Origin: Candidatus Coprousia avicola
Lineage (GTDB): Bacteria; Actinomycetota; Coriobacteriia; Coriobacteriales; Coriobacteriaceae
Assembly (NCBI GenBank): GCA_018715125.1
Contig: DVMF01000007.1
Location: 1-38,451 of the forward strand
Reading direction: 5' to 3'
DNA length: 38,451 nucleotides
Shown: positions 1 to 38,451 of the stretch, piece by piece
Layout of the letters: each line of letters opens with the position of its first letter
Position numbering within the stretch: the stretch's first letter is position 1
Notes under the pieces: model-generated
The model's input: only the letters and a program-made list of their open reading frames with translations
Databases searched by the model: none
What the model was told of the DNA's origin: nothing
Program-made: the position numbers and the translations under genes

Positions 1-2
1 GC

Positions 3-1181
3 TACGAGCCCGAGCAGGTGGGCGGCATCGGCGAGGAGGACATGGTCACCCTCGTTTTGCCCTATATCAGAAGTGCCCGCGAGGGCGTCGAGCGCCTGGG
101 CGCGCTCCTCGAACGCTTTGGCACCTACGAGATGAACGGCATCGCCTTCTCGGACGCCGACGAGATCTGGTGGCTCGAGACCGTGGGCGGCCACCATTGG
201 ATCGCCAAGCGCGTGCCGGACGACGCCTACGTGACCATGCCCAACCAGCTGGGCATCGATTCCTTTGACCTGGCCGATGCCGAGGGTCCGCGCCGCGAGC
301 ACATGGCGAGCGCCGATTTGCGCGCGTGGATGGCCGCGCACCACCTCGACCTCACGCTCCGCCCCGGCAGCGTGGGCTTTGCCGCCGGCGCCGAGGCTGC
401 CTCCGGCGTGGCGGACACCTTCAACCCGCGCGACGCCTTTGGCTCGCACTCCGACAGCGACCACGTCTACAACACCCCGCGCGCCTGGTACATGCAGCGC
501 TGCCTGAACCCGCACGACCGCTGGGACGGTCCGAGCGCCGCGCACACGCCGGAGTCCGACACCATCCCCTGGTGCCGCGTGCCGGAGCGCAAGCTCACCA
601 TCGAGGACGTCAAGTACGTGCTCTCGGCCCACTACCAGGGCACCCCGTACGACCCGTACGGCAAGCTCGGCACCGAGGCCACGCGCGGTCTCTACCGGCC
701 CATCGGCATCAACCGCAACGGTCAGCTCGCCGTGCTGCAGATCAGGCCGGACCGCCCCGAGAGCTGCCGCGGCGTGCAGTGGATGGCCTTCGGCTCCAAC
801 GTCTTCAACGCGCTCGTGCCCTTCTACACCAACGTGGACGAGGCGCCGGCGTATCTGGAGAACACCACCGAGCGCGTGACGAGCGAGAGCTTCTACTGGG
901 CGAACCGCCTGATCGCCGCGCTCGCCGACGCGCGCTTCCGCGAGAACTCCGCGCACATCGAGCGGTATCAGGAGAAGGTGGGCGCCCTCGGGCACCGCAT
1001 GCTCAACGAGACGGACGCGGCGGTGGCCGAGCTCGAGGCCGAGGCGGCGCCCTACCTGCTGAAGGATGCCAACGAGCGCATGGCGGCCACGCTCAAGACC
1101 GAGACGGAGAAGCTCCTCGGCCGCGTGCTCCACACCACGAGCCTCGCCATGAAGAACGCCTTCGCCATGTCCGACAACTAG
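3..1181 (+). CDS. C69 family dipeptidase, 5' end outside window
   Basis: Peptidase family C69 (PepD-like) N-terminal-nucleophile hydrolase that cleaves dipeptides. The reading frame is already open at base 3 (YEPEQ then VGGIGEEDMVTLVLPY), so the true start and the catalytic N-terminal Cys lie to the left of the window. Visible family features are the GEEDM segment, the block YEMNGIAFSDADEIWWLET followed by GGHHWIAKRVPDD, and a C-terminal half that includes AHYQGTPYDPYGK and GVQWMAFGSN. About 390 residues are present, against a usual family length near 470-500. The C-terminal 60 residues are charged and helical. The gene stands alone, with a 141-bp gap before the next gene. Which peptides it cleaves cannot be read from the sequence. 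Family assignment is confident. Confidence 0.9.
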   Translation, partial: YEPEQVGGIGEEDMVTLVLPYIRSAREGVERLGALLERFGTYEMNGIAFSDADEIWWLETVGGHHWIAKRVPDDAYVTMPNQLGIDSFDLADAEGPRREHMASADLRAWMAAHHLDLTLRPGSVGFAAGAEAASGVADTFNPRDAFGSHSDSDHVYNTPRAWYMQRCLNPHDRWDGPSAAHTPESDTIPWCRVPERKLTIEDVKYVLSAHYQGTPYDPYGKLGTEATRGLYRPIGINRNGQLAVLQIRPDRPESCRGVQWMAFGSNVFNALVPFYTNVDEAPAYLENTTERVTSESFYWANRLIAALADARFRENSAHIERYQEKVGALGHRMLNETDAAVAELEAEAAPYLLKDANERMAATLKTETEKLLGRVLHTTSLAMKNAFAMSDN

Positions 1182-1222
1182 CGCGCCCACGCGGTGTCCC
1201 GGGTGCGGGGCGCCGCCTTGGG

Positions 1223-1285
1223 GCATCTGTGGCCGCCCGGTTACCAAGATGCACCGGGTAACTAAGATGCGCCCGAGCGGGTAGA
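1223..1285. repeat. Short direct repeats in the promoter region of the phasin-like gene
   Basis: AAGATGC occurs at 1246-1252 and again at 1264-1270, 18 bp apart, each preceded by a CCGG-TA-type stretch (CCGGTTACC and CCGGGTAACT). GCATCT at 1223-1228 is an inverted copy of the core. The second copy could also serve as a -10 element (TAAGAT). This may be an operator, but no regulator is evident. Confidence 0.3.
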
Positions 1286-1322
1286 AGAGGGGCAACGATT
1301 CGTCAGCGGGAAAGGTGGACCC

Positions 1323-1790
1323 ATGGCCCAGTCATTTGAGGATATCGTTAACAACATGGTGAACATCGGCCTCGGCGTGGCCGCCACGGCGGCCGAGAAG
1401 GGCAAGGAGGTCCTGGACGACTTTGCCGCCAAGGGCTCCGAGGTGCGCGGCGAGGCCCAGCAGAGCGACTTCGCCCGCTCGATGGCCGACGTCTTTGAGC
1501 AGGCGGGCGGCGTCTTTACCGACGCGACCGCGCGCTTCAGCTCCACGGGCGCGAGCGTTGCGGAGCGCATCTTGGACGAGCTCATCCTCGCCCGCGTGCG
1601 CCCCATGACCAAGACCGAGCGCATCGACTACCTCGCCCACGTGCGCGACCTCGTCGACTCCGTGGACGAGCGCACCGTGACCGTCGAGGTCGAGGTGGAC
1701 GAGCCCGCCGGCGCGGACGCCCCGGCAGACGAGGCCGGCGCGGAGCCCGCGGACGCCCCCGCCGCCGACGCGACGGATGCGAAGGCGTAG
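1323..1790 (+). CDS. Phasin-like protein (PHA synthesis regulator-like) upstream of AarF kinase
   Basis: A small 155-residue soluble protein. Residues 1-100 are predicted to be helical and amphipathic (MAQSFEDIVNNMVNIGLGV, then AAEKGKEVLDDFAAKG), which resembles the phasin-type proteins of COG3937. The last 35 residues are an Ala/Asp/Glu/Pro-rich, low-complexity acidic tail. The start is supported by a GGAAAGGTGG purine-rich stretch just upstream. The AarF-family kinase gene begins within a few bases of this stop, so the two are co-transcribed. From general knowledge, phasin-like genes are often found next to AarF/UbiB genes in Gram-positive anaerobes, which points to a joint membrane-associated role, not to true polyhydroxyalkanoate storage. 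No phaC-type gene is visible. The assignment is structural only. Confidence 0.65.
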   Translation: MAQSFEDIVNNMVNIGLGVAATAAEKGKEVLDDFAAKGSEVRGEAQQSDFARSMADVFEQAGGVFTDATARFSSTGASVAERILDELILARVRPMTKTERIDYLAHVRDLVDSVDERTVTVEVEVDEPAGADAPADEAGAEPADAPAADATDAKA

Positions 1791-1797
1791 CGCCCCC

Positions 1798-3588
1798 ATG
1801 CCGAAGGACAGCGCAGGGCAGGACCACGCAGCGGCCTATGAGCCGCTTGTGCCCGAGGATACGGTGTATACCGAGGGTGCGCCCGCGGAGGAGGAGCCGG
1901 TACCGAGCCGTACCGCCCGCCGCCGCGAGCGCGCCGTCGACACGGTGCCCGCCGAGCCGGAGGTCATGGCCGATACGGAGAAGTATCAGCTGACCCCCGT
2001 CGGCCGCCGCCGGCGCATCGCGACGATCTTCCACATCGCGCGCAAGTACGAGGTGTGGAACCGCATCACGCCCGTGCGCCTGCGCTGCATGCTGGAGGAG
2101 CTCGGCCCCATGTTCGTCAAGATGGGGCAGATCCTCGCCAACCGCTCCGAGATCCTCCCGCAGCGCTTCTGCGACGAGCTCCGGCGCCTCCGCACCGAGG
2201 TCGACCCCGTGCCCTACCGCGTGGTGCTCGAGTGCCTCGAGGCGGAGTACGGCCACAAGCTCGGCGAGATCTTTGACGCCGTCGACCCCAACCCGCTCGG
2301 CAGCGCCTCGCTCGCCCAGGTGCACCGCGCCCGCCTCGTGACGGGGGAGGACGTCGCCATCAAGGTGCAGCGCCCCGGCGCCCAGCAGGTCATGGCGCAG
2401 GACATCGACATCATGCGCTCGCTGGTGCGCCACATCTCGCGCTTTGTGAAGACCGACCAGTTCATCGATCTGCACGACGTGGTGGAGGAGCTCTGGCAGT
2501 CGTTCCGCGAGGAGACGAACTTCCTTATGGAGGCGCGGAACCTCGACGAGTTCTACGCCTATCACGCGAGCACGCCCGGCGTGTCGTGCCCGCGCTCCTA
2601 CCTCGACCTCTGCACCGAGCACGTCGTGGTGATGGACTATATCGAGGGCATCTCCATCGCCGAGCCCGACGAGCTCGTTGGTGCGGGCTACGAGCTCCGC
2701 GACGTGGGCGAGCGCATCGTCGACGACTACGCGACGCAGGTGCTCGACCACGGCTTCTTCCACGCGGACCCGCATGCGGGCAACATCATCCTGCGCGACG
2801 GCGTCATCTACTTCATCGACCTCGGCATGGTGGGGCGCATGTCCAGCCACGACCGGCGCCTCGTGAAGGACATCGTCTTCGCCGTGGCGGAAAACGACGT
2901 GCCCAAGCTCAAGGACTCGCTCATGCGGTTCGCCGTGACGCGCGGCAACAACTCCGAGATCGACCACACGTCGTTTCTCTCGGACCTCGACTTCATCGTG
3001 GAGGATTTCGGCAGTCTCGACCTGCGCGACCTCGATATCGGTAAGTTTCTCACGGCGCTCATCAACCTAGCGCGCAAAAACGACGTCGAGCTGCCGAGCG
3101 TGGTCACGATGTTCGCGCGCGGCATGGTGACGCTCGAGGGCCTGCTCACCGAGTATCTGCCCGACGTCAACATGATCGAGATCATCACCGCGCACATCAA
3201 GCGCGAGAAGAGCAGCTACGCCCGCGCCCGCGAGCTGGCGGGCGATTTGGCGCGCAGCTCCGTGCGGGCGACCAAGGGCACGCTGGAGGCCGCCGAGCAC
3301 CTGGGGCTCGCGTCGCGCATGCTCACGCGCGGTCAGCTCAAGCTCAACACCGAGGTCATCGGCTCGGAGGAGGTTCTGCGGCGCGTGGGCGCCATCGTGG
3401 ACCGCCTGTCGATGTCGATGGTCATCGCCGGCCTCTTCATCGGGTCGTCCGTGGTGTACTACGCGCGCATCGAGCCGGTCATCTTCGGCATCCCCGTCAT
3501 CGGCTTTCTAGGCTACCTTGCGGCGCTGGTGCTCGCGCTCATGCTCGGGCGCGAGATCTGGCGGAACAGCCACGGCAAGCACCGGTAG
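1798..3588 (+). CDS. AarF/UbiB (ABC1) family atypical kinase
   Basis: Membrane-linked atypical protein kinase-like ATPase of the UbiB/ABC1/COQ8 family, which supports isoprenoid lipid or quinone metabolism. The KxGQ motif sits at about residues 108-111 (MFVKMGQ), the Ala-rich loop is replaced by GSASLAQVHRARL, the ATP-binding Lys is in VAIKVQRPG (about K189), the catalytic loop is HADPHAGN (about 322-329) and the metal-binding Asp is in FIDLGMVG (about D341). Two C-terminal hydrophobic helices (MSMVIAGLFIGSSVVYYA and IPVIGFLGYLAALVLALML) anchor it. The first 60 residues are acidic and disordered. I chose ATG 1798 over the in-frame ATG 1777, because the latter overlaps the preceding gene. No ubiquinone genes are nearby, and Coriobacteriia are anaerobes, so the lipid substrate is unknown. 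The gene converges on the phosphatase gene with only 9 bp between stops. Confidence 0.92.
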   Translation: MPKDSAGQDHAAAYEPLVPEDTVYTEGAPAEEEPVPSRTARRRERAVDTVPAEPEVMADTEKYQLTPVGRRRRIATIFHIARKYEVWNRITPVRLRCMLEELGPMFVKMGQILANRSEILPQRFCDELRRLRTEVDPVPYRVVLECLEAEYGHKLGEIFDAVDPNPLGSASLAQVHRARLVTGEDVAIKVQRPGAQQVMAQDIDIMRSLVRHISRFVKTDQFIDLHDVVEELWQSFREETNFLMEARNLDEFYAYHASTPGVSCPRSYLDLCTEHVVVMDYIEGISIAEPDELVGAGYELRDVGERIVDDYATQVLDHGFFHADPHAGNIILRDGVIYFIDLGMVGRMSSHDRRLVKDIVFAVAENDVPKLKDSLMRFAVTRGNNSEIDHTSFLSDLDFIVEDFGSLDLRDLDIGKFLTALINLARKNDVELPSVVTMFARGMVTLEGLLTEYLPDVNMIEIITAHIKREKSSYARARELAGDLARSSVRATKGTLEAAEHLGLASRMLTRGQLKLNTEVIGSEEVLRRVGAIVDRLSMSMVIAGLFIGSSVVYYARIEPVIFGIPVIGFLGYLAALVLALMLGREIWRNSHGKHR

Positions 3589-3597
3589 GCGCGGGAA

Positions 3598-4233
3598 CTA
3601 CGCCCGGGGTTGCGCCGCGCCCTCGAGTGCGCCCGGCTCCGCCACGTTGACGATCTGGGTGTTGGCGAAGATCCCGGTCGCTGGGTCGTAGGCAAACGTG
3701 AGGATGCAGCAGTTGGCGAGCTTCACGTCCTGCTCGCAGCGGGCGTATGCTGCCATCGTCGTCTTGAACAGCGTGATGATCGAGCCGTGCGCCACCGCGA
3801 GCACGTCGCCGCCATCGGCCTCCGCCATGAGGCGGCGCAGCGCTCCCACCATGCGGGCGCGGGCGCTCTCCTCCGAGTCGCCGCCCTCCGCCACGAGCGC
3901 GTCGCCCGGCTCCCACGGGTTCACGGGGAACTCGCTCATGGGGCGCCCCTCGTAGATCCCGTAGCAGCGCTCCATCAGGCCGTCCTCGTCGGTGCGGGGG
4001 AGCGCGGCGAAGCCCGGGTTCTCCTCGATGACGATATCGAGCGTGCGGTGCGCGCGGCCGAGGGGCGACGAGGCCAGGCGCGCGGGCCTCACGCCGTGCT
4101 CGCGGTACCAGGCGGCCGCCCGGCGCGCCTGCTCGACGCCGAGCTCCGTGAGCGGGGCGTCGCAGCGGCCCTGTACGAGCTTGCGCACGTTGAACTCCGT
4201 CTGTCCGTGGCGCATCAGGTAGAGCGTTGCCAT
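3598..4233 (-). CDS. Histidine phosphatase family protein (phosphoglycerate mutase-like)
   Basis: A 211-residue member of the histidine (RHG) phosphatase superfamily. The catalytic RHG is at residues 8-10 (MATLYLMRHGQTEFN). The proton donor is probably the Glu in YGIYEGR, and the second catalytic His is in VLAVAHGSIITLF. Such proteins act on small phosphorylated metabolites (phosphoglycerate, alpha-ribazole phosphate, sugar phosphates) or are housecleaning phosphatases; the substrate cannot be read here. It follows the GNAT gene by 2 bp and is surely co-transcribed with it. No cobalamin genes are in view, so a CobC role is not supported. It ends 9 bp from the convergent AarF gene. Confidence 0.88.
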   Translation of the reverse strand: MATLYLMRHGQTEFNVRKLVQGRCDAPLTELGVEQARRAAAWYREHGVRPARLASSPLGRAHRTLDIVIEENPGFAALPRTDEDGLMERCYGIYEGRPMSEFPVNPWEPGDALVAEGGDSEESARARMVGALRRLMAEADGGDVLAVAHGSIITLFKTTMAAYARCEQDVKLANCCILTFAYDPATGIFANTQIVNVAEPGALEGAAQPRA

Positions 4234-4235
4234 AG

Positions 4236-4775
4236 CTAGAGCACCTTCTCGTATGCGACGCGGACGGGGTCGGGGTCATCGCGGGTGAGCAGGATGGTGC
4301 CGCACGCCGTGAAGCCCTTGCGCTCGAGCAGCCCGCGCATGGGGGTGTTGCCGGGGTGGGTGTCCGCGCGCATGCTCTCGCAGCCCGCGGCGCGCGAGAG
4401 GCGCTCCGCTTCGGCAAACAGGGCGCTCATAACGCCGCGGCGCGCGGCGGCGCGGTCGACGGCTGTGCGGTGGATGGTGGCATAGCGGGCGTTGGCGCTC
4501 GTCGTCTGCGTGAGCCAGGCGCCGTCGATGGCGTCGTACGTGGGGTCGCCGTCAAACGAGAGGGCGATGGTGCCGAGCGCGGCGCCGGTCTCGTCCTCCG
4601 CAAGGTAGCAGTGCCCCTGCGCGACGTCGCGCGCCACATCCTCATGGTTGGGGTAGGTGCCGTGCTGCCACTGCGAGATGCCCAGCTCGGCGATCGCGGC
4701 CTTGCCCTCGCGGAGCACGTGCTCGACGGACGGGATGTCGCCCTCGTGCGCCCGGCGGATAGCGATATCTGCCAT
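4236..4775 (-). CDS. GNAT family N-acetyltransferase
   Basis: A 179-residue GCN5-related acetyltransferase. The N-terminal strand (IAIRRAHEGDIPSVEHVLREG), the central CYLAEDETGAALGTIALSF block, the acetyl-CoA-binding region (RTAVDRAAARRGVMSALFAEAERLSRAAG; the usual QxxGxG/A appears as RAAARRGVMSA) and the C-terminal MRADTHPGNTPMRGLLERKGF are all typical of small-molecule or amino-acid acetyltransferases. A strong ribosome-binding site (GAGGGGG, 4 bases before the ATG on the minus strand) supports the start at 4775. It is the first gene of a two-gene operon with the histidine phosphatase. The acceptor substrate is unknown. Confidence 0.85.
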   Translation of the reverse strand: MADIAIRRAHEGDIPSVEHVLREGKAAIAELGISQWQHGTYPNHEDVARDVAQGHCYLAEDETGAALGTIALSFDGDPTYDAIDGAWLTQTTSANARYATIHRTAVDRAAARRGVMSALFAEAERLSRAAGCESMRADTHPGNTPMRGLLERKGFTACGTILLTRDDPDPVRVAYEKVL

Positions 4776-4798
4776 AAAACCCCCTCATGGTTGCCTAT

Positions 4799-4845
4799 CA
4801 ACAGAAAGCGCCCCCGTAACGCGATGTCCACCGCGCGTCAGGGGC
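4799..4845. repeat. Hairpin sequence resembling part of the 5,000-5,154 element
   Basis: The segment AACAGAAAGCGCCCCC (about 4800-4815) nearly repeats AACAGGAAGCGCCCCC (about 5088-5103) inside the nearby inverted-repeat element. CGCCCC here can pair with GGGGCG at about 4838-4843. It is probably a degraded relative or fragment of that element. The rest of 4776-4999 is GC-rich, with small hairpins and no convincing gene. Confidence 0.35.
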
Positions 4846-4999
4846 GAGCTGAAACACTATACCCCAAGTGGGGCCCCGCTCATTCAGCGTATCGTAAGGG
4901 TTTTATGGGCCTTCGGTGGGGGTTTCGGCGGTCCGCGCGGCAAAATCCCGGGCGATAGTAAGGTGTGGCGCCCGTCGGGGGCGTTCCGGTGCCCGAAAT

Positions 5000-5154
5000 C
5001 AGGGGGTTATTAATTCTAGTGCCTAGTTTGAGGCGCACCTTGAAAGTAGCCGCAAAACCGGCCGGCGCTCTGAGCTGCCCTTTTGTAAACAGGAAGCGCC
5101 CCCTCTACTTCAGAAGAGGGGGCGCAACTAGGCACTAGAATGAATAACCCCCTG
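5000..5154. repeat. Inverted-repeat element, copy 1 (CTAGTGCCTAGTT family)
   Basis: A 155-bp element with 29-bp terminal arms: 5000-5028 pairs with 5126-5154 with a single mismatch. The arms contain GGGGGTTATT and CTAGTGCCTAGTT. Inside are CTTTTGTA (5080-5087), TCTACT (5104-5109) and GGGGGCGC (5118-5125). An 11-bp hairpin (5096-5106 with 5115-5125) sits next to the right arm. The same ordered words and the same arm core recur at 17507-17635, so this is a dispersed repeat family. It lies between the upstream end of the GNAT gene and the 3' end of metG and carries no protein. It could be a MITE or a bidirectional terminator; on the minus strand it would follow metG. Confidence 0.8.
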
Positions 5155-5272
5155 GCATGCCCATGGGCTGGGGGAGGAGCCTGGCGCCGCGGAAGAAGGT
5201 GCCGTGCTCCCAAGCGGCAGACAATCGGCAGGTCAAGGCCCTACAGGGCCATTGTGGCGTCCGCCCGGTCCG

Positions 5273-7336
5273 CTAGAACGCAAAGAAGTCGAAGCGCGGC
5301 GGGAGCTCCTTCACGCCATGGGTGCCCGGCTCCTCGCCGAGCGCGCGCACCAGCTCGTCGGTCGTATCGAAGATGTGCTTCCAGCTGAAGAACACGTCCG
5401 GATCCATGGCGAAGTGCTCGCAGATGAGCTCGCAGCCGCGCGGCACCACGGGGTGCATGAGCACGGTCGCGACGCGGAGCTCGGCGAACGCGTCCACGAG
5501 CGCCTGGTGCATGAGGGCGTCGCCGGCGGCCTGGTCCTCTTTCTGCGCCGCCTTGGCGGCCTTGCTCGCATCGCTCCAGCGCTTGTTGGCGGCGCGCAGG
5601 TACGCGTCGCACACGCCGAGGGCGTGGTGGAACGCGAAGCGGTGGACGTCCTCCTCAAAGGAGCGGATGGCCTCCTCGGCGGCTGCGCGCACCTCGGGCG
5701 TCGCCTCGCCGGCGGGGATGCAGCCCGTGCGCACGCTGCTGGGGTCGCCCTCTTTGATCGCCACGCCGTAGAAGCAGGAGCGCGCGAGGCGGTTGAACAC
5801 GCCCGTGAGCAGGGCGCCCTCTTTGAGGACGGGGTCGATGACGCGCTTGTCGTCGCGCGCGAGGAGCGGCGTGCCGTCCGGGTTCTTGCCGGTCTCGCGC
5901 AGGTCGTAGGCCTTCGGCGAGAAACTCACCGGCTTCTCGCCCAGGCCGAGCGAGAGGAAGTGCGCGCGCAGCTGCTCGGCATCGTAGTGCTCGAGCAGCT
6001 CCGAGGCGGGCGGCGGCGGCGTCTTGGAGCTCGAGCTCGCCTTCTTGCCCATGTAGAGCACGTGGTAGTTGGCCACGAGCGTCGATTGCTGCATGTTGCA
6101 GCCGAGCGCCTCCCAGAGCGCCGTCTGCGCGATGCCGTAGAAGTAGATGTTGTCCTGCCCGATGAACTGGTAGGCGTGCGCGTCCGGCGTGCACCACCAG
6201 TCGTGCCAGTCGAGGGACGAGTAGCGCGCGTCGTCGCCTGTGCGCTCGGCCTCGGCGAGCGCGGTGCGGGTGAAGCTGATGGGCGCCCAGAGGCTCTCCG
6301 GCCACACCCAGCAGGTGAGCCCGCTGCAGCCGCAGGAATCGTCCACCGGCACGCCCCAGCTGATGTTGCCCGTGATGCGGAAGGGCACGAGCGCCTTGCC
6401 CGAGCGGAAGCGCACCCCGCCGCGCCCGAGCACGGCATGGGCCTCGTCGCGCTCGCGCCACGAGGGGAATACCACGGTAAACGAGCTCTTGTTGCCTTCG
6501 GGCTCCACCACGGTGTGGGCGGGGAGCTCGCCCTCGACGGCGTCGAACGCCTCGCGGAACTTGTTCTGGATGTAGAGGACGGGGTCGCCCAGCCACTCCT
6601 CCATCGTCTTCACCACCACGGGGCGGACGGTGTCGTCGTCCTCGAGCCCGTCGGTGTAGCGCGTGAGGTAGTCGCGGTAGGCGGGAAGGTCGAAGTAGAG
6701 GTTCTCGACGGGGCGGAGCTCGGGGGTCTCGCCCGTGAGCGCCGAGACGGGCGCGATGAGCTCCTCGGGCTCGAACTGGTGACCGAGGTCGCACTCGTCG
6801 GCGTAGGCCTTCTCTGACTTGCAGCCCTGGATGGGGCAGCGGCCGACCACCTGGCGGCCGTTCAGGAACTGGCCGGCGCGCGGGTCGTAGAACTGCAGGG
6901 TCGAGCGGCGGGTGAGCACGCCCGCGTCCTTCAGGCGGTGGAGGATCTCGTCGGTCACCTGCTCGTGGACCTTCGCGGCGGGGGCGAGGGCGCTGCCGCC
7001 AAAGAAATCGCATGCCACGTCATAGCCGGCGAGGGTCGCGGCCTGACGGTCGTGGTTCTCCTCCACGTACTCCTCGATGGACTTGGCGTACCCCTCGTCG
7101 CAAAGCTTGCGGTAGCTCTCCATGATGGGCGAGCCGTAGCAATCCGTGCCGGAGACGAAGAGGACGTTCTTAGCGCCGATGCGGTCGCGCAGGAAGCGGG
7201 CGAAGAAGTCGGCGGGAACAAAGACGCCGCCGACGTGCCCGAAGTGCAGGTTCTTGTTGCCGTAGGGCATGCCCGCCGTAACGATGGCGCGACGGGGCCA
7301 CGTGGGGCGCGTGTGAGGGGTGGAGGTCTTGGCCAT
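5273..7336 (-). CDS. metG: Methionine--tRNA ligase, class I, with atypical KMSKS loop
   Basis: A 687-residue class I aminoacyl-tRNA synthetase of the MetG type, which charges tRNA-Met in the cytoplasm. The HIGH signature is present as HFGH (residues 31-34, after GMPYGNKNL), followed by VLFVSGTDCYGSPIMES. A Cys/His zinc knuckle lies in GRCPIQGCKSEKAYADECD. The Met-pocket and anticodon-binding regions follow (DSCGCSGLTCWVWPESLW, FIGQDNIYFYGIAQTALWEA). In place of KMSKS is KKASSSSK (residues 431-438), with the usual downstream DALRYYL equivalent as EQLRAHFLSLGL. The start at 7336 is fixed by AAGGAG upstream. No second metG is visible here, so it may be the only enzyme or a paralogue. It is transcribed divergently from the DUF3267 gene. 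Confidence 0.88.
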   Translation of the reverse strand: MAKTSTPHTRPTWPRRAIVTAGMPYGNKNLHFGHVGGVFVPADFFARFLRDRIGAKNVLFVSGTDCYGSPIMESYRKLCDEGYAKSIEEYVEENHDRQAATLAGYDVACDFFGGSALAPAAKVHEQVTDEILHRLKDAGVLTRRSTLQFYDPRAGQFLNGRQVVGRCPIQGCKSEKAYADECDLGHQFEPEELIAPVSALTGETPELRPVENLYFDLPAYRDYLTRYTDGLEDDDTVRPVVVKTMEEWLGDPVLYIQNKFREAFDAVEGELPAHTVVEPEGNKSSFTVVFPSWRERDEAHAVLGRGGVRFRSGKALVPFRITGNISWGVPVDDSCGCSGLTCWVWPESLWAPISFTRTALAEAERTGDDARYSSLDWHDWWCTPDAHAYQFIGQDNIYFYGIAQTALWEALGCNMQQSTLVANYHVLYMGKKASSSSKTPPPPASELLEHYDAEQLRAHFLSLGLGEKPVSFSPKAYDLRETGKNPDGTPLLARDDKRVIDPVLKEGALLTGVFNRLARSCFYGVAIKEGDPSSVRTGCIPAGEATPEVRAAAEEAIRSFEEDVHRFAFHHALGVCDAYLRAANKRWSDASKAAKAAQKEDQAAGDALMHQALVDAFAELRVATVLMHPVVPRGCELICEHFAMDPDVFFSWKHIFDTTDELVRALGEEPGTHGVKELPPRFDFFAF

Positions 7337-7438
7337 GTGCGAGAAGCTCCTTGGATGCGGAGGGTGGTGATTGCCGAGGGCGGTGCGCGCGTGCGCGCCG
7401 TGCGCGACGCTTACGGACGCGGAGGTACCGCCGCCCCA

Positions 7439-7481
7439 CATTATCGCACAGGTGCCCGTGCGTGCGGGTACACTGGTCGAC
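7439..7481. promoter_or_regulatory. Divergent promoter region between metG and DUF3267 gene
   Basis: On the plus strand, TACACT at 7469-7474 lies exactly 7 bp before the ATG at 7482, the distance expected between a -10 hexamer and the transcription start, so the downstream mRNA is probably leaderless. There is no Shine-Dalgarno sequence. On the minus strand, GATAAT (7440-7445) is a plausible -10 for metG. Confidence 0.45.
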
Positions 7482-8126
7482 ATGAGAAGAATCGGTGACA
7501 TACACACGTTTGAGGACCGCACCCTGCAGCGGTGGATGACGCACGCGTCGTCTGCGGTGCTCGGCGCGACCGCGGCTCTTGCGGTCGGCCTCATGGTCGC
7601 CCTCGGCGCCTGCGCTCCCGGGGCGCTCGACCGGCCGCTCGCCGGCGTGCTCGGCATCGCCCCTCTTGCCTGGTTTGCCCTGTGCGGCTGGTTCGCGGCG
7701 TTCGCCGTGGCGACGTTTGCCCTGCTTGCGGTGCACGAGCTCGTGCACGCCGCGCTCTTCAAGCTCTTTGCGCCGCGCGGGGTGCGCATCACGTTCGGCG
7801 CCAACTGGAAGGTGGGCATGCTGTACGCGTGCGCCGAGGGCATCGTCTACACCCGCCGCCAGTATCTCGTGATCGCGCTCGGGCCGAGCGTGGCGGTGAC
7901 GGCAGCGGTGCTTGCCTGCGCGATCGCGGCGGGCTGCCCCGTGCTCGCGGTCGGGATCGCCGGCGTGCACCTGTGCGGGTGCACGGGCGACTGGTATTAT
8001 GTGCGGACCATCCTCCGCAACCCGGCCGTCACGCACTGCGAGGACACCACGTGGGGCATGCGCCTCTTTGGCGCGGGCGAGGGTACGGGTGCGGACGCCG
8101 CTGACGAGAAGGGGGCCGCCGCGTGA
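7482..8126 (+). CDS. DUF3267 domain membrane protein, metallopeptidase-like
   Basis: A 214-residue integral membrane protein of the DUF3267 family, which belongs to the wider group of site-2/M50-like putative metallopeptidases. Visible segments: a hydrophobic helix at about 23-45, a second at about 60-85, then the HExxH-like zinc motif HELVHAALF directly after it, FGANWKVGMLYACAEG, two further hydrophobic helices (YLVIALGPSVAVTAAVLACAIAAG; PVLAVGIAGVHLCGC) and the family-typical GDWYYVRTILR close to the C-terminus. I chose ATG 7482, because upstream codons in frame overlap the promoter and have no ribosome-binding site. The stop overlaps the GTG start of queH by 4 bp (GTGA), so translation is coupled. 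Substrate unknown. Confidence 0.8.
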   Translation: MRRIGDIHTFEDRTLQRWMTHASSAVLGATAALAVGLMVALGACAPGALDRPLAGVLGIAPLAWFALCGWFAAFAVATFALLAVHELVHAALFKLFAPRGVRITFGANWKVGMLYACAEGIVYTRRQYLVIALGPSVAVTAAVLACAIAAGCPVLAVGIAGVHLCGCTGDWYYVRTILRNPAVTHCEDTTWGMRLFGAGEGTGADAADEKGAAA

Positions 8127-8713
8127 CGCGTCTTCTGCTGCATGCCTGCTGCGCGCCGTGCTCGCTCGAGCCGGTGCGCCTGCTTACCGAGGAGGGCTTC
8201 GAGCCCACCATCTGCTGGACCAACCCCAACATCCAGCCGGCAGACGAGCACGACCGCCGCCTCGCCGAGCTCCGCCGGTGGTGCGCGGACGAGGGCATCC
8301 CGCTCATCGAGGCCGCCGAGGACACCGCCCGCTGGGAGGCGCGCGTGGCGCCCATCGGGGCGCTCCGGCGCGAGATGCGCTGCAGGGCCTGCTATGCGCT
8401 GCGCCTTGCCGAGGCATGCCGGGTGGCCGTGGACGAGGGCTTCACCCATATCGCCACCACGCTCGCCGTATCGCCCTACCAGCTCTTCGATACCTGTAAC
8501 GACGTGCTCGAGCGCTTGGCGCGCGCCCACGGGCTCACTCCCGTCGTACGCGATTTTCGTCCGTGGTACCCCGAGGCCACGCGCCGCTCGCGCGCGCTCG
8601 GCATGTACCGGCAGAACTACTGCGGCTGCCGGTTCTCGGCGGCCGAGGCCGCGCTCGACCGCGCCCGCCTGCGCGACGAGCGCCGCGCCCAGCATCAGCG
8701 CGGCGACGCCTAA
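8123..8713 (+). CDS. queH: Epoxyqueuosine reductase QueH
   Basis: QueH (formerly DUF208) reduces epoxyqueuosine to queuosine in tRNA, the last step of queuosine synthesis, and replaces the cobalamin-dependent QueG. The 196 residues carry the N-terminal LLLHACCAPCSLEPVRLL, CRACYALRL in the middle, THIATTLAVSPYQ, and the C-terminal YRQNYCGCRFSAAEA. These supply the conserved Cys residues that hold the iron-sulfur and metal sites. It starts with GTG in a 4-bp overlap with the DUF3267 gene. queA lies 158 bp downstream and tgt about 6 kb further on the same strand, so three queuosine-pathway genes share this stretch. Confidence 0.95.
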   Translation: MTRLLLHACCAPCSLEPVRLLTEEGFEPTICWTNPNIQPADEHDRRLAELRRWCADEGIPLIEAAEDTARWEARVAPIGALRREMRCRACYALRLAEACRVAVDEGFTHIATTLAVSPYQLFDTCNDVLERLARAHGLTPVVRDFRPWYPEATRRSRALGMYRQNYCGCRFSAAEAALDRARLRDERRAQHQRGDA

Positions 8714-8758
8714 ATCGGCTCTCCGCTCCCGTTCCCGCCTCTCGGCTCGCGCCGCCCG

Positions 8759-8786
8759 CCCTGCGCGGGCGGGGCCGCCACCTTGC
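8759..8786. terminator. GC-rich hairpin between queH and queA
   Basis: The gap of 158 bp holds GC-rich stems such as CCCGCCCTGCGCGGGCGGG with no U-tract. It may attenuate queH transcription, but a functional terminator is uncertain. Confidence 0.3.
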
Positions 8787-8871
8787 GCGGCGGGCCGCCG
8801 GGCGCGCGCTGCGGCGGCTGGCGGGGCGTGGTAAGCTGTCATGCGGAAAAACCGCGAGAAAGGCCCCATCC

Positions 8872-10092
8872 ATGCGCACCGATGATTTTGATTACGAGCT
8901 TCCCGACGAGCTCATCGCCCAGGCTCCGGCCGAGCCGCGCGATTCGTGCCGGCTTCTTGTCCTCCACCGCGGCGAGTCTGTCCAGACGACGGGGGAGACC
9001 GTGCCGCTCGCACACGGCGGCAGCGTCGAGCACCGGCACTTCTACGACGTGATCGACTACATCGAGCCGGGCGATCTGCTCGTCATCAACCAGACGCGCG
9101 TCATGCCGGCGCGCCTCATCGGCCGCAAGCCCACGGGCGGCATGGCCGAGACGCTGCTGCTCCGTCGCCGCGAGGACGTCGATCCTTTGGGCCATGTGTG
9201 GGAGTGCCTCGTCAATCCCGGCAAGCGCCTGAAGCCGGGTGCCGTCATCGAGTACCGCGCGGGCGGGCCGCATGCGCCCGCGGACGCGCCCGTCGTGCTG
9301 ACGGGCGAGGTGCTCGATTTCGTGCCCGAGAGCCGCGGCGGCCGTCTCGTGCGCTTTGCGCCGGAGGGCGCGGGTGCCGCGGGCGGGCCGCGCACACTCG
9401 ATGAGGCCATCCACGCGGCGGGGCATGTGCCGCTGCCGCCCTATATCACCGACTACGCGGGCGACCCCGAAAAGTACCAGACCGTGTACGCCATGAAGGA
9501 GGAGCATTCCGCTGCGGCGCCGACGGCGGGCCTGCACTTCACCCCCGAGCTCATGCGCCGCATCGAGGAGAAGGGCGCCCGCTTCGCCGCGGTCGAGCTC
9601 GAGGTGGGCATCGACACGTTTCGCCTGGTGGAGGAGGACGACCCCACGCAGCATGTCATGCACACCGAGCGCTACCACGTGCCGGCCGAGGTAATCGACG
9701 CCGTGCATGAGACGAAGCACGCGGGCAAGCGCGTCATCGCGGTGGGCACGACGGCGGTGCGCTCGCTCGAGAGCGCCTTCGACCCCGAGGCGCCCGCGGC
9801 GGACCCCGCCCTGGTGGCGCGCCGTTTTGAGGGGCGCGCAGATGGCGCCGATGTGCTCGGGCACGGCGACGTGGTGGTGCGCGCCGATGCCACGACGAAC
9901 CTCTACCTCATGCCCGGGTCGACGTACCACGTGGTCGACGCGCTCATCACCAACTTCCATGTGCCGCGCTCCACGCTCATGATGCTCGTCTCCGCCTTCG
10001 CCACGCGCGACCAGATCATGGACGCCTACGCCGAGGCCGTGCGCGAGCGCTACCGCTTCTTCTCGTTTGGCGACGCGATGCTGATCGAGTAG
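8872..10092 (+). CDS. queA: tRNA preQ1(34) S-adenosylmethionine ribosyltransferase-isomerase QueA
   Basis: QueA transfers and isomerises the ribosyl part of SAM onto preQ1-modified tRNA to give epoxyqueuosine. The 406 residues begin MRTDDFDYELPDELIAQAPA, then LVINQTRVMPARLIGRK, the signature AAPTAGLHFTPELM, TTAVRSLES and TNLYLMPGS, TNFHVPRSTLMMLVSAFA and the C-terminal RYRFFSFGDAMLIE. The protein is longer than the about 350-residue E. coli enzyme owing to Ala/Gly-rich loops around residues 125-180 and 300-320. The start at 8872 is preceded by GAGAAAGG. The product feeds QueH, encoded just upstream, and the substrate is made through Tgt, encoded at 14827. Confidence 0.96.
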   Translation: MRTDDFDYELPDELIAQAPAEPRDSCRLLVLHRGESVQTTGETVPLAHGGSVEHRHFYDVIDYIEPGDLLVINQTRVMPARLIGRKPTGGMAETLLLRRREDVDPLGHVWECLVNPGKRLKPGAVIEYRAGGPHAPADAPVVLTGEVLDFVPESRGGRLVRFAPEGAGAAGGPRTLDEAIHAAGHVPLPPYITDYAGDPEKYQTVYAMKEEHSAAAPTAGLHFTPELMRRIEEKGARFAAVELEVGIDTFRLVEEDDPTQHVMHTERYHVPAEVIDAVHETKHAGKRVIAVGTTAVRSLESAFDPEAPAADPALVARRFEGRADGADVLGHGDVVVRADATTNLYLMPGSTYHVVDALITNFHVPRSTLMMLVSAFATRDQIMDAYAEAVRERYRFFSFGDAMLIE

Positions 10093-10202
10093 GCTGCCTG
10101 CGGGCTGTATACGCGCGTCCCGGGCGTCCGTTCGACGGGGCGCGTGCCGCAACCGTTCGCGGGCCGGTATCGACCGTTCGCGGACCGGCGACATTTGCCG
10201 GT

Positions 10203-10362
10203 CTGTTGTGGTATAGGACGTGTGAGCTGCGGGAACAACAGCAGTGAAAAGAAAGTTCGTCGCTTCGAGTACAAGCGGCCGACCGAGGAGGTGGTTCCGA
10301 TGGGCACAGAAGAGATAGCGAAGGCCGGCGGGACCAGCGCCTGCGAGACCGAGGTCGCGTAG
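10203..10362 (+). other. Candidate small peptide gene within a 521-bp gap
   Basis: A perfect AGGAGG (about 10287-10292) stands 8 bases before ATG 10301, which opens a 20-codon frame ending at TAG 10362; the peptide is MGTEEIAKAGGTSACETEVA. A -10-like TATAGG is at about 10212, and CTGTTGT/ACAACAG (10203-10209, 10235-10241) can pair in the leader. The frame stays open upstream, so a longer form starting at GTG 10219 (46 residues) is also possible. The peptide has one Cys, a Gly-Gly and an acidic tail. No export or modification gene adjoins it. It could be a leader peptide, a small protein or chance. The rest of 10093-10500 shows no recognised RNA family. Confidence 0.35.
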
Positions 10363-10518
10363 CTTCGAGGGTTTCTTGGTTGGTGGTCCGACGTTCGCCC
10401 CGCGTGAGATGGGGTTTCGACCGTTGACGTGGTCGCAGGGGTCACCCGCCGGTATGCATACGGTTCCGTTCCTTCGGGAGTGGTTTGGAGGAGAGTCCAC
10501 CGTAATAGATAGTTGCCG

Positions 10519-10555
10519 GGGAGGCACCGCAAACGAGGCGGTGCCTCCCTTGGGT
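10519..10555 (+). terminator. Rho-independent terminator
   Basis: A 12-bp perfect stem (10519-10530 with 10538-10549, GGGAGGCACCGC) with a 7-base loop, followed by TTGGGTTGT. It ends the transcript crossing the queA/small-ORF region. Confidence 0.75.
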
Positions 10556-10558
10556 TGT

Positions 10559-10599
10559 ATGCGACCCGCTGCCCCGGGCGAAAGGGCGGCGGGTCGCAT
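10559..10599. terminator. Second hairpin, likely terminator for the convergent minus-strand gene
   Basis: A 15-bp stem with one G-T pair (10559-10573 with 10585-10599), between the plus-strand terminator and the stop of the coiled-coil gene. It lies 14 bp past that stop on the minus strand. The U-tract is poor. Confidence 0.6.
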
Positions 10600-10613
10600 G
10601 CTCGTGTGAGGCG

Positions 10614-12113
10614 CTACAGGGCGAAGATGAGCACGAGGGCCACGATCACCACGACGATGATACCGGCGATCGCGGCGCCAAAGCGCAGGCGCGAGGCGCG
10701 GGTGCGCTCGCGCACGTCGCTCTCCGCTGCGGCGAGGGCGTCCACCTCCTGCTGCTGCTCGGCACGCTCGGCGCGGTCCGCCTCGAGCCGGGCGGCGATG
10801 GTCTCGGTCACCTCGGGGTGCTCGTGGATGTCCTCCGCCTCGTCGATGGTCTGCTGCGCGGCGGTAATCTCGTCGCCCGCATCCTGCTCGGCCTGCTCTT
10901 GGGCGCGCTTGGCGTTCTCCTCGGCGGAAATCTTCGCCTTGAGGTCGCGCTGGCGCTCCTGGGCCTCGTCGCGCGCGGTCTGATAGGCCTCGCGCGCCGC
11001 ATCCGCTGCCTGCGATATCTCGGCAAACGATGCCTTCGCCGTTTCGATAGGCTTCTCGTTCTCGGCCACGGCGCGCTCGGCGCGCTCCAGGGCGTCGGCG
11101 AGCTCGGCTGTCACGCGGGGCAGGTCCTCTTGGGCGCGGCGCAGGGCGTCGGCGGCGTCGGCGATGTCAAGCTCGAGCTCTTGAGCGCGCACGCTGTAGT
11201 TGGCGGAGTTGGCGGAGGGGTTGCGCTGGACCTCGGCGAATTCCGCCTTGAGGGTGTCGAGCCGCTCCTGGGCGCTCTTGACGGCCTCCTTGGCGGCGGC
11301 GGCTCCGGTCTCGTGCTCCGCCTTGGTGCGCTCGAGGTTGCGCTTGGCGTCATCGAGGCGGCGCTGCAGGCGCTGACCCTGCTCGCGGGCGCTCGTCTCG
11401 GATGCCTCCGCCGCGTCGACGGCGGCCTTCAGGCGCTTCTCGGCCTGCGCGTCGGCATCCTTCATGCGCTGCAGCTCTTCTTTGAGAGAGTCGATGGTGC
11501 GCTGGATCTCCTGCTGCTTGGCCTGGGCGGCGGTGCGGGCCTCCTCCGCGTCGGCGATGCGGTCGCGCCCCTCGGCGAGGATGTCCTCGTAGCGGGCGGC
11601 GATGTCGCGGCGGTGGGCGAGCTCGGCCTCCGCGTCGGCGATGGTGCGCTCGAGGCCCTCCAGGTGCTCGCGCGCCTCGGCATGGGCGCGACGGGCGGCG
11701 CTCATCTCGCGTACGGCGCCGACGCCCTCGGAGAAGAAGGCGCCCACGGCGCTCGCGGCTCCGGCCGCCGCCTCGGCGACGCTGTGCTCCGGGTCGTGCG
11801 CCGCCTCCTGCTCGCTCGGGGCAGGCTCGGCCTGCGCGTCCGCGGTGGGTGCGGGCTCCTCGGCGCGCGCCTGCGCCGCGACGAGGAACGAGGGGATGGT
11901 GCCCGTATCGGTCGCGGGGGCGCCCTCGGCACCCGTCGCTTCCGCTGCGGCGGCCGCCTCGTGCGCATTTGCCTCATCGGGTACGTCGGCGGTTGCGCTA
12001 TCCGGTACGTCAGCGTGGGGACGGTCGGCCTCGGCAGGGGCGGGGGCTGCGGCCTCGTTCTGATCTTCGTTTCGATCTGGTTCTCTATCGAGCATGCTCT
12101 CGTTCTCGTCCAT
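10614..12113 (-). CDS. Long coiled-coil protein with C-terminal membrane anchor, function unknown
   Basis: Not a recognised family. The 499-residue product has three visible parts. Residues 1-140 are acidic and disordered, rich in Ala, Glu, Pro and Asp. Residues about 140-465 are continuous coiled coil, rich in Ala/Glu/Arg/Gln heptads (for example RRAHAEAREHLEGLERTIAD, AKQQEIQRTIDSLKEELQRM). One hydrophobic helix then lies at the very C-terminus (FGAAIAGIIVVVIVALVLIF), preceded by basic RTRASRLR. The topology is that of a tail-anchored cytoplasmic rod. The start at 12113 is set by GGGAGG five bases upstream; the longer frame upstream has no such site. It is transcribed alone, divergent from the aldo/keto reductase. 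A structural, cell-envelope or chromosome-organising role is only a guess. Confidence 0.75.
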   Translation of the reverse strand: MDENESMLDREPDRNEDQNEAAAPAPAEADRPHADVPDSATADVPDEANAHEAAAAAEATGAEGAPATDTGTIPSFLVAAQARAEEPAPTADAQAEPAPSEQEAAHDPEHSVAEAAAGAASAVGAFFSEGVGAVREMSAARRAHAEAREHLEGLERTIADAEAELAHRRDIAARYEDILAEGRDRIADAEEARTAAQAKQQEIQRTIDSLKEELQRMKDADAQAEKRLKAAVDAAEASETSAREQGQRLQRRLDDAKRNLERTKAEHETGAAAAKEAVKSAQERLDTLKAEFAEVQRNPSANSANYSVRAQELELDIADAADALRRAQEDLPRVTAELADALERAERAVAENEKPIETAKASFAEISQAADAAREAYQTARDEAQERQRDLKAKISAEENAKRAQEQAEQDAGDEITAAQQTIDEAEDIHEHPEVTETIAARLEADRAERAEQQQEVDALAAAESDVRERTRASRLRFGAAIAGIIVVVIVALVLIFAL

Positions 12114-12165
12114 CGTATCCTCCCAAAGCGCCGATGCAGCGCCTCCTGCGATTTCGTATGTCCCC

Positions 12166-12171
12166 ATGATA
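12166..12171 (-). promoter_or_regulatory. -10 element of the coiled-coil gene
   Basis: On the minus strand this reads TATCAT (five of six consensus bases), about 53 bp upstream of the start at 12113. No convincing -35 is seen. Confidence 0.4.
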
Positions 12172-12345
12172 CTTGCTCGCGCGGACAAAGGTTAGGTGGA
12201 ATTGTGTTCCGCTCCGCCGTGCCCGCGGCCCGCCCTTGCCTTGGAGCGCGCTCTAACTAATACACTCGTGCACACGTTACGATCTTGTATGGCGCCGCGC
12301 TCGGTTTCGCCGCCGCGCGGGCGCCCGACAGCAGGGGAGGCACCT

Positions 12346-13482
12346 TTGATCTACCGCGACTTTCAGGATCTCAAGCTCTCGGCCCTCGGCTTTGGCGCCA
12401 TGCGCCTGCCCGTGATCGATGGCGACGACGGCACCATCGACGAGCCCCGCGCGCTCGCGATGGTCGATTACGCCATGGAGCACGGCATCAATTACTACGA
12501 CACCGCTTGGGGCTACCATAGCGGCAACTCCGAGCTCGTGATGGGCCGCGCTCTGGCCCGCTATCCGCGCGAGAGCTTCTACCTCGCCACCAAGTTTCCG
12601 GGCTACGACCTCGCCAACATGCCCAAGGTCGAGGAGATCTTCGAGCGTCAGCTCGAGAAGACCGGTATGGAGTACTTCGACTTCTATCTCTTCCACAACG
12701 TGTGCGAGATGAACATTGACGCCTACCTCAACCCGGAGTTCGGCATCTACGATTATCTCGTGAAGCAGAGGGAGGCGGGGCGCATCCGTCACCTCGGCTT
12801 CTCTGCGCACGGGTCGGTCGAGGTCATGCGGCGCTTCCTCGAGGCCTGCGGCAAGGACATGGAGTTCTGCCAGATCCAGCTCAACTACCTGGACTGGGAG
12901 TTCCAGGACGCGCGCGGCAAGGTGGAGCTCCTGAAGGAGTGGGGCATCCCCGTGTGGGTCATGGAGCCCGTGCGCGGCGGCAAGCTCGCCAACCTGTCGG
13001 AGGCAAACGCCGCCAAGCTCAGCGCGGCGCGTTCCGACGAGGAGCCGGTGGCGTGGGCGTTCCGTTTCCTGCAGGGCATCCCCGAGGTGGTGGTGACGCT
13101 CTCCGGCATGTCCAACATGGAGCAGCTCGAGGCCAACATCGCCACCTATGAGACCGAGCGACCGCTTACAGATGAGGAACGTGCGACGCTGCAGGAGGTC
13201 GTCGACGACATGCTGGGGCAGGGGACGGTGCCCTGCACGGCGTGCCATTACTGCACGAGCCACTGCCCGCAGGGGCTCGACATCCCGTTCTTGCTCGCGA
13301 TGTACAACCAGATGCAGATTACGGGCAAGGGAGACTTCATCGCCCCGATGGCGCTCTCGAGCCTGCCGGAGGACAAGCAGCCGAGCGCGTGCATAGGCTG
13401 CGGCAGCTGCGCCGCGGTGTGCCCGCAGCAGATCGACATCCCCGGCACCCTGGCGGATTTCGCCGCCAAGCTGGGGCAGTAG
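12346..13482 (+). CDS. Aldo/keto reductase with C-terminal 4Fe-4S ferredoxin domain
   Basis: A 378-residue oxidoreductase. Residues 1-285 form an aldo/keto reductase barrel with the catalytic tetrad visible: Asp and Tyr in NYYDTAWGYHSG, Lys in YLATKFPG and His in FYLFHN. The C-terminal 100 residues carry two cysteine clusters of the ferredoxin type, CTACHYCTSHCPQGLDIP and CIGCGSCAAVCPQQIDIP, so electrons may come from iron-sulfur clusters as well as NAD(P)H. The start is TTG at 12346, with GGGGAGG five bases before it; the open frame upstream lacks a ribosome-binding site. This architecture is common in strict anaerobes. The substrate is unknown. Two strong hairpins follow the stop. Confidence 0.9.
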   Translation: MIYRDFQDLKLSALGFGAMRLPVIDGDDGTIDEPRALAMVDYAMEHGINYYDTAWGYHSGNSELVMGRALARYPRESFYLATKFPGYDLANMPKVEEIFERQLEKTGMEYFDFYLFHNVCEMNIDAYLNPEFGIYDYLVKQREAGRIRHLGFSAHGSVEVMRRFLEACGKDMEFCQIQLNYLDWEFQDARGKVELLKEWGIPVWVMEPVRGGKLANLSEANAAKLSAARSDEEPVAWAFRFLQGIPEVVVTLSGMSNMEQLEANIATYETERPLTDEERATLQEVVDDMLGQGTVPCTACHYCTSHCPQGLDIPFLLAMYNQMQITGKGDFIAPMALSSLPEDKQPSACIGCGSCAAVCPQQIDIPGTLADFAAKLGQ

Positions 13483-13531
13483 GGGAGGGGCGTCGCGACA
13501 GACGATTTCCTCTTTTGGGCATCACGCGAAC

Positions 13532-13567
13532 CGGCCCGGGACGTGCAGCGCGGCACGCCCCGGGCCG
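13532..13567. terminator. Strong hairpin downstream of the aldo/keto reductase
   Basis: A nearly continuous stem: CGGCCCGGG (13532-13540) pairs with CCCGGGCCG (13559-13567), and CGTGC/GCACG extends it inward. No U-tract follows. Directly after it TGTCATGCGG occurs twice (13568-13577 and 13587-13596). Confidence 0.6.
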
Positions 13568-13678
13568 TGTCATGCGGGGGATCCTGTGTCATGCGGAAGG
13601 TCTTTGCTCGCCGCGTTCTTTCTGACGACTGCGGTCCCATGCGATGTTCATTCCCGTGCGGGAGCGTCTTCGGTGCGG

Positions 13679-13706
13679 CCCCGTGTCAAAAGGCTTTGAC
13701 ACGGGG
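13679..13706. terminator. Bidirectional terminator between aldo/keto reductase and LUD gene
   Basis: A perfect 12-bp stem, CCCCGTGTCAAA with TTTGACACGGGG, loop AGGC, placed 20 bp beyond the stop of the convergent LUD-domain gene. Its A/T tips give a short U-run on both strands. Confidence 0.7.
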
Positions 13707-13725
13707 CGCTGACGGGCGACGGGGG

Positions 13726-14376
13726 TCAGTAACCCAGCTCCTCGCCGATGAGCACCACGCGGATACGCCCCGTGTGGCGGCTATGGCGCGTGACGACCAC
13801 ATTGCAGCACATGCACTTGGGTGCATGGCAATCGGCGCATACGCCGGTGAGCTCGCAGGGGGTCTCGGTGTGCAGGCGCTCGGCGTTGAGCGGGCACACG
13901 GTGGTCTGGATGCGCCTGATGCCCGCCTCGACATCGGCGACGACCTTGTTCATGCCGCAGAGCACCACCACATGCGCGGGGCCGTGCAGCAGAAGGGACA
14001 GGCGGTCGGAGTTGCCGTCGATGTTCACGAGCTCGCCGCCCACGGTGAGGGCGTTCGCGCTCATGAAGAACCAGTCGGCCGAGGTGCGGTCGCGCCACAT
14101 CGCGCGCTGCTCGTCGGCGGTGGTGGCTGTCGTCCGGTCCAGCATGCGGTAGCAGCCGGCCTCGTCGAGCGCGGCCTTCATGCCCGACTCCTTAAAGGTC
14201 TCGCTGCCGCCCCAGGTGACGGAGTCGCCGTCTGCCATCCACGACCGTACGAGCGCGACGGCGTCGGCGCTCGTCGGTGCCCAGTGCCCCTCGATGTTGT
14301 GCCGCTCGAGCTTCTTGATAACGGTTTGCGCCGTCTTTTCCCACGATGCGATAACGGTTTGGGTGCGCTGTGCCAT
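13726..14376 (-). CDS. LUD domain protein (lactate utilization protein-like, DUF162)
   Basis: A 216-residue protein of the LUD superfamily (LutC-type). Family blocks: VIKKLERHNIEGHWAPTSAD, the glycine/serine motif DSVTWGGSETFKE, DWFFMSANALTVGGELVNID with GNSDRLS, and VVVLCGMNKVV. The C-terminus has a Cys-rich stretch (VCADCHAPKCMCCNVVVTRH) typical of the anaerobe subfamily. No LutA or LutB partners are nearby, so a role in lactate oxidation cannot be assumed; many anaerobes have this lone version. The start at 14376 is supported by GGGAG six bases upstream. It converges on the aldo/keto reductase with a shared terminator. Confidence 0.88.
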   Translation of the reverse strand: MAQRTQTVIASWEKTAQTVIKKLERHNIEGHWAPTSADAVALVRSWMADGDSVTWGGSETFKESGMKAALDEAGCYRMLDRTTATTADEQRAMWRDRTSADWFFMSANALTVGGELVNIDGNSDRLSLLLHGPAHVVVLCGMNKVVADVEAGIRRIQTTVCPLNAERLHTETPCELTGVCADCHAPKCMCCNVVVTRHSRHTGRIRVVLIGEELGY

Positions 14377-14408
14377 GGTGTCTCCCATCTCGTCGGTATG
14401 TCGCCGGC

Positions 14409-14834
14409 ATGCCATCGGCAGTAGGTACGGTTCTATGGTACCCCGCCCGCCGTGTCGCGCCCTTGCGCAGCAATGGATGGCGGGCCGTTTCGGTTCCAGC
14501 GATTCCCGGCTTGTTTACGCAGGCGCGCCGTCTGGATCAGGTCGATGGGCTCGTGCGCGGGGCTGCGGCACTTCTGGGGTGTGAGGTTGCCGATGTTCGG
14601 GTTGTTCCCGAACTCGATGAAGACGCTCGTCTGATGCTCGAAGAGCTCGACCGGGTTCGCGTGGAGGCGGAGGAGGCGCAGCGCCGCTCATCTGAGCTGA
14701 CGCGCCGGGCTGTTGAGCGGTTTCGGGGCGAGGGGAGGCGTGCGCTTTCCGTGGCTCCGCAGGCGCCCCGCCCCGCGCTCGGTATACTGGAAAGCCATGC
14801 AACCGCGGTGCCGCTGAAAGGAACCCATGGATAG
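14409..14834 (+). pseudogene. HicB-like antitoxin remnant
   Basis: The frame encodes a clear match to the N-terminal part of HicB-like (type II toxin-antitoxin) antitoxins: SNGWRAVSVPAIPGLFTQAR followed by RLDQVDGLVRGAAALLGCEV, then a charged helix rich in Glu/Ala/Arg (DRVRVEAEEAQRRSSELTRR). The usual C-terminal helix-turn-helix of the family is missing: after RRAVERFRGEGRR the sequence becomes unrelated and runs into the start of tgt, whose ATG it overlaps. The first 25 codons also lack a family-like beginning and a ribosome-binding site. No toxin gene is adjacent. I read this as a decayed fragment; an alternative is a short, still translated orphan. The tgt promoter lies inside it. Confidence 0.6.
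14783..14788 (+). promoter_or_regulatory. -10 element of tgt
   Basis: TATACT, five of six consensus bases, about 38 bp before the tgt start, in an otherwise very GC-rich stretch. No clear -35. Confidence 0.45.
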
Positions 14835-15966
14835 CTCGCTTTTCCGTTACGACATCATCGCCGAGGACCCCGAGACCCACGCGCGCGCGGGCGTGCTGCA
14901 CACGCCCCATGGCGATATCGAGACGCCCATCTTCATGCCGGTGGGCACCAAGGCGACGGTCAAGGGCATCCCGTGGGAGACGGTGCACGACCTCGGTGCG
15001 CAGATCGTGCTCTCCAACACCTACCATCTCGCCATGCGCCCCGGGGCGGACCTCATCGCCGAGATGGGCGGCCTGCACGCGTTCATGAACTGGCACCACC
15101 CGATCCTCACCGATTCGGGCGGCTTCCAGGTCTTCAGCCACGGAGACGCCGTCAAGCTCTCCGACGAGGGCGTGCGCTTCATCGCCACGGATTACGACGG
15201 CAGCCACGTCTTCTGGACGCCCGAGGACAACATGGCCATCGCCGAGAAGCTGGGCAGCGACATCTGCATGCAGCTCGACCAGTGCATCGGCTATCCGGCC
15301 GAGCGCGCGGACGTCGAGCGCGCCATGGACCTTTCGAGCCGCTGGGCCGAGCGCTGCTATGCGGCTCACACGCGCCCCGATCAGGCGCTGTTCGGCATCG
15401 TGCAGGGAGGCATGCACCTCGACCTGCGCGTCAAGAGCCTGCAGAGGCTCGAGGACATGGGCGATTTCCCGGGCTACGGCATAGGCGGGTACTCGGTGGG
15501 CGAGGACCACGAGACCATGTTCGAGTCGCTCGAACCGCTTGCGGCGGAGCACATGCCCCGCACCAAGCCGCGCTACCTCATGGGGGTGGGCAACCCCACC
15601 ACGCTCGTGCGCGGCGTGGCCTGCGGCATCGACATGTTCGACTGCGTGCTGCCCACGCGCACGGGCCGCATGGGGTCGGCCTTCAGCCACGAGGGGCGCC
15701 TGAACTTCCGCAACGCGCGCTTCGCCAAGGACCCGGGCCCCATCGATCCTGCGTGCACCTGCCCCGTCTGCACGGGCGGTTACAGCCGGGCGCATATCCG
15801 CCACATGGTGACGCAGCACGAGATGCTCGGCGGCATCTTGCTTTCGATGCACAACATCTACTTCCTGCTGAACCTTATGCGCGAGGCGCGTGCCGCCATC
15901 ATCGAGGGCCGCTACGGCGCCTTTGTGCGCGCGTGGATGGATTCTCCCGCGGCCAACGATTACTGA
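14827..15966 (+). CDS. tgt: tRNA-guanine(34) transglycosylase
   Basis: Tgt exchanges guanine at position 34 of tRNAs with GUN anticodons for preQ1 (or queuine), the committed step of queuosine modification. The 379 residues include LSNTYHLAMRPG, the substrate-site DSGGFQVFS, GIVQGGMHLDLR, GIGGYSVGE, the nucleophile Asp region CGIDMFDCVLPTRTGR, and the zinc site CTCPVC with the downstream His of QHEMLGGILLSMHNIYF. AAAGGA stands 6 bases before the ATG. QueH and QueA, encoded 5-7 kb upstream, act later in the same pathway. No queC/D/E/F genes are visible here, so preQ1 may be salvaged or made elsewhere. Confidence 0.97.
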   Translation: MDSSLFRYDIIAEDPETHARAGVLHTPHGDIETPIFMPVGTKATVKGIPWETVHDLGAQIVLSNTYHLAMRPGADLIAEMGGLHAFMNWHHPILTDSGGFQVFSHGDAVKLSDEGVRFIATDYDGSHVFWTPEDNMAIAEKLGSDICMQLDQCIGYPAERADVERAMDLSSRWAERCYAAHTRPDQALFGIVQGGMHLDLRVKSLQRLEDMGDFPGYGIGGYSVGEDHETMFESLEPLAAEHMPRTKPRYLMGVGNPTTLVRGVACGIDMFDCVLPTRTGRMGSAFSHEGRLNFRNARFAKDPGPIDPACTCPVCTGGYSRAHIRHMVTQHEMLGGILLSMHNIYFLLNLMREARAAIIEGRYGAFVRAWMDSPAANDY

Positions 15967-16018
15967 TCGGGTCGGCGGGGGCCGGCGGCTCCCGTCGCCC
16001 CGAGCGGGGAGGAACACG

Positions 16019-17494
16019 ATGGAGCTTACGGGTGTACCGCAAAAACCTCGGGTATCGCCGGACCGGCGCGAGCGCGGGACGCGCGAGGAGCGCATGGCGC
16101 GCGGGCGGGAGGCCGCCGGCGCGTGCCCGGTCGCGGGGCTTGCGGCCTGGAGGCCCGAGAGGGCTCGCGCGGGCGCCGTGGCGCTTCTCGAGGAGCAGTC
16201 GGCGACGCGGGTGGCCGAGCTCATCCCCATCCGGTACGCGCGCATGAGCGCCTCCGCCTTCGCTTTCTTTCGCGGGTCTGCCATCATACAGGCTGCGGAC
16301 CTCGCCACCCGTCCGGTGTCGGGCATCGAGGTGCAGGCGGAGGGCGACGCGCACATCGCCAACTTCGGCATGTTCCTGAGCCCCACCCGGCACCTCGTCT
16401 TCGATATCAACGATTTTGACGAGACGGCGCCCGGGCCTTGGGAATGGGATATCTGCCGGCTTGTCTCCAGCGTGGAGATCTGCGGGCGCGAGCGCGGCTT
16501 CTCGCGGCACGACCGGCGCGCCGCGGTGCGCGCGTGCGCGAAGGCCTACGCGCGCGCGATGATGGAGTTTGCCGAGATGGGCGAGCTCGACGTGTGGTAT
16601 GCGCACCTCGACCTCGATCAGGTGGTCGCGCGCTTTGAGGACGAGATGAGCGGCAAGCAGAGCCGCACGCTCCGCCGCGCTATGAGCAAGGCGCGCGCCA
16701 AGACGAGCGCCCGCGCCGTCGAGAAGCTCGCGCGCCTCGAGGGCGGGCGCCTGCGCTTCGAGATGCGCCCGCCCGAGCTCGTGCCGCTCTCGGAGCACCA
16801 CGGCTACCGCGACACGGTGGAGCTCTCCCGCGCGCTCGTGGAGCTCATGGGCAGGTACTTCGACAGCCTCCCATACGATCGGCGCTTCCTTTTGAACCGC
16901 TACCGCTATCAGGACGCCGCGCAGAAGGTGGTGGGCGTGGGGAGCGTCGGCACGCGCGCGTGGGCGGTGCTGCTTGCGGGCAAGGATGCCGACGACCCGC
17001 TGGTCATGCAGGTAAAAGAGGCCCAGCAATCCGTGGTCGAGCGCTTCTGGCGGCCCAGCGGCTTCGCGCACGCGGGCGAGCGCGTGGTGCAGGGGCAGCG
17101 GCTCATCCAGTCGACGAGCGATATCCTGCTGGGCTGGACGAGCGTCGAGAACCCCCTCGGCGAGAGGCGCGACTACTACGTGCGGCAGCTGTGGAACGGC
17201 AAGGGCTCGATCGACCTCGAGGACATTGGCGAGGAGGGGTTGCGCTCGACGGCGCGCCTGAGCGCCTGGGCGCTCGCGCACGCGCATGCGCGCACGGGCG
17301 ACAGCGTTGCCATCGCGGCGTATCTGGGGCTCGGTCTTCCCAAGAAGGACGCGCGCGAAGCCGAGGGCGCCTTCGCCGACGCGCTCGCGGACTTTGCGGA
17401 TGCCTACGCCGATCAGAACGAGGAGGATTACCGCCTCTTCTGCGAGAAGATAGCCGCCGGCGAGCTCCCGTGCGCCGCCGTGCCGGGCGCGTAG
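16019..17494 (+). CDS. DUF2252 family protein
   Basis: A 491-residue member of DUF2252, an uncharacterised family related to aminoglycoside phosphotransferase/kinase-like folds. Conserved blocks: FRGSAIIQAADLA, EGDAHIANFGMF, the likely catalytic HLVFDINDFDETAPGPWEWD with ICRLVSS, VGVGSVGTRAWAVLL and VMQVKEAQQSVVERF, and VRQLWNGKGSIDLE near the C-terminus. The start at 16019 has GGGGAGGA 5-6 bases before it. It follows tgt by 52 bp and may be co-transcribed, although a functional tie to queuosine is not suggested by anything in the sequence. An inverted-repeat element begins 12 bp after the stop. Confidence 0.88.
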   Translation: MELTGVPQKPRVSPDRRERGTREERMARGREAAGACPVAGLAAWRPERARAGAVALLEEQSATRVAELIPIRYARMSASAFAFFRGSAIIQAADLATRPVSGIEVQAEGDAHIANFGMFLSPTRHLVFDINDFDETAPGPWEWDICRLVSSVEICGRERGFSRHDRRAAVRACAKAYARAMMEFAEMGELDVWYAHLDLDQVVARFEDEMSGKQSRTLRRAMSKARAKTSARAVEKLARLEGGRLRFEMRPPELVPLSEHHGYRDTVELSRALVELMGRYFDSLPYDRRFLLNRYRYQDAAQKVVGVGSVGTRAWAVLLAGKDADDPLVMQVKEAQQSVVERFWRPSGFAHAGERVVQGQRLIQSTSDILLGWTSVENPLGERRDYYVRQLWNGKGSIDLEDIGEEGLRSTARLSAWALAHAHARTGDSVAIAAYLGLGLPKKDAREAEGAFADALADFADAYADQNEEDYRLFCEKIAAGELPCAAVPGA

Positions 17495-17506
17495 GCAGGA
17501 CTTGGA

Positions 17507-17635
17507 AATCTAGTGCCTAGTTGCGGCGGCATCTCGCAGGTAGGCGTCTTTTGTAGCAAGTGCTCTACCTGCATGTTTGATGGGGCGACGCCCTCGGTCT
17601 ACTCGGCGGGGGCGCTCCCAACTAGTCCCTAGATT
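17507..17635. repeat. Inverted-repeat element, copy 2 (CTAGTGCCTAGTT family)
   Basis: Arms at 17507-17523 and 17619-17635 match in 15 of 17 positions and contain CTAGTGCCTAGTT or its variant. Internal words match copy 1 in the same order: CTTTTGTA (17548-17555), TCTACT (17598-17603), GGGGGCGC (17608-17615). There is also a hairpin of its own, GCAGGTAG/CTACCTGC (17537-17544 with 17564-17571). It sits between two convergent genes, and its right arm contains the stop codon of the minus-strand HTH gene. Confidence 0.8.
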
Positions 17636-18389
17636 GCCGCGCCCGCGCGTTTCGCGCGTTTGCGCGCTCCCATGTGTAGGGGATCGTCCCGATGAGGAGC
17701 ATGAGCGCGGGCGCGATGAGGCTCGACGCGTCCGTCTGGCCGCGCGCGATGCCGATGCCGCTGCCGAGTGCGTACATGAGCGCGGAGAGCGCGAACCAGA
17801 GCGTCCAGAACCAGCGGGACGTGAAGCGCAGGACCCGGTCCCCCCAGCTTCCGGGGTGCGTCGAGGCGAGGCTCGCGAAGTCGATCATCTGCCGCACGGT
17901 CGCGAGTCCCTCGCGGCGGGCGATGCACCAGAGCCAGATACCGCCGACGACGCATATCCCGAGGCGGAAGGCGGCGAAGCCCGTGCTCGAGGCGGGCGCG
18001 GGGCCACCGATGCCGGCGCCGTTGACCGCCATGGTGATGAACTGCAGGGCGAGCACGATGCCGGCGACCGTGCAGAGCTCGCGCCGCGCGGCGAGGGCGC
18101 GGTCGCGCGCGGCGGGGCCCGGGGAGGCCAGGAGCGCGTCGGCGGTGGTGTTGAGCGCCCGTGCGATGTCGCGCAGGGAGAGCGCGTCGGGGATGGTGCG
18201 CGCGCACTCCCAGTTGGATACGGTCTGGCGCGTCACGCCGAGCGCGCGGGCAAGGGCGTCCTGGCTGAGCCCGCACGTCTGGCGCCGCGCCTTGATGCGC
18301 GCGGCGATGTCTTGGGACAGGGGCGCGATGCGCGGCGCCGGGCGCCGGGCATCGCCGGGGGCGGGGCTGTTGCGGTGCGGTTCGTCCAT
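17622..18389 (-). CDS. XRE-type HTH regulator with membrane domain
   Basis: A 255-residue protein. Residues about 30-85 form a Cro/C1-type helix-turn-helix (RIKARRQTCGLSQDALARAL, then GVTRQTVSNWECARTIPDAL), and the C-terminal half holds four hydrophobic helices (VAGIVLALQFITMAVNG; FRLGICVVGGIWLWCI; FWTLWFALSALMYALGSGIG; LIAPALMLLIGTIPYTW). HTH-membrane fusions of this type are often envelope-stress or antimicrobial-responsive repressors. The start at 18389 is chosen because the frame upstream overlaps the promoter. The last five codons and the stop (RQSRD) fall inside the inverted-repeat element, so its natural C-terminus may have been replaced by the insertion. A long palindrome upstream is a candidate autoregulatory operator. 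Confidence 0.78.
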   Translation of the reverse strand: MDEPHRNSPAPGDARRPAPRIAPLSQDIAARIKARRQTCGLSQDALARALGVTRQTVSNWECARTIPDALSLRDIARALNTTADALLASPGPAARDRALAARRELCTVAGIVLALQFITMAVNGAGIGGPAPASSTGFAAFRLGICVVGGIWLWCIARREGLATVRQMIDFASLASTHPGSWGDRVLRFTSRWFWTLWFALSALMYALGSGIGIARGQTDASSLIAPALMLLIGTIPYTWERANARNARARQSRD

Positions 18390-18446
18390 GGTTCGCTCGC
18401 AATCGTCGGGTGCGTTTCCCCCATCGTACCCGTAAGTTTTGCCCCG

Positions 18447-18472
18447 ACCGTGCAAAACATGTTTGACACGGT
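18447..18472. promoter_or_regulatory. 26-bp operator-like palindrome upstream of the HTH-membrane gene
   Basis: The outer arms ACCGTG/CACGGT and the centre AAACATGTTT are perfectly symmetric; only two base pairs in between do not match. It lies 58 bp upstream of the HTH gene start, and 50 bp past the CotH stop on the same strand, in an AT-richer pocket. It contains TTTGACA on the plus strand and TTTTGCAC on the minus strand, so it could overlap a -35. Confidence 0.55.
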
Positions 18473-18522
18473 CGCTGTGCAGGGGAAACGATGGTTGCCG
18501 GAGGAGCGCCGGGCGCGAGCGG

Positions 18523-19980
18523 CTAGCGGTCGAGATCGGCGAGCTCGCCCAAGTCGGCGAGGTCGAGGCCGCCCGCGTCTACGAGCGTGCCCGGCCGGGC
18601 GGCCTGACCCGCATGCGTGGTGGGGATCGCCCCCGAGAGCTGCCCCGCGATGCTCTCGGCCCTGAGGGAGCAAAACGTCTCGAGCGCGTCGACGCCGGCG
18701 AGCCAGTCGTCATAGGTCACGTAGGCGGTGGGATCTTGCGCCACGTGCGGCGCGATGAGCTCGCGTGCGCGCCCGACGGTCCTCGCGACCCCGCCCGCTC
18801 CCACAAAGCCCTCGACGAGCTCCTCCAGGTAGGCGTGGTAGAGGGCACGGTAGCCGTCTCGCTCCATGAGGCGGCTGAAGAGCGGGCGCCTGGTAAGGAT
18901 GTCTGCCGCCGCCGGCTCGTCGATGGGGAGGTTGACGTAGGCGCTCGCATCGTCTGCGAGCTCCGGGCGGCCGAGGGCATAGGTTCCAAAGGCGAGGTTG
19001 TAGTCCCAAGGGAGCATCTGGATGCGCCCCTCGTCCTCATACAGCAGGTAATTGTGGCCCGTGTGGCCGAGGTAGCCGTCGAGGTTCGCCACGAATACCT
19101 GCGCGGCGAAGTAGCGAAGCGTCGCGTCCACATCGACGGCGGCCTCGACCTCGCCCGCGTCGAGCAGCCTGAGCGCGCGGATGAGCCGCGCCTCGGCCCC
19201 GGCGTCGGCGGGGGTGAGGGCCTCGTCGAAGATGCCGGGGTAGCGCGCAGGGTCATCACCCAGGTAGCAGAGCGCGACGTCGGCGTTCTCGGCCTCAAGC
19301 GAGCGGTAGTCCGGCTTGTAGAGAACGCCGTGGGACGGTCCCCATATGCGCCGCGCAAAGGCATCCTCGGGCTCCTCGACGACGAGGTAGAGGCCGATGC
19401 GCGCGCCGTTTGCACGCACCTCGGCAAAGCTCGTCGCCGGTGCGGGCACGCCGAGGTGGCGCATGAGGGCAAACGCGAGATGGGTCTTGAGATAGCTGTT
19501 GTCCTGAAACGAGGCGTCGAGCGAGAGCTTGTCGAGACCGTGGTAGGTGAGGCCGGCGCGATAGTGGTCGAACTCGACCTTCATGCTGAAGCGCGCAAGG
19601 CCCCGGCGGACCGCGTGCGAAAGCGAGTTGTTGCCCTTGGGGCGCAGGCCCGCCCCCGCGAGGCGCTCTCCATCGATGACCGCATCGACCTCGACGTATT
19701 CCTCCGCGGCGGCGTTCGCGACAAAGGCGTCCCAGTCGGCGACGGCAAGATCGATGGTGTGGACGCGCGCGTCGTCGAAGAGCCGCTCGAGGTAGCCCGT
19801 GTTGCGCGCGGGGCGGACGATGCCGGCTGCCCCGGCGGCGGCGAGTGCCGCGGTGAGGCCGAGTCCCGCGGCGAGGGCGAGAAACGCCGCGCGATCGAGC
19901 GCGCGCTCGCGGGGCCGGGCGGCGCCTCCCGGGCAGGGGCGGGCGCTTTGGGCGCCGGGGCCGTAGCGGTCCACCGTCAA
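18523..19980 (-). CDS. CotH family kinase-like protein
   Basis: A 485-residue CotH-type protein (spore-coat-like atypical kinase fold, widespread outside sporeformers). Residues 1-35 are basic, then a hydrophobic segment (AAFLALAAGLGLTAALAAAG) acts as membrane anchor or signal. The kinase-like region shows VHTIDLAVADWDAF, RPKGNNSLSHAVRR, KVEFDHY, LSLDASFQDNSYLKTHLAFA, LYLVVEEPEDAF, and the conserved NLDGYLGHTGHNYLLYE followed by MLPWDYNLAFG, where D326 is the likely metal-binding Asp. It starts with TTG in a 4-bp overlap (TTGA) with the DUF4956 stop, so it is translationally coupled. It is the last gene of the VTC operon. Its substrate is unknown; phosphorylation of an envelope component is plausible. 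Confidence 0.87.
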   Translation of the reverse strand: MTVDRYGPGAQSARPCPGGAARPRERALDRAAFLALAAGLGLTAALAAAGAAGIVRPARNTGYLERLFDDARVHTIDLAVADWDAFVANAAAEEYVEVDAVIDGERLAGAGLRPKGNNSLSHAVRRGLARFSMKVEFDHYRAGLTYHGLDKLSLDASFQDNSYLKTHLAFALMRHLGVPAPATSFAEVRANGARIGLYLVVEEPEDAFARRIWGPSHGVLYKPDYRSLEAENADVALCYLGDDPARYPGIFDEALTPADAGAEARLIRALRLLDAGEVEAAVDVDATLRYFAAQVFVANLDGYLGHTGHNYLLYEDEGRIQMLPWDYNLAFGTYALGRPELADDASAYVNLPIDEPAAADILTRRPLFSRLMERDGYRALYHAYLEELVEGFVGAGGVARTVGRARELIAPHVAQDPTAYVTYDDWLAGVDALETFCSLRAESIAGQLSGAIPTTHAGQAARPGTLVDAGGLDLADLGELADLDR

Positions 19981-20651
19981 CCCTGGTAATCGCCGTTGTA
20001 GGATACGAGCAGCGCCTCGGTTACCGCGGGCAGCGCGTCGAGCGCGGCCACGATGTCGGTTGCCCCGTCCGCGAGGCGCACCTCATAGGTGAGGTCGAGC
20101 GCGCCCGCTGCGACCTGCTTCGCCTTGAGGCTCTGGGCGCGCGTGCCCGTCTGGATGAGCGCGGTGACCTCCGCCTCGTCCGCATCGGCGCCGCAGCGCA
20201 CGACGAGGAGGTAGGGTCGGTCGTTGGCGGCGCGCCCCGTGAGCAGGAGCAGCGCGAGCCCGATGAAGATGCAGCCAAAGATCGCGAGGAAGAGCAGCCC
20301 CGCCGCGAGCACGATGCCCGTGGCGATGCACCAGAAGAGAAAGACGATGTCGAGCGGCTCTTTGACCGGCGTGCGGAAGCGCACGATGGAGAGCGCGCCC
20401 ACCATGCCGAGCGAGAGCAGCACGTTGCTCGAGACCGCGAGGATGACGAGCGTCGTCACGAGCGTGATTACCACGAGGCAGGCCCCAAAGGTCGAGGAAT
20501 AGAGGATGCCGGTGGTGGTCCTGCGGTAGATGAGGAAGATGAAGAGGCCGAGGGCGCCGGCGAGCACCATCGCCACGACCATGTCGATGAGGGGGACGGC
20601 GGTCATGCGGTCGAGAAAGGCGGAGGTGAAGATGTCGTTGAAGGTGGTCAT
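19977..20651 (-). CDS. DUF4956 membrane protein
   Basis: A 224-residue DUF4956 protein. Four hydrophobic helices fill residues about 20-140 (PLIDMVVAMVLAGALGLFIF; FGACLVVITLVTTLVILAV; IVFLFWCIATGIVLAAGLL; FLAIFGCIFIGLALLLL). They are interrupted by the family signature SLGMVGALSIVRFRTPVKEP in a cytoplasmic loop. A soluble C-terminal alpha/beta domain of about 80 residues ends at DYQG. The start has GAGGAT upstream. The family is found in many bacteria beside VTC polyphosphate polymerase and CotH genes, the arrangement seen here. The membrane domain may form a channel or scaffold for the polymer made by the VTC protein; this is inference. Confidence 0.88.
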   Translation of the reverse strand: MTTFNDIFTSAFLDRMTAVPLIDMVVAMVLAGALGLFIFLIYRRTTTGILYSSTFGACLVVITLVTTLVILAVSSNVLLSLGMVGALSIVRFRTPVKEPLDIVFLFWCIATGIVLAAGLLFLAIFGCIFIGLALLLLTGRAANDRPYLLVVRCGADADEAEVTALIQTGTRAQSLKAKQVAAGALDLTYEVRLADGATDIVAALDALPAVTEALLVSYNGDYQG

Positions 20652-20691
20652 GGATAATCCTCAGGGTCGGGGGCGCTGACAGGGCGGGCGT

Positions 20692-21402
20692 CTACTCGAG
20701 GCGGCGGGCGAGGGCGTACTTGGACCATGCCGTGCGGGCCGTGCCCGGCCGGACGGCGTCGGCGACCCACGCGGGCAGGAAGGCATCGTACTTCACCTCG
20801 ACGACGGCCTCGCCGGGTGCGACGGGTACGAGCAGGCGCGCCGGGTCGAAGAGGGCTTCCGGGTGCGGGTGGGCGCGCACGTCGGTGTCGAGCGTGATGC
20901 GGACGTTGCCCGCACGGTGGAGATAGGCCTCGCGCTCGTAGGCGACGACGGTGCGCGCGACGAGGGGCTCGGCTGCCGTGAGGGCGCAGAACTCGGCGAG
21001 CACGGGGTCGAGCGGGCTGTCGGGAGGGCTGAGCGCTGCCATGAGGGAGGCGTCGGTGGGGCCCGGTGCGGCGAGCACGTAGGCCTGCTCGGGCGTGAGC
21101 GCCGCCTTCGCCTTGGTGCCCAGGCCCGCGCGCTTCACCTTCTTCTCGATCACGAAGGTGCGGGGTGCGTCGCCGGCGTCATCCGTGTACGTTCGCAGCC
21201 GCCATTTGGCGCGCCGGGAATAACCCTCGTGCCCGGCGCGGAGCGCCCCGTCTGCCGGCGTGTCGAAATAGAGGCTGCGCACGGTGTAGCGGCCGTCCGC
21301 TCCGGCGTGCGGGTCGCGGTGGAGCAGCGCGCCGAGGCGCCGTGAGAGCACGAGCGCCTCGGCGGCGGGTACCGCGAACTTGAGCTCATGGCGCGGGGTC
21401 AT
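20692..21402 (-). CDS. VTC domain polyphosphate polymerase
   Basis: A 236-residue VTC-domain protein, a tunnel-fold enzyme that polymerises phosphate from ATP into polyphosphate in yeast Vtc4 and is predicted to do so in bacteria. Core motifs visible: RHELKFAVP at the N-terminus, TVRSLYFDT, the basic RRAKWRLRTY, FVIEKKVKRAG (Glu and Lys pair), VVAYEREAYLH, VRITLDTDVR and EAVVEVKYDAF near the end. It lacks an SPX domain, a membrane segment and a signal peptide. The start is 18 bp after the RsgI-like stop. It is encoded between the RsgI-like gene and DUF4956. Pho-box-like repeats upstream of the operon fit a phosphate-linked role. Whether the product is polyphosphate or another polymer is untested. 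Confidence 0.9.
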   Translation of the reverse strand: MTPRHELKFAVPAAEALVLSRRLGALLHRDPHAGADGRYTVRSLYFDTPADGALRAGHEGYSRRAKWRLRTYTDDAGDAPRTFVIEKKVKRAGLGTKAKAALTPEQAYVLAAPGPTDASLMAALSPPDSPLDPVLAEFCALTAAEPLVARTVVAYEREAYLHRAGNVRITLDTDVRAHPHPEALFDPARLLVPVAPGEAVVEVKYDAFLPAWVADAVRPGTARTAWSKYALARRLE

Positions 21403-21420
21403 CGGCGTGCGGGGTCCGCG

Positions 21421-22272
21421 CTAGTCATCGTAGCCGGAGTAGCCCGAGGCGCTGTCGTAGCCGGAGTTGCTGTCGTAGCCGGAGTAACCCGAGTTGCCGC
21501 CGGATGGGGCGGGGGCGGGCGTCGGCGCGGGCGCCGGGGTGTACGTCGCGCCGCCGGACGAGGTGCCCGTCGCCGCGGGTGCCGAGCTCGCGGGTGCCGA
21601 TGCGGCGGGCGCCGAGGCGGCCGGTGCGCTCGCGGCGGGCTCGACGTAGTCGGTCACGCCGTCGTTCAGCGCACCGTAGTCGGAGTCGTAGTAGTCGGTC
21701 ACGCCGTCGTTGTCGGGGCCGTAGTCGGTGTCACCGTAATCGGTCCAGCCGTAGTTGCTCGCCCCGGTGACCGTCATGGGCGCCGTGAGGTTCTGGCTCA
21801 CCACGTAGGACTGAGAATCGTGCACGATGTTGCGCAAGAAGTCGCTTGAGGGCAGGCTCGAGCCACGCTCGACCTCGAGGCCGATGGCGTTGGTGCCCGC
21901 ACCCTCGACCTCCTCCACAAAATAGCCGGCCTCGCGGATCTTGGTGACGAGCCCCTGCACGGCGGCGCGGCACTCCTGCCCCTCATAGGAGGCGAGGTCG
22001 AGCGCCATCGCGCGGGCGTCGTCGTTGAGCTCCTCGACGCCTACGACCTTGCCCTGGGCGTCGTAGTGAATGGCGAACTCGGGATTCACGCGCAGGATGA
22101 GGGTGCCGCCACCCTCGGGGTAGGGCAGCTGCTCCTCGGCTGCGGCGGTGTCCTGAGTTGCCGGCGGCGCAGCGAGTATGCCCGTGCCCTGAGCGAGGGC
22201 GAAGCCGGCGCCGCCGCCCACGATCAGGGCGAGCAGTGTGGCGAGCAGGACGGTCAGGTTCTTGTTCGTCAT
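21421..22272 (-). CDS. RsgI-like extracytoplasmic protein with low-complexity tail
   Basis: A 283-residue exported or anchored protein. Residues 7-29 are a hydrophobic signal/anchor (VLLATLLALIVGGGAGFALA). Residues 55-170 resemble the extracytoplasmic domain of RsgI anti-sigma factors: LILRVNPEFAIHYDAQGKVV then GVEELNDDARAM. No cytoplasmic sigma-binding region is present, so it need not regulate a sigma factor. A middle section repeats TDYG/SDYG and DNDGVTDY/LNDGVTDY. After that come an AASAP repeat tract, a Pro/Thr-rich linker and a final SGYDSNSGYDS-type Tyr/Gly repeat. It is the first gene of the VTC/DUF4956/CotH operon, with AGGGGA before the start. Its job in the module may be surface sensing or polymer binding. 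Confidence 0.75.
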   Translation of the reverse strand: MTNKNLTVLLATLLALIVGGGAGFALAQGTGILAAPPATQDTAAAEEQLPYPEGGGTLILRVNPEFAIHYDAQGKVVGVEELNDDARAMALDLASYEGQECRAAVQGLVTKIREAGYFVEEVEGAGTNAIGLEVERGSSLPSSDFLRNIVHDSQSYVVSQNLTAPMTVTGASNYGWTDYGDTDYGPDNDGVTDYYDSDYGALNDGVTDYVEPAASAPAASAPAASAPASSAPAATGTSSGGATYTPAPAPTPAPAPSGGNSGYSGYDSNSGYDSASGYSGYDD

Positions 22273-22326
22273 GGCGGTCCCCTATTGTCCGATAACGTGT
22301 CGAGGCGGAGTGCCTCCTTGTCGATC

Positions 22327-22367
22327 GGCTCCCCGCGTGCGGGAGTCGGTCGCCCGGAAGGGGAGCC
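22327..22367 (-). promoter_or_regulatory. Leader hairpin of the VTC operon
   Basis: GGCTCCCC (22327-22334) pairs with GGGGAGCC (22360-22367), enclosing an inner CCGG-type stem, in the 5' untranslated region about 55-95 bp before the RsgI-like start. Role unknown. Confidence 0.4.
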
Positions 22368-22413
22368 TGACTCTCTTGTACCATGCCGCCGCCGGCATAT
22401 TGACGAAAACGCC

Positions 22414-22463
22414 GTAAGTGTTATGTAAGGTGCGGTGCTCGTTCTGTAAGGTTCGCGTAAGGT
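22414..22463. promoter_or_regulatory. Pho-box-like direct repeats upstream of the VTC operon
   Basis: GTAAG occurs at 22414, 22425, 22446 and 22457, that is two pairs with 11-bp spacing, 21 bp apart, all on one helix face. On the minus strand the repeat reads ACCTTAC or ACACTTAC. This resembles the 11-bp-spaced TTAC/TTAACA repeats bound by PhoB/PhoP-type response regulators. A possible -10 (CAATAT on the minus strand, near 22397-22402) lies about 11 bp beyond the last repeat. The region 22470-22650 is GC-rich and otherwise featureless. Confidence 0.5.
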
Positions 22464-22651
22464 GCGCGTTCGCCGAGTGCTCGCGACCGCCCGCCGATTT
22501 GACAAGCGGATACGGGCGCGCCGCCGCGGGCATCCGGCGCGGCCACTGAGGGTGCGCCGGGCGGCGCCCGTGGGTACCATGAGGGCAACGCATGCGCCGC
22601 GCGCGGACGCAAGGTCCCCGGCGCGGCCGATTTCGACAGGAGGGCTCGCCC

Positions 22652-23404
22652 ATGGCAGACAACGACACGCGCGAGGCGGGGGAGCGCACCTACTACCGCG
22701 GTCCCGTGATGATGCGCGGCCGCATGATCCCCACCGACAACACCTACGCCAACCTGCTCGCCCCGGAGAAATCGACCGACTGGCTGCACATGGACCCCTG
22801 GCGGGTGCTGCGGATCCAGGCGGAGTTCGTGGACGGCTTCGGCGCGCTCGCCGAGGTGGGCCCCGCGGTCGCCATCTTCGGCTCGGCGCGCACGCAGCCG
22901 GACGACCCCATGTACGCGGCCGCGCGCGAGACGGGGCGGCTTCTTGCCGAGCGGGGAGTCGCCACCATGACGGGCGGCGGCCCCGGCATCATGGAGGCGG
23001 CCAACCGCGGCGCGGCGGAGGCGGACGGCACCTCCATCGGTCTGGGGATCGAGCTCCCGCACGAGCAGGAGCTCAACCGCTGGGTCAACCTCGGCATGAC
23101 CTTCCGCTACTTCTTCGTCCGCAAGACCATGTTCGTCAAGTATTCGGACGGCGCGATCGTCTTCCCGGGCGGCTTCGGCACGCTCGACGAGCTCTTCGAG
23201 CTCCTCACCCTCGTCCAGACGCACAAGGTCGCCCGCACGCCGGTGGTGCTTATAGGGTCCGACTACTGGCGGGGGCTCTTCGATTGGATCGACGGGGTGC
23301 TCCGCGGCGAGGGCATGATCTCTGAGCTCGACCCCAAGCTCGTGCATATTACCGATGAGGTCGCCGAGGCCGTCGCGCTCGCCACGAGCGGCATCGGGCG
23401 GTAG
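22652..23404 (+). CDS. LOG family protein (TIGR00730 Rossmann fold nucleosidase)
   Basis: A 250-residue LOG-family (lonely-guy-like, TIGR00730) protein, which removes ribose 5-phosphate from nucleoside monophosphates. Motifs: VAIFGSARTQPDD, the nucleotide-binding TGGGPGIMEAANRGA (about residue 108) and the catalytic PGGFGTLDELFE (about 171-182). A 60-residue N-terminal extension precedes the fold. CAGGAGGG stands 8 bases before the ATG at 22652. In bacteria these enzymes are usually nucleotide 5'-monophosphate nucleosidases, not cytokinin enzymes. The poly(ADP-ribose) glycohydrolase-like gene follows 186 bp downstream on the same strand; both act on nucleotide N-glycosidic or ribose links, but a joint pathway is only a guess. 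Confidence 0.9.
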   Translation: MADNDTREAGERTYYRGPVMMRGRMIPTDNTYANLLAPEKSTDWLHMDPWRVLRIQAEFVDGFGALAEVGPAVAIFGSARTQPDDPMYAAARETGRLLAERGVATMTGGGPGIMEAANRGAAEADGTSIGLGIELPHEQELNRWVNLGMTFRYFFVRKTMFVKYSDGAIVFPGGFGTLDELFELLTLVQTHKVARTPVVLIGSDYWRGLFDWIDGVLRGEGMISELDPKLVHITDEVAEAVALATSGIGR

Positions 23405-23590
23405 GCGCGCGGCCGGGCGTTCGCGCGGCAGGCCGCCATGGCGCCGGCGCTCACACCGCCGCGGCCGTTGCGGAGGGCGGCGCGCCGCGGGCGACGGCGC
23501 CTTGGCCAAAGGCCGATTTCTCGGTCGGATGCCGGACGGTTTGGCCTACGATGGATGCCGAACGCGATACCGACGGCGAAAGGTGAGGCT

Positions 23591-24625
23591 ATGGCTGACG
23601 AGAGAAGCGGACGGCGACAGGGCGGCAGGCAGAACCCGCGGCGCGAGGGGCGCGCCCGCGCGGCTGAGCGGCATACGGCCGAGGTCGCCGGGCGCCTGGC
23701 GAAAGACATCGAGCGCTCGCTCGGCGGGGTCAAGCGCTATGACAGCGCACCCAAGGTGAAGGTGCCGGCCGCGCCCGCGCCCGTCGCCGAGGAGCCGGCT
23801 GAGGCGGCGGCGCTCGAGGTCACGGCGACCGAGCCGGCCGAGGCCGCGGCGCCCGAGACGGCCGCGCCCGCGTTGCCCCAGGTGAGTGTTGTCGACGCCG
23901 ATTCCGTGGCGGCCGTGCTCGAGAACGGCCGCGGGTACGCGCAGTTCTGCGACCTCGCGCTCCTCGACTTCGCGAGCTTCGTCAACCCGGGTGGCGGCTA
24001 TATCCGCGGCGCCTGGGCGCAGGAGGAGGCGCTCTGCGCGGAGTCGTACCTCTACAACGTGCTCGAAGAGCAGCGCGCGTGGTACCAGGAGAACCGCCGC
24101 CGCAACATCAACTGCGAGCTCTACCGCGACCGCGCGCTCGTCGTGCCGGCCGTGCGCTTCGAGCGGGGCAAGATGCACGCCTACGCCGACGTCATCGTCG
24201 CCGCCGCGCCCAACGCCCGGCGCGCCCGCGAGGAGTACCACGTGACCGACGAGCAGCTCGAGCGCGCCCTGCGCGACCGGATCCGCCTCGTGCTCGCCAT
24301 CGTCGACGACCTGGGGCGCGAGAAGGTCGTGCTCGGCGCATGGGGCTGCGGCGTCTTTGGATGGGACGCCGAGCAGGTGGCCGAGGCCTTCCGCCAAGAG
24401 CTCGCCTCTGGCCGGTGGGGCGTCAAGCAGGTGATCTTCGCCGTGCCGCAGACGCGCTACGACGACAACCTCGCCCAGTTCCGCCACGTTCTCGGCGCCT
24501 TCCCCACCGCGCCGGCGCAAAGCTATGCCGAGGCCTCTGCCAAGGCCGCCCAGGCGCGCGCCGCCGAGGAGGCCGCCCGCGCGGACGATGAGGATGAAGA
24601 CGACGATTGGCGCAAGTATCTCTAA
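23591..24625 (+). CDS. TIGR02452 family protein, bacterial poly(ADP-ribose) glycohydrolase-like
   Basis: A 344-residue protein with the macrodomain-type glycohydrolase signature GGG-x7-QEE at residues 134-146 (NPGGGYIRGAWAQEE); the Glu pair E145/E146 is the catalytic feature of poly(ADP-ribose) glycohydrolases. Further family blocks: AESYLYN, YRDRALVVPAVRFERG, the DVIVAAAPNARRA strand, VLGAWGCGVFGWDAEQVAEA and VIFAVPQTRYDDNL. Residues 1-40 are strongly basic (RSGRRQGGRQNPRREGRARA), and 60-95 form an Ala/Pro/Glu linker. The last 40 residues are acidic (DDEDEDDDWRKYL). The N-terminal extension is longer than usual and may bind nucleic acid. The start at 23591 follows AAAGGTGA. No ADP-ribosyltransferase gene is visible nearby. 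Confidence 0.85.
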   Translation: MADERSGRRQGGRQNPRREGRARAAERHTAEVAGRLAKDIERSLGGVKRYDSAPKVKVPAAPAPVAEEPAEAAALEVTATEPAEAAAPETAAPALPQVSVVDADSVAAVLENGRGYAQFCDLALLDFASFVNPGGGYIRGAWAQEEALCAESYLYNVLEEQRAWYQENRRRNINCELYRDRALVVPAVRFERGKMHAYADVIVAAAPNARRAREEYHVTDEQLERALRDRIRLVLAIVDDLGREKVVLGAWGCGVFGWDAEQVAEAFRQELASGRWGVKQVIFAVPQTRYDDNLAQFRHVLGAFPTAPAQSYAEASAKAAQARAAEEAARADDEDEDDDWRKYL

Positions 24626-24647
24626 CCCGTCTGCCGTCTAACGGAGA

Positions 24648-24681
24648 ATCGGCGCATCCCCTGTGATGGAGATGCGCCGAT
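24648..24681. terminator. Hairpin after the glycohydrolase gene
   Basis: An 11-bp perfect stem (ATCGGCGCATC with GATGCGCCGAT) with a 12-base loop, 22 bp after the stop. A second stem, GGGGCGGCC/GGCCGCCCC (24712-24720 with 24733-24741), lies before the convergent DUF308 stop. Confidence 0.65.
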
Positions 24682-24757
24682 GGCGGGGCTTCCATATGCC
24701 GATGCCCTTGCGGGGCGGCCGCCGTAGTCGGTGGCCGCCCCCGTGCTTGTCCTGCGC

Positions 24758-25348
24758 TTAGCGGTCGATGCGCTTGATGGCGATGCCCTCGACCGTAAGG
24801 GTGATCCCCGCCGCGATGAGATAGGCGGCGATGAGGTAGCTCAAGACCACGCTCGAGATGAGCGGCATGAAGATGAACGCGATGCCCAGGATGATGTTGA
24901 GCACGCCCGTCGCCGTCCCCATGGACGAGGCGGGGATCTGGTAGTAGCGCATCTGCCGTGCGAACGAGATGCGCTCGACGCCCGTCATGATGAGCATGAA
25001 CGCCAGCAGGTAGATGATGGACCCGGCGAGCACGCTCGTGGGAAGCATGAAGAGCAGCAGCGCCAGGATGGCGTTGAGGATGCCCGCGGCGAGCTGCGTG
25101 CCGTTGCGGAAGAACTCGGGCGTCTGCGCGTAGGTCGCGATCTGCCCGATGCCGTGGACGAGAAGGACCGCCACGATGACGCCCTGCACGAAGGAGTACG
25201 TGCTGAGCGGCGCCACCATCGCCGCCACGCCGGCGAGCGCGAGCACGATGCCGAAGACAATCATGCCCGCCTTGGCGCGCCCGGCCATGCGGTTCCACTG
25301 TTCGATATAGTCGCTGATGTAATCGTGATCTGCGTCGTACCACTTCAT
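24758..25348 (-). CDS. DUF308 (HdeD-like) membrane protein
   Basis: A 196-residue membrane protein of the DUF308/HdeD family. A soluble N-terminal segment (MKWYDADHDYISDYIEQWNR) precedes six hydrophobic helices in three pairs (AGMIVFGIVLALAGVAAMVA; FVQGVIVAVLLVHGIGQIA; LAAGILNAILALLLFMLP; GSIIYLLAFMLIMTGV; GVLNIILGIAFIFMPLI; VVLSYLIAAYLIAAGITLTV), the internal duplication typical of the family. HdeD is linked to acid resistance in E. coli, but the function elsewhere is unknown. The start at 25348 has GGAGG seven bases upstream. It is monocistronic, with a long repeat-rich gap upstream. Confidence 0.85.
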   Translation of the reverse strand: MKWYDADHDYISDYIEQWNRMAGRAKAGMIVFGIVLALAGVAAMVAPLSTYSFVQGVIVAVLLVHGIGQIATYAQTPEFFRNGTQLAAGILNAILALLLFMLPTSVLAGSIIYLLAFMLIMTGVERISFARQMRYYQIPASSMGTATGVLNIILGIAFIFMPLISSVVLSYLIAAYLIAAGITLTVEGIAIKRIDR

Positions 25349-25479
25349 GGTGCAACCTCCATCTGAAAAGCCCCCAGCCGATTGTCCGGTTGGGGGCATG
25401 GTGTTACTCCATATCTACCCGCGGCAGCGGGGATTAAGCTCCGCGAATGCAAGGGGCGCAAAGCTTAAGTCGGCCCTAA

Positions 25480-25532
25480 GGAAGCGCCGAGCGGCCCCGG
25501 GGGAGCGCTGGGCGGCCCCGGGGAAGCGCTGG
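25480..25532. repeat. 21-bp GC-rich tandem repeat
   Basis: GCGGCCCCGGGGGAGCGCTG plus G (25491-25511) is repeated at 25512-25532 with one mismatch, and GGAAGCGCCGA just before (25480-25490) is a partial third unit. It lies directly before the GTATAC array in the gap upstream of the DUF308 gene. Confidence 0.7.
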
Positions 25533-25563
25533 GCCCGCGGGCCAGCGTCCGTCGCCCCTCTGG

Positions 25564-25876
25564 GTATACACAGCTTTCTGATTTGCGTATACGCAGGGCT
25601 CTTTGGTATACACAGCTTCTTGTTTTACGTATACCGAGGGCGATCGGGTATACACAGCTTTCTGATTTACGTATACGTAGGGCTCTCAGGTATACGCAAC
25701 TTTCCGATTTGCGTATACCTGAGGAACTTGTGTATACCTAGATGGCCTGCCGCAAGCGTTTTCCGTTGGCGGATAAGCCATGTACCTGTGGAAATGCTAG
25801 GGCGCGTGAGAATTAACCCCTTGGTTGGGTATACACAAACGACCTAGGTATACGTAAGTCGTGTAGTTGTGTATAC
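25564..25876. repeat. Phased array of twelve GTATAC palindromes
   Basis: GTATAC occurs at 25564, 25587, 25606, 25629, 25648, 25671, 25690, 25713 and 25732, with spacing alternating 23 and 19 bp (42-bp period), and again at 25829, 25848 and 25871 (19 and 23). Sequence between the 23-bp partners is conserved (ACAGCTTTCTGATTTRC type), so each unit can fold as a hairpin with stems such as GGTATACGCAA/TTGCGTATACC (25689-25719). The 19-bp intervals are more variable. The array is AT-rich in a 70% GC setting and lies between thiD and the DUF308 gene. It has no stop codon in one frame because of its 14-codon period, but it does not look like a protein gene. The stretch 25740-25820 between the two blocks is unremarkable. 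Confidence 0.9.
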
Positions 25877-25970
25877 CTGGGCCTCGGAGGGTGCCCGGGT
25901 GCTCGGCGGCCGTGCGCTTGCGTATGGCCAGCTGAGGGGCGACCGCACCGGTGCTGCCAGCGCAGCGACC

Positions 25971-26792
25971 CTAATACTGCCACATGTGGTCGAGGGGGCC
26001 GGAGCCCTGGCCGAGGTCGAGGCCGGCGGCGAGTGCGCCCGTCAGGTACGTCTTTGCCTGGTTGATGGCGTCCGCGAGGGGCATGCCCTGGGCAAGGCCG
26101 CAGGCGATGGCGCTCGAGAGGGTGCAGCCGGTGCCGTGCGTGTTTGCCGTCTCGATGCGCGTGTGGCGGAACCACGTGGTGTTCGGCCGGGCGGCGGGGT
26201 CGGCTGCGGGCTCGGCGAGCACGTCGTTGGCGTCGTTTACGTTGTGGCCGCCTTTGAGGAGAACGGCGCAGCCAAAGCGCCGCACGAGCGCGCAGGCGAG
26301 CTCCTCCTGGTCGTGTGCGGTGGACACGGGGGAGTCGACCTCGGCGAGCGCCTGGGCCTCGAGGATGTTGGGTGTGATGACGGTGGCGAGGCCAAAGAGC
26401 CTGCCCGTCAGGGCGGCGACGGCGTCCTCGCTGATGAGCCTGGCGCCCGACGTGGCGACCATCACGGGGTCGACGACGACGTTTCTCGCCTGCCAACGGG
26501 TGAGCCGCTCGGCGATGGCCTCGATGATGCCCGCCTGCGACACCATGCCGATCTTGACGGCCGCGGGCGGGATGTCCTCGAAGACGGCGTCGATCTGGGC
26601 GGCGACGAACTCCGGCGTGGCGTCGAGCACGGAGCGCACGCCCGTGGTGTTCTGCGCGGTGAGCGCGGTGATGGCCGTCTCGGCAAACAGGTGGTGCGCG
26701 GCGATGGTCTTGATGTCCGCCTGGATGCCCGCCCCTCCGCTCGAATCAGAGCCGGCGATGGAAAGGACGGCGGGTAGGGTCTTGGTCTGCAT
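25971..26792 (-). CDS. thiD: Hydroxymethylpyrimidine/phosphomethylpyrimidine kinase
   Basis: ThiD phosphorylates HMP and HMP-phosphate to HMP-diphosphate, the pyrimidine half of thiamine. The 273-residue ribokinase-fold protein shows the N-terminal LSIAGSDSSGGAGIQADIKT (substrate-binding), ITALTAQNTTGV, VVDPVMVATSGARLI, TPNILEAQAL, LLKGGH, and the anion-hole/catalytic block THGTGCTLSSAIACGLAQG. It is the last gene of thiC-thiM-thiE-thiD; a 193-bp gap with a terminator-like hairpin separates it from thiE, so its expression may be partly independent. The ribosome-binding site is weak (GAGGC). Confidence 0.95.
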   Translation of the reverse strand: MQTKTLPAVLSIAGSDSSGGAGIQADIKTIAAHHLFAETAITALTAQNTTGVRSVLDATPEFVAAQIDAVFEDIPPAAVKIGMVSQAGIIEAIAERLTRWQARNVVVDPVMVATSGARLISEDAVAALTGRLFGLATVITPNILEAQALAEVDSPVSTAHDQEELACALVRRFGCAVLLKGGHNVNDANDVLAEPAADPAARPNTTWFRHTRIETANTHGTGCTLSSAIACGLAQGMPLADAINQAKTYLTGALAAGLDLGQGSGPLDHMWQY

Positions 26793-26831
26793 GGCTGCCT
26801 CGGCAATCTGGCGCTATGCGCCCGAGAATGG

Positions 26832-26864
26832 AAACGGGACCGGCCGGCGTGGTCGGTCCCGTTT
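26832..26864 (-). terminator. Hairpin between thiE and thiD
   Basis: A 10-bp stem AAACGGGACC/GGTCCCGTTT (26832-26841 with 26855-26864), A/T at its tip, giving a short U-run on both strands. A longer GC-rich imperfect stem (CGCCACCG/CGGTGGCG, about 26919-26968) lies between it and thiE. It probably reduces read-through into thiD. Confidence 0.65.
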
Positions 26865-26985
26865 GTCGTACCCAGCCGAGGCGATGGGCATACATCCGTC
26901 GACGGGGGCTGACGGCGCGCCACCGTGGGGCCGCGGCCCGCAAGGCGGCTGCGCGCCCGCGCGGTGGCGGCCGGGGGTGCGGGCG

Positions 26986-27711
26986 TCAGCGGCCGAGGGC
27001 GGCGGCGACGGCGTCTGCGAGCGCGCGGGTCGCCGGCTCGATGGGGTCGGCGGCGAAGATGGCCGAGACCACGGCCGCGCCGTCGACGCCCGTGCCCGCA
27101 AGCTGGCCCACGGTCTTTAGGTTGAGCCCGCCGATGGCGGTCACGGGGATGCTCACGGCGGCGCAGATGCGCGCGAGCTCCTCAAACGTGACGTCGACGG
27201 CGTCGGGTTTAGTGGGGGTGCCGAAGAGCGCGCCCACGCCGAGGTAATCGGCGCCCGCCGCTTCGGCAGCGAGCGCCGCCTCGACCGTCTGGGCCGAGAC
27301 GCCGATGATGGCGTCGGGCCCCAGGATGCGGCGCGCCTCGGCGCACGCGGTGTCCGACTGGCCCACGTGCACGCCGTCGGCGCCGGAGAGACGCGCCGCC
27401 TCGACGTCGTCGTCGATGAGGAAGGGCACGCGCGCCGCGCGGCACAGGGGGATGAGCTCGGCCGCCTCGGCAACGATCTCATCGGTGGAGAGGTGCTTCT
27501 CGCGCAGCTGCACGAACGTGGCGCCGCCGGCGATGGCCTCGCGCACGCACTGGGCAAGCGTCCGCTCGCCGAGCCAGGCGCGGTCGGTCACGGCGTAGAG
27601 GAACATGCCGCGCCGGATGTCCTCGGGGGTCCAGGGACCGCGGGCGCGCTGCCGTTCCGGCGCTGCGGCGGCACCGGCGCCTGCGGTACCGTGCGTCATC
27701 GCGTCTTCCAT
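26986..27711 (-). CDS. thiE: Thiamine-phosphate synthase
   Basis: ThiE joins HMP-diphosphate and thiazole phosphate to thiamine monophosphate. The 241 residues contain FLYAVTDRAWLGERTLAQCV, FVQLREKHLSTDEI, the phosphate- and Mg-binding FLIDDDVEAARLSGADGVHV followed by GQSD, the GVSAQTVEAA strand, and the GVGALFGTPTKPDA loop, then VTAIGGLNLKTVGQL. An N-terminal extension of about 35 residues rich in Ala/Gly/Pro is unusual for the family. The start at 27711 is preceded by GAGGTG at the 3' end of thiM, 4 bp past the thiM stop, so the genes are coupled. Confidence 0.95.
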   Translation of the reverse strand: MEDAMTHGTAGAGAAAAPERQRARGPWTPEDIRRGMFLYAVTDRAWLGERTLAQCVREAIAGGATFVQLREKHLSTDEIVAEAAELIPLCRAARVPFLIDDDVEAARLSGADGVHVGQSDTACAEARRILGPDAIIGVSAQTVEAALAAEAAGADYLGVGALFGTPTKPDAVDVTFEELARICAAVSIPVTAIGGLNLKTVGQLAGTGVDGAAVVSAIFAADPIEPATRALADAVAAALGR

Positions 27712-27715
27712 GGCG

Positions 27716-28549
27716 TCACACCTCCTCGATGCGGGCGGCCTCGGCGAGGGCCGTGCCGGTGAGGTTGAAGGCGGCGTCGATGAGGTAGGTGCGGAAGCTC
27801 GCGTTGCCGTCGAGCGCGCCCATCCGTCCGGCCGCGACCTCGCCCGCGATGCCCCAGCCGGCGATGGCGGCCACAGCCGCCTCGAGGGGGCTGTCGGGAT
27901 TGGCGACCGCATAGGCTGCGATGATGGCGTCGAGCATGCAGCCCGTGCCGGTGATCTTGCCCATGAGGGCGGAGCCGTTTCTGATGGCGACGGCGCGCGC
28001 GGCGTCGGCCACGAGGTCGATGGCGCCGGTGATGGCGACCACACAGCCGAGCTGCGCGGCGAGCGCGCGGGCGAAGGAGGCGGATGCGGCGAGGTTCTCG
28101 TCGGTCACGGCGTCGTCCGGGTTGGCGTCCACGCCGCGCGTGGCGGCCGCGGCGCCCGAGAGCGCGCGGATCTCGCTCATGTTGCCGCGCACGACGGTCA
28201 CGGGCAGGCCATCGACGAGCGCGCCCGCCGTCTCGGTGCGCAGCGCGCTCGCGCCGGCCCCCACCGGGTCGAGCACGATGGGGTGGTGAAGCTCGCCGGC
28301 GATGCTACCGACGGCGTGCATGGTTGCCGCGGTGCGGGTGCCGAGCGTGCCGATGTTGAGCACGAGGCCGCCGCAGATCCGCGTGATGGCGCAGGCGTCG
28401 GCCTCCTCGTCGGCCATGATGGGGCTGCCGCCGCACGCGATGAGCGCATTGGCGACGTCGCACGCGGTCACATAGTTCGTGATGCAGTGCACGAGCGGAT
28501 TCGTGGCGCGGACGCGCTCGAGAAGCTCGGCAAGCAGGGCGGTTTGCAT
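27716..28549 (-). CDS. thiM: Hydroxyethylthiazole kinase
   Basis: ThiM phosphorylates the salvaged thiazole alcohol for ThiE. The 277 residues show NPLVHCITNYVTACDVANAL, GGSPIMADEEAD, LVLNIGTLG, PIVLDPVGAGASALR, VVRGNMSEIRAL, VAITGAIDLV and the catalytic GTGCMLDAIIAAYA with its conserved Cys. No thiazole-synthesis genes (thiG, thiS, thiF, thiH) appear in the window, so the cell may make HMP itself through ThiC and salvage the thiazole; this depends on the rest of the genome. It begins 70 bp after thiC. Confidence 0.96.
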   Translation of the reverse strand: MQTALLAELLERVRATNPLVHCITNYVTACDVANALIACGGSPIMADEEADACAITRICGGLVLNIGTLGTRTAATMHAVGSIAGELHHPIVLDPVGAGASALRTETAGALVDGLPVTVVRGNMSEIRALSGAAAATRGVDANPDDAVTDENLAASASFARALAAQLGCVVAITGAIDLVADAARAVAIRNGSALMGKITGTGCMLDAIIAAYAVANPDSPLEAAVAAIAGWGIAGEVAAGRMGALDGNASFRTYLIDAAFNLTGTALAEAARIEEV

Positions 28550-28619
28550 GGCGAGGGTCCTTTCCTGGGTGCGCTCGAAGGGCTGCCGGCGCCGCGGCGC
28601 GCTCCTCGAGCGCAGGGGG

Positions 28620-29975
28620 CTACTCGGCGTCGAGGTCGATGGTCGTCCCCTCAAAGATCTTGTTGACGGTGCGGACGGCGCACATCTTGCCGCACATGGT
28701 GCAGGTGCCCTCGGTGGACGCGGGGGACGCTTCGTAGCGCGCCTTGGACGTCACGGGGTCGAGCGCGTACTGCCACATCTCGTCCCAGGCGAGGCGGCGC
28801 CGCGCGTCGCCCATGCGGTCGTCGGCCTCGCGCGCACCGGGCACGCCCTTGGCGATGTCGGCGGCGTGGGCGGCGATGCGCGTGGCGATAAGGCCGTCGA
28901 GCACGTCTTTGGCGTCGGGCAGGCACAGGTGCTCGGCAGGCGTCACGTAGCAGAGGAAGTCCGCGCCCGCGCTCGCCGAGATGGCGCCGCCGATAGCCGC
29001 GGTGATGTGGTCGTAGCCCACGCCGAGGTCCGTCACGAGCGGGCCCAGCACGTAGTAGGGGGCGCCATGGCAGAGGCTCTTCTCAAGACGGACGTTCGCC
29101 TCGATCTCGTTGATGGGCATGTGGCCCGGTCCCTCGATCATCACCTGCACGCCGGCGTCCCAGGCGCGGCGGGTGAGCTTGCCGAGCTCGATCATCTCGG
29201 CCGTCTCGGCGGCGTCGTTGGCGTCGAAGAGGCAGCCCGGCCGGCAGGAGTCGCCGAGCGAGATCGTGACGTCGAACTCGTGGCAGATCTCGAGGACCTC
29301 GTCGTAGAACTCGAAGAACGGGTTCTCGTTGCCCGTGACCTCCATCCAGCCGAAGAGGAGAGACCCGCCGCGGCTGACGATGTTCATGAGGCGGCCGGTC
29401 TCCTTGAACGTCTTGATGACGGAGCGGTTGATGCCGCAGTGGATGGTGAGGAAGTCGACGCCGTCCTCGGCGTGCGCGCGCACGGTGGCGAGCAGGTCCT
29501 CAGCCGTGAGCTTGACGAGCGGCTTCTCCATGTAGCCGATGGCATCGTACATGGGGACGGTGCCCACCATGAGCGGGGTCTTCTGGACGAGCTCCTGGCG
29601 GAAGAACCGGGTCTTGCCGGAGTTGGAGAGGTCCATGATGGCGTCGGCGCCAAACTGCTCGGCGCAGCGCACCTTCTCCCATTCGACGTCTGCGTTGGCG
29701 ACGTCGCCCGAGATGCCGAGGTTCACGTTCACCTTGGTGGAGAGGCCCTCGCCCACGCCGCGGGGCTCGAGCCCCTGGGCGAGATGGCGGATGTTCGCCG
29801 GGATGGCGATGCGCCCGGCGGCGACGCCCTCGCGGATGAACTCGGGGTCGCGGTGCTCGCGGGCGGCCACGGCGCGCATGGCGTCGGTGATGATGCCCGC
29901 GCGCGCGAAATCAAGCTGGGTCACCGGCGCGCCGGCGGCGGTGGGGTTCGAGTCGGTATGCGATGATGCGGTCAT
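28620..29975 (-). CDS. thiC: Phosphomethylpyrimidine synthase
   Basis: ThiC is the radical-SAM enzyme that converts aminoimidazole ribotide to HMP-phosphate. The 451 residues contain IRHLAQGLEPRGVGEGLSTK, VNVNLGISGDVANADVEWEK, DLSNSGKTRFFRQE, DFLTIHCGINRSVIKTF, MIEGPGHMPINEIEANVRLE and the C-terminal iron-sulfur motif CTMCGKMC. The length is that of the short clostridial type, without the long plant/enterobacterial N-domain. AAGGGAG precedes the ATG at 29975. It is the first gene of the operon, downstream of the TPP riboswitch. Confidence 0.97.
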   Translation of the reverse strand: MTASSHTDSNPTAAGAPVTQLDFARAGIITDAMRAVAAREHRDPEFIREGVAAGRIAIPANIRHLAQGLEPRGVGEGLSTKVNVNLGISGDVANADVEWEKVRCAEQFGADAIMDLSNSGKTRFFRQELVQKTPLMVGTVPMYDAIGYMEKPLVKLTAEDLLATVRAHAEDGVDFLTIHCGINRSVIKTFKETGRLMNIVSRGGSLLFGWMEVTGNENPFFEFYDEVLEICHEFDVTISLGDSCRPGCLFDANDAAETAEMIELGKLTRRAWDAGVQVMIEGPGHMPINEIEANVRLEKSLCHGAPYYVLGPLVTDLGVGYDHITAAIGGAISASAGADFLCYVTPAEHLCLPDAKDVLDGLIATRIAAHAADIAKGVPGAREADDRMGDARRRLAWDEMWQYALDPVTSKARYEASPASTEGTCTMCGKMCAVRTVNKIFEGTTIDLDAE

Positions 29976-29981
29976 GTGAAC

Positions 29982-30073
29982 TCCCTTCGTTGGCATTACC
30001 CACATCAGGTTCCTCGGGTCGGGGCGGGCGCGCCCCCTCTCAGCCTGCCGTCCTGCCCTGCAAGCTCCCCGTA
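29982..30073 (-). ncRNA. TPP riboswitch (THI element)
   Basis: On the minus strand the conserved parts appear in order: GGGGAGC near the 5' end, CTGAGAGGGGGCG (pyrimidine sensor helix), then GAACCTGATGTGGGTAATGC followed by CAACGAAGGGAG at the 3' end. The last purines overlap the thiC ribosome-binding site, so thiamine diphosphate probably blocks translation start of thiC and thus controls thiC-thiM-thiE and possibly thiD. Confidence 0.95.
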
Positions 30074-30101
30074 TGTCGGCGCGGATGTCCGCGCTGCTTC
30101 G

Positions 30102-30107
30102 ATTATA
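30102..30107 (-). promoter_or_regulatory. -10 element of the thi operon
   Basis: Perfect TATAAT on the minus strand, about 30 bp upstream of the first riboswitch bases. No convincing -35 at 17 bp. The leader also has GCGCGGACATCCGCGC, a short stem just before the aptamer. Confidence 0.65.
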
Positions 30108-30243
30108 GCCTCTGGCACCGGTAGGTTATAGCCCCGTGGTCCCGTGGAGATGCCGGCGGTCCTGCCGCGTGCCTCCCAATCCCATAGAGCGGCGTCTCAC
30201 GGAGGCATTCGCCTGCGCGACGCCGCCGCGCCGCCTATTACTA

Positions 30244-30486
30244 ACCCCCTATGGACAAAAACCGCCGCGAAATAATGATTGCCGCCCCGATTGCGGCGGG
30301 TTTCGGCTGTTTTCCGCCGCGAGAGGCCGTGTTTTCGCCATCGCCGCAGTCGACGGCGGAAGCGCTGCGAAGCTCGTCGACGCCTGTAGCTGGGCAAATG
30401 CTCAACGGCTCCGCACGGCCCCGTCGAGAGCGCCCCGGCGGGGGAGGGACCGTTCGTTATTTCGATGCGGTTTTTGTCCAAGGGGT
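30244..30486. mobile_element. MITE-like terminal-inverted-repeat element
   Basis: About 243 bp with imperfect terminal inverted repeats of 35-36 bp (30244-30278 and 30451-30486); both contain TGGACAAAAACCGC followed by GAAATAA. The interior is GC-rich, with its own hairpins, and encodes no recognisable protein; the 109-codon frame starting at 30251 begins inside the left arm. No transposase is nearby. It may be a MITE or an intergenic palindromic repeat. Confidence 0.55.
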
Positions 30487-30584
30487 CAGTGCCTGGCGTC
30501 TGCGCCCCGCGCGATGTCGAGAAGCCGCGGCTCGGCATGCGCCGCCCCGTGGAGGGGATTGGATGAGACATGCTGCGTAACAGT

Positions 30585-30703
30585 GAGTAAACGTTACCGC
30601 AACCATTTACTCGGTGTTGCGTAACCGTTTACTCAATATAAAGGATTCAGCAGAAGAGTAATCGTTTACCCTTTCAGCTAGAGAGAAGAGTAAACGATTA
30701 CTC
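30585..30703. promoter_or_regulatory. LacI-type operator cluster and promoter of the als operon
   Basis: Copies of GAGTAAWCGWTTACTC, a CG-centred palindrome of the LacI/GalR type, lie at 30656-30671 (one mismatch), 30688-30703 (perfect) and 30619-30634 (two mismatches). A half-site is at 30585-30600, and ATTTACTC at about 30605-30612 is another. TATAAA (30637-30642) is the likely -10 and is bracketed by operators, fitting repression. No LacI-family gene is in the window, so the regulator is encoded elsewhere. Confidence 0.75.
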
Positions 30704-30770
30704 ACCGGATGAGTCGGCGTGCAAGGCACATGCACACCCCGCTCGATTCCGAGGAAGGAGCTGATGCGAC

Positions 30771-31415
30771 GTGGATCTTTATCCCAGTATGATGTGCGCC
30801 GATTACGGCAAGCTGGCGGATGAGGTGCGAGCGCTCGACGCGGCGGGCGCGGATTCGTTCCATTGCGACGTCATGGACGGCAGCTTCGTGCCCAACATGA
30901 CCATGGGTCTCATGGACATCAAGGCCGTGCGCGCGAGCACGAGCAAGCCGCTCGACGTGCATCTCATGATCGAGGACCCGCTCGGCAAGCTCGACCTCTT
31001 TGTCGAGGCGGGGGCGGACGTCATCTACATCCACCCCGAGTCCGAGCGCTTCGTGGCCAAGGCGCTCCTTGCGATCCGTGACGCGGGCTGCGCGCCCGGC
31101 CTCGCGATCGACCCGGACACGCCGGTCGCGGCCATTGAGGACATGCTGCCCATCGTCGACTACGTGATGGTCATGACGGTGAACCCCGGCTTTGCCGGCC
31201 AGAGCTTCCTCGAGTTCACGCTGCCCAAGATCGCGCAGCTCGCCGAGCTCAAGCGCGCGCACGACTTCACGCTCGTGATCGACGGTGCGTGCGCTCCCGA
31301 GCGGATCCGGCAGCTGAGCGGCATGGGCGCGGACGCTTTCGTGCTCGGCACGAGTGCACTATTTGGCCACGGCGACTACGCGCAGAGCATGAGTCGGCTG
31401 CGCGCGCAAGCATAA
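30771..31415 (+). CDS. alsE: D-allulose-6-phosphate 3-epimerase (AlsE-like)
   Basis: A 214-residue member of the ribulose-phosphate 3-epimerase family. The barrel motifs are HCDVMDGSFVPNMTMG, KPLDVHLMIEDP, IYIHPES, VMVMTVNPGFAGQSFL and LVIDGACAPERI. The details favour AlsE over Rpe: PSMMCAD in place of PSILSAD, IDGAC in place of VDGGV, and GTSALFGH at the end, like the AlsE GTSGLFNH. It would interconvert allulose 6-phosphate and fructose 6-phosphate. It starts with GTG at 30771, after AGGAAGGAG. The operon with rpiB and an AlsK-like kinase supports this reading; a true pentose-phosphate Rpe is the alternative. Confidence 0.75.
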   Translation: MDLYPSMMCADYGKLADEVRALDAAGADSFHCDVMDGSFVPNMTMGLMDIKAVRASTSKPLDVHLMIEDPLGKLDLFVEAGADVIYIHPESERFVAKALLAIRDAGCAPGLAIDPDTPVAAIEDMLPIVDYVMVMTVNPGFAGQSFLEFTLPKIAQLAELKRAHDFTLVIDGACAPERIRQLSGMGADAFVLGTSALFGHGDYAQSMSRLRAQA

Positions 31416-31473
31416 CGGAGGGCGCGGGCCGATCTCGCGCCAGACACGCGATACCAGAAAGGAGGGATGCGTT

Positions 31474-31959
31474 ATGAGGATTGGAATCGGCAACGATCAC
31501 GTGGCGATCGAGCTCAAGAGCATCATCAAGGAGCATCTCGAGGCTCAGGGACATGAGGTCGTGGACTATGGCACCGACAGCGCGGAGCGCTTCGACTATC
31601 CTATCTCGGGCTATAAGGTGGCGCGCGCCGTCGCCGCCGGCGAGGTCGAGCGCGGCGTGCTCATCTGCGGCACGGGCGTGGGGATCAGCCTTGCGGCCAA
31701 CAAGGTCCACGGCATTCGCGCCTGCGTGTGCTCGGAGCCGTACTCGGCCAAGCTCAGCCGCGAGCACAACAACACGAACATCATCGCCTTCGGCGCGCGC
31801 GTGGTGGGCCAGGAGCTTGCCAAGATGATCGTCGATGCCTGGCTCGGCGCGGAGTTCGAGGGCGGCCGGCACCAGCGCCGCATCGACATGCTGGCCGAGA
31901 TCGAGACCACCCAGGCCCTCGCCGCGGCCGAATGGCAAGCGATGGACGCGACGGAGTAA
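31474..31959 (+). CDS. rpiB: RpiB/AlsI-type sugar phosphate isomerase
   Basis: A 161-residue RpiB/LacA/LacB-family isomerase. Visible: GIGNDHVAIELKSIIKEHLE, the catalytic LICGTGVGISLAANKVHGIR with the essential Cys, AKLSREHNNTNIIAFGARVV (phosphate-binding residues) and the C-terminal FEGGRHQRRIDML. RpiB acts on ribose/ribulose 5-phosphate and also on allose 6-phosphate, giving allulose 6-phosphate, which fits the AlsE-like gene upstream and the AlsK-like gene downstream. A strong AAAGGAGG lies before the ATG. 58 bp separate it from alsE. Confidence 0.92.
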   Translation: MRIGIGNDHVAIELKSIIKEHLEAQGHEVVDYGTDSAERFDYPISGYKVARAVAAGEVERGVLICGTGVGISLAANKVHGIRACVCSEPYSAKLSREHNNTNIIAFGARVVGQELAKMIVDAWLGAEFEGGRHQRRIDMLAEIETTQALAAAEWQAMDATE

Positions 31960-32020
31960 TCGGCATGGACGGGGCGTTGCGCGCAGGCGCGGCGCCCTTC
32001 TTATCGAGATGGGAGCAGGA

Positions 32021-32920
32021 ATGGCGAAGCGGTATGTGGGTATCGACATGGGGGGTACGCACACTCGCCTAGGTGTGGTGCGCGATGATTTGACGCTCGA
32101 GCGGAGTTTCATCGTTGATACGACATCGTATGCTTCCCCTACGATTGGCGAGGGGTTCGTTGAGCTCATCGCACGGTTTGTCCGTGAGGTCGCAGGTGAA
32201 ATCGATGGTATGGTCATCGGCGTGCCCGCAACAGTCGATCAGGCATGTCGCAGCGTTGTTCAAGCACCCAATGTCGAGGGGTTGTCGGGTTTTGCGCTTG
32301 CCGAGATGGTTGAGCAGGCAACGGGCATTCCCACCGTCGTAGAGAAAGACGTGAACCTCTTGCTGCTGCTCGACATGCACGATTTAGGCATCTCGTCCTC
32401 GGCATCGGTGGTTGGCGTGTATTTTGGCACCGGCATTGGCAACGCGCTCTACCTCAATGGAGATATCTGGCGCGGTCGTCATGGGGTGGCCGGCGAGCTC
32501 GGCCATATACCGCAACTGGGATACAAACGCGTATGCGGCTGTGGCAACGTGGGCTGCTTGGAGAGCGCGGGCGGCGGCCGGAGGCTCGCACGCATACATG
32601 ACGAGCGATTCCCCGCGACGCCCATGAGCAGCATGCTGCTCGACCATGCCGATGACCCCGAGGTGCGCGAGCTGCTCGATGCGATGGCGATCGCGGTTGC
32701 GAGTGAGGTGAACATCATCGATCCCGATGAGGTCGTCATCGGCGGTGGGCTTCCCGCTATGCCAGGGTTTGATCGTGCGGCGTTCGAAGGGCTCGTCCGT
32801 GCTCATGCGCGCAAACCTTTTCCAGCGGAAACGCTATCGCTCAGATATGCACGTCAGGGACAGCTTTCCGGTGTTTTGGGTGCCGCGCTCAGGGCGCAGC
32901 GCGCCTTTACGGGATGCTAA
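32021..32920 (+). CDS. alsK: ROK family sugar kinase, AlsK-like
   Basis: A 299-residue ROK-family kinase with the ATP-binding YVGIDMGGTHTRLGVV, the catalytic-region EKDVNLLLLLDM, GVYFGTGIGNALYLNG, and the ROK signature HGVAGELGHIP followed by the zinc-binding CGCGNVGCLE. The C-terminal nucleotide block is EVVIGGGLPAMPGF. The segment GRHGVAGELGHIP and the spacing match allose kinase better than glucokinase; it would phosphorylate D-allose for RpiB. GGGAGCAGGA precedes the ATG. Codon use is clearly more AT-tolerant than in rpiB next to it, suggesting that this gene joined the operon separately. There is no HTH domain, so it is a kinase and not a NagC-type repressor. Confidence 0.75.
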   Translation: MAKRYVGIDMGGTHTRLGVVRDDLTLERSFIVDTTSYASPTIGEGFVELIARFVREVAGEIDGMVIGVPATVDQACRSVVQAPNVEGLSGFALAEMVEQATGIPTVVEKDVNLLLLLDMHDLGISSSASVVGVYFGTGIGNALYLNGDIWRGRHGVAGELGHIPQLGYKRVCGCGNVGCLESAGGGRRLARIHDERFPATPMSSMLLDHADDPEVRELLDAMAIAVASEVNIIDPDEVVIGGGLPAMPGFDRAAFEGLVRAHARKPFPAETLSLRYARQGQLSGVLGAALRAQRAFTGC

Positions 32921-32980
32921 CGGATGATCAAGGCAACAGCGCTCATCCCGGCGCCCGTTGCCCACGCGCGCACTAAGTAA

Positions 32981-33014
32981 GCGGGCCCCGCACCCTGGTG
33001 CGAGGCCCGCTTGG
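32981..33014. terminator. Bidirectional terminator between alsK and the rhamnosidase
   Basis: 14 bases (GCGGGCCCCGCACC, 32981-32994) pair with 32997-33010, with one mismatch, then TT. It lies between the convergent alsK and GH78 genes. Confidence 0.75.
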
Positions 33015-33039
33015 CATACGAGGCAGCGCGTTGCTGTGG

Positions 33040-35829
33040 CTACCGTGTGCTGGATGGAACGGTGCGCACGGGGTCGGGCTCCGCAAGCGCGCGTAAACTG
33101 CGGTCGAGTGCCTCGAGCGCATCGTCGCGCAGCGCTGCGCCGTGCTTGCCCAGGCGTCCCGCGAGGTTCCGGATGCTCTGAAGTGCATCGGCGCCCTCGA
33201 TCCATTCGGGGTGATAGCAGCTGCGCTCAACGATTTCTTTGGTATCGGGGGCAGCCATGAGGTGAGCTAGCGGCCAATCGATGGAGGGCACACGACGAAG
33301 GGGAGCATTGGTGCGATAGGTTACCGTCCAGTTGCCTGTGCCAAGCTCGTGCCCACCGAGCGCCTCATACGCATCTTCGTTGGCGAGCGGTAGCCGAACC
33401 TCGGCTGTGCATCCAAAGGGCACCGAGATCTCGACAGTGAGATGCTCCTCATCAACACAGGTCCAGGCGACGCGCCAGGTTCCCGCGCTGCAGGCATGGG
33501 TGCACACCAGATGCCCCAGGCGCCAGCTGGGTCGGGGATCGACGATGGCGCGTCGAAAGCCCGGTTCCTTCTCGACGGGCCGAAGACCTGCTGCCCAGCC
33601 AAAAAGCCATGCCCCCACCGCGCCGTAGCTGTAGTGGTTCATCGAGTTCATGGTGTCCTCGGTGTTGATATGGCCCGTTTCGTCTAGCGAATTCCAGTGC
33701 TCCCAGATGGTGGTAGCTCCGAGCTTCACGCTGTAGAGCCATCCCGGGCAGCCCTCGTTGAGCAACAGATCATAGGCGGTTTGCGTCTGACCGGTTTCGC
33801 AGAGAGCGCGAAGCAGGAACTCCGTTCCAATGAAGCCGGTGGTGAGCTGGTTTCCCGCCAGCTCGATTTGGCGTGCGAGCGTATGGCCCGAGAAATCCTT
33901 CGATCCAAAGCCCGACACGATGGATAGCACATAGGCGGTCTGCGTGTTCACGCTGCAGCGTCCCGTGGCTGAGTAATAGTCCTCACGGATCCAGTCTGCG
34001 ATGGCATCGGCGCGCTTCCGGTACCGATCGGCAAGCTCCGTCTTCCCGAGCACGGCAGCAGCCTGCGCGACCAATATGGTCGACCGCCACCAATACAGAT
34101 AGGCAATGAAGCCTTCGTCGGTAGCTCCGATGCGGCTGCCCTTGGGCCCATCGAGCGCAAGCCAGTCCCCAAATTGAAACGATGTGCCCCAGCCATGGTG
34201 ATCCCCATCGATACGGGCGACATAGTCAACCCAAGCCATCATGGCATCGAGGTGCTCAGCCAAGATGCTTGCGTCGCCGGTGAACACGTAGGCGTTCCAC
34301 GGTATGGTGCAGGTTGCGTCACCCCAAATGGCTGGGCTGGTGCCCAGCATGAAGCATGGGGAGGCCATGGGCGTCGCTCCGTCGCGCACCGCCTGCTCGA
34401 GTGCCATGTCGTGCAGGTACTTTCGATAGAACGGCAACTGGTCTGCCAGGTAGAGCGCGGTGGGCGCGAAGACTTGCGCGTCGCCGGTCCAGCCCATGCG
34501 CTCATCGCGTTGCGGGCAGTCGGTCGAGGTATCGACAAAGTTTGACTTCATGCTCCAGGTGATATTGGAGATGAGTTGATTGACGAGTGCGTTCCCGGTT
34601 TCGAGGTGCCCGGCAGGTTCGATATCGGAGTACAACGCGATGCCGTGGCAGGCCTCGGGCGCGAGATCGCGCACGCCCTCGACTTTGAGGTAGCGGTAGC
34701 CAAAGTAGGTGAAGCGCGGTTCGAGCACATGCTCCTCGCCATCGCTGACGTATACGTATTCCGAGCGCGCGCTGCGTAGGTTATCACGATAGAAGTTGCC
34801 ATCTTGCAGCAGTTCGCCCGTTTGGATGCGGATGCGTGTCCCCGCAGGCTCATGAACCCGAAGCCGGAAGGTGCCGGCGAAGTTTTGGCCCATGTCGAGT
34901 ACGGTTTCCCCGGCGGGCGTGTGCAGCAAGACGGGCGCGAATATCTCATGCGCACGGATGGGGAGGGACAGGCGGTCGGAGAGCTTCGCAGTGGCGGCGG
35001 CAGCCTCTTGTTCGTCGAGCAGCGTTGCGGGAACGACGGGAAGATCGGGCAGCGTATCATCACGATGCTCGCCGTCGTAGATGCTCGATGCGGTGATGGT
35101 CGAGCGGAGGACCTGCCAGCGCTCGTCGCTTCCCACAACGTCCTCATGCCCATCGGTATAGGTTATGCGCAGCTCGGCAAGCAAGCGCCAATCATTGCCG
35201 TAGAATCCCTGGTCGACCGGGATGAAGCCAAAGCGTCCCTTCCACCAGCCATTGCCTATGTGGATCTCGATGCGAGTGCTCGCTGCGAGCTCGCGCGTCA
35301 CGTCGAGCGTGTGTACCTGGAGCCATTGATCGTAGGCGTGCGTGCCTGGTGCGAGATACTCGTTTCCCACATGCTGGCCACCGATGTATACATCGAAGAG
35401 GCCAAGCCCCATGAGGTAGAGACGGGCCGAGGCGATGGTGCCCGTAAGTGCGATGTCTCGCGTGAAGATGGGATGGCGCGGCTCCGACGCGTCGCAGGTA
35501 ATCCAGCGCGCCTGCCAGGCTTCGTCTCGCTTGCCTGTTTCGAACCATGCGGGATCACTCCAGACCTCGTTGCCGTCGGTGAGCCGGGCGCCAACCGCCC
35601 ATGAATAGCGTTGCCGAGGCACGAGCTCGAGCGCAAGCTCGGTCGCGAAGGGGTCGAGCGCTGTCCAGCCGGTATCGCAGACAATCTGTTCGCTGGCTCG
35701 GACGATGATGCGCCAATGCCTGATATCCGATGTGTGCGCATCATGGGCTCTCCACGAACATACGAGATGATCGAGGCGAAAACCAAGGGGGTTTTCAAGA
35801 TGGCACACGCGCAGATAATCGATTCTCAT
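33040..35829 (-). CDS. Alpha-L-rhamnosidase, glycoside hydrolase family 78
   Basis: A 929-residue GH78 inverting enzyme that releases terminal alpha-L-rhamnose. The order of domains is typical: N-terminal fibronectin-like beta domain (about 1-110), a carbohydrate-binding-like jelly roll (WITCDASEPRHPIFTRDI, GNEYLAPGTHAYDQ, IGNGWWKGRFGF), the conserved DMGQNFAGTFRLRV strand, then the alpha/alpha barrel with the general-acid region DCPQRDERMGWTGDAQ and the base Glu probably in TIWEHWNSLDETG. A C-terminal beta domain and a charged helical tail close it. There is no signal peptide, so it acts in the cytoplasm on imported substrate. GGAG precedes the ATG. It is the last gene of the PTS-esterase-rhamnosidase operon. 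Confidence 0.93.
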   Translation of the reverse strand: MRIDYLRVCHLENPLGFRLDHLVCSWRAHDAHTSDIRHWRIIVRASEQIVCDTGWTALDPFATELALELVPRQRYSWAVGARLTDGNEVWSDPAWFETGKRDEAWQARWITCDASEPRHPIFTRDIALTGTIASARLYLMGLGLFDVYIGGQHVGNEYLAPGTHAYDQWLQVHTLDVTRELAASTRIEIHIGNGWWKGRFGFIPVDQGFYGNDWRLLAELRITYTDGHEDVVGSDERWQVLRSTITASSIYDGEHRDDTLPDLPVVPATLLDEQEAAAATAKLSDRLSLPIRAHEIFAPVLLHTPAGETVLDMGQNFAGTFRLRVHEPAGTRIRIQTGELLQDGNFYRDNLRSARSEYVYVSDGEEHVLEPRFTYFGYRYLKVEGVRDLAPEACHGIALYSDIEPAGHLETGNALVNQLISNITWSMKSNFVDTSTDCPQRDERMGWTGDAQVFAPTALYLADQLPFYRKYLHDMALEQAVRDGATPMASPCFMLGTSPAIWGDATCTIPWNAYVFTGDASILAEHLDAMMAWVDYVARIDGDHHGWGTSFQFGDWLALDGPKGSRIGATDEGFIAYLYWWRSTILVAQAAAVLGKTELADRYRKRADAIADWIREDYYSATGRCSVNTQTAYVLSIVSGFGSKDFSGHTLARQIELAGNQLTTGFIGTEFLLRALCETGQTQTAYDLLLNEGCPGWLYSVKLGATTIWEHWNSLDETGHINTEDTMNSMNHYSYGAVGAWLFGWAAGLRPVEKEPGFRRAIVDPRPSWRLGHLVCTHACSAGTWRVAWTCVDEEHLTVEISVPFGCTAEVRLPLANEDAYEALGGHELGTGNWTVTYRTNAPLRRVPSIDWPLAHLMAAPDTKEIVERSCYHPEWIEGADALQSIRNLAGRLGKHGAALRDDALEALDRSLRALAEPDPVRTVPSSTR

Positions 35830-35856
35830 ACGTAGCTCCTATTCTGGCTCCGTGCC

Positions 35857-36681
35857 CTACAGGCCAACGTTGCCGCTGCTCACACTGGCGGATGCGTCCG
35901 CTAACGGGAGCCAAGCGAGCGCGTGGGCCAGGCTCTTGGTCCAAAACTCCCATTCATGCGACCCGGGCCCCTCTTCATAGGTTATGTCGAAGCCAAGATT
36001 GCGAAGGCTCTCTGCGTTGTTGCGATTGCTTAAGCATAGCGTGTCGCTTTCTCCGCAGCTCATAAACAGGCGGGGAAGGGGCTTGCCGGCCGCTTGCGCC
36101 TGCTGGGCGAGTGCGATGACGTCGCGATCGCTTCCCGGGATGGCGCTCAGGTCACCAAGCGCCGCGGTGAGGAAGGGCTTGGCCAAGAAGGGGAAGCGAG
36201 TGTTCTCGTCGGTTGCTGACTGTGCGCACTCAACGGCATCTACCGAGGAGAACGCGCAGATGGCACCGAACGTCTCAGGGTGGAGCAAGCCGTTTCTGAG
36301 CGCGCCGTAGCCGCCCATCGAAAGACCGCCGATGAAGGTGTCCTCGCGCTGCCTCGACAAGGGGAACATGGCGCGAGTGAGTTCGACGAGCTCCTCTCCA
36401 ATGAAAGTCCCGTATAGATCGTGCGGCGCGGCTTGATCGACATAGAACATGTTATCGCCCGAGGGCATCACGACGGCTAGGTCGCGCTCCTCCGCCCATC
36501 GCTGGACGGGCGTGTTCGCGGTCCAGTCGTGTCGGTCGCCATAAACGCCATGAAGGAGGTAGAGCGTTTGATACGCGGTTGGGTGGCTGCCCGGATCATG
36601 CTTGTCGGCAGGCAGGATGACGGTTAGGGGCACGGTGCGCATGAGCGCGTGCGAGAACAAGGTGATATCGAGCACAGCCAT
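35857..36681 (-). CDS. Esterase, alpha/beta hydrolase (esterase D/acetyl esterase type)
   Basis: A 274-residue cytoplasmic esterase of the esterase-D/tributyrin-esterase group. The oxyanion region is YLLHGVYGDRHDW, the nucleophile Ser is in GGLSMGGYGAL, the acid is probably the Asp in SCGESDTL, and the catalytic His is in GSHEWEFWT. No signal peptide. AGGAG is 6 bases before the ATG at 36681; the frame upstream is not used. It lies 27 bp upstream of the GH78 gene and would remove acyl groups (acetyl, feruloyl or similar) from the imported glycoside. The acyl group cannot be told from the sequence. Confidence 0.88.
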   Translation of the reverse strand: MAVLDITLFSHALMRTVPLTVILPADKHDPGSHPTAYQTLYLLHGVYGDRHDWTANTPVQRWAEERDLAVVMPSGDNMFYVDQAAPHDLYGTFIGEELVELTRAMFPLSRQREDTFIGGLSMGGYGALRNGLLHPETFGAICAFSSVDAVECAQSATDENTRFPFLAKPFLTAALGDLSAIPGSDRDVIALAQQAQAAGKPLPRLFMSCGESDTLCLSNRNNAESLRNLGFDITYEEGPGSHEWEFWTKSLAHALAWLPLADASASVSSGNVGL

Positions 36682-36718
36682 GGTTGCTCCTATCTGTGGG
36701 GCGTGGATATGGGGAGGA

Positions 36719-36763
36719 AGCGGGCGCCGCCGCGACCTGCGATGGGATGCGGCGACGCCCGCT
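36719..36763 (-). promoter_or_regulatory. Strong hairpin between the PTS and esterase genes
   Basis: A 15-bp stem with one G-U pair (36719-36733 with 36749-36763) in the 109-bp gap. No long U-tract follows on the minus strand. It may cut or stabilise the mRNA and so set different levels for permease and enzymes. Confidence 0.6.
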
Positions 36764-36790
36764 GCGGGGATGGCACTGAGGCAGGCTTCG

Positions 36791-38221
36791 TTAGGCGCGT
36801 TCGCTCTCGGGGCCATGCTCAAGCTCGTCCTCGGTAAACCCGAAGAAGAAGGTCAGGGCGAAACCAATGATGAAGCCGGCAACGGCGGTCACGATGGCGG
36901 CGATCATGTTGCTCGTGTCGCTGCCCACATAGGCAAGGATGTTGAGGGCGTTTGAACCGGCGAGCATGTAGGTGGTCAGGCCAAGCGCCGAGCCGATGGC
37001 GCCGGTGATGAAGCATCCTGCGATGGAGACGGGGAAGAGACGACGGTAGCGGAACATCATGCCGTAATAGAATGGCTCGCTCACGCCGCCGACGATATGT
37101 GAGATGAAGAAACCAAGAGCCTCGGACTTATCCTTGTGGTTGCGCAGCTTCATCCAGCAAGCGAGCTCCATGCCATACAGCGTCCAGATGATGATCGTAG
37201 TAATGGCGAGCACGTAGGTGTCCTGACCGGTCGCCATGAAGCTCGAGATGGCAAGCACGATGATCGTGACATGCATGCCGGTGATGATGAGCAGGTTCCA
37301 CACGGCCGAAAGCAACGCGGCGGCGAGGATGGAAACGAAGCCGCCCGAGCTACCCAGGATCGAGAAGATCGTGCTGATACCCGAGCCAAGCCAAGTGCCC
37401 AGGGGCGCGAGGAGGCAAAGGGAGAACGGCACCGTCAGAAGCATGGACAGGAAGGGTGTGAAGATAGTCGCGAGCGTATCGGGGAGCACACGCTTAAAGA
37501 GGCGCTCGAACAGGTAGAGCACGGGAACGGACAGCAGGATGGGCACGACGGTTTGGGAGTACGTTCCCGGCGTGCAGGGGATGCCGAAGACGGTGAACGA
37601 GGTGCCTTCGGTTGCCATCTGCATGAAGGACGGCTCGATGAGGATGCCGCCCATAAACGCGCCGAGCATGGGTGTCGCGCCGATTTGCTTCGCGGCGTTG
37701 TAGCCCAGGTAGATGGGCAGGAAGTAGAAGCCGGCGTTGTAGAGCATATTCATGAGGATGGCAAGGTCGCTCTCATCGGTGATGACGCCCAGCATGGTTG
37801 ATCCGAGCACAACCTGGACGGTTCGGAAGAGACCGGCGCACAGCAGCACGGGAATCATGGGGACCATTGAGCCCGACAGGTAGTTCAGGATGTTCTTTCC
37901 TGCGACCTTGGGCGTGAGCTTTTGCTTAGGCCGGTCGATATCGAGGTTCTCATCGATAGCGGCCTTGCGCGCGAAACCACCGAGCGCACACACTTCGTCA
38001 TACACCTTGCCCACGTTTTGGCCGATGATGATTTGGAACTGTCCACCAGATTCCTGGGCCCCCAAAACACCCTTGATCTTTTTTACCGTGTTGATGTTGG
38101 GGATGCCGTTGTCTTTCAGGGTGAAGCGCAGGCGGGTCATGCAGTGCACGACGCTGGTGACGTTTTCTTTTCCTCCTACGGCTTCTAGTACAGACGCGGC
38201 AATGGTTTTGTTGTCGGGCAT
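36791..38221 (-). CDS. PTS beta-glucoside-type transporter subunit IIBC
   Basis: A 476-residue phosphotransferase permease. The EIIB domain (about 1-85) has the phosphorylation Cys at about C27 in VVHCMTRLRFTLKD. EIIC (about 105-465) has about ten hydrophobic helices, including MVPMIPVLLCAGLFRTVQ and GGVSEPFYYGMMFRYRR with the substrate-binding Glu. EIIA is absent, so phosphate must come from a separate EIIA protein. I chose ATG 38221, because GGAGG lies just before it; the TTG 12 bases upstream has no such site. It is encoded directly after a BglG-type antiterminator, the normal layout for the aryl-beta-glucoside (Glc) subfamily. Together with a cytoplasmic rhamnosidase it probably imports a rhamnosyl-glucoside or similar. 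Confidence 0.93.
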   Translation of the reverse strand: MPDNKTIAASVLEAVGGKENVTSVVHCMTRLRFTLKDNGIPNINTVKKIKGVLGAQESGGQFQIIIGQNVGKVYDEVCALGGFARKAAIDENLDIDRPKQKLTPKVAGKNILNYLSGSMVPMIPVLLCAGLFRTVQVVLGSTMLGVITDESDLAILMNMLYNAGFYFLPIYLGYNAAKQIGATPMLGAFMGGILIEPSFMQMATEGTSFTVFGIPCTPGTYSQTVVPILLSVPVLYLFERLFKRVLPDTLATIFTPFLSMLLTVPFSLCLLAPLGTWLGSGISTIFSILGSSGGFVSILAAALLSAVWNLLIITGMHVTIIVLAISSFMATGQDTYVLAITTIIIWTLYGMELACWMKLRNHKDKSEALGFFISHIVGGVSEPFYYGMMFRYRRLFPVSIAGCFITGAIGSALGLTTYMLAGSNALNILAYVGSDTSNMIAAIVTAVAGFIIGFALTFFFGFTEDELEHGPESERA

Positions 38222-38288
38222 GTTGTCCTCCAAAGACTTGGGGTACTGGTCTGGCCAGTGTGGTAGATGCCCGTCGCCCGGTTGCTTG

Positions 38289-38374
38289 CACGGCGTTGCG
38301 CCGTGGCAGCCTCAGGCCGGAGATGTTGGGTAGCAACAGGGTCGCTACCAGGGAATAGGTCGGGTTGCCAACCT
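38289..38374 (-). promoter_or_regulatory. Structured leader, candidate BglG-type antiterminator target
   Basis: Between the antiterminator stop and the PTS start the minus-strand RNA can form AGGTTGG/CCGACCT (38357-38374, loop CAAC), GGTAGC/GCTACC (38329-38349) and CACGGCG/CGCCGTG (38289-38305). Such alternating hairpins fit a RAT/terminator switch, but the match to the known RAT consensus is weak. Confidence 0.4.
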
Positions 38375-38382
38375 GTGTGCCG

Positions 38383-38451
38383 TCACGATTCCCGTCTGCC
38401 GGCGATGCGGTTCACATGGAGCAGGATGTAGAGACGCTCCTCGTCCGAGAT
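38383..38451 (-). CDS. BglG/LicT family transcription antiterminator, C-terminal fragment
   Basis: Only the last 22 codons lie in the window (ISDEERLYILLHVNRIAGRRES then TGA). The pattern EERLYILLHVNRI is that of the end of the second PTS regulatory domain (PRD2) in BglG/LicT/SacY proteins. These bind nascent RNA and prevent termination when the sugar of their PTS is present. The position directly upstream of a PTS EIIBC gene on the same strand supports the call. The start and the RNA-binding domain are outside the window. Confidence 0.8.
   Translation of the reverse strand: MSDEERLYILLHVNRIAGRRES

Follow-up and report, generated by a model that had tools for sequence, protein, structure and literature searches.

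Gene organisation of the locus

The window, by which we mean the whole stretch of 38,451 nucleotides that was analysed (contig C73 of a 2.42 Mb genome in 93 contigs), contains four minus-strand genes. The original prediction described these as an RsgI-like/VTC/DUF4956/CotH operon lying downstream of a set of direct repeats, and this description holds, with all four Pfam matches exceeding the curated cut-offs.

21421..22272, minus strand: gene 1, N-terminal hydrophobic segment with an RsgI_M domain (Pfam PF23750, 1.4e-9)
20692..21402, minus strand: gene 2, VTC-domain, polyphosphate-polymerase-like triphosphate-tunnel protein (Pfam PF09359, 1.3e-27)
19977..20651, minus strand: gene 3, DUF4956 membrane protein (Pfam PF16316, 5.6e-9)
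18523..19980, minus strand: gene 4, CotH-kinase-like protein (Pfam PF08757, 1.5e-54), with a 4-bp overlap with gene 3

A cytoplasmic anti-sigma domain was not found in gene 1. The organism is Collinsella-like: the operon is arranged alike in Collinsella sp. An268, in which the VTC protein is 94% identical.

A phmmer search with the VTC protein gave no match among PDB sequences, and a fold search was therefore carried out. The predicted model (pLDDT 81.6) gave Vtc4 and Vtc2 as its best matches, with a Z of 17.6 and an rmsd of 3.2 over 224 residues against yeast Vtc4. Comparison of seven homologues, which share 34–94% identity with the window protein, showed that the putative basic and acidic tunnel residues R4, E6, K8, K66, R68, R70, E86, K88, R157, R168, E202 and K204 are invariant, as are S227 and K228. 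As modelled, gene 2 encodes a VTC domain with the tunnel fold and is a putative polyphosphate polymerase. Whilst the yeast polyphosphate polymerase Vtc4 (3G3Q/3G3R) is the best match for its predicted fold, the window protein is without an SPX domain, is ∼20% identical in sequence and is only putatively active.

The repeats occupy 22414–22463, between the RsgI_M gene (start codon 22270–22272, minus strand) and a divergent LOG-family gene. The plus strand here reads GTAAGTGTTAT GTAAGGTGCGGTGCTCGTTCT GTAAGGTTCGC GTAAGGT, and can be divided into two pairs.

22414..22431, plus strand: candidate Pho-box pair A, the one nearer the VTC operon, composed of GTAAGTG (22414) and GTAAGGT (22425), an exact GTAAGN6GTAAGGT
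22446..22463, plus strand: candidate Pho-box pair B, distal, GTAAGGTTCGCGTAAGGT
22592..23404, plus strand: LOG-family (TIGR00730) gene, divergent, the neighbour at which the repeats point

The four GTAAG units start at 22414, 22425, 22446 and 22457, in agreement with the predicted 11, 21 and 11 bp spacing, although the middle interval corresponds to two turns of the helix and is not an exact multiple of 11. The LOG-family gene is adjoined by a gene for a PARG-like/macro-domain protein (window 23438–24625), a pairing which is kept in relatives.

The sequence GTAAGN6GTAAGGT has two matches in the window, both of them at 22414–22463, compared with a mean of 0.00 in 100 dinucleotide-preserving shuffles of the window. 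Over the whole genome the shorter GTAAGN6GTAAG was found 10 times, against 2 for a backward-read control, and four of the ten are the PiT and VTC boxes. The other GTAAG pairs in this genome (before dnaB on C24, before dnaJ on C72, and on C23, C26, C77 and C85) show no conservation as far as seen, and we do not put them forward as Pho boxes.

The repeats are shared with phosphate genes

The original prediction proposed looking for the same 11-bp repeat before the pst and pho genes of the same genome, and the repeat is indeed there, as a triple copy at one operon and in weaker form at two others. Between rnpB and a PiT (PF01384)/DUF47 operon on C15, a triple repeat, GTAAGGC-N4-GTAAGGT-N4-GTAAGCT, runs in the same direction as the operon; it directly follows the 3' side of the gene for RNase P RNA (L029 5844–6249, minus strand). 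The pstSCAB operon, found via PF12849 on C73, is preceded by four GTAA units in 11-bp register which extend to GATAAG, and its strongest box pair scores 15.2 bits. The pstS boxes of the window match only moderately. Before a pstB-phoB-phoR operon on C76 there is a box of 14.8 bits, inverted and 32 bp from TACCAT. This last box (L032 9596–9613, minus strand) lies where an ABC ATPase gene and the second pstB diverge; pstB is present twice in the genome, once in pstSCAB and once with the phoB-like and phoR-like genes. A further triple GTAAGG-type repeat is found directly before a tyrosine-phosphatase-family gene (PF13350) on C82 (L024 5956–5984, minus strand), which from its sequence context is likely to be another member of the Pho regulon.

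These observations were extended to a sample of 65 Coriobacteriaceae genomes. When at most one mismatch was allowed, matches preceded pstS in two genomes (G044 and G045) and PiT in seven (G034, G045, G046, G047, G049, G054 and G000), and in all there were 33 family matches versus 9 for the backward control. A matrix was built from 38 boxes taken from 30 pstS and 30 PiT loci; its informative positions are ATT-GTAAGG and, at a distance of exactly 11 bp, another GTAAG unit. The window repeats agree with what defines a Pho box, being direct repeats with an 11-bp unit spacing, and the 38-site matrix has GTAAG at both units. With the matrix trained on pst and PiT boxes only, pair B scores 23.8 bits and pair A 8.5 bits. 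Pair A is retained in G049, and is present as GTAAGGG..GTAAGCT in G050 and G054.

When the matrix was trained on PiT boxes only, at least 10 bits were reached by 30/30 pstS promoters and by all eight RsgI-headed VTC promoters of the family, compared with 0/14 other VTC loci, 0/14 LOG control promoters and 0/500 random windows, it being noted that the 10-bit threshold was picked after the scores were seen and that the genomes are not independent. Conservation before the VTC operons of sister species, on which the original prediction was also to be judged, is thus seen throughout the RsgI-headed set of the family. A matrix from the pstS boxes only (11 boxes) performed less well, recovering 23/30 PiT and 4/8 RsgI-VTC promoters and also one of the 14 other VTC loci. 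A sequence-derived Pho-box matrix usable for Coriobacteriia is provided by this analysis; no paper describing one turned up in searches for the Collinsella Pho regulon and for PhoB or phosphate starvation in Coriobacteriia.

Outside the family, an inverted box precedes the RsgI-VTC-DUF4956-CotH operon in Slackia (21.4 and 18.3 bits) and the RsgI-headed VTC operons of G079 and G220 (13.5 and 13.7 bits) and G362 (10.4 bits), with no clear box at the RsgI-headed operons of G331 and G114. The box persists in Slackia and in a further family. Shuffled sequence of AT-rich genomes sometimes reaches 14–18 bits over 1500 bp, so single weak matches such as that in G362 mean little alone. Overall, at least 10 bits were reached by 14/16 RsgI-headed operons and by 0/28 other VTC operons (Fisher p = 1e-9, with related genomes and a post hoc threshold). 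By comparison of these promoters, the RsgI-VTC operon is very probably a new, lineage- or order-wide member of the Pho regulon, in which the placement of the box is unusual but the kind of system is not new. Collinsella-family genomes also contain VTC loci of a second type (L071–L086), which do not have the RsgI head and have no Pho box, and some of these loci are preceded by a large same-strand upstream gene. To judge from these upstream regions, the enzyme family is the same in this second type but is controlled differently.

The box is associated with the VTC operon and not with LOG

As the plus-strand repeats point to the LOG gene (22592) and away from the VTC operon, it was necessary to test which gene they serve. 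If the box controlled LOG, with VTC as a bystander, GTAAGGT would be written towards its target in the same orientation as at pstS, and this is the one feature that speaks for such an arrangement. In G050 and G054, however, an HTH gene is inserted between the box and LOG; the 11-21-11 box pairs stay at the head of the RsgI-VTC operon, and the sequence just ahead of LOG does not score above 4.7 bits. Three genomes with LOG but without VTC (G048, G053 and G055) have no box there (−8.8 to 1.8 bits), none of 14 LOG promoters of another genus has one, and the Slackia box is also at the RsgI-VTC operon. LOG was therefore rejected as the main target, and we regard control of LOG by the box as very improbable. 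Judged by this distribution, it is the VTC operon to which the box should be assigned.

Promoter geometry

A predicted core promoter was located between the box and gene 1.

22375..22383, minus strand: predicted extended −10 of the RsgI-VTC operon, TGgTACAAG, 33 bp from the edge of pair A, from sequence comparison

Eight RsgI-VTC promoters were compared. The distance from the edge of the box to the −10 is 33 bp in two (G000 and G049) and 34 bp in the other six; the −10 reads TGnTATAAG, TGnTACATA or CTACACT in six relatives, is extended (TGn) in 7/8 promoters, and is not accompanied by a good −35. In all eight the box is written against the direction of the VTC operon, opposite to its orientation at pstS. 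The canonical position, in which the box replaces the −35 and reaches the −10, is present at the pstS promoters and at several PiT promoters but not at the VTC promoters, where the box is inverted and lies 33–34 bp above the −10. In the window's genus the PiT boxes themselves have the same direction as the gene; in genera g3 and g6 they have the opposite one. By these comparisons, box orientation is not fixed in the Coriobacterial system. The PiT promoters of g3 and g6 (L128–L149) have an upstream inverted pair together with a weaker sense pair that abuts the −10.

In E. coli, PhoB-activated promoters have a strict spacing between the pho box and the core promoter (PMC10294691). The non-canonical position of the VTC box makes textbook class-II activation harder to claim, though it does not weaken the claim that this is a binding site. 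With three turns separating the box from the −10, contact between the regulator and RNA polymerase cannot be quite the same as at pstS; contact with the alpha subunit is a possible alternative, as is repression.

Regulator and proposed mechanism

There are 11 strong matches to OmpR-type DNA-binding domains in the genome. One of these is in the C76 operon, which consists of pstB, the OmpR-type regulator and a HisKA kinase. The best NCBIfam match for the regulator is TIGR02154, PhoB (1.5e-64; 217 bits, below the curated cut-off of 296), and the best matches for the kinase are PnpS/PhoR, also below the curated cut-offs. From this gene context we infer that the PhoB-like protein of the pstB-phoB-phoR operon is the regulator.

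Taking the promoter comparisons together, we think it highly likely that 22414–22463 is a Pho box, made up of two tandem two-unit PhoB/PhoP-type sites, which controls the RsgI_M-VTC-DUF4956-CotH operon. The operon very probably takes part in the phosphate-starvation response, because its repeats are the same site that also fronts phosphate-uptake genes. The proposed tie between the VTC module and phosphate state is therefore well supported, the box being common to the pstS, PiT and phoBR promoters and conserved before RsgI-VTC. That the operon would be induced by starvation we can only infer, since the box has a reversed orientation and lies at a greater distance from the −10 than in the textbook case. 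If the site is a true one, activation seems likely. In such a scheme, PhoR would phosphorylate PhoB at low phosphate, dimers of phosphorylated PhoB would bind the 11-bp repeats head to tail, and the protein, held at a fixed position 33–34 bp above the extended −10, would recruit RNA polymerase and raise transcription of the VTC operon. A leader that sequesters the ribosome-binding site may then form a second layer.

A true Pho box could also act in the opposite sense, with PhoB repressing or fine-tuning the operon such that polyphosphate synthesis is off when phosphate is scarce. We give this a real though clearly smaller chance. Polyphosphate synthesis during starvation is of no obvious use, the box orientation differs from that of pstS in all eight family promoters, and PhoB can repress as well as activate, according to the position of its site (PMC10294691). 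Against repression, the box is upstream of the −10 and not over or downstream of it, inverted pairs are also found upstream of PiT in g3 and g6, and a similar inverted layout with near-equal spacing is present at pstB-phoBR. Operons of the phoBR type are usually self-activated in Pho systems. It is improbable, in our view, that another OmpR-family regulator (for example of MtrA, envelope or nitrogen type) binds GTAAG and co-controls pst, PiT, sigI-rsgI and VTC. The eleven strong effector domains leave room for such a protein, and in relatives the box is also found before a sigma-factor/RsgI operon, with a possible envelope link, yet the recurrent partners of the box are the phosphate genes pstS, PiT and pstB-phoB-phoR, and the PhoB-like regulator shares its operon with pstB and a PhoR-like kinase.

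There is, finally, little to be said for repeats that arose by chance or that are bound without consequence. Most intragenic PhoB sites in E. coli are transcriptionally inert (PMC10294691), but the box here is intergenic and operon-specific, the pattern is absent from the shuffles, and it is conserved across genera at a fixed distance from the −10. Pure chance as the origin of the repeats is already contradicted, and we consider the combined alternative scarcely credible compared with a functional Pho box.

The boxed sigma-factor operons (Sigma70_r2, RsgI_M) lie after ligA, and the inverted box was seen in four genomes (L053/G044, L067/G034, L070/G045 and L197/G050). As both this operon and the first gene of the VTC operon encode RsgI_M, there is a hint of a link between phosphate and the envelope.

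Comparison with known systems

The unit of the E. coli pho box is of the CTGTCAT type, and the unit here, GTAAGGT, is not. The two systems are alike in having at least two direct repeats, spaced by one turn of the helix, before pst and pho genes, and in the PhoB-like OmpR-family regulator and PhoR-like kinase, which here are encoded beside pstB. The direct repeats of the E. coli box are bound head to tail by PhoB dimers, as in the 1GXP complex (PMC3348028). The VTC box differs from it in being inverted and 33–34 bp above the −10, whereas the pstS boxes of this system run up to the −10. PhoP boxes of Bacillus subtilis are TTAACA-type hexamers ∼11 bp apart. On the operon strand the Coriobacterial repeat reads (C)CTTACA with 11-bp spacing, close to the TTAACA type, although clade and consensus are different and the likeness is one of sequence.

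The CotH/polyphosphate polymerase/DUF4956 combination has been reported to accompany Gram-positive Pel loci as an accessory module, with examples from streptococci, clostridia and bifidobacteria (PMC7112168), and VTC and CotH genes are close together at a locus of Clostridium perfringens (PMC2879425). The same three-gene module is present in the window, but here an RsgI_M-domain gene and a candidate Pho box stand at its head, and none of the neighbouring genes examined was identified as a pel gene. The protein upstream at L231 was considered as a PelG and rejected, being an AMP-binding enzyme. Our search of the open-access literature, with subscription journals outside its scope, found no paper linking the bacterial VTC/CotH/DUF4956 module to the Pho regulon and no description of a Collinsella Pho box. 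The module recurs in Gram-positives, for example beside pel genes (PMC7112168), without an assigned role. The candidate Pho box would place the RsgI-headed Coriobacteriia version in the phosphate response, giving a growth condition under which its product can be sought, and a candidate leader RNA is added for testing.

A conserved candidate leader in the RsgI-VTC mRNA

Between the predicted −10 and the start codon of gene 1, the mRNA would carry a conserved 5' leader.

22273..22372, minus strand: RsgI-VTC mRNA 5' leader, conserved, predicted to be structured
22327..22355, minus strand: leader core GGGCGACCGACTCCC..GGGGAGCC, from pattern search

Directly below the −10, all RsgI-VTC promoters of the family are followed by GGCTnCCC(C)...GACCGACT..., then by a hairpin that varies and, ahead of the ATG, by AGGGG(A/U). 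The core pattern was found once in each of 8/396 sampled class genomes, always before the RsgI-VTC operon, and in none of the other 388. Searching Rfam gave no match above threshold, the best being sroE (16.3 bits, against a gathering threshold of 51) and M23, each of which lay on the wrong strand.

In the window leader, a 5' arm UCCCCU (22359–22364) is predicted to pair with the Shine–Dalgarno AGGGGA (22278–22283). This pairing is present in most of the folded leaders, with G051 and G052 preferring to pair the same arm with GGGGAGCC, and the pairing probability of the Shine–Dalgarno GGGG is 0.65–1.0 in eight leaders. Folding z-scores are −1.7 to −3.6 for the trimmed leaders and −0.9 for the longer window leader. 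The helices were counted by hand, because MAFFT alignments of the leader misplace them. In these hand-drawn helices, and with few independent sequences, one pair of the Shine–Dalgarno helix H1 is changed on both sides (UA/AU, GU), P2 has UA for CG, and P3 varies in sequence whilst keeping its hairpin. Sequestration of the Shine–Dalgarno by the leader is thus suggested by the predicted folds. A fuller scheme, which we put forward as speculative and rather unlikely, has two stacked controls: the inverted PhoB box three turns from the extended −10, and a leader that hides the Shine–Dalgarno and switches between this pairing and that with GGGGAGCC, the two being mutually exclusive, so that it would serve as a riboswitch sensing phosphate or a ligand, or would be targeted by a protein. 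Were such two-layer control to operate, the enzyme would be made only when both layers agree.
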